IMG/VR virus record: IMGVR_UViG_3300017752_004703
Location: 1 to 60,927 of that record
Strand: one strand, 5' to 3'
DNA: 60,927 nt
Origin: a virus
This document shows, piece after piece, positions 1 through 60,927 of the stretch (position 1 is the first letter of the stretch; each line of letters opens with the position of its first letter). The notes beneath the pieces were generated by a model. That model was not told where the DNA came from. It did no database searches and saw nothing but the letters and a program-made list of their open reading frames with translations. A program made the translations under genes and the position numbers.

Positions 1-1701
1 CCAGAAGATCCTATTTTTGCAGGAAAAGAAATACCAAGTCATACGTACTATAATACAATTATAGAGCATAGATGTATAGAGGCGTTTGATTTCTCGAGAG
101 TAAGTGGAGCTGTTGATTTTGGAGAAGGATGTTTTAGCAGAACATGGGCTGATGGAACTATGACCTTGCCAGAAGTCAATAGCTTGGGAGAAGGTGTATT
201 TTTCGGAGCAAATAGACTTAAAGAAGTAATATTCACAAGCTCTCCAAACTTAACAACATTGGCTGATTCAACATTTTCAAATTTAGCTAATTTGTCTGGT
301 GTTGTTTTCAATACAGAACTTACATCAATAGGTAATAACGTTTTTGAAAATTGTCCATCTCTTCTTGAGTTTGATATCCAATCTACACAGATAGAAAGCT
401 TAGGTGATGCAGTGTTTAAGGACTGCGTTAATTTGACTGATATTGAATTATGCAACGGAAGTATTACTACATTAGGCGATAATGTTTTTGAAAATTGCAC
501 AAGTATTGACAATCTTTATATATGTAACTCAATCACAACAGTAGGAAGTAATTTATTTTTAAATGCAAACATAAACGTATTAGATTACGATGTTAATACT
601 ACCGTTTTAGATCCATTCTTATTTAACGGGGCTACTATAGGCGATTTATCCTTGCCGACAACAACCATAGTAGTTAAAGAAGGTGTATTCCAAAATGCAA
701 TATTTGGACCAGATCCTTTTGATGGGTTGCCTAATGGAGTGGTTACCTTTGAAGATAGTGTGTTTAATCAAACACCTTTAAGTGGTATATTTATTCCTAC
801 ATCACTTAGCGGTTTAGCGAACACTACATTCAAAGACTCACCCAACCTTTCTGGTTTAGACTTTTCTTCGTGTAATTCACTTACTGGAATTGGAAATGAA
901 AACTTCATGAATTGTGATTCTATCACTGGTATTGTTTTACCTAATTCTTTACAGGTTATTGGTGACGGCAACTTCAAAGATAGTAATTTAATAGAAGAAA
1001 TAATTTTCCCATCATCTTTGGAATACATGGGAGACGAAAACTTCAGAAACTCTTCTGGTTTGGCTTATGTAGATTTATCAAATACGAATTTGATAGAAAT
1101 GGGAGATAGAAACTTCATAGAAGATACAAATTTAAAAACTATATTTGCTCTTAATTTGCCAGATAGTTTACAAATAATTGGAGATGAAAACTTTAAAGAA
1201 ATTAATCTTAACACTTTAAAACTGCCTACTGGATTAAAGATATTAGGAGATTCTAATTTTTATGATTCTCAGGGTTCGACTCTTCTCCCTTGGGGTGAGG
1301 GAGACCCTCCTATATTTAGCCTTCCAAGTGGTATTGAGAGTATAGGAAATTCAAACTGGGAAAGATCAGACGCAATACAAAAACTTAAAATAGATGAAGG
1401 TTTTTCTGGTTCGATAGGGGATCTTAACTGGAATTTGTGTAACCAAATGAGTGAGCTTCTAATAAAAACTACAGATTCTAACATGTCCATTGGAAGTGGT
1501 AATTTCACAGACTTAAATTTATTAGCAACAATTCAAATTGATTGTCCAGCATCTTGTTGGCAAGGTTTAGATAATTTTAGAGATTCTAAATCAGACATGA
1601 TAATTTATGTTAATTCAACTTATGCGGCTGGTTATGACGACATCTGGAGTGGAGCTCAAGCAGTGCCAAATGGAGCTACAATAACATCCTACACACCCTA
1701 A
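1..1701 (+). CDS. BspA-like leucine-rich repeat protein, 5'-truncated by window edge
   Basis: The reading frame is open from the first base of the window, so the gene starts upstream; the first internal ATG (160) is probably not the start. Almost the whole visible protein (567 residues) is built from LRR_5 (Treponema pallidum/BspA-type) repeats of about 23 residues, recognisable by recurring I.(T/S)IG.(N/D).F.(N/D)C..L. It ends with a repeat-poor cap of about 40 residues. Such repeats form a curved solenoid used for protein or glycan binding. The next gene starts 5 nt downstream and is also an LRR protein with a tail-tube-like N-terminus, so I infer a virion-associated recognition protein. 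The missing N-terminus could carry the anchoring domain. No signal peptide can be judged. The repeat assignment is firm; the role is inferred. Confidence 0.8.
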   Translation, partial: PEDPIFAGKEIPSHTYYNTIIEHRCIEAFDFSRVSGAVDFGEGCFSRTWADGTMTLPEVNSLGEGVFFGANRLKEVIFTSSPNLTTLADSTFSNLANLSGVVFNTELTSIGNNVFENCPSLLEFDIQSTQIESLGDAVFKDCVNLTDIELCNGSITTLGDNVFENCTSIDNLYICNSITTVGSNLFLNANINVLDYDVNTTVLDPFLFNGATIGDLSLPTTTIVVKEGVFQNAIFGPDPFDGLPNGVVTFEDSVFNQTPLSGIFIPTSLSGLANTTFKDSPNLSGLDFSSCNSLTGIGNENFMNCDSITGIVLPNSLQVIGDGNFKDSNLIEEIIFPSSLEYMGDENFRNSSGLAYVDLSNTNLIEMGDRNFIEDTNLKTIFALNLPDSLQIIGDENFKEINLNTLKLPTGLKILGDSNFYDSQGSTLLPWGEGDPPIFSLPSGIESIGNSNWERSDAIQKLKIDEGFSGSIGDLNWNLCNQMSELLIKTTDSNMSIGSGNFTDLNLLATIQIDCPASCWQGLDNFRDSKSDMIIYVNSTYAAGYDDIWSGAQAVPNGATITSYTP

Positions 1702-1706
1702 TAAAA

Positions 1707-4700
1707 ATGCCAAGAAACAGAACAATATATCAATCTGAATCAGTTTTTGTCAGTAATGACTTGGATTCTACTGATGTTTGGCAACACGCTGAAGTAGTAA
1801 GAGTACAAGAAGCTAGTTATGGTTTCTCGATGAATAAAACAGATGTCAATCAATATGGAAAAAGTAGTAGAATAGATCATATAAATTTAGAACTGCCTAC
1901 TGTTAATTTTGATATGTCTTACTTATTGGGCAATGGTTACAATGAGTCCGTTTTAGGTTTTGATATTAAAGAAGGTTATCAATTTGCAAAATCTCATTTA
2001 GAAAATAATAGCGGAAGAAATTTCTATATATTAACTTCTGAAGAAGGTCTTGATTCAAAATCTTTGGAGGTCGGAGATCCTTATAATTTAATAGGTATAG
2101 GTAATGCTTTTTTGACGAACTATTCTGTAGATATGTCTGTAGGTTCTTTGGCTAAAGTTGATCTGCAATACGAATGCTCAAATATAAATTCAATTCAAGG
2201 AATCGTAGAAGGCGAAGGTTTTTGGCTTACGCAGTTAAGTGGGGATAGTGCATCTATAAATCTAGATAAAGGAATACCTCATGATAAGAGAATCAAAATT
2301 ATTGCGCCTAAAGGTGATCTAGAAAATATACCTACTGCATTAAGACCTGGCGACATAACAATAAATTTTGAAGGTTTCGATTCTGAAAATTTATCGACCA
2401 TTAGTGGTAATGGTTCTTTCCATTTACAAAGCGCTAATTTATCTATTCCATTGTCTAGATCTGAACTAAAAAGATTAGGATCTAAAGGTGCATATGCAAG
2501 GGTTCTTGATTACCCTACAAAAGCTACTTTAAGCGTTAATTCTATAGTTAGTAATATTGAAGTTGTAGATCTTGCTGAATCTGTAAGAGGTTGTATAAAC
2601 AAATCTTTAAATAATGATATATCTATATTGGCTAAAGACTGTGATAAAGAAAATGCTATTATATGGAGGCTTAAAAATCCTGATTTATTATCAGAAAATT
2701 TCTCTTCTAATATTGGACCAAACAAATCTGTTGATCTTACTTTTGAGGTCGAAATAGGTAATCCAGACGACAACTCCATAGGAATACTTTGTAGTGGAGC
2801 TTCAGATAGAGATAACGAAGAAAGAGAAGATGACAACGATTACTATCCAACCAGAGTCTACGGCTATGATTATTCTGGATCCGCTGCTTATCTGGAGCAG
2901 GGAGTCTTTAGTGGCGAAAGCAACATACTTTTAGACTGGGAAATTGGTGACGTAGTTGACCGATGGAAGTATAACCAATTGATTACACCTACTTTCAATC
3001 CTAGATGGGGAAATTTAGATTTTATAAAAAGAATTGCTCCTGGAGGATCTACTGAATATATTGGCGATCAAGCTTTCACTAATTTAAAAGCAACAGGAGA
3101 ATTATATTTAACAAAAAATCTTACTGGTATTGGAACGAGTGTTTTTGAAAACACAGATATTGATTATCTTGTAGTTGGAGACGGGCTTCCAAAACTTCCT
3201 AGTAGATCTTTTTATAAATGCGATAACTTAAAAACAGTAAATACGGCAGATTCTATAACAGAAATAGGAGATTGGTGTTTTAGAGACAATACAAACTTAA
3301 CCGAATTTTATTTTAGCACAGGTTTAAGCGGCCTTGGACCTTACGCTTTTAACAGCTGCTCTTCTTTAGAAAAAGCAAATCTTTCTGGGTGTGATTCTTT
3401 GCAAGATATAAGTGGAAATACTTTCGAAGGATGCTCTTCTCTAGAAGAAGTAAGTTTGTCGGATTCTGTATTAACATTAGGAGATAATAGTTTTAAAAGT
3501 TGCACTTCATTAACTAATTTTAAATGGAGTTCAGGATTGCAAAGTGTGGGTTACAGATCTTTTCAGGGATGCTCAAGCTTGCTAGATCCTGTTTTTTATG
3601 ATACTTTAGAAATAATTGGAGAAGAAGCTTTTTCAGCTTGTTCATCTTTTGATTCTGTTACTATACCAGGAACAGTAACAGATTTTGGCGCTAACTCATT
3701 TAGAACATGTGGAGTAAAAAGTTTAGTATTAAACGAAGGCTTGTCTGAAATCGCAGAAACAGGTTTTTATAATTGTGCATTTTTAAAGAGTATAAGCTTT
3801 CCCGAAACTTTGTCATATATAAATCGATATTGTTTCAGCTATAACTATAGATTACAAAACCTTAATATACCAGACAATGTTTCTGGAATAGGGAGTCACG
3901 CATTCTATACTTGTTACTCGGCAGCTACTTCTCAGGAGTGTTTAGACGTTGTAAATTTTGGCAGTGGTCTTAAGTTTATTGAGGATCAAGCTTTTTATGG
4001 CAACGAATCACTAAGATCAGCCGATTTGCCAGAAAATATAGAATCAATAGGAGAGCAGTGTTTTAGAAATTGTGGTTTAAGCGGCTTTGTTAATCTCCCC
4101 GATTCTTTAAATTCAATAGGAAACAACGCTTTTGATAGTAATAATTATATTGAAAGTATTAATATAGGTGCTGGATTAACGACTCTTTCCAATAACTGTT
4201 TTGAAGAATGCACAAGCCTTTCAGGTGTGTTTATACCAGATTGGTTCGAAAGTCTTAATTACGGCGTATTTTTACGTTGCTATGATATAACTACAATAAG
4301 CCTGGGTAATGGTATAGAATATATAAATGACTATGCATTTGGTGACTGTAGGTCACTGACAGGTATAGATATTCCTTCTCAAATTACTGGTATTGGAAAT
4401 AACGCTTTTCGAACTGGACTAAATATAACTAACATTGGTTTAGTAGAAGGTTTGGAATATATTGGTAATTATGCTTTTAATAATTGCCGTTCTTTGACTG
4501 GGGTTTCATTCCCAAACACTTTGAGTGGTATTGGATCCAATGCGTTTTCTTCTTGTTTTGATTTAAGTGGTCAAATAATTTATACTCCGAACCTACAATC
4601 CGTAGGTACTTCTGCTTTTGCTAGCACAGATATATATGATATAGTATTTAATGATCACCCATCCTACAATAAAATAGAAGACTCTACATTCTCTAATTGT

Positions 4701-6416
4701 AGCCTTTTAACTGGTCTTAATTTAGTACCAAATATTACAGAAATAGGAAATAGCTCGTTTGCATCTTGCTCAATTTTGAGCGGAATTAACTTTAACGAAA
4801 CTATTACATCCATTGGAACTTCAGCTTTTTCTGATTGTTCAGACTTAAGCGGGGTGAGTTTTCCTGATAGTATCGAGTCTGTAGGCACTTCAGCTTTTTA
4901 TAGTTGTTCTGATTTGAGTTTTATTGATTTTAGCCAAAATAGTAATTATGATACAATAGCATCCTCTTGTTTTCAAAATTGCATATCTTTAACTAATGTT
5001 TTATTACCAAGCAATATAACCAGATTAGACAGCAGCTGTTTTAATGCATGTAATACTTTGGAATATATAGATTTAAATGTTTCTTTGGAATATATAGGAG
5101 ACAGTGCTTTTGAGGGCTGCTCGAAACTAAACAACATAGATCTGCCGAGTAGCTTGCTTACTATAGAAGACGATGCTTTTTTGTTTTGTTATGATTTAGA
5201 ATCTATGAGTGTTTTTCCAGAAAACCTTACTTTTATAGGAGACAATGCTTTCCAGTCTTGTGATTTATCTGGGGTCGAATCAATTTTAACTATACCAGAC
5301 AGTGTAACCTATATGGGACTTGAGGCTTTTAAAGGTAATTTAAATAATTTAAGCGGTGTAGTTCTAGGTTCTGGTTTAACTAATCTTAGGGCTGGCGTTT
5401 TCGAAAGTTGCACTAATCTAAGAGAGATAAATTTAGAAAATATAACATCCATAGAAGGCAGTGCTTTCAAAAGCTGCACAAGTTTAACTGGAGCCATAAT
5501 CCCTCCGACTATGCAGTCTATGGGTGCTAATGCTTTTCAATCCACGGCTATTGAAAATATAATAATACCAGATCCAATAACAGAAACAAGCAGTAGTTTG
5601 TGTTACGGTGCTCAGTATTTAACTGGTATAATTTCAGGATTAAATTTAATTACTATAGGTAACAATTCTTTTTACGGATGTGGCGCTTTAAGTGAATTTT
5701 ATGCAGAAGACAGCTTACGAACAATTAAGACTTCTGCATTTCAAAACTGTTCGTCAATGAGTGGTTTTGATTTAAATCAAATAACAGAACTGCAAAGTTC
5801 TGCATTTAAAAACTGTGACTCTCTACCTGAATTTATAGATATTCCAGATACTGTAACCATCATGGGAGACGCTGTTTTTGAAAACTGTACTAATACTACT
5901 GGTTTTTCTTGGAGTTCTGGTTACCATATAATAGAAGAAAAATCATTTAAAGGATGTAATAATATTCAAACTTTAGAGATACAAAGCCATATAACTGAAA
6001 TACATTCAGAAGCTTTTATGAATTGTACTTCTATAAGCGGAGTTACTTTCCCAGAAGGAATGCAATTTATAGGCGGGACATTGAGAGATTACAATGCTCT
6101 AAATGGAAGTTTTAAAGGTTGTATAGGAATAAGTGGAGAAGTTATACTTCCTGCTTCACTAACAACTTTGGGTCGTTACGCTTTCTACGACAGCAACCTT
6201 ATAAGCACTTTTAAATTTTATAGTACTGATGCTCCTCTTACAAGAGTGGATGCTTTTCCTCTAAAGTTTATCAACGACCCAAGTAATAATCCAATACACG
6301 CTCCTTCTGGATCTGAAGCTAGTTATGCTGGAGAAAGTTATACTCAATCTTCTAGCTCTTTCGGAAATAAAAGACCAGTTAATTGGGATTCTTTAAATAT
6401 AATTTTTGATTTATGA
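1707..6416 (+). CDS. Tail-tube-like protein fused to giant BspA-like LRR domain
   Basis: The protein has 1,569 residues. Residues 1-370 are rich in beta strands and resemble phage tail-tube/major tail proteins: SESVFVSNDL near the start, then SYGFSMNKTDVNQYGKSSR and the LELPTVNFDMSYLLGNGYN region. Around residues 375-390 is an acidic linker (DRDNEEREDD). From about residue 440 to 1500 there is an uninterrupted LRR_5 solenoid with a period near 23 residues, many repeats holding IG..AF..C..L. The C-terminal 50 residues form a non-repeat cap. The start at 1707 follows an A-rich, SD-less leader 5 nt after the upstream stop. I infer a tail protein that displays the solenoid outward, perhaps a minor form incorporated beside a plain tube subunit. 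The LRR call is secure; the tail-tube assignment is moderate. Confidence 0.75.
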   Translation: MPRNRTIYQSESVFVSNDLDSTDVWQHAEVVRVQEASYGFSMNKTDVNQYGKSSRIDHINLELPTVNFDMSYLLGNGYNESVLGFDIKEGYQFAKSHLENNSGRNFYILTSEEGLDSKSLEVGDPYNLIGIGNAFLTNYSVDMSVGSLAKVDLQYECSNINSIQGIVEGEGFWLTQLSGDSASINLDKGIPHDKRIKIIAPKGDLENIPTALRPGDITINFEGFDSENLSTISGNGSFHLQSANLSIPLSRSELKRLGSKGAYARVLDYPTKATLSVNSIVSNIEVVDLAESVRGCINKSLNNDISILAKDCDKENAIIWRLKNPDLLSENFSSNIGPNKSVDLTFEVEIGNPDDNSIGILCSGASDRDNEEREDDNDYYPTRVYGYDYSGSAAYLEQGVFSGESNILLDWEIGDVVDRWKYNQLITPTFNPRWGNLDFIKRIAPGGSTEYIGDQAFTNLKATGELYLTKNLTGIGTSVFENTDIDYLVVGDGLPKLPSRSFYKCDNLKTVNTADSITEIGDWCFRDNTNLTEFYFSTGLSGLGPYAFNSCSSLEKANLSGCDSLQDISGNTFEGCSSLEEVSLSDSVLTLGDNSFKSCTSLTNFKWSSGLQSVGYRSFQGCSSLLDPVFYDTLEIIGEEAFSACSSFDSVTIPGTVTDFGANSFRTCGVKSLVLNEGLSEIAETGFYNCAFLKSISFPETLSYINRYCFSYNYRLQNLNIPDNVSGIGSHAFYTCYSAATSQECLDVVNFGSGLKFIEDQAFYGNESLRSADLPENIESIGEQCFRNCGLSGFVNLPDSLNSIGNNAFDSNNYIESINIGAGLTTLSNNCFEECTSLSGVFIPDWFESLNYGVFLRCYDITTISLGNGIEYINDYAFGDCRSLTGIDIPSQITGIGNNAFRTGLNITNIGLVEGLEYIGNYAFNNCRSLTGVSFPNTLSGIGSNAFSSCFDLSGQIIYTPNLQSVGTSAFASTDIYDIVFNDHPSYNKIEDSTFSNCSLLTGLNLVPNITEIGNSSFASCSILSGINFNETITSIGTSAFSDCSDLSGVSFPDSIESVGTSAFYSCSDLSFIDFSQNSNYDTIASSCFQNCISLTNVLLPSNITRLDSSCFNACNTLEYIDLNVSLEYIGDSAFEGCSKLNNIDLPSSLLTIEDDAFLFCYDLESMSVFPENLTFIGDNAFQSCDLSGVESILTIPDSVTYMGLEAFKGNLNNLSGVVLGSGLTNLRAGVFESCTNLREINLENITSIEGSAFKSCTSLTGAIIPPTMQSMGANAFQSTAIENIIIPDPITETSSSLCYGAQYLTGIISGLNLITIGNNSFYGCGALSEFYAEDSLRTIKTSAFQNCSSMSGFDLNQITELQSSAFKNCDSLPEFIDIPDTVTIMGDAVFENCTNTTGFSWSSGYHIIEEKSFKGCNNIQTLEIQSHITEIHSEAFMNCTSISGVTFPEGMQFIGGTLRDYNALNGSFKGCIGISGEVILPASLTTLGRYAFYDSNLISTFKFYSTDAPLTRVDAFPLKFINDPSNNPIHAPSGSEASYAGESYTQSSSSFGNKRPVNWDSLNIIFDL

Positions 6417-6586
6417 ATATAAAACCATCACTAAAACAAAACAAGGAAACTGGAATATGGGAAGCTAATTACAAATCTGAATTTGGTCAAGAGTTCAAAA
6501 CCCTAGGCCATTCTGCAGGAGAAGCTATTCAATCATGGTATAAAGCATATGGTAGAAAATTTGGAGTAATAAAAGGCGGCGGATGA
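6413..6586 (+). CDS. Small hypothetical protein (57 aa)
   Basis: This short frame starts in an ATGA overlap with the stop of the LRR giant, the usual sign of translational coupling. The product is basic, with a central AN.KSEFGQEFK..GHSAGEA segment and a C-terminal GGG. It carries no cysteines or membrane segment. It is the last gene of the rightward unit before convergence with the leftward operon. No family is recognised. The stop/start overlap and uninterrupted frame support it as real. Confidence 0.5.
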   Translation: MNIKPSLKQNKETGIWEANYKSEFGQEFKTLGHSAGEAIQSWYKAYGRKFGVIKGGG

Positions 6587-6617
6587 TGTGGCTCTAAATA
6601 AAGTCGGTCTGACTTAA

Positions 6618-7007
6618 TTAATCAAAATCCACGTTAATTTGACTATTCTTTTTAGCTACGTCTTTCATTTGGTCCATGTGTTTGGCTCCATTTCTTTTGC
6701 TTGAGTAATCCTTGTAGTAATTCTCTTTTATTGGATCTACGCCTCCATTTTTTTCAGCCCTTTGATAACTTAAATCTTTACTGTAGTCCATCATATCTCC
6801 CATAGAGCCTTTTTTATTAGCTGTTTTGTTTATAAAATCTTTAGAGCTGTGAGGGTCGATCTGAGAGTCTATTGATGCATTTGGTACAGTGAATACTCTT
6901 TTCCATTCAAGCCCATCAGAATCGAAGTATACATGCTTGTCGTTCATTCCCTGGACTTCTTCTCTGTACTCTTCTTGATTGGGGTGTTTGTAAGTATAAA
7001 TAGGCAT
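6618..7007 (-). CDS. Hypothetical protein with FmdB-like N-terminus
   Basis: The 129-residue product begins MPIYTYKHP, like the FmdB/zinc-ribbon family, but lacks the cysteines of true FmdB proteins, so a metal site is unlikely. The rest is charged and predicted soluble, with a Lys/Asp-rich C-terminus. Similar short FmdB-like proteins occur in marine myo- and siphoviruses without known function. Its start lies 5 nt after a strong -10 box, making the mRNA effectively leaderless. It is separated from hsp20 by a hairpin and is probably its own transcription unit. Confidence 0.55.
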   Translation of the reverse strand: MPIYTYKHPNQEEYREEVQGMNDKHVYFDSDGLEWKRVFTVPNASIDSQIDPHSSKDFINKTANKKGSMGDMMDYSKDLSYQRAEKNGGVDPIKENYYKDYSSKRNGAKHMDQMKDVAKKNSQINVDFD

Positions 7008-7012
7008 AAACT

Positions 7013-7041
7013 ATAATACACAAACGGGCGTAGTTTTTCAA
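7013..7041 (-). promoter_or_regulatory. Sigma70-type leaderless promoter (TTGAAA-17-TATTAT-5-ATG)
   Basis: Read on the minus strand, TTGAAA (7041-7036) is followed by a 17-nt spacer and TATTAT (7018-7013). The start codon of the FmdB-like gene lies 5 nt further on (7007-7005), so transcription should begin at or within the ATG. The -35 box and spacer overlap the 3' side of the hairpin at 7025-7050. Confidence 0.6.
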
Positions 7042-7050
7042 CTACACCCG
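7025..7050 (-). terminator. Hairpin terminator after hsp20 (overlaps next promoter)
   Basis: A 10-bp stem (7025-7034 with 7041-7050) and a 6-nt loop form an inverted repeat just past the hsp20 stop. On the minus-strand transcript the only imperfection is a G-U wobble, while on the plus strand it is a C-A mismatch, so the leftward direction is favoured. The following U-tract is short (UUUGUG). It lies 29 nt past hsp20. Confidence 0.5.
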
Positions 7051-7078
7051 ATTGATTTATTTTTAATAAGTAAAGATA

Positions 7079-7396
7079 CTAATCAACTTTGATGTCCAAA
7101 GTTTTTTTAATTTCTTTTTTTGGCATTGTAATTGTCAACAAGCCGTCCGACATTTTAGACGAGATATCTTTCAGTGAAACTAAGTTATTAAGAGAAACTC
7201 GACATGGGGGTTTCTTTCTATCGCCTTTTTCTGCTTTAACTGTTAAGATCTGGTCTGAAACTGTAATTTTTAAATCCTTTTTAGAAAATCCAGGAAGTTC
7301 AAATTCCACAGTATAAACGTCACCACTGCTTTTAACCAAGTTTGTATCCTGGTAAGCCCTGTCAATATTCAATAGTTCATTAATGATTGATGTCAT
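7079..7396 (-). CDS. Small heat shock protein (Hsp20/alpha-crystallin family)
   Basis: This 105-residue protein is an almost bare alpha-crystallin domain: YTVEFELPGFSKKDLKITV (beta strands 2-4), a VKAEKG turn, and the family signature near the C-terminus in the form SDGLLTITMPK. Hsp20 proteins are ATP-independent holdases. Phage copies, best known from cyanophages and other marine phages, have been proposed to stabilise scaffolds or capsid proteins during assembly. The N-terminal arm is short (about 25 residues) and no C-terminal IxI motif is obvious, suggesting small oligomers. It is the last gene of the leftward operon. Confidence 0.88.
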   Translation of the reverse strand: MTSIINELLNIDRAYQDTNLVKSSGDVYTVEFELPGFSKKDLKITVSDQILTVKAEKGDRKKPPCRVSLNNLVSLKDISSKMSDGLLTITMPKKEIKKTLDIKVD

Positions 7397-7426
7397 AATA
7401 TGTTCTTATTGCAAGCGTTGTGCCAA

Positions 7427-8497
7427 TTAAGAATCGTTGGAAATACAAGACAAAATGCCATCAACTGTTTTTGAATAGGTAAATTTGTCCGATAATTTTT
7501 GTCCCTCTGAGTTAATTTGTCCCACTTTAGCTTCTGCTTTTTCCATAGCACTAACTACATCGTCAGGATTCCAATTATAAAAGATACCTTGATTAAATGG
7601 AGCTCCTTTCATGAAGAACTTACCATCCTGTACATCCATATATCCAGACGACTCAACAAGAATTGAATTATCTTTATTAGCCCAGTCTTTATGAGATGTT
7701 TCGTTAAGAACAATGCTCCATTTACCTAGACATGTAGCATTGAAGGAAGGAAGATTCCACCCTTCACCGCCAGATAGTCCAGTTAAATCAATATCCACAG
7801 CATTAAGGAACTCATTAACTTCTTTATTTGTTTTTAGGTAAGGCAAAAAATTAACATTGTTAATTCTATGACCTCCTAGAGTATTGGCAATAATATGAGA
7901 CATCTCTTCTTCTTTGAAGAAAGGGTTAGTCACACAGCAAGTTAATTGATACTTGTTATTATTACCATATTTTTTAATCCATGTTTGAATTATTTTGGCT
8001 GTATGTTTTCTGTTCTCAAATTTGCCCATTAAACCAAAATGAACAACATCTTCTAAATAGCTTTTGTCTGTTCTTTTAAATTCAGGGTCCAAACCAAGAG
8101 GAACGTATGCACTTTTAAATTGATCAGCAGCATAGCTGGAACTAAAAATTGTTTTAGTTTGAGCATTGCAGAGAGACTTTTCAATATCTGTTGGCTCACT
8201 ACACTCGTAGAATGTATAAAGATATTGGTTTGCGTTTTTTCTGTTTTCAGAACCATTCAAATGCCATACTTTGAGAGATGGAATATCGCTAGAGAGGAAA
8301 TCGAATCTCTTATTTATAGAATCTTGAAAAAACGACCTGTCATCTTCGCTGAGATCATAAGCAGATAAATCGATACTCGATTCATTCATAGGCCAGATAG
8401 CAATATCATGACCTTTACTCCTGAGTTCCTTGATAATGTTTACGGAAACATTACCAAGGCTCAGTGAGTTTAGAGGTGCGTCTACTAAGATTTTCAT
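7427..8497 (-). CDS. GT4-like glycosyltransferase
   Basis: The 356-residue product has a GT-B layout. The N-terminal half opens MKILVDAPLNSLSLGNVS, a first Rossmann strand with a glycine-rich acceptor loop. The C-terminal half contains LMGKFENRKHT followed by LTGLSGGEGWNLPSFNA, the E-x7-E-type nucleotide-sugar site of GT4 enzymes. Donor and acceptor cannot be told. It lies between hsp20 and ssb, directly abutting ssb (stop at 7427, start at 8497 next to the ssb stop at 8498), so it is co-transcribed with replication genes. It may glycosylate virion or host surface components. Confidence 0.75.
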   Translation of the reverse strand: MKILVDAPLNSLSLGNVSVNIIKELRSKGHDIAIWPMNESSIDLSAYDLSEDDRSFFQDSINKRFDFLSSDIPSLKVWHLNGSENRKNANQYLYTFYECSEPTDIEKSLCNAQTKTIFSSSYAADQFKSAYVPLGLDPEFKRTDKSYLEDVVHFGLMGKFENRKHTAKIIQTWIKKYGNNNKYQLTCCVTNPFFKEEEMSHIIANTLGGHRINNVNFLPYLKTNKEVNEFLNAVDIDLTGLSGGEGWNLPSFNATCLGKWSIVLNETSHKDWANKDNSILVESSGYMDVQDGKFFMKGAPFNQGIFYNWNPDDVVSAMEKAEAKVGQINSEGQKLSDKFTYSKTVDGILSCISNDS

Positions 8498-8869
8498 TTA
8501 AAATGGGATCTCTTCGTCAACCGAACCTGCGGTCACAGCTTGCTTACTCTCTGCTTTTGGGTCTGAATCATTTGATCCTCCAATAAACTGAAAGGTAGAG
8601 GCTGAAATAAACATCTTGTTGTACTTCTTGCCTTCTGACTCCCAAGAGGAATTTCTTAATTCACCTTGGATAATAATCGGTCTACCTTTGGTAAGGTACT
8701 GATTAGCTGTTTCTGCTTGCTTGTTCCAGAGCTCTGCGTCAATAAAACACGGCTCCTTAGCTCTTTTACCTGAGACGCAAAGTCTGATTTTACAAACCTT
8801 GTTATCTCCTACTTGTCTCATCTCTGGGTCTGATGCCAGATGACCTGCTGCTACTATTGTATTATACAT
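8498..8869 (-). CDS. ssb: Single-stranded DNA-binding protein
   Basis: The 123-residue protein has the OB fold of bacterial SSB: MYNTIVAAGHLASDPEMRQ, a CKIRLCVSG strand, an EPCFIDAELWNKQAE segment and GRPIIIQGELRNSSWE. It ends in the acidic tip DEEIPF, which in bacterial SSBs recruits replication and repair partners such as primase, RecO and exonucleases. The protein is shorter than host SSBs because the linker is short. It overlaps the upstream sigma-factor gene by 8 nt, indicating coupled translation. Confidence 0.93.
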   Translation of the reverse strand: MYNTIVAAGHLASDPEMRQVGDNKVCKIRLCVSGKRAKEPCFIDAELWNKQAETANQYLTKGRPIIIQGELRNSSWESEGKKYNKMFISASTFQFIGGSNDSDPKAESKQAVTAGSVDEEIPF

Positions 8870-9434
8870 GATTTTCGTCTAATTTGTTTTTTACTTTTTT
8901 AATAAATCTGTCGTGGATGTTTATGCAACCTTGTATACTAAGATTAAGAATATTTGCGGCTACTTTCCACGGCACTAACTTAGTATTGCTTGTATTGTAT
9001 CTTATGTCAATGATTTTTTTAACTCTTTTATCTTTTTCTTGCTTAAGCATTGAATTAAAGATGTCGAAAGCTTCAATTTTGGAAAGTTTAACAAGGGAAT
9101 CCTCGTCATCAGATAAATCTGTATGTATATTTTCCAAAGGTACATTCTTTTTTTCTTTCCTGTTTATTTCGTTAAGGCACTTCCATTTAGTCTGGTTAGC
9201 CAGAAAAGTAGAGAACTTGCTGTTTTTGCTAGGATCATAATCTAAAGCAGATTTATATATCATATAATCCTTATCATCTATAATAGACTTCTTGTTTATA
9301 TTGATACGATCATTCTTTGAGTATTGATCTACTATGTAGACGTAGATACCAGAATGTCTGTTTATTAATTCAGACAGACTTTTGTCGTCTTTAGATTCTT
9401 GTATTCTTTTTATAAGGGACAGGTCGCTTTCCAT
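8862..9434 (-). CDS. Phage RNA polymerase sigma factor (sigma-70-related, short)
   Basis: The 190-residue protein resembles short phage sigma factors. Residues 1-30 (DLSLIKRIQESKDDKSLSEL) correspond to the region 1.2/2.1 helix. Residues 70-100 contain DPSKNSKFSTFLANQTKWKC, the region 2.3-2.4 pattern F.TFl..q..w...n.iR used for -10 recognition. The C-terminal part (VPWKVAANILNLSIQGC) looks like the region 4 helix-turn-helix that binds -35. It probably redirects host RNA polymerase to middle or late genes. The gene overlaps ssb downstream and dNMP kinase upstream, so it is in an early operon. Confidence 0.75.
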   Translation of the reverse strand: MESDLSLIKRIQESKDDKSLSELINRHSGIYVYIVDQYSKNDRININKKSIIDDKDYMIYKSALDYDPSKNSKFSTFLANQTKWKCLNEINRKEKKNVPLENIHTDLSDDEDSLVKLSKIEAFDIFNSMLKQEKDKRVKKIIDIRYNTSNTKLVPWKVAANILNLSIQGCINIHDRFIKKVKNKLDENHV

Positions 9435-10000
9435 AATTTAAATGTGGCTTCGTTTATTAGTTTATCCATTATTTCAACAGATGTCAATCTTAATATGCTT
9501 TTATCTTCAAAGTTTCCAAATGTGAAATTAAGATCCACATCATCCTTTAAGAGAAGATTATAGGTTTTTTCGTATTCATTTGCGGGCTCTATACCATCTC
9601 TTTCTATAAACACAGAGAGACCTTCGTTTTGTTTAACCCACTTAAGTTCGTTTGGAAACCTCAAGTCTGTAATTATGTTAACAGATTTATCACATAAGTT
9701 TTTTTCAAGTTTGTTTATCCATGTATTATCATCTATAGTTCTCATTACATCTGTGCCCCAGCAAACAAGAAATGGTCTTATGATTTTCTTTTCTTCATCG
9801 TCTTCGGTAAAAGCAGAAATTCCAGTTTGTTCCAAAAGAAAACTGTTTACTGATTCTTTCAACTCATTAGCAAAGGAGACGACTTTTGTTTTTATACCTA
9901 TGCCCTCAAATATATCGGACATATTTTCAGCAAGAGTATCTTTTCCACACCTAGCATTACCAGAAATAGAAATTATTTTGTTATTATACATTGAACTCAT
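9410..10000 (-). CDS. Deoxynucleoside monophosphate kinase
   Basis: The 196-residue P-loop kinase has the Walker A motif SISGNARCGKDTLAENM near residue 12. A segment near residue 90 (RPFLVCWGTDVMRTIDDNTWI) resembles phage dNMP kinases of the T4 gp1/T5 type. NIITDLRFPNELKWVK gives a Walker B-like strand with the DxRFPNE motif of the family. It phosphorylates dNMPs from host DNA breakdown and de novo synthesis to dNDPs, feeding the phage nucleotide pool alongside the ribonucleotide reductase. It is the first gene of the leftward operon. The ATG at 10000 is preferred because it lies 7 nt from a consensus -10 box; a second ATG lies at 9991. Confidence 0.82.
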   Translation of the reverse strand: MSSMYNNKIISISGNARCGKDTLAENMSDIFEGIGIKTKVVSFANELKESVNSFLLEQTGISAFTEDDEEKKIIRPFLVCWGTDVMRTIDDNTWINKLEKNLCDKSVNIITDLRFPNELKWVKQNEGLSVFIERDGIEPANEYEKTYNLLLKDDVDLNFTFGNFEDKSILRLTSVEIMDKLINEATFKLWKATCPL

Positions 10001-10007
10001 TTTTTGA

Positions 10008-10036
10008 ATGATACTGTATCAATAGTACAAAGTCAA
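10008..10036 (-). promoter_or_regulatory. Leaderless promoter of leftward operon (TTGACT-17-TATCAT-7-ATG)
   Basis: On the minus strand TTGACT (10036-10031), a 17-nt spacer and TATCAT (10013-10008) precede the ATG of the dNMP kinase by 7 nt. The expected transcription start coincides with the start codon. This promoter would drive the kinase, sigma factor, ssb, GT4 and hsp20. Confidence 0.65.
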
Positions 10037-10113
10037 GAAATTTTATTAAAAAACAATGCATTTCCTAAATGCTTTGCTTTGAGATATTTAAATATACTCT
10101 ACCGTATAGTATA

Positions 10114-10150
10114 TACTTTACGGTTAGTAAGATATACTAATCGTAAAGTA
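10114..10150. repeat. 16-bp inverted repeat (hairpin) in divergent region
   Basis: The arms are 10114-10129 and 10135-10150, complementary at 15 of 16 positions, with loop AGATA. The single mismatch would be a G-U pair in RNA transcribed rightward. The hairpin lacks a following U-tract, so a terminator is unlikely. An operator, origin structure or RNA regulatory element is possible. Confidence 0.6.
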
Positions 10151-10442
10151 TTTTAAATATCGAGAAGAAATCGACTAACAATAGTCTTCGATTAAGATCG
10201 TAACCAATAACTCTTTCGGAAGTGTTGTTGAATACGTTTTATTATACAAACTCGTTCTAATTTTTTCTACTTTTTTTTTCACTTTCTTAAAACTGAAATT
10301 TCAAATTAAAAAAATAAGTATATTTTCTAGTTGACTCATACCAATTTCTAGGTAAAGTGTAAATTACCACAGCGGGGACAAAAGGGGTTAAAACCAAAAA
10401 CCGACGTATCAATAAAAACAATAAAAACAAAGAAAAACAAAG

Positions 10443-11420
10443 ATGAGCATATTCGAAGAACAGATATCAAGAAAACCAAATAATTACCCGTGGGCAGAAG
10501 AATTTATCGAGGTGATGCATAATGGTTTTTGGACTGATAAAGAATTTAGTTTTTCTTCGGATGTTCAAGATTTCCATATTACTATGGATGATCAACAGCG
10601 AGAGATCGTAATAAGAACTCTTTCAGCTATTGGTCAGATAGAAGTAGCTGTTAAAAAGTTCTGGGCAAAGCTCGGTGATAACTTACCGCACCCTTCCCTT
10701 ACTGACCTTGGTTATGTAATGGCTAATACAGAGGTTATTCACAACAATGCTTATGAAAGACTACTTAAGGTTCTTGGTTTAGAGGACGTATTTGAAGAAA
10801 ATTTAAAGCTCGACTTTATTGAGGGTAGGGTTAACTATTTACGTAAATACAATCATAGATATTACAAAGACAGCAAGAAGCAGTATGTATATTCACTTAT
10901 ATTGTTTACTCTTTTTGTGGAGAATGTATCACTAATGAGTCAATTCTACGTTATTAATTGGTTTTCCAGAAATAAAAACGTACTTAAGGACACGGAGCAA
11001 CAAGTAAGATATACAAGAAATGAAGAAAACATCCATGCTCAAGTAGGAATTAAAATCATAAACACAATAAGAGAAGAACATCCAGATCTTTTTGATGCTG
11101 AACTAGAGGAAAGAATTCTTCAGGAAGCCGAGCAAGCTTATATTGCAGAGGCTAAAATTATTGATTGGATGGTTAATGGTATTAACGAGAAAGGTTTGAG
11201 TGCTCCTGTCCTCAAAGAATTTATTAAAGGTAGAATAAACGAATCCTTAGAACAAATTTCATTTAAAAAGGCTTTTGATGTTGACAATGATCTAATTAAA
11301 GATACAATGTGGTTTGAAGAGGAGTTGATGGGGAACAACTCTACAGATTTCTTCCATTCTCGCCCCGTAGAGTATTCAAAAAAATCACAAACATTTGACC
11401 TAGATAGCGTATTTGCATGA
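10443..11420 (+). CDS. nrdB: Ribonucleotide reductase class I, beta subunit
   Basis: The 325-residue protein generates the tyrosyl radical for the alpha subunit. The di-iron ligands can be placed: E67 (IGQIEV), E97 and H100 in NTEVIH, E160 (FVENVSL), and E195 and H198 in RNEENIHAQ. The radical tyrosine follows at Y104, four residues after H100, as in class Ia/NrdB enzymes. With nrdA, which overlaps its 3' end by 4 nt, it reduces ribonucleotides for phage DNA synthesis. It is the first gene of the long rightward unit, preceded by an A-rich, SD-less leader. Confidence 0.95.
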   Translation: MSIFEEQISRKPNNYPWAEEFIEVMHNGFWTDKEFSFSSDVQDFHITMDDQQREIVIRTLSAIGQIEVAVKKFWAKLGDNLPHPSLTDLGYVMANTEVIHNNAYERLLKVLGLEDVFEENLKLDFIEGRVNYLRKYNHRYYKDSKKQYVYSLILFTLFVENVSLMSQFYVINWFSRNKNVLKDTEQQVRYTRNEENIHAQVGIKIINTIREEHPDLFDAELEERILQEAEQAYIAEAKIIDWMVNGINEKGLSAPVLKEFIKGRINESLEQISFKKAFDVDNDLIKDTMWFEEELMGNNSTDFFHSRPVEYSKKSQTFDLDSVFA

Positions 11421-13087
11421 AAAAATATTATTGGAACAACGAAACTTCGCAACAGATTTTAAACAGAGGGTACCTTGATGGCGAAAGCCTGATAGGTAGG
11501 GTATTGAGTGTCGGAGAATCTTTTCAGAAAGACTTCGTATCTCGCGCTCCCGCAGAGCATAAAGGCAAATTCTCTGATCTTTGTGAGAAGTTTGAGCATT
11601 ATATGTCTCTTGGTTTTTACTCCTTGTCTAGCCCTGTTTGGGCTAACTATGGCAGAGAAAGAGGATTACCTGTTTCTTGTAATGGAGTTTTTGTTCCAGA
11701 CACAATGGAGGGCATCCTAACTAAGCAGTCAGAAGTAGGAATGCAAACCAAACATGGTGCAGGTACATCTGGTTATTTTGGTGAGCTAAGAGGAAGAGGC
11801 GACAGCATTAGCACTGGAGGCAGCTCTTCTGGGTCTGTTCACTTCATGGAACTCTTTGACAAGGTAACATCTGTTGTCTCACAAAGCAGTGTCCGCAGAG
11901 GTTCTTTTGCTGCTTATCTTCCTGTTGATCATCCAGATATCGAAGAATTTCTTCGCATTAGGTCTGACGGTCACCCTATTCAAGACTTGTCATTTGCTGT
12001 AACAATTACAGACGATTGGATGGAGGGCATGAAGAATGGGGATATTGACAAGCGTAAGATTTGGGCAAAGATTGTTCAGAAGAAATTCGAGTCTGGTTAT
12101 CCTTATCTATTCTTCCAAGACACAGCTAATAAGAATGCTCCTCAAGTATATAAGGACAAGAACATGAAAATTTATGCTTCTAACTTATGTAATGAAATTT
12201 CTTTGCCTTCTTCACCAGCTGAGTCTTTTGTTTGTTGCTTATCTTCTTTAAATCTTGAGAGATGGGACGAGATTGTCGAGACAGACGCTATTGAGACAAT
12301 GGTTTACTTCCTCGATTCTGTTATGGAAGAATATATTGAGAAGACAGAAGACATTCCTTATATGGAATTCGATCATAATTTTGCAAAGCGTCACAGAGCT
12401 TTAGGTATGGGCGTTCTTGGTTGGCATTCATATCTACAGGACAAAATGATTTCTTTTGAAAGCATGGAAGCGAAGCTAAAAAATGCAGAAATATTTAAAA
12501 CAATTAGAGAAAGAGCCGATAAAGCTACAGAAGAATTAGCTAGTGTATTTGGTGAGCCAGAGGTTCTTAAAGGTTATGGTCGCAGAAACACAACCACAAT
12601 GGCTGTTGCACCTACAACTACAAGCTCTTTGATTCTTGGTCAAGTTTCTCAGGGCATTGAACCAACAGTTAATTATTATACAAAGAATTCAGCAAAAGGT
12701 AAATTTACTATTAGAAGCCCACATCTAGAAAGACTTCTTGAATCTAAAGGTAAAAATACAGAATCAGTATGGAAATCCATTCTAATTAAAGACGGCTCTG
12801 TTCAACACTTAGACTTTTTAAACGAACATGAAAAAAATGTATTTAAAACATTCTCAGAGGTTTCTCAAAAAGAAATTGTAATCCAAGCATCTCAAAGGCA
12901 AAGGTATATCGATCAAGGTCAATCTTTAAACCTTATGGTTCACCCAAAAGCTTCCCCTAAGGAGGTTAGTGAACTTATGATACTAGGGTGGGAAATGGGT
13001 CTTAAAGGATTTTACTATCAAAGAAGCACAAATCCAAGCCAAGCTCTAGCTCAATCTATTATGGAATGTACATCTTGTGAAGGTTAA
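11417..13087 (+). CDS. nrdA: Ribonucleotide reductase class I, alpha subunit
   Basis: The 556-residue catalytic subunit has the expected residues: C88 in PVSCNG, N256/C258/E260 in SNLCNEIS, the second redox-active cysteine in the FVCCLSSLNL segment (273/274), and the C-terminal CTSCEG pair that receives electrons from thioredoxin or glutaredoxin. It is much shorter than E. coli NrdA (761 aa), mainly because there is no N-terminal ATP-cone, so dATP overall-activity inhibition is probably absent, as in many phage enzymes. It starts in an ATGA overlap with nrdB. Confidence 0.95.
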   Translation: MKKYYWNNETSQQILNRGYLDGESLIGRVLSVGESFQKDFVSRAPAEHKGKFSDLCEKFEHYMSLGFYSLSSPVWANYGRERGLPVSCNGVFVPDTMEGILTKQSEVGMQTKHGAGTSGYFGELRGRGDSISTGGSSSGSVHFMELFDKVTSVVSQSSVRRGSFAAYLPVDHPDIEEFLRIRSDGHPIQDLSFAVTITDDWMEGMKNGDIDKRKIWAKIVQKKFESGYPYLFFQDTANKNAPQVYKDKNMKIYASNLCNEISLPSSPAESFVCCLSSLNLERWDEIVETDAIETMVYFLDSVMEEYIEKTEDIPYMEFDHNFAKRHRALGMGVLGWHSYLQDKMISFESMEAKLKNAEIFKTIRERADKATEELASVFGEPEVLKGYGRRNTTTMAVAPTTTSSLILGQVSQGIEPTVNYYTKNSAKGKFTIRSPHLERLLESKGKNTESVWKSILIKDGSVQHLDFLNEHEKNVFKTFSEVSQKEIVIQASQRQRYIDQGQSLNLMVHPKASPKEVSELMILGWEMGLKGFYYQRSTNPSQALAQSIMECTSCEG

Positions 13088-13128
13088 AATTTCATTTTTT
13101 TAAAATTTTAGTGTAATCAATTAACATA

Positions 13129-14097
13129 ATGGAATACGATTTTTCAGACCAAGCAAAACAGTTTTTAGAGAGCCAGTCAGCAAAAAGATCTGGACCTAAA
13201 AGTTCTTCTCAGACTCCGTCTAAAAAAGACGAGAAAAAAGAAGGATCTAGTAAAAATAAAAAAGGCAGTGCAGGTAAGGACGGTGAAAAAATAACATTTT
13301 CAGACAAAGTCATATCAGCTTTAAGCACTAAGGTCAAAGAGCATAACGAAAAACATTCCAAAAAAGTAACACTAGCCCAGCTAAAGAAAGTATATAGAAG
13401 AGGCGCTGGCGCTTTTAGTTCTAGCCACAGACCAGGAATGACCAGAGGTCAATGGGCAATGGCTAGAGTAAATATGTTTCTTAAAATGACAAGGGGTGGT
13501 AAGGTTAAGAAGTCTTACAAAGCTGCAGACAAGGATGTATCTAAAGGGTCTGAAGATTACTACATTGAAAAAGAAGGAGAGGCTTTCTTCGATTTTGAAG
13601 ATATTGATTTTGACTTGGCTAAAATTGATTTAATAAAAGCTGGCGTTGAAGTATGGGATCAAGATCAGGAAGCAGAAGAACTTGAGTATTCAGAGGCTGA
13701 GAAAAAGACCCTGAACAAACCTTTCAGACTAAAAGGTGAGAAAAAGAAATTTGGTGTTTATGTAAAAAGCCCTAAAACAGGCAATGTTATTGTTGTTAAA
13801 TTTGGAGATCCAAACATGGAAATCAAAAGAGATGACCCTGATCGTCGCCGTAGCTTTAGAGCTAGACACAAGTGCGATACAGCAAAAGACAAAACATCGC
13901 CTCGTTATTGGTCTTGCAAGATGTGGAACAAGAAGCCTGTGAATAAATCTGTTTCTTCAGAAGCTCTTGAGTGGGACGAAGAAGAAGTCTTGAGTGAGTG
14001 GGGTTGGGACGAATCATTAATCATTGAAGACGAAAACTATTTCGAAGGTTATGACCACCTAAAAGATTGCGAGGTAGTTGAAAAAGAGGGTATTTAA
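13129..14097 (+). CDS. Conserved phage protein of unknown function
   Basis: The 322-residue protein has a low-complexity Lys/Ser-rich N-terminus (residues 15-55). Next comes a short conserved-looking module, SSSHRPGMTRGQWAMARVNM, near residues 100-120. An acidic middle follows, and then residues 200-265 hold FGVYVKSP...VIVVKFGDPNMEIKR and RSFRARHKCD...RYWSCKMW. This last block resembles a domain I remember from marine phage head or morphogenesis proteins, but the function is unknown. The paired cysteines could bind metal. It lies between nrdA and the glycan block. A GTGTAAT element starts 18 nt before its ATG. Confidence 0.6.
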   Translation: MEYDFSDQAKQFLESQSAKRSGPKSSSQTPSKKDEKKEGSSKNKKGSAGKDGEKITFSDKVISALSTKVKEHNEKHSKKVTLAQLKKVYRRGAGAFSSSHRPGMTRGQWAMARVNMFLKMTRGGKVKKSYKAADKDVSKGSEDYYIEKEGEAFFDFEDIDFDLAKIDLIKAGVEVWDQDQEAEELEYSEAEKKTLNKPFRLKGEKKKFGVYVKSPKTGNVIVVKFGDPNMEIKRDDPDRRRSFRARHKCDTAKDKTSPRYWSCKMWNKKPVNKSVSSEALEWDEEEVLSEWGWDESLIIEDENYFEGYDHLKDCEVVEKEGI

Positions 14098-14105
14098 TTT
14101 ATGAT
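14078..14105 (+). promoter_or_regulatory. Leaderless promoter of glycan block (TTGAAA-16-TATGAT-5-ATG)
   Basis: TTGAAA (14078-14083), a 16-nt spacer and TATGAT (14100-14105) end 5 nt before the ATG of the GT2 gene. The -35 box lies inside the 3' end of the preceding gene. The geometry matches the other leaderless promoters in the window. Confidence 0.5.
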
Positions 14106-14110
14106 CCTTT

Positions 14111-14869
14111 ATGGATCTAAAACCTAAAGTATCATTCTGCATTATTTCTAATGGTGGTAGACCAGAAGAAACAAGCCTCTGCATAAAGTCTATACACGCC
14201 AACTTTAATGTAAAAGAAAATTACGAAATAGTAATAGTTGGAGACAATATAGATCAGTTTAAAGATCTAGGTGTCAAGCTCATAGAAGACAACGAGTATA
14301 ACAAGTTTCTTGGTGCAAGAAAAAACATAGGCACAAAAAATACAAGTGCAGATATTATTGTCCATTGTGATGATGATATTATTTTTCCCAATGATTGGCT
14401 GTTTAAGCTAGAGGAATACAATAGTAAAAATCCAGATTGGAAAGTTCTTGGTACTAAAATATTTTTACCAGATGGAGGTCGGTACTATGATAGAGCTATT
14501 TACCTGCCTAGACATAAGATGGTTTCTTATGATTTTGATGAAACATTAGATCCTCATACATTGCTTTATCAGTGTGGAGCTTTCTCTGTGTGCAAAAGAT
14601 CCTTGCTAGATGAAGTAGAATGGAGTAACGAAATACCTTTTTATGGTAAACTTAACGGCTTTGATTATAATGAGGATATTGATTTTTCTGTTAAGCTAAA
14701 AGATGCTGATATAAGAATAAGTTTTGATAAAAACAATACTGTTTGGCATTATGATCACAGTTATTTTTTTAAAAATGATTTTGCTTATAAAAAAGATCCT
14801 CAAAACATAAGTGATCACAAGTGTCTCGAATTTTTAATGTTAATTAATTCTTTAAAAAATGGCCAATAA
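14111..14869 (+). CDS. GT2-family glycosyltransferase (GT-A fold)
   Basis: The 252-residue protein starts VSFCIISNGGRPEETSLCI, the first strand and helix of a GT-A nucleotide-sugar domain. It has the metal-binding motif HCDDDIIFPNDW near residue 88 and a later acidic LNGFDYNEDIDFSVKLKDA segment, equivalent to the ED catalytic-base region. It lacks membrane anchors and probably acts in the cytoplasm. It opens a six-gene run of carbohydrate-modifying enzymes with overlaps or gaps of at most 16 nt, implying one transcript and one pathway. Donor and acceptor are unknown. Confidence 0.85.
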   Translation: MDLKPKVSFCIISNGGRPEETSLCIKSIHANFNVKENYEIVIVGDNIDQFKDLGVKLIEDNEYNKFLGARKNIGTKNTSADIIVHCDDDIIFPNDWLFKLEEYNSKNPDWKVLGTKIFLPDGGRYYDRAIYLPRHKMVSYDFDETLDPHTLLYQCGAFSVCKRSLLDEVEWSNEIPFYGKLNGFDYNEDIDFSVKLKDADIRISFDKNNTVWHYDHSYFFKNDFAYKKDPQNISDHKCLEFLMLINSLKNGQ

Positions 14870-15491
14870 AAAATTAATATTTGGGTTAGGGACAGGCAGG
14901 TGTGGGACTCACTCTTTAGCTGATTTGTTAAATACACAAAAGAACTTTGAGATTACTCATGAACTGGGCGATAATCCTGTTTTAAATTGGGAATTCAATG
15001 ATGAGTGTCTTGAGTTTTACTTAGATAAAATTATGAATAGAGAATGCGACTATGTTGGTGATGTAGCATTCTATCTACTGCCTTACGTTGAATCTATTAT
15101 TAATAAGTTTCCAGACGCAAAATTTGTATGTCTAAAAAGAGACAAGCAAGAAACCGCTTTTTCCTACGAAAAAAAAACTTTAGGGCGGAATCATTGGCAG
15201 TCTCATAACGCACAGCTTTACCGTTTGTGCCCTTGGGATAAATGTTATCCTAAGTATGACTTGAAAATTAAAAAAATAGAAGCAATAAACTTGTATTATG
15301 ATGATTATTACTCTTTAGTTGATTCTTTGCTTAAAAAATATCCGCTTAATGTGTGTTTGCATCCTATGGATAGCCTTAATCACGAAGAAAAAGTCAGATC
15401 TATTCTTGAATTTGTAGGAGTTCAAGAAAAAAATGCTTTAATAAAATCTAGAGTAAAGATAAAAGCAAGAAACAACTCATTCGAAATATGA
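14859..15491 (+). CDS. Sulfotransferase-family protein
   Basis: The 210-residue protein begins LIFGLGTGRCGTHSLADLL, the 5'-phosphosulfate-binding loop of PAPS-dependent sulfotransferases. A later KFVCLKRDKQETAFSYEKK resembles the 3'-phosphate-binding R...S segment. The C-terminal half carries short helices typical of small bacterial sulfotransferases. It should transfer sulfate from PAPS to a hydroxyl of a glycan. It overlaps the GT2 gene by 11 nt and the GT32 gene by 4 nt, consistent with sulfation of the same sugar chain. Confidence 0.75.
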   Translation: MANKKLIFGLGTGRCGTHSLADLLNTQKNFEITHELGDNPVLNWEFNDECLEFYLDKIMNRECDYVGDVAFYLLPYVESIINKFPDAKFVCLKRDKQETAFSYEKKTLGRNHWQSHNAQLYRLCPWDKCYPKYDLKIKKIEAINLYYDDYYSLVDSLLKKYPLNVCLHPMDSLNHEEKVRSILEFVGVQEKNALIKSRVKIKARNNSFEI

Positions 15492-16150
15492 TACCCAAAA
15501 CAATACATCAGACACACCGTGATGAGAATTTAGATTTTGTAATTGGATCTCAAAAATCTATAAAAGATACAAACCCTGACTGGGATTATAAATTTTGGTC
15601 AGATTCTATTGGTAAAGAATTAGTTTTTGATGTGTTTCCTGAGTTTTCTAAAACCTGGGATTTAATTCCTAATAAAAACATCATTAAGTGGAACTTACTT
15701 AGATTTATGATAATATATTCTGAAGGGGGTTTATATGTTGATAGCGATACTGTTTTCAAAAAGAATATTGACAAAATTATAGATTTGGAATACGATTTCG
15801 TAGGAATTAAAAAACATAAAATTAATAATTGGGTCAAAGATCACTTCTTCGCAGCCAACAAACACTCTGAATTTCTATATAGTTGTATAAAAAAAATAAT
15901 TAACAACATAAAATCGAACAAAACTTTAAATATTTCAGTTCATGATATTTGTGGAGGTCATTTTTTAGATAGAGAATTGACAATATATTCTAAAAATAAC
16001 AACTTAAAATATAAATTATTAAAACCAGAGTTTGTAAGCAATTTAAATTTAGAACACGAAGGTTACATAGACAACAAAGAAGAAAATAAAAGATTCAATT
16101 GGGATAACGTATATGTTGTTCACTTGCTCGACGGATCATGGCTAAAATAA
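15488..16150 (+). CDS. GT32-like glycosyltransferase (OCH1/capsular type)
   Basis: The 220-residue protein has the hallmarks of GT32 enzymes: IPKTIHQTHRDENLDF at the N-terminus, a LLRFMIIYSEGGLYVDSD stretch with the DSD (residues 85-87) metal/nucleotide-sugar motif, and a C-terminal VYVVHLLDGSW, the usual H...SW ending. Family members transfer hexoses such as mannose or galactose to glycans. It overlaps the sulfotransferase by 4 nt and is followed after 4 nt by the LicD gene. Confidence 0.85.
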   Translation: MIPKTIHQTHRDENLDFVIGSQKSIKDTNPDWDYKFWSDSIGKELVFDVFPEFSKTWDLIPNKNIIKWNLLRFMIIYSEGGLYVDSDTVFKKNIDKIIDLEYDFVGIKKHKINNWVKDHFFAANKHSEFLYSCIKKIINNIKSNKTLNISVHDICGGHFLDRELTIYSKNNNLKYKLLKPEFVSNLNLEHEGYIDNKEENKRFNWDNVYVVHLLDGSWLK

Positions 16151-16154
16151 AATT

Positions 16155-16697
16155 ATGAACGATATATACTTAGAAAAACCTTTCCCAGCTGGGATAAACA
16201 ATACAAGGTGTTTAAATCAAGATGACGCTAAAAGTTTATTATTAGACGTTAAAGAAGTTTTCGATAAAAACGGAATGGAATTCTTCTTGGTTTTTGGAAC
16301 TTTACTTGGGGCTTATAGAGAAAATAATTTCATAAAACACGATACAGATATAGACATAGCTGTTATCGGTGATGGTGCCGAAGACGCAATCGACGAGCTA
16401 ATAAAGAACGGAGGTTTTTTGGATAAAAATATTAAGAGTTTTAAAAATAGAAATTTTTCTTTATTCAGGGATAATATCCTATTAGATATATATCCTTTTG
16501 TCGAAAACGAAGGGAGTTATAGATCTAAGCTTGGCTGGAAAAACAACTACAGGCTTTCTATGGATTATTTCCCGTTGGTAGACATAGAGTTTCTAGGTGA
16601 AAATTTTAAAACTGTTAACAATATCGAAAAATATTTAGAATCAAAATATGGAAAAGACTGGAGAATGCCAAAAAAGTTTGCACATGCACGAACATAA
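16155..16697 (+). CDS. LicD-family nucleotidyltransferase-fold phosphotransferase
   Basis: The 180-residue product shows the LicD signature FLVFGTLLGAYRENNFIKHD followed by TDIDIAV. The first part is the glycine-rich nucleotidyltransferase motif, and D63/D65/D67 are candidate metal ligands. LicD proteins transfer phosphocholine or related phospho-substituents from CDP donors onto lipopolysaccharide, teichoic acid or glycans; fukutin-type relatives transfer ribitol phosphate. Here it lies inside a glycan-modifying operon. An APH/choline-kinase-like gene elsewhere (30717) might supply an activated substrate, but this is inference. Confidence 0.8.
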   Translation: MNDIYLEKPFPAGINNTRCLNQDDAKSLLLDVKEVFDKNGMEFFLVFGTLLGAYRENNFIKHDTDIDIAVIGDGAEDAIDELIKNGGFLDKNIKSFKNRNFSLFRDNILLDIYPFVENEGSYRSKLGWKNNYRLSMDYFPLVDIEFLGENFKTVNNIEKYLESKYGKDWRMPKKFAHART

Positions 16698-17232
16698 AAA
16701 AGAATACTGGGAAAATTACTATGCAAATTGCGACGCTCCTGATAAACCATCAAATTTTGCTGAATTTTGCAATGACTTAATCAAACCAAACTCTTCAGTT
16801 CTTGATGTCGGTTGTGGCAATTGTAGAGATTCTAACTTTTTAAATTTAAAAAGTTCAGTCATAGCTGTGGATTCCTTTTCAAATCAAAACTTTACCAATG
16901 AAGGTGTTTTTTTTATTAAGTCAAAAATACAGGACCTTCAAGATATAAAATGCGATTACATATATAGTCGATTTTTTATTCATGCTATTGAAGACAGTTC
17001 TGAAGACTTTTTTTTAAAATATATAAAAAGAAACTGCAAAAACTTTTTTATAGAAGCTAGGTCTGACAAAGACTCTTTCAATGGAGATCACTTTAGGAGG
17101 TTTGTAAACAAGGATAAAATTAACGATAAGTTAAAATCCCTAGGTTTTAAATTTGATATAATCGAAGAGAAGGGCTTGGCAATTCATAAAAATGAAGATC
17201 CGACTGTAATAAGAATATTTGGAAAAGTATAA
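16684..17232 (+). CDS. Class I SAM-dependent methyltransferase
   Basis: I place the start at 16684 (MHEHKKEYWENYY), 14 nt inside the LicD gene; the upstream ATG at 16648 would give a larger overlap and an odd N-terminus. Motif I is SSVLDVGCGNCRDSNF, followed by IAVDSF as the acidic loop and KCDYIYSRFFIHAI as motif IV. The compact Rossmann domain (about 180 aa) matches small sugar O-methyltransferases and TehB-like enzymes. Position in the operon suggests methylation of a sugar or phospho-substituent. Confidence 0.75.
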   Translation: MHEHKKEYWENYYANCDAPDKPSNFAEFCNDLIKPNSSVLDVGCGNCRDSNFLNLKSSVIAVDSFSNQNFTNEGVFFIKSKIQDLQDIKCDYIYSRFFIHAIEDSSEDFFLKYIKRNCKNFFIEARSDKDSFNGDHFRRFVNKDKINDKLKSLGFKFDIIEEKGLAIHKNEDPTVIRIFGKV

Positions 17233-17234
17233 AT

Positions 17235-18278
17235 ATGAAAAAAGTAATAATAACAGGAGTAACAGGTCAGGACGGAAGCCATATGGTGGATTATTTGTTG
17301 AAGCATACCGACATTGACATCATTGCTGGCGTACGTCGACTTAGCGTAAAGAATCACGAAAACATAAAACACCTGTCTGACAACCCAAGGTTTAAGCTAA
17401 TCGATCTTGATATTACAGACCAGTCAAATGTAGATCGTGTTATCTCAGAAGAAAAGCCTGACTACTTTATCAATTTTGCAGCCAACTCTTTTGTCGGCGT
17501 TAGTTGGGATATGCCAGAAAATCACATGAATACAAACTGTATGGCGGTGCTTTATCAGCTTGAGGCTATTCGTAAACACTGCCCAGATTGCAGATACTAT
17601 AATGCTGGCTCCTCAGAGGAGTTCGGGGACGTTGTAACGACCCCTCAAGACGAGACTCACCCACTAAGACCCAGAAGCCCCTACGGAGCTTCTAAGGCTT
17701 CTGCTAGGCATCTGGTAAAAGTGTGGCGTGAAAGTTATAATTTGTATGCTATTCAAGGCTGGTTGTTTAATCATGAAGGAACCAGAAGAGGCGAGGAATT
17801 CCTTACTCGTAAAGTGACTAAGGGTGTCGCTAAAATTGTAGAGCAGATTAGAGACGGTAAAACACCCACGCCGATTGAGCTTGGAAATTTAGAAGCAAAA
17901 AGAGATTGGTCAGATGCTGAAGATTTTGTGGATGGTATTTGGCTTATGCTTAATCAAGACGAACACTCATACGAACATTTGACAGAATATGTCTTAGCCT
18001 CTGGAGAGACACACACTATTCGTGAGTTTGTAGAGGCTGCGTTTGGCTTTGCGGGGTTCGGTGCAGAAGAGTGTCATTGGGACGGTCAAGGTGTTGACCA
18101 AAAATACATGCACGGAGATCAAGTATTAGTAACAATCAACCCAAAATACTATAGACCAGCTGAAGTTAGCTTATTGCTGGGAGACCCTAGTCTTGCAGAA
18201 AGGGAAATGGGTTGGGTAAGAAAAACTGACTTCTATGGTCTAGTAAAAAAGATGGTTGACAAAGATATTAATCTTTGA
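17235..18278 (+). CDS. gmd: GDP-mannose 4,6-dehydratase
   Basis: The 347-residue enzyme is an extended short-chain dehydrogenase. It has TGVTGQDGSHMVDYLL (NADP-binding glycine motif), INFAANSFVGVSWDMPE, NAGSSEEFGDV around the active-site Ser/Glu, and YGASKASARHLVK with the catalytic Tyr and Lys. It converts GDP-mannose to GDP-4-keto-6-deoxymannose, the precursor of GDP-fucose and GDP-rhamnose. No epimerase/reductase (fcl) was found in the window, so the next step is hosted elsewhere. Its GC and codon use look less AT-biased than its glycan-block neighbours, suggesting separate acquisition. A fucosyltransferase-like domain at 53471-55198 is a plausible downstream user. Confidence 0.92.
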   Translation: MKKVIITGVTGQDGSHMVDYLLKHTDIDIIAGVRRLSVKNHENIKHLSDNPRFKLIDLDITDQSNVDRVISEEKPDYFINFAANSFVGVSWDMPENHMNTNCMAVLYQLEAIRKHCPDCRYYNAGSSEEFGDVVTTPQDETHPLRPRSPYGASKASARHLVKVWRESYNLYAIQGWLFNHEGTRRGEEFLTRKVTKGVAKIVEQIRDGKTPTPIELGNLEAKRDWSDAEDFVDGIWLMLNQDEHSYEHLTEYVLASGETHTIREFVEAAFGFAGFGAEECHWDGQGVDQKYMHGDQVLVTINPKYYRPAEVSLLLGDPSLAEREMGWVRKTDFYGLVKKMVDKDINL

Positions 18279-18284
18279 TACCAT
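18256..18284 (+). promoter_or_regulatory. Leaderless promoter of recombination/replication block (TTGACA-17-TACCAT-6-ATG)
   Basis: A perfect -35 TTGACA (18256-18261) within the end of gmd is followed after 17 nt by TACCAT (18279-18284). The ATG of the zinc-ribbon gene is 6 nt further. It would start transcription of the recA/dnaB unit at the start codon. Confidence 0.55.
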
Positions 18285-18290
18285 CCACGT

Positions 18291-18749
18291 ATGCCCAGAG
18301 GAAAGAAACAATGTCCCGAATGCTCTCTTGAGTTTGGGGCAAGAAAATCTGTGTGTGATTGCGGTTACATATTTTCTAAGGTGGTTAAAAAAACCACCAA
18401 AAGCAAACCAGAAAAGAAGATAAACAAGAGAGAAATACTTTTTCGCCTTGTGGATAAACCCAAGGAAAACAAAAGGTTTTTCTTCATGAGGGAAATGAAA
18501 TTTCTCAACGACCTTAGTAGTCGTTATTCTCTTGAGTTTCTCGGTGTTGTCACTTTTCCTAAAAAGTTTAAGTCTTTAGCTTACTTGGTGAGCCCTAAAC
18601 TGAAGGGCACTATGGATACAAAATGGAGAGCTTTTAATTACAGGGTTGACAAAAATAAATATCAAGAGTATAATATAGGAGAAAAAACAGGGAAGGACAT
18701 TTCTATTCCCAAAAAAATAAAAACAACAAAAGACTTTTTAAATGAGTGA
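18291..18749 (+). CDS. Zinc-ribbon small protein of unknown function
   Basis: The 152-residue protein begins with a two-CxC/CxxC zinc ribbon: KQCPECSLEFGARKSVCDCG, like UPF0547/small zinc-ribbon modules. A Lys-rich linker follows (residues 30-45), then a beta-rich domain with LEFLGVVTFPKKFKSLAYLV. The second domain is not recognised. It overlaps the recA gene by 8 nt and heads the replication block, so a role as a DNA- or protein-binding accessory factor is plausible. Confidence 0.55.
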   Translation: MPRGKKQCPECSLEFGARKSVCDCGYIFSKVVKKTTKSKPEKKINKREILFRLVDKPKENKRFFFMREMKFLNDLSSRYSLEFLGVVTFPKKFKSLAYLVSPKLKGTMDTKWRAFNYRVDKNKYQEYNIGEKTGKDISIPKKIKTTKDFLNE

Positions 18750-19860
18750 TACAAAAAATTCAAATAACCTACTGGAAAGCTTCCTAAAAGCAAACAAAGA
18801 AGACCATTACAACTTCGAAGAAGAAATTGATTACAAGATATCCAGCGGGTCGCTACAGTTCGACTTGCATCTTGGAGGAGGCTTCGGTCCTGGTCTGCAT
18901 AGATTCTGTGGCATGAATGAGGGAGGTAAAACATCAGAAGCTTTAGAGGTTACTAAAAACTTTCTACTTACATTACCTAACTCCAAAGGCGTTTACTTCA
19001 AAGCGGAAGGGCGTTTGTCTCCAGAAATGAAGAGAAGATCTGGTGTCAAGTTTGTTACCAAGACGGAAGACTGGGTCGAGGGTACTTGCTTTGTATTCGA
19101 ATCAAACATTTACGAGACAGTTGTAGATCTGATGAGACAGCTAGTGACAAACAATGACGACAAAACAAAGTATTGTTTTCTTCTGGATTCAGTGGATGGT
19201 CTTATTCTAAAAAACGATGTAGATAAATCTTTTGAGGATTCTTCAAAGGTTGCTGGCGGTGCTGTTGTGGCTGGTACGTTCATGAAAAAAATGTCAATTG
19301 CTCTAGCAAAAAGAGGGCACATGGCAATCTTCATCTCCCAAGTTAGGGCAGACATCAAGCTAGATCCTTATAGTAAAGCACCAATCAGACAAACAAGTGC
19401 TACAGGAGGCAATGCTCTTCTTCACTTCGCTAATTGGATTATTGAGTTTGAAGCAAGATACAATAAAGACATGATTCTTAAGAACCCATCTATTAAAAAA
19501 ATGGATGCTCAAAAGAATCCAGCGGTTGGACACTTTGCAAGTGTGACAATTAAAAAGTCTCCCAATGAAAAAACGAATACGAGATTGACATACCCTGTTC
19601 GTTACGGTAGAACAGATGGCACTTCTATCTGGATTGAGAAAGAGATTGTCGATTTGTTGTTTGCTTGGGAATTTTTAGTTAAAAAAGGTTCATGGATAAA
19701 AACTACAGAAGATTTCGTAGAGCTTCTATCAGAGAACAACCTTGAGTTTCCAGAAAAGATTCAAGGAGAAGCTAATGTATTTAAAGCTATTGAAGATAGC
19801 CGTGAGCTTTCTGAATTTCTTGTTGACTATTTCAAAAAAGCTATAGGTGAATTAACATGA
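18742..19860 (+). CDS. RecA-like recombinase
   Basis: The 372-residue protein has the RecA/UvsX core: an approach helix and strand SSGSLQFDLHLGGGFGPGLH, Walker A GMNEGGKT at residues 57-64, Walker B in KYCFLLDSVDGLI, and a region RQTSATGGNALLHFANWIIE matching the L2-loop/Gly-Gly segment. It forms filaments on ssDNA for strand exchange in recombination-dependent replication and repair. It overlaps the zinc-ribbon gene and the downstream nuclease gene (4 nt), so the three are translationally coupled. The sequence is distant from bacterial RecA and lacks its long C-terminal domain. Confidence 0.88.
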   Translation: MSDTKNSNNLLESFLKANKEDHYNFEEEIDYKISSGSLQFDLHLGGGFGPGLHRFCGMNEGGKTSEALEVTKNFLLTLPNSKGVYFKAEGRLSPEMKRRSGVKFVTKTEDWVEGTCFVFESNIYETVVDLMRQLVTNNDDKTKYCFLLDSVDGLILKNDVDKSFEDSSKVAGGAVVAGTFMKKMSIALAKRGHMAIFISQVRADIKLDPYSKAPIRQTSATGGNALLHFANWIIEFEARYNKDMILKNPSIKKMDAQKNPAVGHFASVTIKKSPNEKTNTRLTYPVRYGRTDGTSIWIEKEIVDLLFAWEFLVKKGSWIKTTEDFVELLSENNLEFPEKIQGEANVFKAIEDSRELSEFLVDYFKKAIGELT

Positions 19861-20264
19861 AATTTTTAGATCCGCTAGGAAAAGAAAGAAACCTAAAAGG
19901 AGCTAAAAAATATTTAATCAATTGGGAAGAAAAAAGCAGAAGCAAATTCCAGAAAAATGTTAAAGATTTCTTAAAAGACAACTGGTTTCATGATATTGTC
20001 TTTGAAGAATTCAGGATTGTTGGTACAAGGTTATCCTTGGACTTCTATAACGCTAATAAAAAAGTGGCAGTAGAGGTCCAAGGAGACCAGCATATTAGGT
20101 ATGTAAAACATTTTCATAAGAATAGATTAAAATACTTAGAACAACTTAAAAGAGATCAAAAGAAGCTTGACTTCTGTCAGATCAATGATATAAAATTAGT
20201 AGAGGTCTACAGTACCGATGAGATAAACGCATCTCTATTTAAAGACCAGGATATATACTTATGA
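19857..20264 (+). CDS. PD-(D/E)XK-type endonuclease (Vsr/DUF559-like)
   Basis: The 135-residue protein has a small restriction-endonuclease fold: FEEFRIVGTRLSLDFYN supplies the catalytic Asp and KKVAVEVQGDQHIRYVKHF the E-x-Q/K-like strand and a following His, as in Vsr and DUF559 nucleases. The helix LEQLKRDQKKLDFCQINDIK before a final beta strand also fits that family. Overlapping recA by 4 nt, it may resolve recombination intermediates or nick DNA. Restriction is less likely since no methylase is adjacent. Confidence 0.65.
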   Translation: MKFLDPLGKERNLKGAKKYLINWEEKSRSKFQKNVKDFLKDNWFHDIVFEEFRIVGTRLSLDFYNANKKVAVEVQGDQHIRYVKHFHKNRLKYLEQLKRDQKKLDFCQINDIKLVEVYSTDEINASLFKDQDIYL

Positions 20265-20491
20265 ATGTCGACGACAATATGGAATTCGCAATACCAGATA
20301 ACTTTCTAGATAAGCTTTATGAATTGACAGGCTCTGCCGACAAATACAAAGGCTTCTTTCTTGTCTACTCTAACGAGAAAGGCAATCCTATCATTTTTAA
20401 TAAATGTGAATCCCACTTGGTTGAGATGGGACTTATTAAAGCTGTTGAGTCTTATTTAGAAGAACCAAAAACAAACAAACATGATTTATAA
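20261..20491 (+). CDS. Small hypothetical protein
   Basis: This 76-residue acidic protein contains FFLVYSNEKGNPIIFNKCES followed by a helix LIKAVESYL. It is sandwiched by 4-nt and 11-nt overlaps between the nuclease and helicase genes, so it is genuinely translated. It resembles small phage proteins of unknown function found near replication genes. No motif allows a function. Confidence 0.5.
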   Translation: MNVDDNMEFAIPDNFLDKLYELTGSADKYKGFFLVYSNEKGNPIIFNKCESHLVEMGLIKAVESYLEEPKTNKHDL

Positions 20492-21995
20492 TTTAGAATT
20501 AGAGAAACAACTTTTAGCCGCTCTTATCAAAGAGCCTGAACTTTTTTGTGAGATAGCAGATTTCATAGATCATGATGATTTTTATTCTGAAGAGTCTAAT
20601 CTTCATAAGACTATTTTCACAATTATCAAACAAGCGATAGAATCAAGTGAGGATATAGATGAAATTATTATTGCTCAAAGGATAGCTAGCATAGGCTTGT
20701 CTTTCGAAGATAAATTAAATCCATCTGACTACATTAAATCTTTGGCATTGAGAAAGGTTCCAAAAGGAAACCTAATTAAGACAACCAAAGAATTAAAAAA
20801 AGTTTCTGTAAGGAGGGGTATCTATAAAGCCGCTCAAGATATGGCGAAGCAGATGAAAAATGTTTCTCCAGAAACTCCTTATCATGAGATAATAGAGAAA
20901 GCGGATAACATTTATAACTCTAAAATAAATCTTTACGAGATCGGTGAAGATGAGCCTGTCAATATATATGATGAAATGGAATATATGATTGAGGATAGGG
21001 GCAACAATCCTATTGAAGAGTTTGGAATGATGGGTCCGCATAAAAAAGTTAATGATATGTATGGATCTATTTTAAGGCCAGGCAACATTACTGTTGTGGT
21101 CGCTAGATCTGGCGTCGGTAAAACTCAGTTTTGTATGCACTATGCCACTCAAGTTGCTTCGGTCTATAATGTTCCTGTACTGCATTTTGATAATGGAGAG
21201 ATGAGTAAAGAAGAACTTATCATGAGACAGTGCGCTTCTATATCTGGTATATCTTCACACCTTCTAGAGAGTGGTAAATGGAGACAGGCTGGTGAAGAGG
21301 TTGTTACTAAAGTAAGAGAGACTTGGGCTAAAGTTAAAGACTTGCAGTTTTACTATTACAATGTAGGCGGTATGGATGTTGATTCAATGGTTAACACCCT
21401 CAAGAGGTTTTATTATTCCAAGGTGGGAAGAGGAAACTCTATGATTTTTTCCTTTGACTACATTAAAACAACAAGCGAAGCTTCTGATAACAAGAACGAG
21501 TGGCAGATTGTTGGGGAGATGGTTGATAAGTTTAAGAAGTGTGTTCAGAAAGAAATCCTTCATGACGGAGAGCCTGTCATTCCCATGATAACTTCTGTTC
21601 AGTCAAACAGGTACGGAATAACTAATAACAGAAATGCTCAAAACATCGTTGATGATGAAAGTATTGTTTCTCTTTCTGATAGGATTATTCAGTTCTGTTC
21701 TCATATGTTTATTCTTCGGAACAAGACCGCTGATGAAATCGAGGTTGAGGGAGGAAATTTTGGCACCCATAAGTTAATCAATATTAAATCAAGGCATCTT
21801 GGTAAAGATGTTGCTGGCGCTTTAGAGCCTGTACAGATAGGAGATTCCCTCAGAAAGAACTCTGTTAATCTTGAGTTTAAAAATTTCAATATTACGGAGA
21901 GAGGAGACCTGCGAGACATAGCTAGATCAATGGATGGAGGTGGTGAAATAGATGGTTCTGAGGTTGGTTCTTTGCCTGATTTCCAAAATGTCTGA
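20481..21995 (+). CDS. dnaB: Replicative DNA helicase (DnaB family)
   Basis: The 504-residue protein has the DnaB N-terminal domain (LEKQLLAALIKEPELFCEIA) that binds primase, a linker, and the RecA-like helicase core with Walker A ARSGVGKT at residues 208-215, VPVLHFDNGEMSKEELIMR (H1a), and the SMIFSFDYIKTT Walker B. The C-terminal IIQFCSHMFILRNKT and KLINIKSRHLGKD follow DnaB motif H4. It would form the hexameric helicase at the phage fork. The primase gene begins inside its last codons. Confidence 0.92.
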   Translation: MIYNLELEKQLLAALIKEPELFCEIADFIDHDDFYSEESNLHKTIFTIIKQAIESSEDIDEIIIAQRIASIGLSFEDKLNPSDYIKSLALRKVPKGNLIKTTKELKKVSVRRGIYKAAQDMAKQMKNVSPETPYHEIIEKADNIYNSKINLYEIGEDEPVNIYDEMEYMIEDRGNNPIEEFGMMGPHKKVNDMYGSILRPGNITVVVARSGVGKTQFCMHYATQVASVYNVPVLHFDNGEMSKEELIMRQCASISGISSHLLESGKWRQAGEEVVTKVRETWAKVKDLQFYYYNVGGMDVDSMVNTLKRFYYSKVGRGNSMIFSFDYIKTTSEASDNKNEWQIVGEMVDKFKKCVQKEILHDGEPVIPMITSVQSNRYGITNNRNAQNIVDDESIVSLSDRIIQFCSHMFILRNKTADEIEVEGGNFGTHKLINIKSRHLGKDVAGALEPVQIGDSLRKNSVNLEFKNFNITERGDLRDIARSMDGGGEIDGSEVGSLPDFQNV

Positions 21996-23025
21996 TATGC
22001 ACAAACAAATTCTAGAAGATCTCGGTTATAAGCTTATTGATTGCGGTAATCATTGGAGAACTAGTGCTATTTATAGGGATGGTGACAACTCCACGGCAGT
22101 TCAGATATACAAAGACACTGGTGTATGGACTGACTACGTAGCAGAGAGTGGTCACAAGCCCCTTAAACAACTAATACAGCTTACTCTTAGAGGTAATCCT
22201 GGCAAACTAAACTCAGTACTCAAGTCATTAGATTCAGAGCCTGACAGCTTAAAAGAATATAAACCTAATACATTAATTGAAATGGAAAAAATTTACGAAG
22301 ATTCTATTTTGGAAAAATTATTCCCCAACTATAATTTTTACAACAAGAAAAATATATCAGAACAAACACAAAACTTATTTAAGGTCGGTTTAGCTGGTTC
22401 TGGAAACATGTATAGAAGAATGGTTTTCCCTGTCTATAATGAACACTCACAGATAATTGGTTTTTCTGGAAGAAGAGTCGATGATGGCAACTCCGCTAAA
22501 TGGAAACACATTGGAAAGAAAAATAACTGGATTTATCCAGCCTATACTCCCAATGAAGTTACAGTGGATGAATTAATCACTGAGTCAAAAGAAGTTTACC
22601 TAGTAGAAAGCATAGGAGACGCGATGTCTTTATACGATCAGGGAATAAAAAACGTGCTAGTTATATTTGGTTTATCTGTTAGTGCTTCTATAATAAGTTA
22701 TTTATCTGGTAAAGAAATTGACAAGATAATAATAGCTGGCAACAATGATTTTGAATCTGAAATTAATAGAGGCTTATTGGCTTCTATAAAAAACTACTTA
22801 AAGCTTTCTAATTATTTTGATCTAGACATTTTACATATCAAGGTGCCTCCAAAAGGGTTTAATGATTTAGGGGATGCCAATCAACTCGATAAAGATTTAA
22901 AGTCGTGGTCTAAACAAGAGGTTGATTTGAAAAAGCAAAGAAAATTCATATCTGATTTTGTCTCCAAAAATGAAAACAAGTTTTCAAAATCTTATATTAA
23001 AAAAGCAAAAAAAATAAATGAGTGA
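21988..23025 (+). CDS. DNA primase (DnaG-type, TOPRIM domain)
   Basis: I choose the ATG at 21988 (MSDMHKQILEDLGY), overlapping the helicase by 8 nt; the frame is open to 21952 but that stretch is dnaB coding. Residues 1-75 resemble a compact zinc-binding/toprim-N region with IYKDTGVWTDYVAESGH, though the usual cysteines are lost. Residues 115-170 contain FKVGLAGSGNMYRRMVFPVY and IIGFSGRRVDDG, the RNA polymerase basic segment. The TOPRIM core follows: EVYLVESIGDAMSLYDQG with the catalytic Glu, then the KIIIAGNNDFE strand, which has an N in place of the first Asp of the DxD. It makes primers for the DnaB/Pol III-type replisome. Confidence 0.82.
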   Translation: MSDMHKQILEDLGYKLIDCGNHWRTSAIYRDGDNSTAVQIYKDTGVWTDYVAESGHKPLKQLIQLTLRGNPGKLNSVLKSLDSEPDSLKEYKPNTLIEMEKIYEDSILEKLFPNYNFYNKKNISEQTQNLFKVGLAGSGNMYRRMVFPVYNEHSQIIGFSGRRVDDGNSAKWKHIGKKNNWIYPAYTPNEVTVDELITESKEVYLVESIGDAMSLYDQGIKNVLVIFGLSVSASIISYLSGKEIDKIIIAGNNDFESEINRGLLASIKNYLKLSNYFDLDILHIKVPPKGFNDLGDANQLDKDLKSWSKQEVDLKKQRKFISDFVSKNENKFSKSYIKKAKKINE

Positions 23026-24043
23026 ACCAATAACAACATTATCGGCAAGTAGAATTAAAACTGCAGAAAGCTGTTCTTGGCTTTACTGGTGCAAGTACAA
23101 GTTAAAACTTCCTGACCGCAGTAACGATGGTGCTAGAAGAGGCTCTATCTGCCACTTAATTTTTGAGCTTCTCGGTGAGCCTAAAAGGAAAAAGTATTTT
23201 GATAAAATCATTAAGACTCTTGATATCTTTAGTGTGCCTTCTATAGAAAGATTGGTGATGAAGCATGCTATCAGAGAGGGTATTGATGACGATGAAAATG
23301 TTAAGATGATGAAGGAGATGACTCTTAATGGTTTAATGTATGATTTCTTTGGCGACACTCATGAAGAACCTACAGAAGAGCATTCAGAAAAAGATTTTCA
23401 TATAGTCGTTAATGACGGCACTGTAAAATATAAAATAAGAGGCTTCATAGATAAACTTTTTCTTTATCAGGATAAAAAATACGCTTTAATCAGAGATTTT
23501 AAAACAAGCAAGGAAACATTTAAAGGTAAGGATGCTAAAGACAATATGCAGGACTTGATGTATAGCTTGGCGGTAAAGCACCTATTCCCAGAGTATGAAA
23601 ACAAACAAAGTGAATTTCTGTTTCTGAAATTTGATTTAATACCAGACGTAAAGAAAAGCGGTATTGTAAGAATGGAGCCTCTAGACGAAGATGATCTTCA
23701 TGGTTTTGAGCACCACTTAACAGAGATCCAAAAATATTTAGATAACTTCACTGAAGAGTCGGCTACGAAAAACATGGCAGCATACAAAGGCTTCCCCGAT
23801 GATGGGTCATTTAGCTGCAAACTTTTATGTGGTTTTGCTAAAGAAAAGGGTCAACTTAAAAAGGATGGTACTCCCATGTGGCACTGTGGCATGAAGTTTG
23901 ATTTCTTTTATTATGATATTAAAGATTCAGATGGTAACTTTTCGCGATCATGCTTTGACGATGAGTTTTCTGAAGACATGGTCCCAGAGGGAGGTTCGTA
24001 CGAAATGAAATATTATGCTGGTTGCCCTGCTCATTGTTCTTGA
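23018..24043 (+). CDS. Cas4/RecB-like PD-(D/E)XK exonuclease
   Basis: The 341-residue protein starts LSASRIKTAESCSWLYWCKY, the S...C..ry.y N-terminal motif of RecB-type nucleases, and has an RGSICHLIFE helix with the conserved His. The catalytic strand is ALIRDFKTSKETFKGKDAKD (D-x-K), followed by the QDLMYSLAVKHLFP helix with the Q-x3-Y pattern. Cysteines near residue 19 and the C-terminal CKLLCGFA, WHCG and GCPAHC could hold a Cas4/AddB-like Fe-S cluster. It may resect ends for recombination with the RecA homologue or mature replicated DNA. Confidence 0.82.
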   Translation: MSEPITTLSASRIKTAESCSWLYWCKYKLKLPDRSNDGARRGSICHLIFELLGEPKRKKYFDKIIKTLDIFSVPSIERLVMKHAIREGIDDDENVKMMKEMTLNGLMYDFFGDTHEEPTEEHSEKDFHIVVNDGTVKYKIRGFIDKLFLYQDKKYALIRDFKTSKETFKGKDAKDNMQDLMYSLAVKHLFPEYENKQSEFLFLKFDLIPDVKKSGIVRMEPLDEDDLHGFEHHLTEIQKYLDNFTEESATKNMAAYKGFPDDGSFSCKLLCGFAKEKGQLKKDGTPMWHCGMKFDFFYYDIKDSDGNFSRSCFDDEFSEDMVPEGGSYEMKYYAGCPAHCS

Positions 24044-24068
24044 CATGAATATACTTTTGTGATATCAT
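24040..24068 (+). promoter_or_regulatory. Leaderless promoter of polymerase cistrons (TTGACA-17-TATCAT-7-ATG)
   Basis: TTGACA (24040-24045) overlaps the TGA stop of the nuclease gene. After 17 nt comes TATCAT (24063-24068), and 7 nt later the ATG of the PHP-domain gene. This is the best-formed promoter in the window and places transcription start at the start codon. Confidence 0.65.
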
Positions 24069-24075
24069 CATCACA

Positions 24076-24786
24076 ATGAAGCCCATATTCAAATCAACCT
24101 ATTCAATAGGTAAAAGCATACTGACTATTGAAGAAATCATTAATATATGTAAGGACAAAAATTTTAAAAACCTCACTCTTGTTGAGGACAACCTTACTAG
24201 TTTTATGAAGGCGTTTCACGCCTGTCACAAAAACGACATAGATCTTACATATGGTCTTAGGATCACTATGTGCAACTCTTTAGAAAGCAAAGACTCTGAT
24301 CACAAGTCTGTTATATTTGCTTTGGATGACAACGGTTGTAAGTTGATGAATAAAATTTATTCTAAAGCTTTTGTTGATAACGATGGTCGTATCACTTACG
24401 AAGAACTAAAATCTTTTTGGGATAAAGATTCTTTATGCTTTGTCGTCCCTTTTTATGATAGTTTCATCCACCAAAACAATTTATTTCTTAAGAACTGTAT
24501 ACCTCAACTTGAGGGTTTGAATCCTAGGTTTTGGGTTGAGAATAACAACTTACCTTACGATCGCCTTATTTGTCAAAAAGTTCTAGAGTATGCGGAAGAC
24601 TCTTATGATATGAGTCATGTTAAGTCTATATACTATAAGAACAAAGAAGATGTAGAAGCTCTGCAGACTTACAAAATACTTTGCAACCGCAGTTTCGGCA
24701 GACAGGCCACTCTCTCTTGCCCCAACTTAAATCACTTTTCTAGTGATGAGTTTTGCCTTGAATCTTATATAGAAAACACTAAGTAA
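24076..24786 (+). CDS. Stand-alone PHP domain of DNA polymerase III alpha
   Basis: The 236-residue protein aligns by eye with the N-terminus of DnaE: FKSTYSIGKSILTIEEII matches LRvHSdYSlLDG, FKNLTLVEDNLTSFMKAFHA matches aLtDHgnm.gavefy, and IDLTYGLRITM matches ikPI.G.E. It ends with RQATLSCPNLNHFSSDEFCL, corresponding to the r.g..l....rrf....fyl element just before the polymerase palm. The PHP metal ligands are largely lost (S for H in the first motif, E for H in TDHG), so it is probably structural. It is followed by a proofreading exonuclease cistron and then the polymerase, a three-part arrangement of one enzyme. Confidence 0.7.
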   Translation: MKPIFKSTYSIGKSILTIEEIINICKDKNFKNLTLVEDNLTSFMKAFHACHKNDIDLTYGLRITMCNSLESKDSDHKSVIFALDDNGCKLMNKIYSKAFVDNDGRITYEELKSFWDKDSLCFVVPFYDSFIHQNNLFLKNCIPQLEGLNPRFWVENNNLPYDRLICQKVLEYAEDSYDMSHVKSIYYKNKEDVEALQTYKILCNRSFGRQATLSCPNLNHFSSDEFCLESYIENTK

Positions 24787-25418
24787 TGAATAACGACTTA
24801 TTAAGATATAACAGAAATCAAAAGTATATAATTTTTGATACAGAGACCGAGGGTTTGAATTTGGTTAAATCGAAACCTTGGCAAGCGGCTTGGATTGTGG
24901 CTGAGGGTAATAAAATCATCAAGAAGTATGACAAACTTATATATTGGGATGATTTAAACGTATCAAAAGACGCTGCAAGGATAACAGGTTTTAGCCAATC
25001 TCACTATGAGAAGAATGCTGAAGACCCCAAGAAGGTTTGGGATGAGTTTTCAAAGTACTTATATGACGACTCTTATAAAATTGTTGGTCAAAACTTATTA
25101 GGTTTTGATATCTACATGATAGATGTTTGGAGAAAACTTATTGGTGAGCCTTTAATGCAGGATTATATAAACAGAATTATTGATACAAAAGCCATAGCTA
25201 CAGCTATTGCTAAAGAGTCTCCTGTACCTAATCATGATTTTATCTATTGGCAGTATAGATGGCTCAACTATAGAGAAAGAGGTTTAAAAACATCCCAATT
25301 AACACTTTTAAAAAAATATGAGATTGACTTTGATGCTAAAAGATTGCATGATGCTCTTTACGATATCGAAATGAACTTCGAAATATTCCACAAACAACTT
25401 TACGATATAGAACTATGA
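24786..25418 (+). CDS. DnaQ-like 3'-5' exonuclease
   Basis: The 210-residue protein has the DEDD exonuclease motifs: KYIIFDTETEGLNLVKSKPW (Exo I), VGQNLLGFDIYMIDVW (Exo II) and LHDALYDIEMNF (Exo III with His, DEDDh type). It should proofread for the adjacent polymerase. It begins one base inside the PHP gene's stop (24786) and overlaps the polymerase start by 4 nt, giving strict PHP-exo-pol coupling and equal expression. Confidence 0.9.
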   Translation: MNNDLLRYNRNQKYIIFDTETEGLNLVKSKPWQAAWIVAEGNKIIKKYDKLIYWDDLNVSKDAARITGFSQSHYEKNAEDPKKVWDEFSKYLYDDSYKIVGQNLLGFDIYMIDVWRKLIGEPLMQDYINRIIDTKAIATAIAKESPVPNHDFIYWQYRWLNYRERGLKTSQLTLLKKYEIDFDAKRLHDALYDIEMNFEIFHKQLYDIEL

Positions 25419-27958
25419 GATACAAAACCCCATTTCCTGTAGGAGTTAAACTCCCAGAGATCAGTGTCCCCGACACAAAGCTGCATGATCTAGAATTAGA
25501 GCCTGGTGCTTCTTCTTTAGATATTCTTAAACAGCTTTGTCGTCAAGGTCTTAGAGATAAAGGTCTTGTTAAAGCTAACAACAGAAAAGATTATTATGAT
25601 CGTACTCAAATGGAGATTGACATCTTGGATGATCTAGGTTTTGTAGATTATATACTACTAAACTGGGACATTATGAATTTCTGCAAAGAGAATAAGATTC
25701 CAACTGGTGCTGGCAGGGGAAGTGCGGCTGGTAGCTTGGTACTTTTTCTTTTAGGTGTAACAAACATTGACCCAATTAAATATGAACTATTCTTCGAAAG
25801 ATTCGTCTCAAAAAGCAGAGCAAGAAAAATATTCCACGATGGTGAAGTACTTCTTGACGGCTCTTTACTTGCTGATATTGATAATGACATCTCTTATGAT
25901 AGGAGGGCTGAAGTTATTAAGTATATTGAAGACAAGTACGAAGGCAAAACTTCCAAAATTCTAACCCTGAATACGCTCAGTTCTAAGCTGTGCATGAAGG
26001 AGTGTGGCAAGATCGTTGGTGAGTTGTCTGAAATGGATGTAAATCAAATCAGTGACACTATACCCAAACACTTTGGAAAGGTGGCGAAGCTAGATGTGGC
26101 TTATGAAGAAAGCGAAGCTTTTAAAGATTTTGCTGACAAGCATGTAAAATCATACAAAATTGCAAAGAAATTAGAAGGTCTAATTAAAAACACTGGGGTT
26201 CACCCTTCTGGCATATCAATCAGTTATTTCAGTCAAGGAGACATCATGCCCTTACAAAAGACTAACGATGGAGCTTTAGTTTCTGGTTATGACATGGATG
26301 ACGTAGCTAGCCTTAGCGTTAAGTTCGATATTCTCGGTCTGAGGACGCTCTCTGTGGTTAATGATACATGTAGTCAAATTGGCATCAAAGCCTCTGAGAT
26401 CGATCCTGGTGACGAAAGCATCTATGCTGCATTAGCTTGTCTTGAACAGCCAAAAGGATTGTTTCAGATTGAAGCTGAAACTAACTTTAAGGTGTGCAGA
26501 CAAATAGCTCCAAAAAGCTTAGAGGAATTATCTGCTGTTGTTGCTATTGCTCGTCCAGGAGCCTTAGACTTTAAAGACAGGTATGCTGACTACGCCAGAA
26601 CTGGAGACTTCCAATCCGTTCATGAGTTCTTTGACGACATACTTAGTTATACTGGTGGTATTCCGCTTTATCAAGAACAGTTGATGAAGATGGCTGTTAA
26701 GGTTGGCTTTAGTTTGGATGAGTCAGAGCAGCTAAGGCGTATTGTTGGCAAGAAGAAAGTTGAAGATATGCCAGCATGGAAGGCTAAAATTGAAGATAAG
26801 ATCAAAGAAAAGAATTTAGATCCTGTTATTGGAGAGGTATTGTGGAAAGTTGCAGAAGATTCTGCTAACTACTCGTTTAACAAATCTCACAGTATATCTT
26901 ATGCTTACTTAGCAGCGATTACTGTCTACCTTAAATTCAATTATCCTCAAGAATTTTTCTTGAGCTTGCTTAAGATGTCTAGATTTGAGCCTAATGCTCA
27001 TGAAGAGATAGCTAAGATTTCTCAAGAGTTATCTTTTTTTGGCATCAAGCTTTTGCCTCCAGACTTAAATCTTTCTGATTTTGATTTTAAAATCGAGGGT
27101 AAGAATATTCGCTATGGACTTAATTCTATTAAAGGTGTTTCTGACAAAGTGATAGAGTCTCTTATAGATTTTAGAGAGTCTAGCTTTGAAAATAAATATG
27201 ATATATTTATTGCAGCAAAGGATTGTGGGGTAAACATTGGCACAATGTCTGCGTTTATCCAAGCTGGATTGCTTGACTCCTTTGTTTCTTCTGATCGTTG
27301 TAGATTGGTTTTAGAGGCTCAGAGTTTTAATATATTAACTGACAGAGAAAAGAGAAACGTAATAGAGCTTGGCCCTAAGTTTAATTTTGATATCTTAAAA
27401 ACAATACACAGTTGTAGGTCTGAAAATACACCTGCTGATGATGGAAGAGTTCTCTTTGCTGATAGAAGATTCAATACCTTCAAGAAAAAGTACGATCCAT
27501 ACAAAAACATATACGAACAAAACTCTAGTCACATAAAGTTTGCTAATTGGTATTTTGAGACAAAGCTACTGGGCTATAGCTATTCATACAATATCAGAGA
27601 GATATTTGTAAGTGGGGACGAGGCTTCTTTTAAAACATCAGAAGAAGTTAGAAACTCAGAAGAAAGAAAACGAGTTAAGTTCGTAGGTGATGTGACTGAA
27701 GTGACCAAAAGAACAAGCAGGAATGGTAATAAATATGCTAGAGTTGAGCTTCAAGACGAACTAGGTACTGTTTGTGGCCTGTTTTTAGACTCAGATAGAG
27801 AAGAAAGGTTGACAGAATACCTAAACTCTGGTAAAAAGTTACCTAAGAAGGGTGACATTGCCATAATAACAGGTAGTGTCGGACAAGACATAGTTTTCGT
27901 TGATAAAATTGAAACTATAGAAGAAAAAATCTATATGAAACTTTCTGAAATAAAATGA
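25415..27958 (+). CDS. dnaE: DNA polymerase III alpha catalytic core (DnaE type, lacking PHP)
   Basis: The 847-residue protein starts in the region linking PHP and palm of DnaE (FVDYILLNWDIMNFCKENKI, then PTGAGRGSAAGSLVLFLLG). Catalytic acids are D154 and D156 in LLADIDNDIS and D305 in VKFDILGLRTL; the spacing of about 150 residues equals that of E. coli D403-D555. YQEQLMKMAVKVGFSLDESE, SFNKSHSISYAYLAAITVYL (fingers) and a C-terminal OB fold (VKFVGDVTEVTKRTSRNGNK) are present. A beta-clamp-binding motif was not identified. The N-terminal PHP domain is supplied by the gene at 24076. The family polymerises DNA at the replication fork. Confidence 0.92.
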   Translation: MRYKTPFPVGVKLPEISVPDTKLHDLELEPGASSLDILKQLCRQGLRDKGLVKANNRKDYYDRTQMEIDILDDLGFVDYILLNWDIMNFCKENKIPTGAGRGSAAGSLVLFLLGVTNIDPIKYELFFERFVSKSRARKIFHDGEVLLDGSLLADIDNDISYDRRAEVIKYIEDKYEGKTSKILTLNTLSSKLCMKECGKIVGELSEMDVNQISDTIPKHFGKVAKLDVAYEESEAFKDFADKHVKSYKIAKKLEGLIKNTGVHPSGISISYFSQGDIMPLQKTNDGALVSGYDMDDVASLSVKFDILGLRTLSVVNDTCSQIGIKASEIDPGDESIYAALACLEQPKGLFQIEAETNFKVCRQIAPKSLEELSAVVAIARPGALDFKDRYADYARTGDFQSVHEFFDDILSYTGGIPLYQEQLMKMAVKVGFSLDESEQLRRIVGKKKVEDMPAWKAKIEDKIKEKNLDPVIGEVLWKVAEDSANYSFNKSHSISYAYLAAITVYLKFNYPQEFFLSLLKMSRFEPNAHEEIAKISQELSFFGIKLLPPDLNLSDFDFKIEGKNIRYGLNSIKGVSDKVIESLIDFRESSFENKYDIFIAAKDCGVNIGTMSAFIQAGLLDSFVSSDRCRLVLEAQSFNILTDREKRNVIELGPKFNFDILKTIHSCRSENTPADDGRVLFADRRFNTFKKKYDPYKNIYEQNSSHIKFANWYFETKLLGYSYSYNIREIFVSGDEASFKTSEEVRNSEERKRVKFVGDVTEVTKRTSRNGNKYARVELQDELGTVCGLFLDSDREERLTEYLNSGKKLPKKGDIAIITGSVGQDIVFVDKIETIEEKIYMKLSEIK

Positions 27959-30408
27959 GTGTATTTAATAACGTGATATTCAAAGAATTTAATTTAACGC
28001 CAAGAGCTAAAAAAGCTTACAAAGATGCTTTTAAACTTTCTAAAGATTTAGAGCATAAAAATGTTAACAATCTCCATGTTTTATATGGGTGTTTGAAAAA
28101 CTCTTGCCCTAAATTTAAAAGTTTTCTCTTAAAGAATGGAGTTGCGATTAAGAAACAAGATGTTTTAGACTGTTTCTCTGAAGCTGAGATAAATTATCAA
28201 GACAAATTTTTTTCCAACGTTAATTCAGACCCTTGGCATAAAGAAGTTTCCGCCACCATAAAAGATGCCAACCAAACATCTTCTAATCTAGAGCAATATT
28301 ATATAGGTATTGAGCATGTCTTCTTGTCTGTTATCGATAACTCTGCTTATATTTTAGAATTATTTGATGACCACATATTAGATTTAGAAATGTTTAAAGA
28401 GGAGATGCATTCTTTTCTTAAAGATGAGGAAGAGACTATCTTGCCTTCTTTTATAGACGATTTTATAAACAACTCTATTTCTTTTTCTGAGGAAACAAAA
28501 GAAGAATCCCAATCTAATGTTTCGCTTTCTGGTTCTTTGCCAGATTTCGCTACTAGTTTGAACGATCTCTATTATGAAGGCAAGCTTCCTGATGTTTATG
28601 GCAGAGATAAAGAAATAGATGTGCTTATCGAAACTATTTCAAAGAAAAACAAATGCAATGCAATTTTAACAGGTTGTGCTGGTGTTGGCAAAACTTCTGT
28701 AGTAGAAGCTTTGGCTTCTAAAATATCCAAACTAGATGTACCTTCCAATTTGATTGGCGTCGAGATACTCAGTGTTGATTTAGGTTCTATATTGGCTGGC
28801 ACTCAATACAGGGGTCAATTTGAGCAAAGATTTAAGGGTATTTTAGACCAAGCTAAAAATAATCCAGGATTGATTCTATTCTTTGATGAAATCCATACTC
28901 TTTTTGGGGCGGGTAGCAATCAGGAGGGTGGCCTTGACGCTGTCAATATGCTAAAACCCTTACTAGCTAGGGGAGATATAAAATGCATAGGATCTACCAC
29001 TAAAGAAGAGTATTTAAAGATATTCAATAAGGATGCCGCAATGAAAAGAAGGTTTTTCGAAATAGAAATAGGTGAGCCTTCTAAAGAAGACACTAAAAAA
29101 ATACTTTATAACTGCAAAAGTAAGTATGAAAAATTTCATAATGTTAAGTTTTCAAAAAACATTGTTGATTACATAGTTGATTCTTCTGATGTTTTACTTA
29201 GCAATAAAAAATTCCCAGACAAAGCTTTTGATATTCTAGATCAGGTAGGTTCTAGGGTTAAACTCAGAAACGCAAAAGACAACAACGAGGCTGTAGAGCC
29301 TCATAAACAATTGGTCAGATCAATGCTGGATGATTCCCTGTCCGAAGATCAATTTAGAGACAAGTTTAAAGACGTAATGAGCAGCTTTCAAGAAATCCTC
29401 GATACGTCAAAAGAAAAACCAATAAAAATCAAAAAAAATGATATTAGTGAAATTATATCTGAACACGGAAATGTTTCTATTGATCAGGTCAAAGATTGTT
29501 CTAGTGGTTTCAAATCTTTTTTTGCTAGGATTTCTAGCGAGGTATTTGGTCAGGATGAAATTTTAACGAACATAGAAAAATCTCTTTCTTGCGCTAAAGC
29601 TGGTTTGGTTGATGACGATAAACCTCTAGCTAGCATGTTCTTCGTTGGTCCTACAAGTGTTGGTAAAACTTACACAGCAAAAAAAATAGCAAAACACTTC
29701 TTCGGTAATGAAAAAGCTATACTTCAAGTAAACATGAGTGAGCTTCAAGACAAAACAGGAATTAGTAAACTTATTGGCTCTAATGCTGGCTATGTAGGCT
29801 ATGAAGAAGGTGGTTTATTAACTAAATTTCTTTCTGAAAACCCTAACTCAGTTATACTTTTTGACGAGGTGGAGAAAGCAAGTCCAGATATTCTCAATAT
29901 ATTGTTGCATATACTTGACGAGGGTTATGTTGAAGACAGTAAACATAATAAGATAAGCTTTGCGAATTCTGTGGTAATACTAACCAGTAATATAGGTCAC
30001 AAAGAAGCTAATAAAACCAGCATGGGTTTTGTTCAAGACGAAGAAGATAAAGAGTCTTCTTATAAAAAATCTATTAATCAATATCTTAAGCCAGAACTTG
30101 TAGCTCGTATTAATGATATATTTGTCTTTGATGATTTGTCAGATAAAGAATTCAAGCTTATTATAAAGCATGAGCTAGATAAAATTAAAAACAAACTACA
30201 TAAAAACAGAAATATAAAGTTTACATTTAAGAAACAAACGATTGAATTTATTTTTGGTATGATTAAACTTAAAAAACTACATGCAAGGGACATAAAAAAA
30301 TTCATTAAAAATGAAGTCCAAGTTCCTGTCTCTAGTTTTATTATTTCTCAAAAAGAAAAGTCAGAAATATCAATAAAAGGTATTGACAATTCTATCAAAG
30401 TGTTTTAA
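27955..30408 (+). CDS. ClpA/ClpC-like AAA+ unfoldase
   Basis: The 817-residue protein has the Clp architecture. An N-domain with two ClpN-like repeats spans residues 1-150 (LTPRAKKAYKDAFKLSKDLE). D1 has Walker A GCAGVGKT (240-247) and pore loop GTQYRGQFEQRFKGI. D2 has Walker A GPTSVGKT (565-572), Walker B VILFDEVEKASPDI and an arginine-finger region ELVARINDIF. The long ClpB middle domain is absent, so it is ClpA/ClpC-like. In D2, KTSMGFVQDE (MGF at 690-692) aligns with the ClpA IGL loop that docks onto ClpP. It starts in an ATGA overlap with the polymerase. No ClpP or adaptor is in the window, so it may use host ClpP. Confidence 0.88.
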   Translation: MSVFNNVIFKEFNLTPRAKKAYKDAFKLSKDLEHKNVNNLHVLYGCLKNSCPKFKSFLLKNGVAIKKQDVLDCFSEAEINYQDKFFSNVNSDPWHKEVSATIKDANQTSSNLEQYYIGIEHVFLSVIDNSAYILELFDDHILDLEMFKEEMHSFLKDEEETILPSFIDDFINNSISFSEETKEESQSNVSLSGSLPDFATSLNDLYYEGKLPDVYGRDKEIDVLIETISKKNKCNAILTGCAGVGKTSVVEALASKISKLDVPSNLIGVEILSVDLGSILAGTQYRGQFEQRFKGILDQAKNNPGLILFFDEIHTLFGAGSNQEGGLDAVNMLKPLLARGDIKCIGSTTKEEYLKIFNKDAAMKRRFFEIEIGEPSKEDTKKILYNCKSKYEKFHNVKFSKNIVDYIVDSSDVLLSNKKFPDKAFDILDQVGSRVKLRNAKDNNEAVEPHKQLVRSMLDDSLSEDQFRDKFKDVMSSFQEILDTSKEKPIKIKKNDISEIISEHGNVSIDQVKDCSSGFKSFFARISSEVFGQDEILTNIEKSLSCAKAGLVDDDKPLASMFFVGPTSVGKTYTAKKIAKHFFGNEKAILQVNMSELQDKTGISKLIGSNAGYVGYEEGGLLTKFLSENPNSVILFDEVEKASPDILNILLHILDEGYVEDSKHNKISFANSVVILTSNIGHKEANKTSMGFVQDEEDKESSYKKSINQYLKPELVARINDIFVFDDLSDKEFKLIIKHELDKIKNKLHKNRNIKFTFKKQTIEFIFGMIKLKKLHARDIKKFIKNEVQVPVSSFIISQKEKSEISIKGIDNSIKVF

Positions 30409-30411
30409 TAT
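30383..30411 (+). promoter_or_regulatory. Promoter (TTGACA-17-TAATAT-9-ATG)
   Basis: TTGACA (30383-30388) lies inside the end of the Clp gene, followed by a 17-nt spacer and TAATAT (30406-30411), 9 nt before the ATG at 30421. An AGGGG run (30414-30418) just before the start could be one of the few Shine-Dalgarno-like sites in the window. Confidence 0.5.
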
Positions 30412-30420
30412 ACAGGGGAT

Positions 30421-30645
30421 ATGACAAATACAAAACAAAACAAAATCATGAAGGCAATCCGTAACAGCAAAGGTCGTTTCTTCGGTCTTTATACTAAAGC
30501 TGGAGAGGCTCTGAATGCTCAGTTTGTGGCAGAGAGTCCTCAGTATGTGACTGTCTATGATCGTAATGCAAAAAGCAAGCGTAAGTTTGCTAAAACCAGC
30601 TTGAATGGTCTTCGATTGCAAGGCTCTAAAATTGGATCAGTATAG
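30421..30645 (+). CDS. Small conserved phage protein, SH3-like
   Basis: The 74-residue basic protein reads AIRNSKGRFFGLYTKAGEAL then YVTVYDRNAKSKRKFAKTS, a pattern seen in small phage proteins predicted to have an SH3-like barrel. It has its own promoter and is followed within about 30 nt by a strong terminator, so it is expressed as a single gene, perhaps at high level. Its base composition is less AT-rich than its neighbours. Function is unknown; nucleic-acid binding is possible because of the charge. Confidence 0.55.
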   Translation: MTNTKQNKIMKAIRNSKGRFFGLYTKAGEALNAQFVAESPQYVTVYDRNAKSKRKFAKTSLNGLRLQGSKIGSV

Positions 30646-30670
30646 GTTGCTGTTTTTTAAACCTCGAACC

Positions 30671-30701
30671 AAAGACCTAGGTAGAAATACCTAGGTTTTT
30701 T
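30671..30701 (+). terminator. Rho-independent terminator
   Basis: A perfect 9-bp stem (30675-30683 with 30688-30696) closes a GAAA tetraloop and runs into a T-tract (30696-30701). It ends the transcript of the small protein at 30421. The stem is self-complementary so it may also act leftward, but no leftward gene is nearby. Confidence 0.85.
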
Positions 30702-30716
30702 ATTATAATAACAGAG

Positions 30717-31790
30717 ATGATACCTAAGGAATTCTATAATAACGGTCTTTTTTGCTCGGAAATAGACAACTATATGACTGACGATAGTAATTTATTTTAT
30801 GTGCTAGCGTCTCAGCTTTTTGAAAAAGAAAAAATAAAAGAATCTATAGTAGATATAAAGCCCAACATAGCAAATTTAGACTTCGATTCCTTTGATGTAT
30901 TTACAAAAGATCATTGTTATACCATCAACGTTTCCTTTGATGATAAAAATTTCTTCTTAAATAATGAGTCTGACTTTTTAAAAAACAATAAGCACGATAT
31001 TTTACCAGAATATGTTGGTTCTGGAATACACAAAATAGGTGAAAATTTAAGCTACTTAATATATAAAAACGACAAGGGTATTTCAATACATGATGTTGGG
31101 GTTTCTTTTATTTTTCTATCAAGGGTTAGGCTTATTGAGTGCTTGCAGTTCTTAAAACCCTTTAATGGCAGTATTTCTTTTGCAGACTATTCTGAGTTTA
31201 TATTTAAACACTTTGATATAAGCGACTCTATACCAGAGATAGCTGAAACTAGTATATATAAAATCCATAAAAAAGAAGATATAGAAAAAATAACTAAACC
31301 AATTAAAGATTACTTTTATTCATCTTTAGATATGGATGTTTTTAAAAGTGACGATTTTTGTCACGGAAACTTAAATATTGATAACATATCCACTAACGGT
31401 GAACTTTTTAAGTTCCACGATTTTCACTGCGGTTTTTCTGGTAATAGGTTTCTTGATTTATGCTTTATGTCTTTGAATTTTTCGTATGATAATTATATGT
31501 TTATTTCTTTAATGAAAGACTATTGTAAAGTAAATAATTTAGACTACGAGAAATCCAAACCCATCTTCAGGTCTTGTTTACTTGCCGCTTGTTGTGTTTT
31601 TATGTATAAAAAGCTAAACGAACTATTGATAGAGCAGTGCTTATTTGAGAACAAAAGAGAGGACAAGATAACCTCTATACTTTACAGCTTCGACAAAGCT
31701 CAATGGTGCTTTAAGAGACTGCCTTTTTATGACTCAATAAGAAAAAACTTTGAAAAGATTTATCAAAGCCCGTCGATGATTTTAGACTAA
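30717..31790 (+). CDS. Aminoglycoside phosphotransferase/choline-kinase-fold protein
   Basis: The 357-residue protein ends like APH-fold kinases: FCHGNLNIDNIS at residues 215-226 matches the HGDLHxxN catalytic loop, and KFHDFHCGFSGNRFLDLCF (D235) matches the metal-binding D-F/W-x3-G.. region. The catalytic Asp of HGD is Asn (N218), which would impair a classical kinase. The N-terminal lobe is divergent, without a clear glycine loop. It may phosphorylate a small metabolite, bind nucleotide only, or be inactive. TATAAT (30704-30709) sits 7 nt before its ATG without a good -35. Confidence 0.55.
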   Translation: MIPKEFYNNGLFCSEIDNYMTDDSNLFYVLASQLFEKEKIKESIVDIKPNIANLDFDSFDVFTKDHCYTINVSFDDKNFFLNNESDFLKNNKHDILPEYVGSGIHKIGENLSYLIYKNDKGISIHDVGVSFIFLSRVRLIECLQFLKPFNGSISFADYSEFIFKHFDISDSIPEIAETSIYKIHKKEDIEKITKPIKDYFYSSLDMDVFKSDDFCHGNLNIDNISTNGELFKFHDFHCGFSGNRFLDLCFMSLNFSYDNYMFISLMKDYCKVNNLDYEKSKPIFRSCLLAACCVFMYKKLNELLIEQCLFENKREDKITSILYSFDKAQWCFKRLPFYDSIRKNFEKIYQSPSMILD

Positions 31791-31845
31791 ACAAATAATT
31801 AGAAAAAACCACCTATTAACTTAGTATAATCTAAAACATAACAAC

Positions 31846-32304
31846 ATGCAATTTTACAAACCAAACTCTCAGAATACAGGAACAGCATTTGGATTCAGAA
31901 TTGGAACACAAGGCAAAACAGATAAGCCTTGTCTTTATATGACTGCGGTCAAACAGTTTTCTTGGGACGCTAGTAAAAGGAGTGGCTCCTTTTCAGGAAA
32001 TGCCAAGAATCCAGATAAATGTGCTATAGTTAAATTTAATGAGTTTGAGATTGGTGGGTTTATTTACGCTATAGAAAACTATGATAAGTTTAGTGCTTTC
32101 CATAGTTTTGATGATAACAAAACAGGGATATCATTAAACCCTTACTCTAAAAAAGATGGTACTAAAGCTTACTCTTTTACTGTGACAAGAAACTCTTCCA
32201 ATAAATTTGGCATGGGTGTTGAAATGTCAGAAGCTTACGCTCTATCTCAATACTTTAAATATGTTCTAAATGAAATATTTAAGTTCAACCCTATTTCAAA
32301 ATAA
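31846..32304 (+). CDS. Hypothetical protein, possible ssDNA-binding (PC4/Whirly-like)
   Basis: The 152-residue protein is a compact beta-rich domain: GTAFGFRIGTQGKTDKPCLY, an aromatic KQFSWDASKR, FEIGGFIYAIENYDKFSAFH, KAYSFTVTRNSSNKFGMGV, and a C-terminal helix SEAYALSQYFKYVL. The order beta-beta-beta-beta-helix recalls PC4/Whirly-type ssDNA-binding proteins of phages and bacteria, but no decisive motif is visible. TATAAT (31825-31830) precedes it by 15 nt. It starts a new unit with glycosyltransferases downstream. Confidence 0.45.
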   Translation: MQFYKPNSQNTGTAFGFRIGTQGKTDKPCLYMTAVKQFSWDASKRSGSFSGNAKNPDKCAIVKFNEFEIGGFIYAIENYDKFSAFHSFDDNKTGISLNPYSKKDGTKAYSFTVTRNSSNKFGMGVEMSEAYALSQYFKYVLNEIFKFNPISK

Positions 32305-34163
32305 TGGAAAAGAAAAAAACCATATTGATCCACTCAAATTTTTGCAAAGCATTTACGGGCTTTGGCAAAAATAGTAAAAATATTTTAAAGTATCTTTATA
32401 AAACTGGTAAATATAACATTGTCGAAGCGGCTAACATGAAGAAGGTAGGAGATCCTTCCTTGCAAAAACTACCGTGGAAATGTTTTGGTACTATCCCTAA
32501 CAATGTAGAGGGTCTTCCAGAGGAAAGCAAGCGAGCAGCTGGCTATGGAGGCTTAGAGATAGACAGCATCATCCAAGAGGTCAGACCAGATATTTATCTG
32601 GGGGTAGAAGACATATGGGCTTTTACAGATTTCAACAAAAAACCCTGGTGGGGTAAAGTAACGCCGATGATTTGGACGACGCTGGACAGCTTGCCTATTT
32701 TACCTCAGGCTGTTGATTTTGCGCCCAAACTAAAACACTACTATGTATGGTCTTCTTTTGCGGAAAAAGCTTTTAAGGAATTAGGTTATGATAATGTAAA
32801 GACTCTCAGGGGTTCTCTTGATACTGATACCTTCTTTAGACTTGATAAAGAACGCAGGTCTACATTAAGAAATCAAAACTCAATACAAGATGACGACTTT
32901 ATTATTGGTTTTGTTTTTAGGAATCAGCTAAGAAAATCTGTACCTAATCTTCTGGATGGATTTAAACTTTTTAAAGAAGAAAATAAAAATGCCAAACTTC
33001 TTTTGCATACTAATTGGCTTGAAGGCTGGGACATTACTAGGTTAATTGAAGAAAAAGGCATACTCAACAACGACATCTTAACAACATATTACTGCCCTTC
33101 CTGTAGAGGCTATGAGGTAAAACCTTTTGCTGAAGGCAAGCAAAGATGCAAGCATTGCGGGGAACAAGAGTCAGAAACTACGAGTGTTTCAAAAGGTGTC
33201 TCTGAATCGCAGTTAAATGAAATATATAATTTAATGGATGTTTATTGCCACCCGTTTACTAGCGGGGGTCAAGAAATACCAGTTCAAGAGGCAAAGTTGA
33301 CAGAACTTATAACTTTGGTTACAGACTATTCCTGTGGCGAAGACAGCTGTTCGGAAGAGAGTGGAGGTCTACCCCTAAGTTGGCACGAATACAGGGAACC
33401 TGGTACTCAGTTTATCAAAGCTTCTACTGATGCTGATAGTATAAAGGAAATGCTAGATACTGTTTATAATATGCCTGTCGAAGAAAAAGAGAAGCAACAA
33501 AAAAAGTCTAGGCAATGGGTTATAGATAATTTTTCTGTTGATGTTATTGGTAAAAAGCTAGAAGATATATTTGATTCTATACCTTACTTAGAAGAATCTG
33601 AAGACATTAAAAACTTTCAATACAACGAGTTTTACGAAATGCCTGAAGGTTTATCTAACAAAGAAATAATTATAGATCTTTATAAAAACATTTTAAACGA
33701 CGATGTAGACGAAAGAAATAAAGGCTACAAGATGTGGTATTCAAAATTAATGTATGGCCAAGTAGATCAGAACAGTCTATACCATCATTTTATTAATGTA
33801 GCTAAAAAAGAAAACTTAAAAAAACCTATATCTTTTGAAGACATGCTGTCTAAAGATGACGAAGGCAAAAGAATAGCTATTGTTGCTCCAGGCTCCGCTA
33901 CTGACTTGTTACTTATTAATTCTTTGATTAAAAACCTTCAGAAAAAACATGAAGGACATAATATATACGTGTTCACTAAACCTGAGTTTTTTGAATATGT
34001 AGAGGACAACACTTATATTTACAAGTGCTTGCCTTATTCTAACGTTTTAGATAACCCTATATCTTTAGAGGGTTTTGGTGAGCACAAAGGTTTTTTCGAG
34101 GCGGCTTACTATCCATGCTCTACTACTCAAAACATACCTTGTTACATTCACAACGGAAAATAA
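32304..34163 (+). CDS. GT4 glycosyltransferase with zinc ribbon, fused to N-half of a GT9-like domain
   Basis: The 619-residue protein begins with a GT4-like GT-B domain (residues 1-430): HSNFCKAFTGFGKNSKNIL at the N-terminus, FIIGFVFRNQLRKSVPNLLD starting the second Rossmann domain, and GGQEIPVQEAKLTE as the E-x7-E donor site. A treble-clef-like zinc ribbon is inserted around residues 263-293 (YYCPSCRGYE...CKHCG). Residues 525-619 start a GT9/heptosyltransferase-like fold (KRIAIVAPGSATDLLLINSL) that stops after its first half. The next gene continues the fold. It starts on the last base of the upstream stop. Confidence 0.75.
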   Translation: MEKKKTILIHSNFCKAFTGFGKNSKNILKYLYKTGKYNIVEAANMKKVGDPSLQKLPWKCFGTIPNNVEGLPEESKRAAGYGGLEIDSIIQEVRPDIYLGVEDIWAFTDFNKKPWWGKVTPMIWTTLDSLPILPQAVDFAPKLKHYYVWSSFAEKAFKELGYDNVKTLRGSLDTDTFFRLDKERRSTLRNQNSIQDDDFIIGFVFRNQLRKSVPNLLDGFKLFKEENKNAKLLLHTNWLEGWDITRLIEEKGILNNDILTTYYCPSCRGYEVKPFAEGKQRCKHCGEQESETTSVSKGVSESQLNEIYNLMDVYCHPFTSGGQEIPVQEAKLTELITLVTDYSCGEDSCSEESGGLPLSWHEYREPGTQFIKASTDADSIKEMLDTVYNMPVEEKEKQQKKSRQWVIDNFSVDVIGKKLEDIFDSIPYLEESEDIKNFQYNEFYEMPEGLSNKEIIIDLYKNILNDDVDERNKGYKMWYSKLMYGQVDQNSLYHHFINVAKKENLKKPISFEDMLSKDDEGKRIAIVAPGSATDLLLINSLIKNLQKKHEGHNIYVFTKPEFFEYVEDNTYIYKCLPYSNVLDNPISLEGFGEHKGFFEAAYYPCSTTQNIPCYIHNGK

Positions 34164-34164
34164 A

Positions 34165-35325
34165 ATGCCACACCTATTAAAAGAATACTCTAAAAATCTT
34201 GGAGTCCAACCAGTAATGCCAATGGTCAACAGGCATTTCTATCCTATTGAACCTGATAAGTATATCGTCTTACATAACGAACAAGATATACAATCAAAGA
34301 ACTATAGTTATTACCAAATAGCTATTAGTTTAATTAAGAACGTTCTAAAGGCAAACGATTACAAGGTCGTGGTTATAGGCTCTTCTAAAAACCTTATAGA
34401 AGGAGCGGATTATTATTATCCTGATTTATCTTTTAGAAAGTACTGTTATATAATTTCTAAATCATCAGCGTTTATATCTGTAGATAATGCATTAACTCAG
34501 TATGCAAGCTCCTGCAAAATACCAGTGGTCAATCTTTATGGTAACATATACCCTTCTATAACCACCCCTTATTGGTCCAATAAAAAAAATAAAATAGACC
34601 TTGCTCCTGAATGGGATAAAAAACCCTGCTTGTCAATTATTGATCCCAAGGAGTCAATCAACAATATTAAGCCAGAAGATGTAGCTTCCTCTATACTTAA
34701 AGCTTTGGGGTTTTCTGAAGAAATCAAAGTAACTTTTAAAACTAAAAAGAAAAACAAAGCAAAGCATTTTCAGGTAGATGTAATTCCTACTAAATATATA
34801 AGATCTCCTTTGTTTGATAAAAACATTTTAAATATAAGGCTGGACGAAGGAGTGATGAATGAAGAAGCTCTGTTTCATTATTGCACAAATCACATTTGTA
34901 ATATAGTAACTAAAAACTCTTTGTTGGATATAAAGTCACTGCAAAGAATTTCTAAAAATGTAAAAAGAATAATCTTTAAAGCTTCGGAAGTCCCAGCAAA
35001 AATACCTGATATATACTTTGAAGCCCTTAAAAAGCTAGGTATAGATTTCATGTTTTTAGTAGTCAACGAAGATATACTTGACGAAATGAGGCTTGAGTAT
35101 TTTGACCAAGAAGTTGAGTTTGTACAATCAATAAAAGAAAAACCGTCTGATTTAAACATTTCTGATAAATTTATTTCTTTTAAAACCATCATTGATGGAG
35201 AAAAGTCTTATAAATCTATAGCTCATTGGAAAAAAAACCTTGACTCAGACAACAATATAATCGATAATGCTGATTACTGGGAAGAATTAGATTACTTTTA
35301 TATTTATGAGCAAGAAAACAACTAA
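34165..35325 (+). CDS. GT9-like glycosyltransferase C-terminal domain with unknown extension
   Basis: I place the start at 34165 (MPHLLKEYSKNL), two nt after the previous stop; the frame stays open to 34075 but that stretch overlaps coding sequence. Residues 1-190 fit the second Rossmann domain of heptosyltransferase-type GT9 enzymes: DKYIVLHNEQDIQSKNYSYY, YKVVVIGSS, then CYIISKSSAFISVDNALTQY and IPVVNLYGN, the S.D.a..H.A-like motif with the His lost. The remaining 200 residues are not recognised. With the preceding gene it appears to form one GT9 module split over two frames. Confidence 0.6.
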   Translation: MPHLLKEYSKNLGVQPVMPMVNRHFYPIEPDKYIVLHNEQDIQSKNYSYYQIAISLIKNVLKANDYKVVVIGSSKNLIEGADYYYPDLSFRKYCYIISKSSAFISVDNALTQYASSCKIPVVNLYGNIYPSITTPYWSNKKNKIDLAPEWDKKPCLSIIDPKESINNIKPEDVASSILKALGFSEEIKVTFKTKKKNKAKHFQVDVIPTKYIRSPLFDKNILNIRLDEGVMNEEALFHYCTNHICNIVTKNSLLDIKSLQRISKNVKRIIFKASEVPAKIPDIYFEALKKLGIDFMFLVVNEDILDEMRLEYFDQEVEFVQSIKEKPSDLNISDKFISFKTIIDGEKSYKSIAHWKKNLDSDNNIIDNADYWEELDYFYIYEQENN

Positions 35326-36130
35326 AACAAAAGTCGCAAAAAAAACAACAACCAAGAGAGCCCCAAAAGCAAAAAAGCTTTTCGGTCCAGATCTTTATAA
35401 GAGAGATGAACATGGGCTTCTTGATTGCGTGGACTATATCTTCAATGAAGATGGTTCTGTGAACTGGAGAGCTATGATTAAACCAGAGTTTCTTTATCCG
35501 AATAAAGGATGGTTTGATATGCGGGGTCAACAGGTTCCAAGCTCTACAGAAGGGCTTAGGGACAACCAACTTCTAATTATGCTTGGTGGAATTAAGGACC
35601 TTGCTAAATTGAGGGGTTTCCGTTCTGTAAGATATGATGCGAAAAATATAGAAGAGGGCTATGTTACGGCTTCTTGCGGTATAGAGTGGCTTGGTAATTA
35701 TGAATCCTCTAATAACAATATCTACTACGAAGACTATGCTAATGCATCTCTAGAAAATACAGATGCTTTTTGTGAGAAATTCTTAGAAACTATTGCTTGT
35801 AATAGAGCTTTCGTTCGTTGTGTAAGAAACTTTCTTAATATTCATATTGTTGGTGCAGATGAGATTGATAAGTCTGGCAATAGATCTTCTCAGGATAAAA
35901 GCTCTGCCCCTGCACAATCATCCAGCAATTCTCCTATAACGCCTTCTGAGCTTCTTGAAAAGACCTTGAGGGACAAACATGGGGTAGACTCCTTTGATTC
36001 GTTCAAGGACAAACTGAGAGACTTCTGGAAGGATGGCAAGTATGTTAACGAAGAGGTTAAAAACTGGAGCTCTTTCAAGGATATTCCTGCTAAAGAGTCC
36101 AGGAAGCTAATCGGAATACTATCAAAATGA
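35306..36130 (+). CDS. Hypothetical protein, possible ssDNA-annealing (Rad52/Erf-like)
   Basis: The 274-residue protein has a Lys/Thr-rich N-terminus, then a globular domain: RDNQLLIMLGGIKDLAKLRG, RSVRYDAKNIEEGYVTASCG and the helix FCEKFLETIACNRAFVRCVR followed by NFLNIHIVGADEI. That last motif resembles the a.T.A..RAlr..lgi...sa.Ei helix of Rad52/Erf/Sak annealing proteins. A Ser/Gln linker (190-215) leads to a small helical C-terminal domain. Resemblance is from motif order only. Overlap with both neighbours shows co-translation. Confidence 0.45.
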   Translation: MSKKTTKTKVAKKTTTKRAPKAKKLFGPDLYKRDEHGLLDCVDYIFNEDGSVNWRAMIKPEFLYPNKGWFDMRGQQVPSSTEGLRDNQLLIMLGGIKDLAKLRGFRSVRYDAKNIEEGYVTASCGIEWLGNYESSNNNIYYEDYANASLENTDAFCEKFLETIACNRAFVRCVRNFLNIHIVGADEIDKSGNRSSQDKSSAPAQSSSNSPITPSELLEKTLRDKHGVDSFDSFKDKLRDFWKDGKYVNEEVKNWSSFKDIPAKESRKLIGILSK

Positions 36131-36588
36131 TAGAAAGAATATTTACTGGTTCAAGATTCAAGGTATTAATAGATGAAATCTATTCTTTGTTCGAGGAAGA
36201 GAACAAGAACGAAGCCCATCAATGTGGTCTTCTTCACGACAAAGAATCTATAATCAGGAACCTTGGTCATGAAAGCCTTCTTGAGTGGGACGTATTTGTT
36301 TGGGCTAATAAAAATGAGGAAGGAAAGTACGACGCTATGATAATTTTCACTAATGACAAAAATGTAAAATTCAATAAGTTTATATTTTCTGAGTTTGTTT
36401 GGCTTTCAAAAAACCCTAAAGTTGGTTATGAATTATTAAAAACAGCTGTAGCTTACGCCAGAGAGAGAGGTTTTGAATATATATCTATAAGCAGTGTAGA
36501 GAAAACAGAAAAATCAGAAAGAAATGAAAGATTTTATAAAAAGCTAGGCTTCTTAAAAGATACCACAACATATATATCTAAATTATGA
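36127..36588 (+). CDS. GNAT-family N-acetyltransferase
   Basis: The 153-residue protein shows a small GNAT fold: DVFVWANKNEEGKYDAMIIF (strands 2-3), VWLSKNPKVGYELLKTAVAY replacing the acetyl-CoA loop, and the C-terminal RNERFYKKLGFLKDTTTY (motif B: .fY.k.GF). The canonical Q/RxxGxG/A loop is only partly conserved (NPKVGYELL). Substrate unknown. It overlaps its upstream neighbour by 4 nt. Confidence 0.7.
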   Translation: MIERIFTGSRFKVLIDEIYSLFEEENKNEAHQCGLLHDKESIIRNLGHESLLEWDVFVWANKNEEGKYDAMIIFTNDKNVKFNKFIFSEFVWLSKNPKVGYELLKTAVAYARERGFEYISISSVEKTEKSERNERFYKKLGFLKDTTTYISKL

Positions 36589-36752
36589 ATAAACAAGCAT
36601 CAAAAAGAATAAGAAAAATCATTAATCCACAGGACGAGGTGACAAGAAGGGTATACAGAAGAGCTAAAAAGCAATATGTTAAGGTCCCTAAAGCTCTTAG
36701 GGAGGACTTCTTGAAATCTTTAGACTCTATGATTAATGGTGATTCTAATTAG
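36585..36752 (+). CDS. Small basic hypothetical protein (55 aa)
   Basis: A short frame begins in an ATGA overlap with the acetyltransferase stop. The product is strongly basic (SKRIRKIINPQDEVTRRVYR, then RAKKQYVKVP) and could bind nucleic acid; it has a helical C-terminus. Its stop overlaps the end of the converging leftward tail gene by 4 nt. Coupling and frame integrity support it. Confidence 0.55.
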   Translation: MNKQASKRIRKIINPQDEVTRRVYRRAKKQYVKVPKALREDFLKSLDSMINGDSN

Positions 36753-38416
36753 ATCGATGTTTTGTAGTATTTGAAAATGTCAAATTCATTTCCAGATATA
36801 TTACACAAAAGCATTATACCACTGTCCAAGTAAGACAGCTTAAAATCTACAGAGTCATCTTGAGATTTGTTATCTATTATTTTAAACAGAGGGTAACCAA
36901 AGTTTCCAGGTTCTTGTGAGGTTCCTGTCGGTACTATAGTTATCTTTCTAGATTCTACAGAATAAAAATCCTCCTCTTTTCTAAATTCAAAAGTATAATC
37001 AAAAGTTGTATTTGCCCATTTTCCATTTTTGTCTAATATCATTGAGTTATACTCTGGACTGTCATCAGAATATGATTCATATATAGGCTTTACTATTTCA
37101 GGGTTATCCTTATCAACAAAGATTTTATCTAGTACTCCAGATTCATAGTATAATATTGAGTCTATTTTTTGTTCTCTAAATTTAATACTTGCAGAAGACT
37201 CAGAGCTGTCAATTTTAATTTCTGTAGAAGCAATTATGTTATCTGCAGGTTCAATATATTTATCCAAAGATAAAGGTCCAATCATAAATGGCTCACCTTC
37301 GCCTATAAAAGAATAAGGTATAAATTTTAACCAAGTATTTTGGTTGTATTCCATGCCAAAGTCTTCAGTGTAATTTTCGAGCAATGTTTTTTCTTGGACT
37401 TGATTTATTCTTTTTACAAAGTTAAAACCTTCTAAATCTAAACTGTCTCCTTTGTATTCGTACATGTCGACATGAGAATACTGTGTGTATTCTGGGCTAT
37501 TTAGTAATTCGACTTGTAACTGTATTTCTTGTTCTGGTATTTGCCCAGTAAAATAAGGCAAATTAATTATGCCACTGGTTGTTTTAACTGGTTCTTTTAT
37601 ATGGTCTAGTATATAACCGCTACCCATTTCGTCTGAGTATACTCCAAAAGGGTTACTGAAGTCTTTAGATCCAGATGATATTAAAAACGATCCATTGGGG
37701 CTGTAGTCCATTACAACCAATGACCAAGAGCCTTGATTAGAGAAACCTGAGAATTCTGAAGAAAAATTATCGTAGCTTACGTATCCAGATAATTCATTAG
37801 GGTTAAATTCCCATGTTAAAAACCCTTCCCAAGGATAATAAGATCCTTCGTGCAACACTTCTCCAGATGTAATGTATTTAGATACAGTTTGAAAACCATC
37901 GGATTTATACATTTTTCCAGTATATAAATATCCAGATGGCTGAAGATTGCCACTAAAAAACACACCCAAAGATTCATCGTAGTCTGACGATCCTTTACTG
38001 TCTACTGCTTTTATTCCGCTTATTTCTAAGTTATTGGCATACAGAGATATATATCCAGAGGGTGTATAAACACTTGTTTCATCTATAACTGTCCCTATAA
38101 CTCCGAAATCTTTTTTATAGCTTCCAAAGATTGATTCATTATTTTTTTCAGTAAATAACAGCTTATTGTTTTGACCGCTTTGGAAATTTTTTTCTACTAT
38201 GTTCCCATTCTCATCTGTTATATCAAATACTACTCCGTCACAGAAACGGCTTTGTTGTATATTTTCTTTGTTAAACAAAATATCCCCATTTCTGTCCCTT
38301 ATATTAAAGGTTACTTCAACATCTCTTTTTTTATGAATTCCACTTCCAGATCCTAAAGTAGTTAAATCTTGAGAGTCGTAGGTGAAATTTGATTCAAATT
38401 CTTTTATGTCTTTCAT
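36749..38416 (-). CDS. Tail-tip-associated structural protein
   Basis: The 555-residue protein is rich in Ser, Gly, Tyr and Asp and beta strands, with recurring SGY/PSGY elements (TPSGYISLYANNLEISGIKA). It has no recognised domain and no coiled coil. It begins 4 nt after gpJ's stop in the tail operon, the position where lambdoid phages carry side-fibre or J-associated proteins. It probably extends the tail tip or binds the gpJ C-terminus. The similarity in composition to its neighbour supports a virion role. Confidence 0.55.
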   Translation of the reverse strand: MKDIKEFESNFTYDSQDLTTLGSGSGIHKKRDVEVTFNIRDRNGDILFNKENIQQSRFCDGVVFDITDENGNIVEKNFQSGQNNKLLFTEKNNESIFGSYKKDFGVIGTVIDETSVYTPSGYISLYANNLEISGIKAVDSKGSSDYDESLGVFFSGNLQPSGYLYTGKMYKSDGFQTVSKYITSGEVLHEGSYYPWEGFLTWEFNPNELSGYVSYDNFSSEFSGFSNQGSWSLVVMDYSPNGSFLISSGSKDFSNPFGVYSDEMGSGYILDHIKEPVKTTSGIINLPYFTGQIPEQEIQLQVELLNSPEYTQYSHVDMYEYKGDSLDLEGFNFVKRINQVQEKTLLENYTEDFGMEYNQNTWLKFIPYSFIGEGEPFMIGPLSLDKYIEPADNIIASTEIKIDSSESSASIKFREQKIDSILYYESGVLDKIFVDKDNPEIVKPIYESYSDDSPEYNSMILDKNGKWANTTFDYTFEFRKEEDFYSVESRKITIVPTGTSQEPGNFGYPLFKIIDNKSQDDSVDFKLSYLDSGIMLLCNISGNEFDIFKYYKTSI

Positions 38417-38420
38417 TAAA

Positions 38421-41400
38421 TTAATTTATTGTTATTCCATCTAAAACAGCACCATCTATTACGGTGTCTTCTTCAAGAGAGTCTATATTTAAGTTTGTAT
38501 AATATATAGGAGAATCTAAATAATGGCTATAAAAATCATCGTTGTCATACTCAGCCCCAAGCGCTTGTAGGGACAACCTATACTGTCCATTAGCGGTTAT
38601 TTCTTCAAAATCGAAAGTGCTATCTTGTGTATCGTAATATGAATATTCTAGTTCGAACGCAGGTCTAATACCTAATCTATATCCAGTTGCGTTCTTAACA
38701 TTTCTCCAGTCACCTTCTATAGTTATAGTTGTGTTGCCTCCAAGAACTTGTATATTTCTAGCTGTCCATGATACCTTGTCTGGCATAGGTAATGTAAAAT
38801 ATTTAGATTCGTCTACTTCATAATCGCTTGCGTAAGGATCAACATAAACGCTTTGATCTGCATAGTTTGTTTCTTCTATTTCTCTGTACTTGCCGCTTTT
38901 ATACTGAGAGGCTATGACTTGATATGAATGAGAATCCTCTTCCTCAATAGAAGATACTTTGTAAACCCTGTCTACTGTATTTTTTCTTTTAAATCTGTAT
39001 ATAGACCCTTTAGGAATCAATGGTAAAAATATTGAGCTTTCGTCGTTTTGGTCTGCATACAACGTGTAGCCGATACTGTAGTCATCAGCGGCTTGTCCAG
39101 AAGCTATCTTTATATCTTTTATTTGTCTTGTCTCATTTATTTTTATATCAGCATCTATTATTGCCCCTTTTGTTTCCCTGAGGTCAAACCATGAATCGCT
39201 TAAATTGAAGGACTCTGTATCTCTCCCGTCTCCACCTGTTTTAAACTTGTACCAAGGATAATTAAGTTCACTATTGTCAAAATCGGCGAAGTCTTCCACC
39301 CATTCTCCATCTGTTTCGCCGCTGGTGGCTGATATGTATTTATCATAAGTGGGATTATGCGTAAAAGCTTGCCCTGTAGAGAATACCCAACCAGTGTATT
39401 GAGTAGAATACCAAAGGAAGTGTTTTGTTGATCCTAGTTCCCCTGTGTAAAAAGCGTATTCATCTTTTAATACTTTTGTTGATAAGCCTTGAAGCTTTTG
39501 TTCTCTAAATCCTTCTTTATAAGAATCAAATGCATATTCACCTGTCAACCCTTTATTTTTAAAGTTTGAATACTCATTATTTATTTTAAAGAAGTCGTGT
39601 CTTGATCTATCTTGCAATAATATTTCTTCGATATCTTCTATCTGCTGTGAACCAGTTGGGATATAAACAGTCAAATAACCTTCAAAGTTTTCCTCATCGT
39701 AAACATCAGATATTCTTATTGTTTTATCTTCGTTGTTTACCTCTAAAACTCTACCGAAATTGCTTGTTAGCGTTTTAAGTTCATCTTCAATGATAACTAA
39801 ATCTCCAGGTCTTACAAGTATTCCTTCTAGTCCTGTCGAAAACGAAACGTTTTCGTTTTCTTGGGTGGCTTGGTAAAGAAGATGACTTCCATACCTCCTA
39901 GCTTGCGCTCTGTTGGTAACACCAAAAGCATCTATTTTTGTTTTTATTATACCTCTTTCTCTTATATCTTTTTCGTTTTCCAGATATTCAAATTTGGGTT
40001 CGTAGTCATCGTCGGCGTCGATATAAGAAACTTCTACGGCGTTATATTGTTCGTCCTTTAAAAGAGAAGAGTAATTAAAAACGCCTTCTACGACATTACT
40101 ATTGTTAAAAACCATCACTGGTTCTTTTATTCTGTCGTCAGAGAAAGAAACTACTGAATCAGCAAAATAAAACAATCCTTTAAAGTTGCTTGCTATAAGG
40201 TTTAAAGCGTCAAATACTTTTATCTCTCTTTCGAATAAGGTATTACAAGAGTATCTTGGTTGCCTTCCTCCTTTAGGAGAATCAGCCTGAACTATGTTGT
40301 CAGAGACTCCTTCAAAATATCCGTTAACATCGACAGCATCACAGAATCTTGCGATTTTATATAGTTGCCATTTATTTACTTGGTTTTCTTCTATTAAATC
40401 GCCTAAACCTATTTGGTAGTCAGTTAAAAGATCGTAGAGTATCCATGCTGGATTGTCTGACCAACCCAATTTAAAGGTCCCGTCCCAATCCCCATCGTAA
40501 ACTCTTGTTTCCTCTGATTTGCCAGCTGCTTCTAGATCAGTAGCGTTAAGCCAATACCTTTTATCTGTTCCTCCTGGATTTAAAGGGTTGTAATTAGAAG
40601 GAATTTTGATCTTTTTCATTCTAACATCGTATGACCTTGATGGTATTTCTCCGAAAGTTCTCGAATCTACTTTCGTTCCCACTAGAGCAGAGAAAGGATA
40701 ATTCAAGGATCTGGGTACAATTTCAGTAACTTTGCCGAGGTTTACTGTTTTTGATATAAGTGTAGAGTTAGACTCTGTAGATAGTTTGGTTACTCTTACA
40801 TATCTCTCTTTGTAAATTTGTTCAAATCCATATTCTCCTTTACTTACTTCAGGGTCTGGTAATTCAAATGGTTGAACAACAGATCCGCTATACTCAGATT
40901 CAGGACCTGTACTATCTTTGTATAATTGCGTTACATAGCTCAATTGCGATGAGTTATTCATGTTGTCTGGATTACCTATGTCTACTGCCGCTCCTCCTTC
41001 AATCAAAGATATAATTCTAAAAAAACGATCATACACTTTTATAAATTGACCTTTCGTAGTGGAGTTTTGTGGAGATATATAACCAACTTCCACTCTAAAG
41101 TTAACTATAGTAGGAAGCTTAGAGCCTACAACTTTACTTTTGTCCCAGTTTTTTTCGTCAACATGTAAAGTATCCCATAGACCTTCTACATTTAAAGTTA
41201 TATAACAGGATTCAACGTTTGGATTGTAAATAACGTGGGTTATTGGCTGCGCTTTTTCGTTGTAATCTTGTTTGAAACTATTCCATTCTGAAAAATCGAA
41301 ACTTCTAAATCCAAGGTGTTGGGGTGTGGAAGGACGTTTATCACTACTTCCTTCTTCGACGGATACAAGCCAATCTTCTTTTCCAGTCTCTAAATTAATT

Positions 41401-43268
41401 GCCATTTTGGGTATGGTATTTTTAGCTGGAATTCCTTTTCTCCCGTCTTTGTTACTTGTCGAGTTCTGTTCGGAAACGATCAAGGATCTTTGTTTAGGGT
41501 CACCATTTTTATTTAAATAAATGCCGTCTGCCCTAAAATTCTGTAATGCTTGCATCCTTCTATTAAGGTCTACATTAAAAGGTCCTAGCAATCTTTTTTG
41601 TATTTCTCTATCTAAATATATATTTTTGAAAAAACTAAGTGGCTGCTGTTGCCTAGGCCCTGATCCGTCTCGGTATTCTGCTAGTACATTTAAAAAATTG
41701 TATTTTGTTTCCCCTCCTGCCCTTATTCTAGGCATTTTAAAAATACCAAAACTTTTTACTTTCTTATAAAATTCAATCTCAGAATTTAACATACCAAAAC
41801 ATTTTAGTGTGCCTTCTGCTGAGACCTTAGTATTTGAATTTACTGATGACTTAGATATTTCTCCGACTTTGCTTTTAACTTCTACGCTTATAAAATTTAA
41901 ATAAAAACCTTTAATTTGCCCGTTCCATTTGCCTGTATTTGGATCTAAAACAGGAATTAACATATTTATAGAATTCTTATCTCTTGCGTACCAATTATAA
42001 TTTCCGCTATAATCTTCTAGTGTAAAATCAAGTTCGTGTTTTAAAGGTGTCCCATCTAATTCGTTTGTGAATTCATATTCATTATCGGCAGTGTAACCAT
42101 TTAATACATAGCTGGGTTTATATCTAAAAGCGACGAACGGCTTAACTAGATCATCTTGTTTTGTTGCGCTTGAGTTTTGTATTTCAAAGTCAGTAGCTCT
42201 ACCGAATTTACTTTTTACTTGAGTAATAAAGTTGTAAGAGTTGAAAGTATTACCAGAAAGCTCGTAACCATAAGCTTCTAGTTTTACTTTTAAATATTCC
42301 CACTCATATTTATTTGCATTTCTATTGTTAAATATGTCGACAAGGTCGTTCAATCCTTTCCTTGATACAGAGTTGGCTGTTTTTTGAACTCCTGATTCTT
42401 TATAATCTTGTACGCAAGTAGTTTCTGCATAAGAGTAAGGGTTACAAACTCCTTGGGTATACAGGCTCTTGTGATTTCTAAAGACTTCGTTTTCGACATC
42501 GGCCCATGAAGGTGAATATTCAAATATTAAATCGTCACCTACTATACTTTGGTTTATTACGCTTCTGTATACTGTGCTATCGTAATAAAATTTTGAACCT
42601 TGGTATAAAGGCCACTCATATTGACCTCCTTCAGATGCTGGCTTGGTCCACCTTTGGTCGCCGTATTTTTTAACTCCAAGGCTTTTGGTTTTTTCTTTTT
42701 TGCCTTTGTGGTAGTTTACCAAATTAGCTCTTACCCAATAAGACATTGGTTTAGAATTAGAAAAAGATAATCCAGACTTAGATAATATATTTCCTTTAAA
42801 AACGTATGTTTCATATTCTAAAATATTATTATACTTTCCGTATCTGTTTTTGACGACACTCATCGTTGTTTGAAACGCTTTTTGTCTTCTTGGGTTTTCA
42901 AAGTTTAAAGATGTTACTACTGCTATTTCTCTTAATTTACTTATAGCATCCGTTTCTGAATTATGCCCCTCGAAAGCGGCGTCTCCTATTTGTATTTTTT
43001 CTGTTGAAACTGATTGCTCTATTGGTACTCCATTCAAATAAATACCTTGTAGTAACTGACTATTGTCTAGCCTAGAACCAAATCTATTGCAAAGCCCGTC
43101 TATGGGCCCTTGGCACAATAAATCTACAGCTTCTGCGAACTGATAAGAAGCTCCAAGCTTATAAGATCCAACTCTTGGGGGTTGTAATACTGGAGGTTTA
43201 GGTGGGGGCGGTTTTGATCCTCCTTTTTTTGACCCAGCATAAGTAAATTTTTTCTTTAGATGTTTCAT
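38421..43268 (-). CDS. Tail tip attachment protein (lambda gpJ-like)
   Basis: The 1,615-residue protein matches the host-specificity protein J class. The N-terminus has a Pro-rich start (PPPPKPPVLQPP) then GSYKLGASYQFAEAVDLLCQ and GPIDGLCNRFGSRLDNSQLL, the typical s..s.G.i.Gl vgg...if ldgtp start. Residues near 960-1200 hold the hub domains with RYSCNTLFEREIKVFDALNL, VEVSYIDADDDYEP and GILVRPGDLVIIED. The C-terminal 150 residues contain a fibronectin-III-like segment (WTARNIQVLGGNTTITIEGD). Long insertions make it larger than lambda gpJ (1,132 aa). It forms the tail-tip trimer and likely binds receptor. Confidence 0.88.
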   Translation of the reverse strand: MKHLKKKFTYAGSKKGGSKPPPPKPPVLQPPRVGSYKLGASYQFAEAVDLLCQGPIDGLCNRFGSRLDNSQLLQGIYLNGVPIEQSVSTEKIQIGDAAFEGHNSETDAISKLREIAVVTSLNFENPRRQKAFQTTMSVVKNRYGKYNNILEYETYVFKGNILSKSGLSFSNSKPMSYWVRANLVNYHKGKKEKTKSLGVKKYGDQRWTKPASEGGQYEWPLYQGSKFYYDSTVYRSVINQSIVGDDLIFEYSPSWADVENEVFRNHKSLYTQGVCNPYSYAETTCVQDYKESGVQKTANSVSRKGLNDLVDIFNNRNANKYEWEYLKVKLEAYGYELSGNTFNSYNFITQVKSKFGRATDFEIQNSSATKQDDLVKPFVAFRYKPSYVLNGYTADNEYEFTNELDGTPLKHELDFTLEDYSGNYNWYARDKNSINMLIPVLDPNTGKWNGQIKGFYLNFISVEVKSKVGEISKSSVNSNTKVSAEGTLKCFGMLNSEIEFYKKVKSFGIFKMPRIRAGGETKYNFLNVLAEYRDGSGPRQQQPLSFFKNIYLDREIQKRLLGPFNVDLNRRMQALQNFRADGIYLNKNGDPKQRSLIVSEQNSTSNKDGRKGIPAKNTIPKMAINLETGKEDWLVSVEEGSSDKRPSTPQHLGFRSFDFSEWNSFKQDYNEKAQPITHVIYNPNVESCYITLNVEGLWDTLHVDEKNWDKSKVVGSKLPTIVNFRVEVGYISPQNSTTKGQFIKVYDRFFRIISLIEGGAAVDIGNPDNMNNSSQLSYVTQLYKDSTGPESEYSGSVVQPFELPDPEVSKGEYGFEQIYKERYVRVTKLSTESNSTLISKTVNLGKVTEIVPRSLNYPFSALVGTKVDSRTFGEIPSRSYDVRMKKIKIPSNYNPLNPGGTDKRYWLNATDLEAAGKSEETRVYDGDWDGTFKLGWSDNPAWILYDLLTDYQIGLGDLIEENQVNKWQLYKIARFCDAVDVNGYFEGVSDNIVQADSPKGGRQPRYSCNTLFEREIKVFDALNLIASNFKGLFYFADSVVSFSDDRIKEPVMVFNNSNVVEGVFNYSSLLKDEQYNAVEVSYIDADDDYEPKFEYLENEKDIRERGIIKTKIDAFGVTNRAQARRYGSHLLYQATQENENVSFSTGLEGILVRPGDLVIIEDELKTLTSNFGRVLEVNNEDKTIRISDVYDEENFEGYLTVYIPTGSQQIEDIEEILLQDRSRHDFFKINNEYSNFKNKGLTGEYAFDSYKEGFREQKLQGLSTKVLKDEYAFYTGELGSTKHFLWYSTQYTGWVFSTGQAFTHNPTYDKYISATSGETDGEWVEDFADFDNSELNYPWYKFKTGGDGRDTESFNLSDSWFDLRETKGAIIDADIKINETRQIKDIKIASGQAADDYSIGYTLYADQNDESSIFLPLIPKGSIYRFKRKNTVDRVYKVSSIEEEDSHSYQVIASQYKSGKYREIEETNYADQSVYVDPYASDYEVDESKYFTLPMPDKVSWTARNIQVLGGNTTITIEGDWRNVKNATGYRLGIRPAFELEYSYYDTQDSTFDFEEITANGQYRLSLQALGAEYDNDDFYSHYLDSPIYYTNLNIDSLEEDTVIDGAVLDGITIN

Positions 43269-43271
43269 TTT

Positions 43272-43928
43272 TTATTGAGGCAATGATACTTCGGATGGGG
43301 ATTCAGATTTAGTATTGTCGTTTCTATATGCGTTACTTTCCATTGCTTGTAGAGGTAATATATTCTGAGGGTATGTCTTAACAGTCCCCTGAACAACTTT
43401 AGAACCTACTCTCATTCTTCCGTAACCAATTGGTACAACAACCCCTTGCGCTGCCGTGTTTGCTCTGTTGGCAAAAGCAAAAGACTTCCCTAATGCTCCT
43501 ACTGTTGATTCTGCGGCTACTGCATCTGGAAATTCTTGTTTAGGAGCTAATAACATAGACAAACCAGCGGAAAGGAAAATACCTCCGAGAACACTTAGTG
43601 CTGTACCGACAGCTCCTGCCACAGCAGCTCCAGCTATCAATCCAGCTACACCTACTACAGCAGCGACAACACCTTGCCCACAAATTATAGGAACAAAGTC
43701 TACCCTTTTAGGTTTTTGATTTTCTATAGAACTAGCGTCTTTAATTGTTTTTCCGTCAATGATCAAGCAGTATTCTAAACCAAGCTCAGATAGAGCATTT
43801 AACTTCTTTAAAAACCCAGACCTATTAGCTTCTATAGCATCAACAAGTGTGTTTATGTTGTCTATATTTAATTTCAATTCTTCACCAAAATCTTCAGCTA
43901 AGATACCGTGTAATTTTATACTAGTCAT
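43272..43928 (-). CDS. Tail assembly protein (lambda gpI-like)
   Basis: The 218-residue protein has the gpI layout: an N-terminal ubiquitin-like domain (MTSIKLHGILAEDFGEELKL) and EANRSGFLKKLNA, followed by a glycine/alanine-rich hydrophobic stretch near residues 90-130 (VAAVVGVAGLIAGAAVAGAV). The C-terminal half is extended. It is needed for tail-tip assembly. It overlaps the gpK-like gene by 8 nt and precedes gpJ by 4 nt, the same order as in lambda (K-I-J). Confidence 0.85.
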   Translation of the reverse strand: MTSIKLHGILAEDFGEELKLNIDNINTLVDAIEANRSGFLKKLNALSELGLEYCLIIDGKTIKDASSIENQKPKRVDFVPIICGQGVVAAVVGVAGLIAGAAVAGAVGTALSVLGGIFLSAGLSMLLAPKQEFPDAVAAESTVGALGKSFAFANRANTAAQGVVVPIGYGRMRVGSKVVQGTVKTYPQNILPLQAMESNAYRNDNTKSESPSEVSLPQ

Positions 43929-44346
43929 TTATCAAAATATTGTTTTTTATTAATTCGTCTTCAAATTTCTCTAACAGTTCTAATTCTGTTTCTGGGTTGT
44001 TTGGTCTGTATATGTAATATTTTTTTGTGTTTAAGGAATAAACAGTAAAAGGTACTCGACTATTCTCAGACATCAAAATATCAAAATCAGATGGCTCCTC
44101 GTCTCCTATAACATGACTATGAAAAATAGTAATTACTTTGTAAGCATCTTTAAATACTAAATATTGCAACGGATCCAAAACAAAATTATGTCTAGGGTCA
44201 GTAGCTATATTCTTTCCTTCTTGAAAAACATATTCTCCGTCACTAAACCCTACCAATCCACATACTTCATTGACAATGGAAAGCTCGCAAAAACTTGCGA
44301 TCTCTTCTAAACATTCTTTTATTGTTTTAAATTTTTTAGTTTTCAT
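43921..44346 (-). CDS. Tail assembly protein with JAMM domain (lambda gpK-like, lacking NlpC/P60)
   Basis: The 141-residue protein carries the full JAMM/Mov34 metalloprotease signature: E27 in VNEVCGLVG, H76 and H78 in FHSHVIGDEEPSDFD, then S86 and D89 with exactly seven residues after H78. Lambda gpK has this domain followed by a C-terminal NlpC/P60 cell-wall hydrolase; here the second domain is missing. It may cleave a tail-tip component during assembly. It lies between gpL- and gpI-like genes. Confidence 0.88.
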   Translation of the reverse strand: MKTKKFKTIKECLEEIASFCELSIVNEVCGLVGFSDGEYVFQEGKNIATDPRHNFVLDPLQYLVFKDAYKVITIFHSHVIGDEEPSDFDILMSENSRVPFTVYSLNTKKYYIYRPNNPETELELLEKFEDELIKNNILIND

Positions 44347-44359
44347 TTTTATTTATTAA

Positions 44360-46243
44360 CTAAGAGCTAAATCTATAGCCATCTGTACCAGGAAAACCTC
44401 CAAAAGGTAGCGTTCCGAATTCACCTTCTATAAGTGTTTCTTTCCCTACGTTTGGTGCTCTACCTACTCTATACTGCAAATCGACAAGATCGTAACCATC
44501 TTTTGTAAAAGGGCCTGAGGAATCTCCTCCTCCAAAAGCTGTATTTCGGTCTTTGTAAATTAAATGATTGCCATTGTGATGATCTGTAACATAAAAATCG
44601 CCATCTTGTTCGAATGGTTCTTGCCAAAAATGATAACAATCAGCTAAAACTTCATTGCCTACTCGCCCTTTTTCTTCTTCAACTATGTCCTCCCATCTTT
44701 TAACTATTTCTACTGCGTAAGTAGCTCCTTCCAGAACCGTGTTTTGTTGTGTTTTTAGTGAATTAAGTTGACCGTTAGTCAAGGCTTTTCCCCAGATACC
44801 TACTGAAGCAACTTGCATAGGCTGTTGAGACCACTTTTCTTCGTATGTTGTTGGCTCATCAGTAAATTTACTTATGTCTGTTATATTTAATCCAGAAATA
44901 TCATTGACTGGCATATTTGTAGTTCCCCCAAAGAATACAAATCGATCAGTATCATCTGTAAGCATACGGTCAAGAAAGACTGAGCTTTGAGCTTCTATAA
45001 AAACAGATTCTTTTTCCTCGTCATTGGGGTATGTAACACAAGACCAATTAGCTCTGAATCTCGCTTGACTTTGGGTAGTTCCAGGCGGAGGATATTTATC
45101 TTTCCTCAAGCTAAGTACAAAGTTCTTGCTGTTTTTAACATCGTAACCACCTTCAGGAAGTATAGGTAATCCGTTCCTATTTTTAACCCGAAAATAATCA
45201 TCGTCTGCATTAATTCCAACGAGTTTTATTCTTTGATTTGTTTCTGGGTATACTCCAGAAACTTTAATCGCAGAAAAGGAGTTAAATTCCATATAAGGTT
45301 CTTTTTGTAGACCGAGAACAAATTGACTGTGCGATGTTCCGTAGCCCACAGTTTCTTTTGATGTTTTAAATATAATTTGATCTACATCCTCTTGTCTATC
45401 TTCTTCTTCTACGCCCTGAGGATAAAAATCGTAACGCTGTGGACGGTCTAGAGATTCTATATCCACTAAAAGCGTGAACTCTTTAAAAAGGTCGACAAGA
45501 GCAAATACGGGCGGGGTATTTGAATAGGACCCCCAACCATCTTGTTTATATCTAAAACGGCTTTTGGTTATTTCCGCTACGTCGTTATAATTATTTTTCA
45601 GTTTAAGATATCCTTGATGAACCCCTTCTTCATAACCCTGTAAGTTCCACATTTGCTGTTCGTAGAAATCAGTTTCTAAAAAAACCTTTTGTATTGATGT
45701 TTTTGCAAACCTTGATTTGCATTGGTTTAATTTTTTACCACATCCATCCTTATCCCAATATTCAGGGTTGTCTCTTGGGTCTCTGCCAGGTTTTGCATAT
45801 TTTCTGCATACAAAATAAGTCAAAGAAGATCTAAATACATTCGGATTTCTTACGTCTTGTATTCTGATTCTATCGTTTACAATATAAACTACATGCCCTG
45901 GGTTGTAATCTTTTTGTGAATCATAAAGATCGTTTGCATTAGAAAAAATAAATTCTTCTCCGAAATTTTCCATATTAAGAAAGCTCCTGTCTCGGGACGA
46001 GGCTTTTCTTCTGTTGGAAGCCCAGGGTTGTTTAAGCTCTGTGTTGGATACATCTTCAGTTCCTTTAAAAACATCCTTACCAAAAGTGAAAGGCTTTCCG
46101 TCCTCCCTTTGTACTGGTGCTCCTCTGTAATCGCAACCAGAACCCCTATAGTTCCAAGGGCAATACTTAGCTAGAATCTTTCTATTGGTAAGGTCTCTTG
46201 ATTCTATATCTAACGGTGTCGTTAGCTCCAATTCTACAAACAC
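44360..46243 (-). CDS. Tail tip protein L homologue, C-terminal part, with LamG-like insertion
   Basis: This frame (627 codons from a GTG at 46243) is open upstream to 46330. It begins VELELTTPLDIESRDL and contains the four-cysteine region of lambda gpL: C28 and C37 in YCPWNYRGSGCDYRG, and C168 and C175 in DGCGKKLNQCKSRF, likely binding an iron-sulfur cluster. About 320 residues downstream form a beta-rich concanavalin-like domain (FALVDLFKEFTLLVD, HSQFVLGLQKEPYMEF), not found in lambda gpL. The N-terminal part of the same protein is encoded in another frame by the adjacent gene. No separate start with good context is seen, so the two are one frameshifted gene. Confidence 0.8.
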   Translation of the reverse strand: MFVELELTTPLDIESRDLTNRKILAKYCPWNYRGSGCDYRGAPVQREDGKPFTFGKDVFKGTEDVSNTELKQPWASNRRKASSRDRSFLNMENFGEEFIFSNANDLYDSQKDYNPGHVVYIVNDRIRIQDVRNPNVFRSSLTYFVCRKYAKPGRDPRDNPEYWDKDGCGKKLNQCKSRFAKTSIQKVFLETDFYEQQMWNLQGYEEGVHQGYLKLKNNYNDVAEITKSRFRYKQDGWGSYSNTPPVFALVDLFKEFTLLVDIESLDRPQRYDFYPQGVEEEDRQEDVDQIIFKTSKETVGYGTSHSQFVLGLQKEPYMEFNSFSAIKVSGVYPETNQRIKLVGINADDDYFRVKNRNGLPILPEGGYDVKNSKNFVLSLRKDKYPPPGTTQSQARFRANWSCVTYPNDEEKESVFIEAQSSVFLDRMLTDDTDRFVFFGGTTNMPVNDISGLNITDISKFTDEPTTYEEKWSQQPMQVASVGIWGKALTNGQLNSLKTQQNTVLEGATYAVEIVKRWEDIVEEEKGRVGNEVLADCYHFWQEPFEQDGDFYVTDHHNGNHLIYKDRNTAFGGGDSSGPFTKDGYDLVDLQYRVGRAPNVGKETLIEGEFGTLPFGGFPGTDGYRFSS

Positions 46244-46695
46244 TTTATTCTCTTGCCTTTTCTGAGATACAAAGTATAAATCGACAGAAATTTCAGCATT
46301 TGAGTCTGATTCTCCCCAAGGGTTTCCGTTTCAAAGTTTTGTTCGTCAAGAAACTTTAAAAAAGTTCTTCGCCTTTCGACTTTGGCGTTTCTGAAATCTT
46401 CGTTATTAGCTAATAAGTTTGTTAGCAATAAGTCTTTATTAGAAATTCTTATTATAGGCCTATTAGGTTTCCCGCTAGAGTTTATTGAAAATCCTTCTAC
46501 CTCCATTGGTATAGGACTATACAACTCTCCCTGCCAGTAAACTCCACCTCCGAATACAGATCCGTTATGTACGTTTAAATAACTCTTTGGTTTGGTCACC
46601 GTGTTTGGATATATTCTGTAAAAATCTATCACAGCTGTAGGCTCCATATCGAAGACAGCTTTCGTTATTTTATCCCTAGACCTTTCTAATGCCAT
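46234..46695 (-). CDS. Tail tip protein L homologue, N-terminal part (frameshifted)
   Basis: The 153-residue product matches the start of lambda gpL: YWQGELYSPIPMEVEGFSIN, PNRPIIRISNKDLLLTNLLA and AKVERRRTFLKFLDEQNF. After residue 122 the family sequence continues in the -1 frame: GNPWGESDSNAEISVDLYFV, then VSQKRQENKVFVELELTTPL, which joins directly to the downstream frame. Hence the C-terminal 32 residues here are out of frame. The break lies at 46321-46330. Either a base was lost (mutation or assembly error) or a -1 frameshift makes the full protein. It is the first gene of the leftward tail unit. Confidence 0.8.
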   Translation of the reverse strand: MALERSRDKITKAVFDMEPTAVIDFYRIYPNTVTKPKSYLNVHNGSVFGGGVYWQGELYSPIPMEVEGFSINSSGKPNRPIIRISNKDLLLTNLLANNEDFRNAKVERRRTFLKFLDEQNFETETLGENQTQMLKFLSIYTLYLRKGKRIKCL

Positions 46696-46794
46696 ACTAT
46701 ATACCTTACACTAATTTTTATATACTACAGTTTAAAAGGCATTTTTAAAAAAAATAAATAGATTTTGTACGTTTTTTACTTACTATAATCTGAA

Positions 46795-46998
46795 ATGAAA
46801 AATATCATCTACAGAGTTAAAGACAAAAAAGGTAAGTACCAGCAGAGTTATTCAGCTTCACTTCCTGATTCGTATTCTTGGGCAAAATCCTGTGCTGACT
46901 TAACCAGAGGCGAGGTTTATGAGGATAAGTTAAATGATTGTGGTCTTACTGAGTCTTCTGTTAAAATTTACCCTAAAAAAAGTAATGGAAATAAGTGA
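46795..46998 (+). CDS. Small hypothetical protein
   Basis: The 67-residue basic protein starts MKNIIYRVKDKKGKYQQSY and contains two cysteines (AKSCADL, NDCGL). It is the first gene of a rightward unit divergent from the tail operon. TATAAT (46784-46789) ends 5 nt before the ATG without a clear -35. Its 3' end overlaps the next gene by 14 nt. No family is recognised. Confidence 0.5.
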   Translation: MKNIIYRVKDKKGKYQQSYSASLPDSYSWAKSCADLTRGEVYEDKLNDCGLTESSVKIYPKKSNGNK

Positions 46999-47536
46999 TG
47001 TAGACCTTAACTCTGAAGATTTTAAAGAAATTTTAAAGTTATACTTAGTAGAATCTCAGCCTTACAAAGGTTTTTCTGATGATTATTCTAATATGTATAA
47101 AGATGATCGCGTAAAAAACTTTATCAAAAGCGATCTTTCAAGAAGCGATTTCTCTACTTCTTTTGTTTCTAAGCGAGAAGGGCCTCTGTTTTTTCTTTTT
47201 TGTAAAAAAGACATAACAAAAAATAGCTTGCAGATTATATTTCCATTTCCAAACACCAAACTGGTTAATATTACATCCTTTACAAGATGGCCTTTTGCAT
47301 TTTGTCATTTGATGTTAGACCAGCTTGAAAGATCAGGCTTAGATAGAGCTTATGGTACTATAGAGAGAAAAAACAAAAAGTCCAATTACGAGAAAGCATT
47401 AATAAGATTTGGGCACAAAATGTTTGAAATCCAGGATATCGAAGGCGAAAGGTTTAAAAAAGTTGTAATTAAAAAAGAAAACTTAATAGAAGCTCACAAA
47501 AAACTTTCACGTTTATATAAAAAATATGAAAAATGA
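46985..47536 (+). CDS. GNAT-like protein, paralogue A
   Basis: I choose the ATG at 46985 (MEISDVDLNSED), not the upstream in-frame codon at 46934, because the extra residues lie within the previous gene. The product is about 183 residues. The C-terminal half, DRAYGTIERKNKKSNYEKAL, resembles GNAT motif A/B (a strand followed by N..S). The beta-rich segment FFLFCKKDITKNSLQIIFPF fits the central strands. It is clearly related to the next gene (same order: Y.IER..KK.NY). No acetyl-CoA loop is obvious, so activity is uncertain. Confidence 0.55.
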   Translation: MEISDVDLNSEDFKEILKLYLVESQPYKGFSDDYSNMYKDDRVKNFIKSDLSRSDFSTSFVSKREGPLFFLFCKKDITKNSLQIIFPFPNTKLVNITSFTRWPFAFCHLMLDQLERSGLDRAYGTIERKNKKSNYEKALIRFGHKMFEIQDIEGERFKKVVIKKENLIEAHKKLSRLYKKYEK

Positions 47537-48075
47537 AGCACCTGGACTTAATTTTAAAAAAAATAGACTTTGATGACAAAGATTTTAAAAGATTTTTTTC
47601 TTTTTATTATTTAAATTCATTTCCATATGGAGACTCAGCCTCCATGAGGACTATATCTTCTAGAATTAAAGGCTCAGAATCCCTCTTGGATGACTTGAAA
47701 GATAGTGACTTAAGTATTTGCGTTACTGATGAAGATGACTATATGTTCTTCACTTTTTTTAAAAAAGAAAAAGACGGCATAAATCTTAGCTATGGTTTTC
47801 CCAACCAATCAACAAGAAGGCTTGGTACTCTGCATCTTGGTCTTTGTATTTACAAACAAATGCTAGAAGCCTTTGATTTTTTTGGTGTAAATGAAATATA
47901 CGGAGAGATAGAGAGGGTTTTTAAAAAAGCTAACTACAGAAACTGGCTTAAGAGACATCTAAAAGTAAGATATTGCGACAGTCAAGATGGTGGTATAGAT
48001 AGAGTTTACTTTCCAAAAGATGAAATAAAAAAACACTATGAAGAACTGCAAATTAAAAATAATAGGAACAAATAA
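47533..48075 (+). CDS. GNAT-like protein, paralogue B
   Basis: The 180-residue product overlaps the preceding paralogue by 4 nt and shares its architecture: KDFKRFFSFYYLNSFPYGDS at the start, TFFKKEKDGINLSYGFPNQS in the middle, and NEIYGEIERVFKKANYRNWL followed by a C-terminal VYFPKDEIKKHYEEL. The pair probably arose by tandem duplication. Function is unknown; a GNAT fold is suggested by strand-helix order only. Confidence 0.55.
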   Translation: MKHLDLILKKIDFDDKDFKRFFSFYYLNSFPYGDSASMRTISSRIKGSESLLDDLKDSDLSICVTDEDDYMFFTFFKKEKDGINLSYGFPNQSTRRLGTLHLGLCIYKQMLEAFDFFGVNEIYGEIERVFKKANYRNWLKRHLKVRYCDSQDGGIDRVYFPKDEIKKHYEELQIKNNRNK

Positions 48076-48295
48076 CTCAACAAAGCACCTCGATGGCAAG
48101 ATATTATCTGGTGATTGCGGTTTTTTAATAAAAACTGGCTTCCTAAAAGAATTGGTTCTTGATGATCAGAAGTTCATTTTTGATGTTAAATCTATAGAGC
48201 TTATTGATTTTGATGTTTTCCTCAAAGGTTTTATTTCTGACGAAAACAAAAATGTTGGAAGAGTTGTGATGAAATATTTGCCAAAAATAGATTAG
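48038..48295 (+). CDS. Small hypothetical protein
   Basis: An 85-residue frame begins 38 nt inside the upstream gene. The product has alternating strands (LVLDDQKFIFDVKSIELIDF) with no recognised motif. The intact frame fills the space to the next promoter, so translation is likely, although the overlap is longer than usual here. Confidence 0.45.
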   Translation: MKNCKLKIIGTNNSTKHLDGKILSGDCGFLIKTGFLKELVLDDQKFIFDVKSIELIDFDVFLKGFISDENKNVGRVVMKYLPKID

Positions 48296-48306
48296 TTGTG
48301 TATGTA
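48278..48306 (+). promoter_or_regulatory. Possible leaderless promoter (TTGCCA-17-TATGTA-5-ATG)
   Basis: TTGCCA (48278-48283), 17 nt and TATGTA (48301-48306) end 5 nt before the ATG at 48312. The -10 box is poor (3 of 6). A GTGTAT element (48298-48303) that recalls the GTGTAA motif upstream of other late-type genes overlaps it, so a phage sigma factor may be used instead. Confidence 0.3.
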
Positions 48307-48311
48307 TTTGT

Positions 48312-48563
48312 ATGTCGACATCAACACAATCTACCCTTTTAAAACAAGTAGGTCACTACGGCGGAGAGCGTCTCGTAGGTGATCAAACAGTGTCTGGCAA
48401 ATTCATGGCTATACATGCTCTGGCTGACACAACAGTACAGGCTGGCACTGAAGGAAGCATAGGCAATTTCGTTGGAGCTACAATCGTCCTTGGTGACGTT
48501 ATCGTGGGACAATGGACAACACTTCATCTCTCAGGAGACGCTATAGTATATTACGCAGACTAA
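48312..48563 (+). CDS. Small probable structural protein
   Basis: This 83-residue protein is Gly/Ala/Thr/Val-rich (SIGNFVGATIVLGDVIVGQW), contains no charged helices and ends HLSGDAIVYYAD. The composition resembles phage head-decoration or fibre-tip proteins. It abuts the next gene with no gap and starts the fibre cluster. Its GC content appears higher than that of upstream genes, as for other structural genes here. Confidence 0.5.
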   Translation: MSTSTQSTLLKQVGHYGGERLVGDQTVSGKFMAIHALADTTVQAGTEGSIGNFVGATIVLGDVIVGQWTTLHLSGDAIVYYAD

Positions 48564-48761
48564 ATGAGAACCTTAAGACTACTCGGCAACACAATAAGAA
48601 GACGGTTTGTGGCTGTAGTCTTAGCTGCTGGCTGTTGTCTTGAGTTATGGAAAGATAATGAAGCATGGGATGACGATTGCGCCTGGGCTGATAACTGCGA
48701 CGATACATGGTACACCTTAGAAATCTGGGACAACGATCAAGTTTGGCCTATCTGTGAGTAA
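48564..48761 (+). CDS. Small Trp/Asp-rich hypothetical protein with possible membrane segment
   Basis: The 65-residue product has a basic start (RTLRLLGNTIRRRF), a short hydrophobic run VAVVLAAGCCLEL resembling a signal or membrane segment with a lipobox-like AGC, and then an unusual tail with six Trp and many Asp (WKDNEAWDDDCAWADNCDD). The start directly follows the upstream stop. Function unknown; it could be virion-associated or a membrane-acting small protein. Confidence 0.45.
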   Translation: MRTLRLLGNTIRRRFVAVVLAAGCCLELWKDNEAWDDDCAWADNCDDTWYTLEIWDNDQVWPICE

Positions 48762-48789
48762 CTAAAAATTTAAAGAAAATATATAAAAT

Positions 48790-49212
48790 ATGGCACAAAA
48801 CACCTTTATACCCGACGGGTCAAGTACCCATTTAAACGCTAGAAACGTATGGAATGCTAACGGACTGGATGCAGAGGCAAGGCTTTCCTCTCTTGAACTC
48901 GTAGCTCCTCAGGTTGTTGTTTCTTCTGGGGGCGTTTTATCTTTTGACAATTCTCTGGGAGGTAATCTTTCGGTAGAGCTTTTTGAAGATATTACTGATA
49001 TTTCCTTCACAAATGTGAACAACGGAGATTCTGGCTTGATAGAAGTGACGCAAGATGCTCTTGGCTCTTGGACTTGGTCCGCAGGTTCTCATACGGTACT
49101 GTCTGGCGACTTGGCTGACATATTTAACATAACACCAACGACAGGGGTAGCAACAATAGGATGGTATTATAACGATTCAATACTTTATCTGTTTGTTAGT
49201 GAAGCAGTATAA
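48790..49212 (+). CDS. Tail-fibre-type structural protein
   Basis: The 140-residue protein starts TFIPDGSSTHLNARNVWNAN followed by GLDAEARLSSLE, an N-terminal pattern shared in outline with the fibre at 50058 (a conserved attachment segment). The rest is a small beta domain (SGGVLSFDNSLGGNLSVELF ... GWYYNDSILYLFVSE). It likely forms a short fibre or adaptor at the tail. No enzymatic motif is present. Confidence 0.6.
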   Translation: MAQNTFIPDGSSTHLNARNVWNANGLDAEARLSSLELVAPQVVVSSGGVLSFDNSLGGNLSVELFEDITDISFTNVNNGDSGLIEVTQDALGSWTWSAGSHTVLSGDLADIFNITPTTGVATIGWYYNDSILYLFVSEAV

Positions 49213-49226
49213 AAATTTATTATAAA

Positions 49227-49718
49227 ATGAAAACTTATCAATTAATAAACCTTAGCCCACTAAAGCTCCAATACAAAAGCCTTAATGGATTGCCTTCTTC
49301 TTTAACTCGGGAGGCTGACCCTCCTCAAACACCAGAGGGTTATGATTATGTAGAGAACTTACCTATTCCTGAAGAAGAAGCTCCAGAAGGTCAATATTAC
49401 GTTAGAAACCTGACTGTAGAATCTTATGGTTGGAAGCTTGAAGATATTCCAGAGCAAATTATTGATTCTGTAACTAGAATTCAAATGAGAGACACTCTTA
49501 TTCAAGAAGGTTTGTTTGATTCTGTAGAAGTTATTATAGCGGGCATGCCAGAAACAACAGATCAAGAAATCATTGATAAAAAGAAAATGAATGATTGGTG
49601 GAACCATGCTCCTAATTTTAGGCGCGATAATATCCGTATAGCTACAATGCAAGCAGCGTTAGGATTAACAGACGAAGAGGTTGACGATTTATTCTTATCC
49701 GCATCACTAGTAGATTAA
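49227..49718 (+). CDS. Fibre-associated protein (tail-fibre assembly type)
   Basis: The 163-residue protein has a beta-rich N-terminus, SYGWKLEDIPEQIIDSVTRI, and a helical C-terminus: RIQMRDTLIQEGLFDSVEVI, then MQAALGLTDEEVDDLFLSAS. The last pattern (R.AL...gl...v......D......f......a.lgltd..id.lF..A) is common in phage fibre-associated or fibre-assembly proteins. It follows a fibre gene by 14 nt. Confidence 0.6.
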   Translation: MKTYQLINLSPLKLQYKSLNGLPSSLTREADPPQTPEGYDYVENLPIPEEEAPEGQYYVRNLTVESYGWKLEDIPEQIIDSVTRIQMRDTLIQEGLFDSVEVIIAGMPETTDQEIIDKKKMNDWWNHAPNFRRDNIRIATMQAALGLTDEEVDDLFLSASLVD

Positions 49719-49720
49719 CA

Positions 49721-50053
49721 ATGAGTTTGCTGAATGAAATATCAAATCCAGATAGCGATTTAAAAAAGAAAGCATCTAGAATTAGATATATAAACCTTAC
49801 AATAATAAAAGAAATAATAAGATTCTGGAACGAAAGCAACGATTCTATATGGAATAGCTCAAACCCTCAACAGGTTCTAGATGAATTAGGAGAAGACGCT
49901 GAAGAAATTTTAGAAATAGACAAAGAAATATTAAATCTACTTTCAAACATACTAGGTGGTCGCCGTCAATCAGAGCTTGATTCAATAATTGCTAAGATAT
50001 CAACTAGACCACAAATATCAACAGATAGCAACGGAAACACAAAAATAATTTAA
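49721..50053 (+). CDS. Hypothetical helical protein in fibre cluster
   Basis: The 110-residue protein is predicted helical, with RIRYINLTIIKEIIRFWNES and DELGEDAEEILEIDKEILNL. It begins 2 nt after the preceding stop. Small helical proteins of this kind between fibre genes are often chaperones or adaptors, but no motif is recognised. Confidence 0.5.
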   Translation: MSLLNEISNPDSDLKKKASRIRYINLTIIKEIIRFWNESNDSIWNSSNPQQVLDELGEDAEEILEIDKEILNLLSNILGGRRQSELDSIIAKISTRPQISTDSNGNTKII

Positions 50054-50057
50054 AACA

Positions 50058-50762
50058 ATGGCCCAAACACCTTTTAACCCTACCCCTGGAGTATCTACGC
50101 ACGAAGATTGTGTAAATACAATTAATGCAAACGTCACTGACGCAGAGAGTAGGCTCGGATCGCTTGAGTCTGCGCCTCCAGCTCACACTCACACGGCTTC
50201 AGAGATCACAGATATCGCCGCAAACTATGCGCCGATTTCGCATACGCATACAGTCTCTCAGATCACAGATATCGCCGCAAACTATGCGCCGATTTCACAC
50301 GCTCATACGGTTGCAGATGTAAACTCTTCCACAGCTGCAAGTGGTTACGTCATGACAGCTGATGGTGGCGGAAATGCAACTTGGGAAGAAGCACAAGGAG
50401 GCGGATTCAGTCTCGCTACGGTTACTACTCCTACATATACTCAAATACCACAACACACTCATCACCTATATGATGATACAGGTCTTGGTGGTGGAGAAAG
50501 CGGTAGCGGTAGTGGTAGCGGTAGCGGTAGTGGCGGCGCAGAACCTTGTATTGTTGTTGGTCTTCTCGACCCAACATTACATGAAGGTATAACTGTTCAC
50601 AAAAAGATAGGTAACGATTGCGATGTTTTGCTTCTTCCTCCTAGTGGATGTACTATTGACGGTGTTGTAAGTGATGGTTTGGTTAGTGGATACACTCTTA
50701 CCAGCCAGAATGAATCTATTTCAATATTCAGCGATGGTGTATCTGGATATTATATACAATAA
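50058..50762 (+). CDS. Tail fibre with tandem repeats, SHTHT metal motifs and Gly-Ser linker
   Basis: The 234-residue protein has an N-terminal segment like that at 48790, then two near-identical 19-residue repeats (ITDIAANYAPISHTHTVSQ) with HxH motifs of the phage tail-repeat type that bind metal ions in trimeric fibres. A Gly-Ser tract near residues 147-160 (GESGSGSGSGSGSGG) links to a C-terminal beta domain. DNA for the repeats is nearly identical (50204-50239 and 50261-50296). It probably is the shaft of a fibre. It overlaps the next gene by one base. Confidence 0.8.
   Translation: MAQTPFNPTPGVSTHEDCVNTINANVTDAESRLGSLESAPPAHTHTASEITDIAANYAPISHTHTVSQITDIAANYAPISHAHTVADVNSSTAASGYVMTADGGGNATWEEAQGGGFSLATVTTPTYTQIPQHTHHLYDDTGLGGGESGSGSGSGSGSGGAEPCIVVGLLDPTLHEGITVHKKIGNDCDVLLLPPSGCTIDGVVSDGLVSGYTLTSQNESISIFSDGVSGYYIQ
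50204..50296 (+). repeat. Two perfect 36-bp direct repeats within fibre gene
   Basis: The units at 50204-50239 and 50261-50296 are identical over 36 bp and offset by 57 bp (19 codons). This in-frame repeat could expand or contract by recombination, changing fibre length. Confidence 0.85.
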
Positions 50763-51397
50763 TGAGTCACAGTCCTAAATCTCCACCTTTAGCAAAAGCA
50801 ACCGCTGATCTTCCAGAGGTTGAAGACGGTGTGTTGGCTTATGATACCACACAGGGGAAGCCAGTAGCTAGATTAGCTGGTGCTTGGTCTGAGATCGCTG
50901 GCGAGGTTTTTGGAACACCTACTGTCGTATATGATGATGGTGCTGGTGTTGGTAATACAGACCAAGTCCAAGGTGATATACCCGCTGATTGGAAGAAGCA
51001 GGATTCATCCTTAAAAGGATTGGTTATTGGAACGAGTTGTAAGAGTATTGGAGATAATGCTTTTGCTTCTTGCACTGGCATAGTTGGTTCTTTAGTGATC
51101 CCAGATAGCGTGATAACTATTGGTCAATCTGCTTTTGATGCTTTGTGGGGTTTAACTGGTCCCTTAACTATTGGCTCTGGTGTTGAGGAGGTCGGTGATT
51201 TTGTTTTTTTTGATAGTGATTACACAGAAATTAATTGCTATATTACTAGAGATGTTTTAAACAAAGTAAAGTTCCCTGTTACAATTAACAAAACTATTCA
51301 TGTAAGATCAGACGACGATACATGGACAGCTGGTTCTGGGCAAACTCTAGGCACAACTTCAGTATCAACTGGTATTACCGTAATTAAAGATTTATAA
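50762..51397 (+). CDS. LRR fibre protein, copy 1
   Basis: The 211-residue protein shares its ends with two downstream genes: an N-terminal cassette (SPPLAKATADLPEVEDGVLA, then AYDTTQGKPVARLAGAW, a fibre-domain pattern) and a C-terminal cap (DDTWTAGSGQTLG..., ending ITVIKDL). Between them are BspA-like LRR repeats (CKSIGDNAFASCTGIVGSLV). The LRR section is short, about four repeats. It likely forms a tail-displayed binding head. The N-terminal part resembles the start of other phage tail-fibre proteins. Confidence 0.75.
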   Translation: MSHSPKSPPLAKATADLPEVEDGVLAYDTTQGKPVARLAGAWSEIAGEVFGTPTVVYDDGAGVGNTDQVQGDIPADWKKQDSSLKGLVIGTSCKSIGDNAFASCTGIVGSLVIPDSVITIGQSAFDALWGLTGPLTIGSGVEEVGDFVFFDSDYTEINCYITRDVLNKVKFPVTINKTIHVRSDDDTWTAGSGQTLGTTSVSTGITVIKDL

Positions 51398-51411
51398 TAT
51401 AAAAAAACAAA

Positions 51412-51996
51412 ATGAAATATGCAATAACAGACGAAAGAGGTCACATTTACGAAGTTCAAGATACCGAACCAACCGAAGAGCAGTTGGGTGGTTATCTTAT
51501 TTCTCATGAAATTTCTGATGAAGATGCGGCTACTGTTGAGGCTAGTTCTGAAAGCATGTGGTATATCGGTGGTGTTCTTTACGACTTCGATGAATATATC
51601 TATCGCAGTAAAAGAGACTACATGAACCAGAAGATTGATAGAGACTTCAGTGGAGACATTGATGGTGCTAAGAAGCTTCTTAGAGATCACTTTTCAGAGA
51701 AGAGGTACGATGTAGAAGTTGGCGGTCTTGATATGGGTGGGCTTGCAGTTAGAACTGACAGGCTTACAGTTTCTAGAGTTTATCAGGCAGAATCACTAGC
51801 AATATCTGACCCGACTTTCACTACAGATTGGAAGCTTGGTGATGGATCATTCATTACTATTGACGCTACTTTAATCGGTCAACTTTCGGCAGCAATCACA
51901 GCACACATTCAATCTTCATTTGCTCAAGAGAAAGTGGTAAACGCATCTATCGATTCAGCCACCACTATTGACGAGCTTAAATCTATAGAGTGGTAA
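51412..51996 (+). CDS. DUF4376-type tail-associated protein
   Basis: The 194-residue protein ends with the DUF4376 pattern: DGSFITIDATLIGQLSAAIT, then HIQSSFAQEKVVNASIDSAT and TIDELKSIEW. That family is found next to tail-fibre genes and is thought to act in tail assembly. The N-terminus MKYAITDERGHIYEVQDTEP is a small beta domain. It lies between LRR fibre copies 1 and 2. Confidence 0.7.
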   Translation: MKYAITDERGHIYEVQDTEPTEEQLGGYLISHEISDEDAATVEASSESMWYIGGVLYDFDEYIYRSKRDYMNQKIDRDFSGDIDGAKKLLRDHFSEKRYDVEVGGLDMGGLAVRTDRLTVSRVYQAESLAISDPTFTTDWKLGDGSFITIDATLIGQLSAAITAHIQSSFAQEKVVNASIDSATTIDELKSIEW

Positions 51997-51997
51997 T

Positions 51998-52804
51998 ATG
52001 AGTCACACCTCAAATAATCCTCCAGTAAAATACGCAGCCTCAGATCTTCCTAATGATCTGGCAGAAGGAACTGTTGCTTATGATACAACCAATCAAAAGA
52101 TGGTTGCTTTTAAGCAGGGTGCTTGGGGAGATTTGGGTGGCGCTGGTGGGATAGGAAGTACAACATATGTTAGAGGTAATGCGGCTGGGGTGATTGACCA
52201 AATCCAAGGTGATATACCAGCAGAATGGAAACGTAACGACAGTTCTTTGCGTGGTTTGGTTATTGGTACTAGCTGTAAAGCAATTGGCAAAAGAGCTTTT
52301 CAGGCTGTTGGTAATTTGACAGGGCGAATTGTAATTCCAGGTAGCGTTAAAACTATTGAGTTTAACGCTTTTAGTGCTGCTGGCATTGATGGACTTCATC
52401 TAGAGCCTGGATTGGAATATATAGGTTCAAATTGTTTTTACTCCAACGGCAATTTAATTAATAATTTAATACTTCCAGATGGATTAAAAGAGATTGCTTC
52501 GATGGCTTTTGCCGCCACTAGTTTTTCGTATCTTAAAATACCACCAAGTGTCAATAAACTGAATTTTTCTGAGCCTGGCTGGTCTGGCGGTGGTTATCAA
52601 GGTTCTTTTGCGTCGATTTATCTTTTAACTAGGGTTGATTGCTATGTCACTAAAAACATCATTGATATGAATGAAGGTAGCTGTTTTGGTGGTTGTGAAA
52701 ACCTCACTGAAATACATGTTCGCTCTACCGACAGCACATGGACAGCTGGTTCTGGTCAAACCGTCGGAGGAAAGACGGGCATCACCGTAATTAAAGATTT
52801 ATAA
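51998..52804 (+). CDS. LRR fibre protein, copy 2
   Basis: The 268-residue product has the same N-terminal cassette (SDLPNDLAEGTVAYDTTNQK) and C-terminal cap (DSTWTAGSGQTVGGKTG, ITVIKDL) as copies 1 and 3, but a longer and more divergent LRR centre (CKAIGKRAFQAVGNLTGRIV, LKEIASMAFAATSFSYLKI). The start follows the DUF4376 stop by one base. Confidence 0.75.
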   Translation: MSHTSNNPPVKYAASDLPNDLAEGTVAYDTTNQKMVAFKQGAWGDLGGAGGIGSTTYVRGNAAGVIDQIQGDIPAEWKRNDSSLRGLVIGTSCKAIGKRAFQAVGNLTGRIVIPGSVKTIEFNAFSAAGIDGLHLEPGLEYIGSNCFYSNGNLINNLILPDGLKEIASMAFAATSFSYLKIPPSVNKLNFSEPGWSGGGYQGSFASIYLLTRVDCYVTKNIIDMNEGSCFGGCENLTEIHVRSTDSTWTAGSGQTVGGKTGITVIKDL

Positions 52805-52805
52805 T

Positions 52806-53435
52806 ATGTCGCACACATCTAAATTCCCACCATTAAAATACACTACCGCAACTCTTCCCACAGATTTGCCAGTGGGGACCGTTGCTCTTGACGCCACCAC
52901 AAACGAACACAAATCTTTTAACGGATCATCGTGGGATGCTATAGAAGGGGGTGGTGACATTGGAACTGCAACTATTGTTTTTGATTCTACTGGTCCAGCT
53001 TATGACCAAATCGCAGGAGATATACCAGTTTATTGGAAGAAGCTTGATTCATCCTTAAAAGGATTGGTTATTGGAACAAGTTGTAGGAGTATTGGGAGCT
53101 ATGCTTTTGATAGTTGCCAAGGCTTAACTGGTTCTTTGGCGATTCCAGACAGTGTGATAAGTATTGGGAGGGAGGCTTTTTATAGTTGCATTAACTTAAC
53201 TTCATTAACCATTGGAAATAGTGTTACGAGTATTGGGATTAGTGCTTTTTTTCTTTGCTCTGGCTTAACCAATATTGATTGTTACGTTGAGAAAAGCGTG
53301 TTCAATAATACGTCTGCTCTTAACGATAGTGGCGTCACAACTATTCACGTTCGTTCAACTGACAGCACTTGGACTGCTGGTGCTGGACAAACCATCGGAA
53401 GCAAGACAGGCATCACCGTAATTAAAGATTTATAG
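52806..53435 (+). CDS. LRR fibre protein, copy 3
   Basis: The 209-residue product shares the cassette ends with copies 1 and 2; a 50-nt stretch (53046-53095) is nearly identical to copy 1 (51002-51051, two mismatches). The central repeats are classical LRR_5: CRSIGSYAFDSCQGLTGSLA, VTSIGISAFFLCSGLTNI. The last gene of the LRR tandem; a new promoter follows 2 nt past its stop. Confidence 0.75.
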   Translation: MSHTSKFPPLKYTTATLPTDLPVGTVALDATTNEHKSFNGSSWDAIEGGGDIGTATIVFDSTGPAYDQIAGDIPVYWKKLDSSLKGLVIGTSCRSIGSYAFDSCQGLTGSLAIPDSVISIGREAFYSCINLTSLTIGNSVTSIGISAFFLCSGLTNIDCYVEKSVFNNTSALNDSGVTTIHVRSTDSTWTAGAGQTIGSKTGITVIKDL

Positions 53436-53436
53436 G

Positions 53437-53465
53437 TTGAAAAAACCCAATAGTTTCATTATAAT
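53437..53465 (+). promoter_or_regulatory. Leaderless promoter of second glycan block (TTGAAA-17-TATAAT-5-ATG)
   Basis: TTGAAA (53437-53442) starts 2 nt after the fibre stop, a 17-nt spacer leads to a perfect TATAAT (53460-53465), and the ATG is 5 nt downstream at 53471. The start of transcription is expected at the start codon. Confidence 0.65.
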
Positions 53466-53470
53466 GATTG

Positions 53471-55198
53471 ATGAATGAAGCTAAAAAACTACCAGTATTT
53501 TTTCACATTCCTAAGAATGCTGGGACTTACGTTTACAACGTTTCTTTCCGTTTAATTGGCTCGAAACTTGATGTTGGAGGCAAGTTATACAACCTTCAAG
53601 TACAAAAGGGTGACCGTATAGTATATCGTTTGATTTGCTCTGCTAAAAATGGACTAAGCGACAAATATAAACTCATGAACAATGCGGGTTGGGTCGTTGT
53701 CCAGTACGATGATTTGAATTTAGATGATCTTAATCTGTATTTTGTGGAGGTATGTTCTTCTAGTTTTGGTTGTTATAAAGAAGAAGTGTATTGTAACCTT
53801 CCAAATGATACGGAGCCTTATGAATTTCTGATACTAAGAGAGCCCTACAGTAGAATCTTATCTATCTATAGCTATTTAACATCTCCTCAATCATCGCATG
53901 AATTAACGAGCGGTTCTTTTGGAGATAAAACATTTATAGAATATCTCAACTCAGATCAACTTGAGAATTCTTGGTTGATTAAATCTTTCTTGAACATACC
54001 TCATGATACCATAATAAATGAAGATCACTATAGAGCTACCTGTGATATACTTGATGATATGTTTGTTTCTGACATAAGCGATACAGATCTTTGTCTTTCT
54101 AATGTATTTAACAAATGCTATGGTTTTAAGAATATAGATATACCAAACCAAAAGATACACCCTAATAAAACCAGCAAAAAAATAGAACAGCCGTTCAAAA
54201 CCTTGGACAAACCCACGAAGATGCACTTTAGCAATCAAACAAAATGGGACAGTCTTCTTTATGAAAAGTTTGCCAACATGAAAATCATAGATGAAAAACA
54301 AACGAAAGGTAAGGTCATAAATTGCTTTTATGAAGGTTCAAATGGCGGCTTTGGAGATTTCTTAAGGGGTTCTGTCAACTTATTTAACCACTGCATGAGT
54401 AATGGGCGTGATTTTGATATAAATATAAATAAACACCCAATTAAAAAATACTTCAAACCATCAGAAAGTATTCATAAACAATTTGATATAGATGATCTGG
54501 CTTTAAAAGCTGAAGGCATAAAGCACTTCATACACTCTTTAAAAAAACTAACGCAAAACTGTATAATCTCAACCAAACAGGAGGAAACAAAATACATTTT
54601 TTCAAATTATCACCCATGTTTGACAGACAGTAACAATATTATAAACTACCTCAACTCAATGCCGTCGATCAATAACAGGTGCTGTGCTTTTCTTCAAAAA
54701 AGATTGCAATTTACAGATCAAATTAACAGCTCTGTTGGTGATTGCTTGAAACAAGAAGGTTTAAAGCCTGTTGGGTATAACATTATCCATTTTAGATTGG
54801 GAGATCAAAACAGTTTTTCTAATCATGGTAAAAATTTAGAAGAATTACACAAAGAATGTTTTGTTAAATGCTTCCTAAAATCAAATGAGGACGACAAGCC
54901 TATAATAGTTTTATCAGACTCAAACGATCTAAAAAAATACTTAAAAGAAAACAACAAATCATTACCAATTCACATCCTTCATTTACAAAGCAACCATATG
55001 CAAAGCAAGCCTTCTGGGTTTTCTGGCGAGATAAAAACAACTGATGATGGTGTTTTTCACGCTGTTTTTGATATGAAACTAATAACATTAGCAAATTCTG
55101 TGGAGTCTTATAGTGTATATAAACACGGATCTGGCTTTATTTATTGGATTGCTAAGATATTCGGGGTCCCAGTTAAACTAAACTTAATTAATGCTTAA
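53471..55198 (+). CDS. Bifunctional sulfotransferase / fucosyltransferase-like protein
   Basis: The start is the ATG at 53471 (a TTG lies one codon upstream). Residues 1-275 form a sulfotransferase: PVFFHIPKNAGTYVYNVSF holds the 5'-phosphosulfate loop and FLILREPYSRILSIYSYL the 3'-phosphate site, closest in look to glycan 2-O-type enzymes. Residues 275-575 start KVINCFYEGSNGGFGDFLRG (NGGFGDFLRG: nucleotide-sugar glycine loop) and contain HFRLGD at 440-445, the HxRxGD-like motif of fucosyltransferases (GT11, GT23, GT65, GT68), then IIVLSDSNDLKKYL. This suggests fucosylation and sulfation of the same glycan. It follows the LRR fibres directly. Confidence 0.7.
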   Translation: MNEAKKLPVFFHIPKNAGTYVYNVSFRLIGSKLDVGGKLYNLQVQKGDRIVYRLICSAKNGLSDKYKLMNNAGWVVVQYDDLNLDDLNLYFVEVCSSSFGCYKEEVYCNLPNDTEPYEFLILREPYSRILSIYSYLTSPQSSHELTSGSFGDKTFIEYLNSDQLENSWLIKSFLNIPHDTIINEDHYRATCDILDDMFVSDISDTDLCLSNVFNKCYGFKNIDIPNQKIHPNKTSKKIEQPFKTLDKPTKMHFSNQTKWDSLLYEKFANMKIIDEKQTKGKVINCFYEGSNGGFGDFLRGSVNLFNHCMSNGRDFDININKHPIKKYFKPSESIHKQFDIDDLALKAEGIKHFIHSLKKLTQNCIISTKQEETKYIFSNYHPCLTDSNNIINYLNSMPSINNRCCAFLQKRLQFTDQINSSVGDCLKQEGLKPVGYNIIHFRLGDQNSFSNHGKNLEELHKECFVKCFLKSNEDDKPIIVLSDSNDLKKYLKENNKSLPIHILHLQSNHMQSKPSGFSGEIKTTDDGVFHAVFDMKLITLANSVESYSVYKHGSGFIYWIAKIFGVPVKLNLINA

Positions 55199-55228
55199 AG
55201 ATATCTACAGTCTAAAAAAATCCCTATC

Positions 55229-55798
55229 ATGAAAAAAGTTTTACTCTATGGAAATTGCCAATTAGCCCAATTGGGTAGGTGTTTTTTTTCACCATATTTT
55301 GAAGTCTTAAAGCCAGATAAATATGGTATTGAGGTTGCTGAAAAATGGCACAATTATGTGTTTTTCCCTAAGTTCGCGCTTAAAAACGAAGGGTTGCAAA
55401 AAGCTTTAAACGATTGCGATTATTTTTTATTTCAACACACACACAATCCCAATTTCACAAGCTCAAAAGAGTTATATGACAAGTGTGAAAAGCCTAAATT
55501 ATGTTTGCCAAATTTTAGATTAACATTGAATGATCCAGAGTTAAATGATAAAGAGATAAAAGAATCCTACAGAAGGAAGGCTATAGCTGAAGATAATTAT
55601 GGGAAAGACGCCTTAGATTTAACTGATTGGATTAAATCAAAGAATGAGAGATGGGGCGAATTCTATCAATTAACTGAAAACCTTACAGCGCATCCTTCTG
55701 GTCTTTATTACAATAAACTATCGAAGGAAATAAATAGAAAGTTAAGCTTAAATTTGGAACCTCTAAACAAAGACCAACTATATCACAGGAAAGGTTAA
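55229..55798 (+). CDS. WcbI-family polysaccharide biosynthesis protein
   Basis: The 189-residue protein begins KKVLLYGNCQLAQLGRCFF with the YGNCQ motif (residues 7-11) of the WcbI domain, and a later DYFLFQHTHNPN matches its second conserved block. WcbI is a capsule-biosynthesis protein proposed to bind acetyl-CoA/CoA and to acetylate polysaccharide. The family is normally larger (about 300 aa); the C-terminal part here is shortened. It lies between two sulfotransferases. Confidence 0.7.
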   Translation: MKKVLLYGNCQLAQLGRCFFSPYFEVLKPDKYGIEVAEKWHNYVFFPKFALKNEGLQKALNDCDYFLFQHTHNPNFTSSKELYDKCEKPKLCLPNFRLTLNDPELNDKEIKESYRRKAIAEDNYGKDALDLTDWIKSKNERWGEFYQLTENLTAHPSGLYYNKLSKEINRKLSLNLEPLNKDQLYHRKG

Positions 55799-55805
55799 TA
55801 AAAAA

Positions 55806-56462
55806 ATGCTAATTTCTCATACACATAAATTCTTAACCATAGATATACCTAAAACTGGCACGAAGACTATAAGAGAAACTCTTGTAGGCTCTTTAGATTT
55901 TGTGGGTAAAGATAAAAACCAACACATTGGCATAAAAAAATGCAAGAATTTTTTTATAGATAACGGGCTTCCATTTGAAGATTATTTCAAGTTCTCTACA
56001 GTCAGAAATCCTTGGGAAAGGTATGTTTCTTTTTGTTCTTATATCTTTGATAGAGTATTGTTTTGCGAAAATCATATGGATTCGCTGGATGAAAAATCAG
56101 AACCATATAAAAGATTAATGAGACAGTATAATTGCTACGTTAATCTTATCGATAAAGCTGGCAAGGAGAGAAAAAATTTAATAAAAAACCTCATAAAAAC
56201 TATACCAACTCAATACGATTTTCTTAAAGAATCAGATGGCTCTGTGCAAATGGATATGATAGCCACTACAGAAAACCTCAATGAAGACATAAAAATTTTT
56301 TGTGAAAAGGTCGGCATAAAAGAAGAGTTAAAAATTCCACACGCCAATAAAAGTTCTAGATCAGAACCTATTAAAAATTATTACACTCAAGAATTAATTG
56401 ACATGGTTGCTGAAAAAGAAAAATGGGTAATAGACGAGTTTGGCTACAATTTTCCAGAATGA
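55806..56462 (+). CDS. Sulfotransferase-family protein
   Basis: The 218-residue protein starts HKFLTIDIPKTGTKTIRETL with the P-loop-like IPKTGT 5'-PSB motif, and FSTVRNPWERYVSFCSYIF is the 3'-PB motif (RNPW.R..S), typical of sulfotransferase family 2 (carbohydrate type). It should transfer sulfate to a hydroxyl of a glycan. It begins 7 nt after the WcbI gene and ends the glycan block. Confidence 0.85.
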   Translation: MLISHTHKFLTIDIPKTGTKTIRETLVGSLDFVGKDKNQHIGIKKCKNFFIDNGLPFEDYFKFSTVRNPWERYVSFCSYIFDRVLFCENHMDSLDEKSEPYKRLMRQYNCYVNLIDKAGKERKNLIKNLIKTIPTQYDFLKESDGSVQMDMIATTENLNEDIKIFCEKVGIKEELKIPHANKSSRSEPIKNYYTQELIDMVAEKEKWVIDEFGYNFPE

Positions 56463-56544
56463 AAAAATTTTCAAAACGGAAATTCCTCCCTTATACACAT
56501 ATAATATTCTCATGTGAAAAATAAATGCAACTTTTTCACTTAAA

Positions 56545-56579
56545 ATGTATACTCAACATTGAGTTAAAATAGTATACAT
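56545..56579. promoter_or_regulatory. Nested inverted repeats upstream of collagen-like fibre operon (operator-like)
   Basis: The 146-nt gap before the fibre unit holds a 9-bp inverted repeat (56545-56553 with 56571-56579) that encloses a second palindrome (56551-56556 with 56559-56564, 2-nt loop). The direct repeat TTAAAAT-n-GTATAC also occurs twice. TATAAT (56500-56505) and GTGTAATAT (56594-56602) flank it. An operator or activator site controlling the fibre unit is plausible. Confidence 0.45.
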
Positions 56580-56608
56580 GTTGCTTATGTTTTGTGTAAT
56601 ATACTTAT

Positions 56609-56953
56609 ATGAGTTGTGACAGCAATAAAACCATAACAGAAATCAAAAGAGGCTCTACTTTCGAGCAGACAATTACTTGCTTAGATGAGTCAGATGTAGC
56701 CGTGAACCTTAGTGGTTGGACAGTGGAAAGTGATTTAAAGCAGTCTGCGAGTGAAGATACTTTGCTTTCATTCGCTATCGAAAGCGGTGGTTTTGCTAGT
56801 GGAATTGTTGGAATTTCTGCAACTCCAGCACAAACACTAACCCTTCCTGCTGATTACAACCTTCAATATGATATAAAATTCACTGAGCCTAGCAGCTCGG
56901 TTTATTATACTGAAACATTGTATTTAAAAACCAGCAGACACATCACAGACTAA
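56609..56953 (+). CDS. Phage structural protein (baseplate/tail-fibre attachment type)
   Basis: The 114-residue protein has the pattern KRGSTFEQTITCLDESDVAV NLSGWTV, then SDLKQSASEDTLLSFAI and LPADYNLQYDIKFT, an Ig-like domain common at the N-terminus or in adaptor proteins of phage fibres (RGDTF..tit..d.g.p.dLtGwtv). It starts a fibre unit with a GTGTAA-containing upstream region and overlaps the next gene by one base. Confidence 0.65.
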   Translation: MSCDSNKTITEIKRGSTFEQTITCLDESDVAVNLSGWTVESDLKQSASEDTLLSFAIESGGFASGIVGISATPAQTLTLPADYNLQYDIKFTEPSSSVYYTETLYLKTSRHITD

Positions 56954-58416
56954 TGGCTGATCCTATAACAGTTAAGATAACGAATTTAAACAGCCCAATA
57001 GCCACTGTAAAAGTGTCTAACAAGGTCGCTGAAAGTGCTGTAACCTCTGTTGCTGGTAGAGTCGGTGATATTTTACTAACTCAGGCTGATGTCGCTGGAC
57101 TTGAGAATGTAAATAACACTTCGGATTTAAATAAGCCTGTAAGTACAGCTACTCAAGCAGCAATAGATACTATATCTCTAACTCCTGGGCCCATTGGCGA
57201 AACAGGTCCTATCGGACCTAGTGGAATCCAGGGTCTTATTGGACCTAGCGGAAGTGCAGGTTTAACGGGTCCTAGTGGGATTCAGGGTCCTGTCGGACCT
57301 AGCGGAAGTATAGGCTTAACAGGCCCTAGTGGATTGCAGGGTCTTGTCGGACCTGTTGGTCCTAGCGGAAGTATTGGTTTAACTGGTCCATCTGGTGCAG
57401 ATGCAGTTGTAGACAATACTCCTTATGGTTTATCTTGGAGCGGGGATATTACTCAAGCCGCAACAAGAGACGCTCTTTACGATAAACTAGAAACATTTTC
57501 TTTAAGTGGTCATCAACACGTTGTTGCAGACATAACCGATCTTCTGACTGGAGAAATTTCACTAACCAATAAAACACTAGCAGATTCAAGTAATACAATA
57601 CATGCTGATCAATTGCATTTCAGGGTAAAAGCGGACGAATCCTTGCTTAAAGGACAACCAGTTAAATACGACAGCTTTAACATAGGGGAAAATGCTATCA
57701 ATGTCAGTTTATCCAACCAACTGACAGACGTTACTATAGGTTTAGCAGAAGAGAATATATCTCAAGGATCTTTTGGTAATATAATTACAGCTGGTGTTTT
57801 AGATCATACAGATACGCAGGATTTTAACGAAGGGGAGATACTCTATGTTGATGGTCTTGGTCAGCTTACAGGAGTCGAGCCTACAAGCGGTTACTCTCAA
57901 CCAATAGCTATATGCTTGAAAAGCCAACAAAATAATGGGTCTTTACAAGTCCTAGCGTCTTACCCTAAACAGCCATCTACAGATGTAAGAAACGATTCTA
58001 ACGTTTCTGGGGTAAATGTAACAGAGGCTCTTGATAATTTAAACACATCAATACAAAGCATTAAAGATAGTATTGGATTTGCTTGTAGTGATGAAACATC
58101 TCCATTATCTGTCGGGCAAGCTATAGCTACAGACATGCCTTATGACATGCTTGTAAGCAGAGTCTATACAAGTTTAACTGCTACTGGATCTTTAAGTGCT
58201 ACCACGATAGATATTAAACAAGAAGGCTCTTCCATATTGGATTCAACGCTATCTATAAGTGCTGGAGCTAACAACGCAGAAACCAATGTATTTAGTGGTT
58301 CGGCTTCTACATTCTCTCTATCTAAAGGAGATCTACTTACTGTAGATATAACAGCTATAGATACAGCAGGAACAGATGCGGGATTAAAAGTTTACCTAGA
58401 AGGGGAAATTAATTAA
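56953..58416 (+). CDS. Collagen-like tail fibre
   Basis: The 487-residue protein has an N-terminal globular domain (residues 1-75), then a collagen-like Gly-X-Y block at about 77-150 built mainly of GPSG, GPVG and GLTGPSG triplets, then a long C-terminal beta region. The G-X-Y stretch should form a trimeric rod; such repeats are frequent in phage fibres. DNA for the repeats is internally repetitive (57184-57400), which may allow length variation. The C-terminal 130 residues (SVGQAIATDMPYDMLVSRVY) resemble a small head domain. Confidence 0.85.
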   Translation: MADPITVKITNLNSPIATVKVSNKVAESAVTSVAGRVGDILLTQADVAGLENVNNTSDLNKPVSTATQAAIDTISLTPGPIGETGPIGPSGIQGLIGPSGSAGLTGPSGIQGPVGPSGSIGLTGPSGLQGLVGPVGPSGSIGLTGPSGADAVVDNTPYGLSWSGDITQAATRDALYDKLETFSLSGHQHVVADITDLLTGEISLTNKTLADSSNTIHADQLHFRVKADESLLKGQPVKYDSFNIGENAINVSLSNQLTDVTIGLAEENISQGSFGNIITAGVLDHTDTQDFNEGEILYVDGLGQLTGVEPTSGYSQPIAICLKSQQNNGSLQVLASYPKQPSTDVRNDSNVSGVNVTEALDNLNTSIQSIKDSIGFACSDETSPLSVGQAIATDMPYDMLVSRVYTSLTATGSLSATTIDIKQEGSSILDSTLSISAGANNAETNVFSGSASTFSLSKGDLLTVDITAIDTAGTDAGLKVYLEGEIN

Positions 58417-58417
58417 A

Positions 58418-58936
58418 ATGAATTTATATACAATATATGACTCCAATAATCAACAAGCTATATCCAAGGATCGACCTTGGCCTACTGCTGACGGAGTTAC
58501 TATACCAGATATGGAAGAGGGTATCTATATACTACTTCAGGTCACAGAAGCTAAACCTTTGCATGATCCTGCTACGCAAAAACTTAAAAGACTCCCTGTT
58601 AGTTATGATATAGCAAACAAAACAGCGACAATAAAAAGCTGGGAGGTTGTTGAATTAACGCAAGAAGAGATTGACGCTAGGCTTCCTGCTCATGTTGACA
58701 TTGGAGGTATTAAGTATGATGTTTCAGAGCAAGCTCAGAATGCCTTTACTCGCATGACTAGTCTGATAGATCATGCAGGGATGGATTTAACGGACGAGGT
58801 TTCTGTTAAAGATATATTTGGTGTTAGTCATGCAATCACCGTCGAGGCGTATAATTCAGACATGATTCAATATGGTCTTTATTGCTATTCCTTGTTTTTT
58901 GTAGAGCCAGAGCCAGTTGATCCAGACATGATTTAA
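58418..58936 (+). CDS. Fibre-associated hypothetical protein
   Basis: The 172-residue product begins one nt after the collagen fibre. It contains VVELTQEEIDARLPAHVDIG, then YDVSEQAQNAFTRMTSLIDH and a C-terminal MIQYGLYCYSLFFVEPEP, a pattern seen in small proteins near phage fibre genes. It could be a chaperone or connector. The first base of the next gene's ATG overlaps the stop. Confidence 0.5.
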   Translation: MNLYTIYDSNNQQAISKDRPWPTADGVTIPDMEEGIYILLQVTEAKPLHDPATQKLKRLPVSYDIANKTATIKSWEVVELTQEEIDARLPAHVDIGGIKYDVSEQAQNAFTRMTSLIDHAGMDLTDEVSVKDIFGVSHAITVEAYNSDMIQYGLYCYSLFFVEPEPVDPDMI

Positions 58937-60927
58937 TGGACATAATCAATCCATATATCCACGGAGGCGAGTCTGTAGCATTTGACGGCTTTGGTAATCG
59001 AAGCCGTAGCTTTAATGGTGTTGATGATTATATTGATTGGGGCGATAGGGATGACTTTAGCTTTGGTGATAGTAGTAATGATTCTCCTTTTTCAATTTCT
59101 ATATGGTGTAAGCCAAATGACTTGTATAAGTTTAGGATGCTTAACAAGTATATAGACCCTACAAATAAAGAATGGCTATTTAATTTTAACACAACCGATC
59201 AAATTACTTTTTTTATATATGATCAAAGGTCTTTTGCTAGAAGGGGTGGTGCTACTCCAGCATTGAGTTCACTGCAGGGAACTTGGATACATTGCGTAGC
59301 CACTTACGATGGCAGGGGTGGGGCAAATGCTCATGAAGGCATTAAGATTTATGTAAATGGTGTTTCTCAAACGATTACCAGTAATAATGCAGGTAATTAT
59401 ACTGCAATGCACAATACAAATTGTGCCATGACTACACATGCAGATACAAATAAATACACGGATGGTAAATTGGCAGACATTAGACTGTATAATTCCGAGC
59501 TATCATCTACAGACATCTCCGACCTATACAACGGAACTAACCTCACTACAAACCTAGTAGGTCACTGGCTCAAGGATACAGATGACGTTTTAGATCATTC
59601 TGTTAATTCTAACAATGGTGAAAACTTCGGTAGTATATTCTCACCCGATAACCCATCACCAGCGGTAGAATTTGGAAGGGCTTCACGTAGCTTTGATGGT
59701 GTTAATGATTATATTGATTTAGGTGATAGTGATGACTTTAGCTTTGGTGATGGAAGTAATGATTCACCATTTTCTGTTAGTGCTTGGATAAAAATGGAGA
59801 ATCATATAAAGTTCCGTGTAATTGGTAAATACAAAGACCAAACACCAGATGAAAGAGAATGGCTTTTTTCTACTGATTCATCGGGAAGGTTGATGATTTT
59901 TCTTTCTGATAATATTAATGGTGGTAGTATAAACAGAAGATATTCTGACACAACCATAATGGCAAGTTACGTTGGACAATGGATACATGTTGTAGCGACT
60001 TATGATGGTAGCGGAAGCGACAGCGGTATTAAATTATATATAAATGCGAGTAGGGTGGATGATATCTCACAGTCATCTGGTAATTACACTTCAATGGTAA
60101 ACACAGGTGAGCCTTGCAAAATTGGCACTACTATAGTTAGCACAGGCGCAAATTACACTGAAGGTAATATTGCAGACGTAAGGATATATAACACTGATAT
60201 ATCTTCCTCAGATGTAACCGATTTATACGCTGGAACTAACGTAACCACTAACCTAGTAGGGCGTTGGATAACAGACAACGATGACGTAGAAGATAAGGCT
60301 GGGATAAATGACGGAACTAACTTCGGATCAACTTACTCGTATGATGCCCCATTTCCAGTCGACAAATTAATAGACACTTACGCAAGTGCTTGTGGTGCTT
60401 ACTCACTCAGAGAGCTAACGACTGCTTGGGCTGGTCAACCAGTTGTAGAAGTAAGAAGAATCTTTGATGGAGCGTATAGTGATTTTACAGCATCGGAAAT
60501 AACCGACGGTACGCTGGCTACTTGGTGTCAAGGTACATCAGCTTTTGTTCGTACTTGGTATGATCAAAGCGGTAATGGTATAGATGTAACACAAACCACA
60601 GAAGCCAACCAACCAAGAATTGCTACCAATGGTGTTGTTGAATCAGATAACGGAAAGCCAGCAATAAATTTTGATACAACTGGGGCAGGGTTTAGTAACA
60701 CTGGAAGCTTTGATTATGAAGGTGGTGTTTCTTGGTATGCAGTCACACATACAACAGTCAATAGTAGCCAAGATCGTGTTTGGTGTGATGATAAAATTGG
60801 CGAGCAAGGGTTTGTTATATTTTATACAAGTGGATTATATTTTTTAAATGATGGTGCTGGCTATATAAACCATACAGCAAGCGGTGCAACTACAAACAAG
60901 CAATTAAGATCGTATAACTTCGATGAG
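58936..60927 (+). CDS. LamG-repeat fibre protein with arabinofuranosidase-B-like domain, 3'-truncated by window end
   Basis: The frame is open from the ATG at 58936 (which overlaps the upstream TAA) to the end of the window, 664 codons. Two LamG/concanavalin-like domains are visible. The first, about residues 20-220, starts SRSFNGVDDYIDWGDRDDFS and has WIHCVATYDG, IKIYVNGV and GKLADIRLYNSELS. The second repeats the pattern from RSFDGVNDYIDLGDSDDFSF. From about residue 475, CGAYSLRELTTAWAGQPVVE, FVRTWYDQSGNGIDVTQ and EANQPRIATNGVV match an alpha-L-arabinofuranosidase B-like sugar-binding/catalytic module frequent in phage fibres. Likely a glycan-binding fibre. Confidence 0.85.
   Translation, partial: MDIINPYIHGGESVAFDGFGNRSRSFNGVDDYIDWGDRDDFSFGDSSNDSPFSISIWCKPNDLYKFRMLNKYIDPTNKEWLFNFNTTDQITFFIYDQRSFARRGGATPALSSLQGTWIHCVATYDGRGGANAHEGIKIYVNGVSQTITSNNAGNYTAMHNTNCAMTTHADTNKYTDGKLADIRLYNSELSSTDISDLYNGTNLTTNLVGHWLKDTDDVLDHSVNSNNGENFGSIFSPDNPSPAVEFGRASRSFDGVNDYIDLGDSDDFSFGDGSNDSPFSVSAWIKMENHIKFRVIGKYKDQTPDEREWLFSTDSSGRLMIFLSDNINGGSINRRYSDTTIMASYVGQWIHVVATYDGSGSDSGIKLYINASRVDDISQSSGNYTSMVNTGEPCKIGTTIVSTGANYTEGNIADVRIYNTDISSSDVTDLYAGTNVTTNLVGRWITDNDDVEDKAGINDGTNFGSTYSYDAPFPVDKLIDTYASACGAYSLRELTTAWAGQPVVEVRRIFDGAYSDFTASEITDGTLATWCQGTSAFVRTWYDQSGNGIDVTQTTEANQPRIATNGVVESDNGKPAINFDTTGAGFSNTGSFDYEGGVSWYAVTHTTVNSSQDRVWCDDKIGEQGFVIFYTSGLYFLNDGAGYINHTASGATTNKQLRSYNFDE

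Follow-up and report, generated by a model that had tools for sequence, protein, structure and literature searches.

A phage DnaE-type polymerase III alpha encoded as separate PHP and polymerase genes with an exonuclease gene between them

Introduction

In bacterial replicative polymerases the presence of a PHP domain is described as strictly conserved, unlike its catalysis, and what the domain does beyond catalysis is unsettled (PMC3666897). The DNA analysed here (the window: IMG/VR virus record IMGVR_UViG_3300017752_004703, 60,927 b, positions 1 to 60,927) encodes a PHP domain, a DnaQ-like exonuclease and a C-family polymerase on three successive genes. Is this the natural split of a PolC-like enzyme, a DnaE severed from its PHP by an inserted gene, or no more than a broken assembly? 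And does the detached PHP protein still belong to the polymerase?

Results

The three modules lie on co-directional, overlapping ORFs within a replication module, as follows (all on the + strand):

21952..23025, +, DnaG-like primase, a neighbour in the replication module (DNAG_N 4.3e-7, Toprim; phrog_47 4e-17)
23018..24043, +, PD-(D/E)XK nuclease, upstream neighbour in the replication module (PDDEXK_1 2.6e-19)
24076..24786, +, stand-alone PHP-domain protein of 236 aa, catalytically dead; its counterpart is E. coli DnaE residues ~1-248
24709..24765, +, tail at the C-terminus of the PHP protein, conserved by column identity, residues ~212-230, TLSxPNLxHFGSxEFCFES
24786..25418, +, DnaQ-like DEDDh 3'-5' exonuclease, 210 aa (RNase_T 2.3e-15)
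25415..27958, +, DnaE-type polymerase without PHP, 847 aa: palm, thumb, fingers, HhH and a C-terminal OB-like domain (TIGR00594, Pfam, AF2, Foldseek)
25874..25882, +, codons of the catalytic Asp residues D154 and D156 of the polymerase (E. coli D401 and D403, from the E. coli DnaE alignment)
26327..26329, +, codon of the catalytic Asp D305 of the polymerase (E. coli D555, same alignment)
27955..30408, +, Clp-like AAA+ ATPase, directly after the polymerase (AAA_2 8.6e-50)

The PHP and exonuclease ORFs overlap by 1 nt (TAATG) and the exonuclease and polymerase ORFs by 4 nt (ATGA), which agrees with the separate overlapping cistrons of the original prediction; the polymerase and the next gene also overlap by 4 nt. 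The PD-(D/E)XK nuclease gene keeps its upstream position in most relatives, and the Clp-like ATPase gene likewise follows the polymerase in relatives whose contigs extend so far. We regard the latter as a neighbour and make no claim that its product belongs to the polymerase.

We then asked whether the first gene does encode a PHP domain, as had been proposed. Its product matches Pfam PF02811 above cut-off (E 4.3e-9) and aligns to positions 50-290 of PHROG phrog_405, the phage DnaE family. An AlphaFold model (pLDDT 92.1) finds E. coli DnaE (2hnh) in Foldseek with E 8.9e-13, the TMq to DnaE PHP domains is 0.76-0.80, and the top 20 matches are all C-family polymerases; the fold agrees with the PHP domains of DnaE/PolC structures. 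Among the searches of the PDB, structure comparison alone found PHP; sequence searches with the protein (phmmer, profile) gave no significant PHP match. The assignment thus withstood the comparisons that could have overturned it. A sub-threshold EF-hand match in the same protein (Pfam E 0.002), in a stretch that also matched calcium-binding proteins in the PDB, was rejected as chance because column identity is low there (0.42, residues 101-110).

Catalytically active PHP domains use nine metal ligands, HHDHEH[C/H]DH (PMC12926913). In an alignment of 72 family sequences, the ligand is absent from all nine ligand columns of the free PHP; since one His adjoins the fourth ligand position, at most one ligand could be kept. 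The ligands had been described as degenerate, and with 0/9 columns retained they prove to be so in all 72 sequences. Conserved charged residues now occupy the former metal site (D>K, E>R, H>D). The gene is under purifying selection (dN/dS ~0.04), and conservation extends into the C-terminal tail, where mean column identity is 0.72 over residues 211-220 and 0.82 over residues 221-230. Model confidence drops to 63/56 over residues 201-220 and returns to 91 at 221-236. The tail at ~212-230 is a candidate docking segment.

The polymerase ORF matches Pfam PF07733, PF17657 and HHH_6, positions 325-1052 of phrog_405, and residues 385-956 of Thermus DnaE (E 5e-90), with the catalytic triad D154, D156 and D305 invariant among 17 diverse members. 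The palm-fingers-OB composition read from the sequence holds for the polymerase part; the OB match is weak and below cut-off (tRNA_anti-codon E 0.008), and in the AF2 model (pLDDT 84.4) the C-terminal domain is beta-rich, with OB/SSB proteins as secondary Foldseek matches (E ~0.01). Aligned to E. coli DnaE, the chain is cut at ~248/251, the PHP/palm border, and the polymerase starts at ~251.

A natural split of PolC, in which the exonuclease that interrupts the PolC PHP became a gene of its own, would account for the presence of the same three modules. The exonuclease appears to fit as well: among NCBIfam models it scores best on the PolC exo region (44 bits), and of the solved relatives the Thermotoga PolC-type exonuclease 2p1j is the closest, with DnaQ next. 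The polymerase, however, scores 456.4 bits on the DnaE superfamily model TIGR00594 (cut-off 434.35) against 21-26 bits on the PolC models (cut-offs 873 and 1043), and its structural model is much closer to Thermus DnaE than to PolC (Foldseek E 1e-38 versus 1e-14). PolC, moreover, has its exonuclease within the PHP domain (PMC3919608), inserted at a loop equal to residues 73-81 of E. coli DnaE (PMC5636811), whereas the phage exonuclease gene follows a PHP that is all but complete, at E. coli position ~248. The polymerase is of DnaE type, not PolC, and a PolC origin of the split is very improbable. A standard DnaE carries an N-terminal PHP in the same chain; here PHP is on a separate gene at 188/188 loci, and we accordingly class the polymerase as a variant of DnaE that departs from the standard form.

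The exonuclease itself (RNase_T, E 2.3e-15) retains the DEDDh residues D18, E20, D108, H188 and D193, all invariant in 46 sequences. E. coli epsilon binds PHP through a C-terminal tail that this protein does not have, its chain of 210 residues stopping ~17 residues past D193, the last catalytic Asp; attachment must therefore differ. A bona fide epsilon consists of a DEDDh core plus a C-terminal alpha-binding tail (Barros et al., PMC3666897), and by that definition the phage exonuclease is not one.

The division of alpha suggested by the original reading is real. Gene order and strand are the same in all 188 related loci that bear the trio (131 distinct), and in none are the modules fused; a scan with a divergent member, made in search of fused relatives, returned the same split layout only and no fused ancestor. 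The free PHP is encoded on at least 560 IMG/VR contigs, and the phages with the trio form a large, uncultured, mostly marine group. Hosts assigned through MAG bins include several Flavobacteriales/Saprospiraceae plus mixed phyla and are too unreliable for a host claim. At 39 of 162 analysed loci the genes are set apart by gaps of >200 nt that hold additional genes, or the polymerase is broken once more, which indicates that each cistron is a unit of its own. A search of 11 relative contigs of 91-200 kb for a complete alpha with PHP attached, encoded elsewhere in the genome, found none: each has a single C-family polymerase, and PHP was detected in seven of them, always at the free gene beside the polymerase and nowhere else. 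Distance correlations (mirror-tree) are 0.91-0.94, but co-inheritance is not specific because the neighbouring Clp gene, used as a control, correlates as well. No phage beta clamp was found in a search for one, and processivity would thus have to come from the clamp of the host or from some other factor.

These data bear on whether the split is a sequencing or assembly artefact, or whether frameshifting, trans-splicing or an intein joins the pieces again. Split-intein halves do occur in a few relatives, but only inside the polymerase (loci L144, L149/L151, L167 and L220); no intein-like sequence was seen at the PHP end or the polymerase start. Identical architecture at 131 distinct loci, other genes between the pieces, reading frames that differ at most junctions and a whole exonuclease gene between PHP and polymerase all speak against this explanation, to which we assign a negligible probability. 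The split is not an artefact of sequencing or assembly, and it is fixed across an entire, diverse clade. The proposal that an inserted gene parted a DnaE from its PHP fits better than PolC, but not as a recent accident.

Discussion

We propose a DnaE-type Pol III core whose alpha is permanently divided at the PHP/palm border and which assembles as a heterotrimer of polymerase, PHP and exonuclease, a reading that we hold with a probability of about 0.7. Alpha would consist of two polypeptides with the DEDDh exonuclease gene between them. The overlapping genes are probably translationally coupled, yielding three proteins in one place that most likely assemble. The polymerase subunit would carry out DNA synthesis and the exonuclease subunit proofreading, while the PHP subunit, its metal site lost and presumably non-catalytic, would pack on palm and thumb like the PHP domain of E. 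coli alpha, where it may stabilise the polymerase and tether the exonuclease. That such a three-subunit core operates across this widespread clade, with a PHP that has turned into a structural subunit of its own, free of metal, which links the polymerase to the exonuclease and bears a conserved set of charged residues where the metal centre was, we put at even odds.

Alternatively, the free PHP does not belong to the phage polymerase at all, polymerase and exonuclease sufficing between them for replication, and instead acts on host factors, for instance as a decoy that binds host epsilon or host DnaE, or has acquired a new function. The lack of an epsilon-type PHP-binding tail on the exonuclease is consistent with this, as are the charged residues that have taken over the metal site, whose own conservation fits a new role. 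Yet PHP stays beside the exonuclease and polymerase despite the insertion of other genes between them, its fold resembles DnaE PHP domains and not other PHP enzymes, and the polymerase begins at the very border where PHP would pack. We consider this alternative unlikely and favour the heterotrimer.

If the heterotrimer exists, it is a natural case of a replicative polymerase whose PHP is a subunit in its own right. Bacteria build PHP into the polymerase chain, and phages with a free PHP are a natural test of the purpose of the module: its structural role, and the coupling of a proofreader to a C-family polymerase, become directly testable. The phages keep PHP, exonuclease and polymerase separate, so each can be added or omitted without cutting a folded protein. 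Annotation is corrected as well, the seemingly missing PHP of the polymerase in these phages being the small gene two positions upstream. A text search of the literature returned no description of a phage DnaE with a split-off PHP; an earlier description is possible.

Comparison with known systems

Terapinvirus (Gordonia phages Terapin, Suzy, LilyPad and Djokovic), which is cultured, also has PHP (319 aa) and polymerase (811 aa) on two neighbouring genes, each annotated as DnaE-like Pol III alpha, and the two families might have inherited the split from a common ancestor. We judge this highly unlikely. The Terapinvirus PHP retains all nine ligands with its metal site intact, no exonuclease gene lies between, and the cut is at a slightly different position; in a tree without PolC sequences, Djokovic clusters with fused-DnaE phages apart from the present family, and its relatives Butterscotch and DoobyDoo have the fused form. 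The Terapinvirus split is smaller and independent.

The E. coli Pol III core (alpha-epsilon; DnaE1 + DnaQ) shares with the phage a DnaE-type polymerase, a dead PHP and a separate DEDDh proofreader. Its PHP, however, is the N-terminal part of alpha and not a gene of its own, five of nine ligands are altered (PMC5636811) where the phage has lost them wholly, and its epsilon has the alpha-binding tail. PolC of Firmicutes likewise brings together PHP, DnaQ-like exonuclease and polymerase modules, but in one chain, with the exonuclease inside PHP and an N-terminal OB domain; the phage polymerase scores as DnaE. The exonuclease is also associated with DnaE in Bacteroidetes DnaE1, where it is N-terminal (PMC3919608), and there the trend is opposite, a fused exo-PHP-pol chain against separate proteins with the exonuclease between PHP and polymerase. 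Pseudomonas PB1-like phages and E. coli phage WFC have a DnaQ-type exonuclease gene directly upstream of dnaE, as the phage does, but in their DnaE an N-terminal PHP-like region, seen by alignment, is fused to the polymerase. Finally, the split-intein DnaE of cyanobacteria is also made in two pieces, but there the break falls within the polymerase core and protein splicing restores the chain, whereas the phage cut between PHP and polymerase has no intein.

Results

The window is a virus record of IMG/VR, 60,927 bases long. It carries three co-directional open reading frames that the original prediction had read as separate, overlapping genes for the PHP, exonuclease and polymerase modules of DNA polymerase III alpha. 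An ATPase gene comes next.

Genes of the replicase locus in the window
24076-24786, + strand: PHP protein gene (Pfam PHP 4.3e-9, above cut-off; phrog_405 positions 50-290)
24786-25418, + strand: exonuclease gene (RNase_T/DnaQ exonuclease, 2.3e-15)
25415-27958, + strand: polymerase gene (phrog_405 positions 325-1052; Thermus DnaE from residue 385, E 5e-90)
27955-30408, + strand: Clp-like AAA+ ATPase gene (phrog_4871)

The PHP and exonuclease frames share 1 nt (TAATG) and the exonuclease and polymerase frames 4 nt (ATGA); the polymerase and ATPase genes likewise share 4 nt. The PHP protein covers the N-terminal part of phrog_405, the phage DnaE family, and the polymerase matches a separate part. 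Modules that once belonged to a single ancestral chain, PHP and polymerase, thus sit on two genes with the exonuclease gene between them. The ATPase also lies 3' of the polymerase in relatives whose sequence extends that far. An HNH-type endonuclease gene (19857-20264) sits just 5' of a DnaB-like helicase gene.

A related-locus search recovered 80 loci with a polymerase at 56-98% identity, plus one divergent subclade, and at least 560 stretches matched the PHP alignment in a profile scan. All 188 three-gene loci (131 distinct by PHP and exonuclease sequence) confirm the separate genes, with PHP, exonuclease and polymerase in that order on one strand; none has an open reading frame holding two of them. 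At 39 of 162 loci, gaps exceed 200 nt or the polymerase is broken again. Inserted genes include an IMP dehydrogenase/GMP reductase-like gene, found between PHP and exonuclease in several relatives (L055:3368-4342, L060:528-1451, L062:3210-4163, L170:4335-5318), an FkbM methyltransferase plus cupin, SET-domain and JmjC-like genes and a LAGLIDADG endonuclease. Because such gaps and insertions separate them, the three genes are independent cistrons. The split is neither artefactual nor young: dN/dS of PHP against close relatives is ~0.04, with similar values for exonuclease and polymerase. In the tree the family forms a clade (support 100/99) on a long stem of 1.4 changes per site. No cultured relative above ~33% identity was found.

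Each of the 11 relatives on contigs of 91-200 kb encodes a single C-family polymerase, and seven have one PHP match each, beside the polymerase at the free-gene position. The case against a second alpha is strong but not absolute, since IMG/VR records may be fragments. A search with PF02767 found no bacterial-type beta clamp in these 11 relatives.

In some relatives a split intein breaks the polymerase further at FNK|SHS (L144:7372-11250, L149/L151:7372-10576, L167:6001-8985); Cys begins the N-half, and the C-half terminates in Asn ahead of Ser. Between the L144 halves lies an endonuclease-like frame with a NUMOD3 motif (9149-10099), an arrangement resembling that of a 'fractured gene'. A second site, GRG|SAAGS in the palm (L220:4962-8009), has no endonuclease gene between its halves.

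The PHP protein, predicted using 72 relatives (pLDDT 92.1, pTM 0.88), matches E. coli DnaE first in a Foldseek search of the PDB (8.9e-13); the first 20 places are C-family polymerases only, with query-normalised TM-scores mostly 0.7-0.8. Active PHP requires nine ligands, HHDHEH[C/H]DH (PMC12926913), of which five are altered in E. coli (PMC5636811). The degenerate ligands anticipated originally were borne out: all nine ligand columns have lost their proper residue across the 72 sequences of the family. Neither N-terminal His is present; the others are replaced D to K (70/72), H to D (69/72), E to R (68/72), H to K (71/72, with a His adjoining), C to F (72/72), D to S or T, and the last H mostly to Y, L or F. 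Conserved, charged K13, D38, R62 and K77 (window 24112-24311) occupy old metal-site positions, which suggests that a network of salt bridges has taken over from the metals. Given replacements so conserved and charged, selection on the former site seems to favour something besides metal binding. A candidate for docking is the strongly conserved C-terminal segment (residues ~212-230; model uncertain over 201-220).

In the alignment of 46 exonuclease sequences, D18, E20, D108, H188 and D193 are invariant, and the chain stops soon after the catalytic core. The epsilon tail binds PHP (PMC3666897), whereas the phage exonuclease has no comparable tail. Loss of the PHP site alongside a dedicated DEDDh exonuclease fits a known correlation (PMC3666897, PMC12926913).

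A natural split of a PolC-like enzyme, one of two origins first proposed, is not supported. The polymerase scores 456 bits on the DnaE model versus 21-26 on PolC models, and its predicted structure (pLDDT 84.4) matches Thermus DnaE (E 1e-38) far better than PolC (E 1e-14). D154, D156 and D305 align to E. coli D401, D403 and D555, and most positions of the N-terminal GVxLPxI are invariant in the family. Gene order differs too, because the PolC exonuclease is situated within PHP (PMC3919608), in the loop that corresponds to E. coli residues 73-81 (PMC5636811), whereas the phage exonuclease gene follows PHP and the chain is cut close to the PHP/palm border (PHP ends at ~248 and the polymerase starts at ~251 in the E. 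coli DnaE alignment). The other origin, a DnaE whose PHP was cut off by gene insertion, fits better: the data support a DnaE divided by gene separation, and extend this to a large clade.

Discussion

In the simplest reading, polymerase and PHP would re-form alpha, the same surfaces meeting now between chains, and the exonuclease would dock onto them; we infer assembly of all three into a complex.

We found no description of a free dead PHP combined with an intervening exonuclease whose active site is complete and a PHP-less polymerase in the searchable literature, the main phage-replicase paper lying outside that scope. In PB1-like Pseudomonas phages and E. coli phage WFC, a DnaQ gene lies directly 5' of a fused PHP-polymerase. 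In Mycobacterium phage Fowlmouth (L182:2996-6186), the overlapping genes gp85 and gp86 encode a DnaE that is cut within its palm/fingers region. Alicyclobacillus phage KKP_3916 (L176:4107-10721) spreads DnaE over at least four frames, annotated as hypothetical proteins only, with others between, which suggests introns or inteins.

Terapinvirus Gordonia phages also separate PHP (319 aa) from polymerase (811 aa).

Free PHP genes adjoining a PHP-less polymerase in Terapinvirus
L181:2795-6427 (Djokovic)
L227:1044-4430
L229:1044-4436

The Terapinvirus split is independent of that in the window family: Terapinvirus groups with fused phages in the tree, its relatives Butterscotch and DoobyDoo have fused DnaE, and the Djokovic PHP keeps all nine metal ligands, against none in the window family. 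This PHP may be an active proofreader with no polymerase in its chain.
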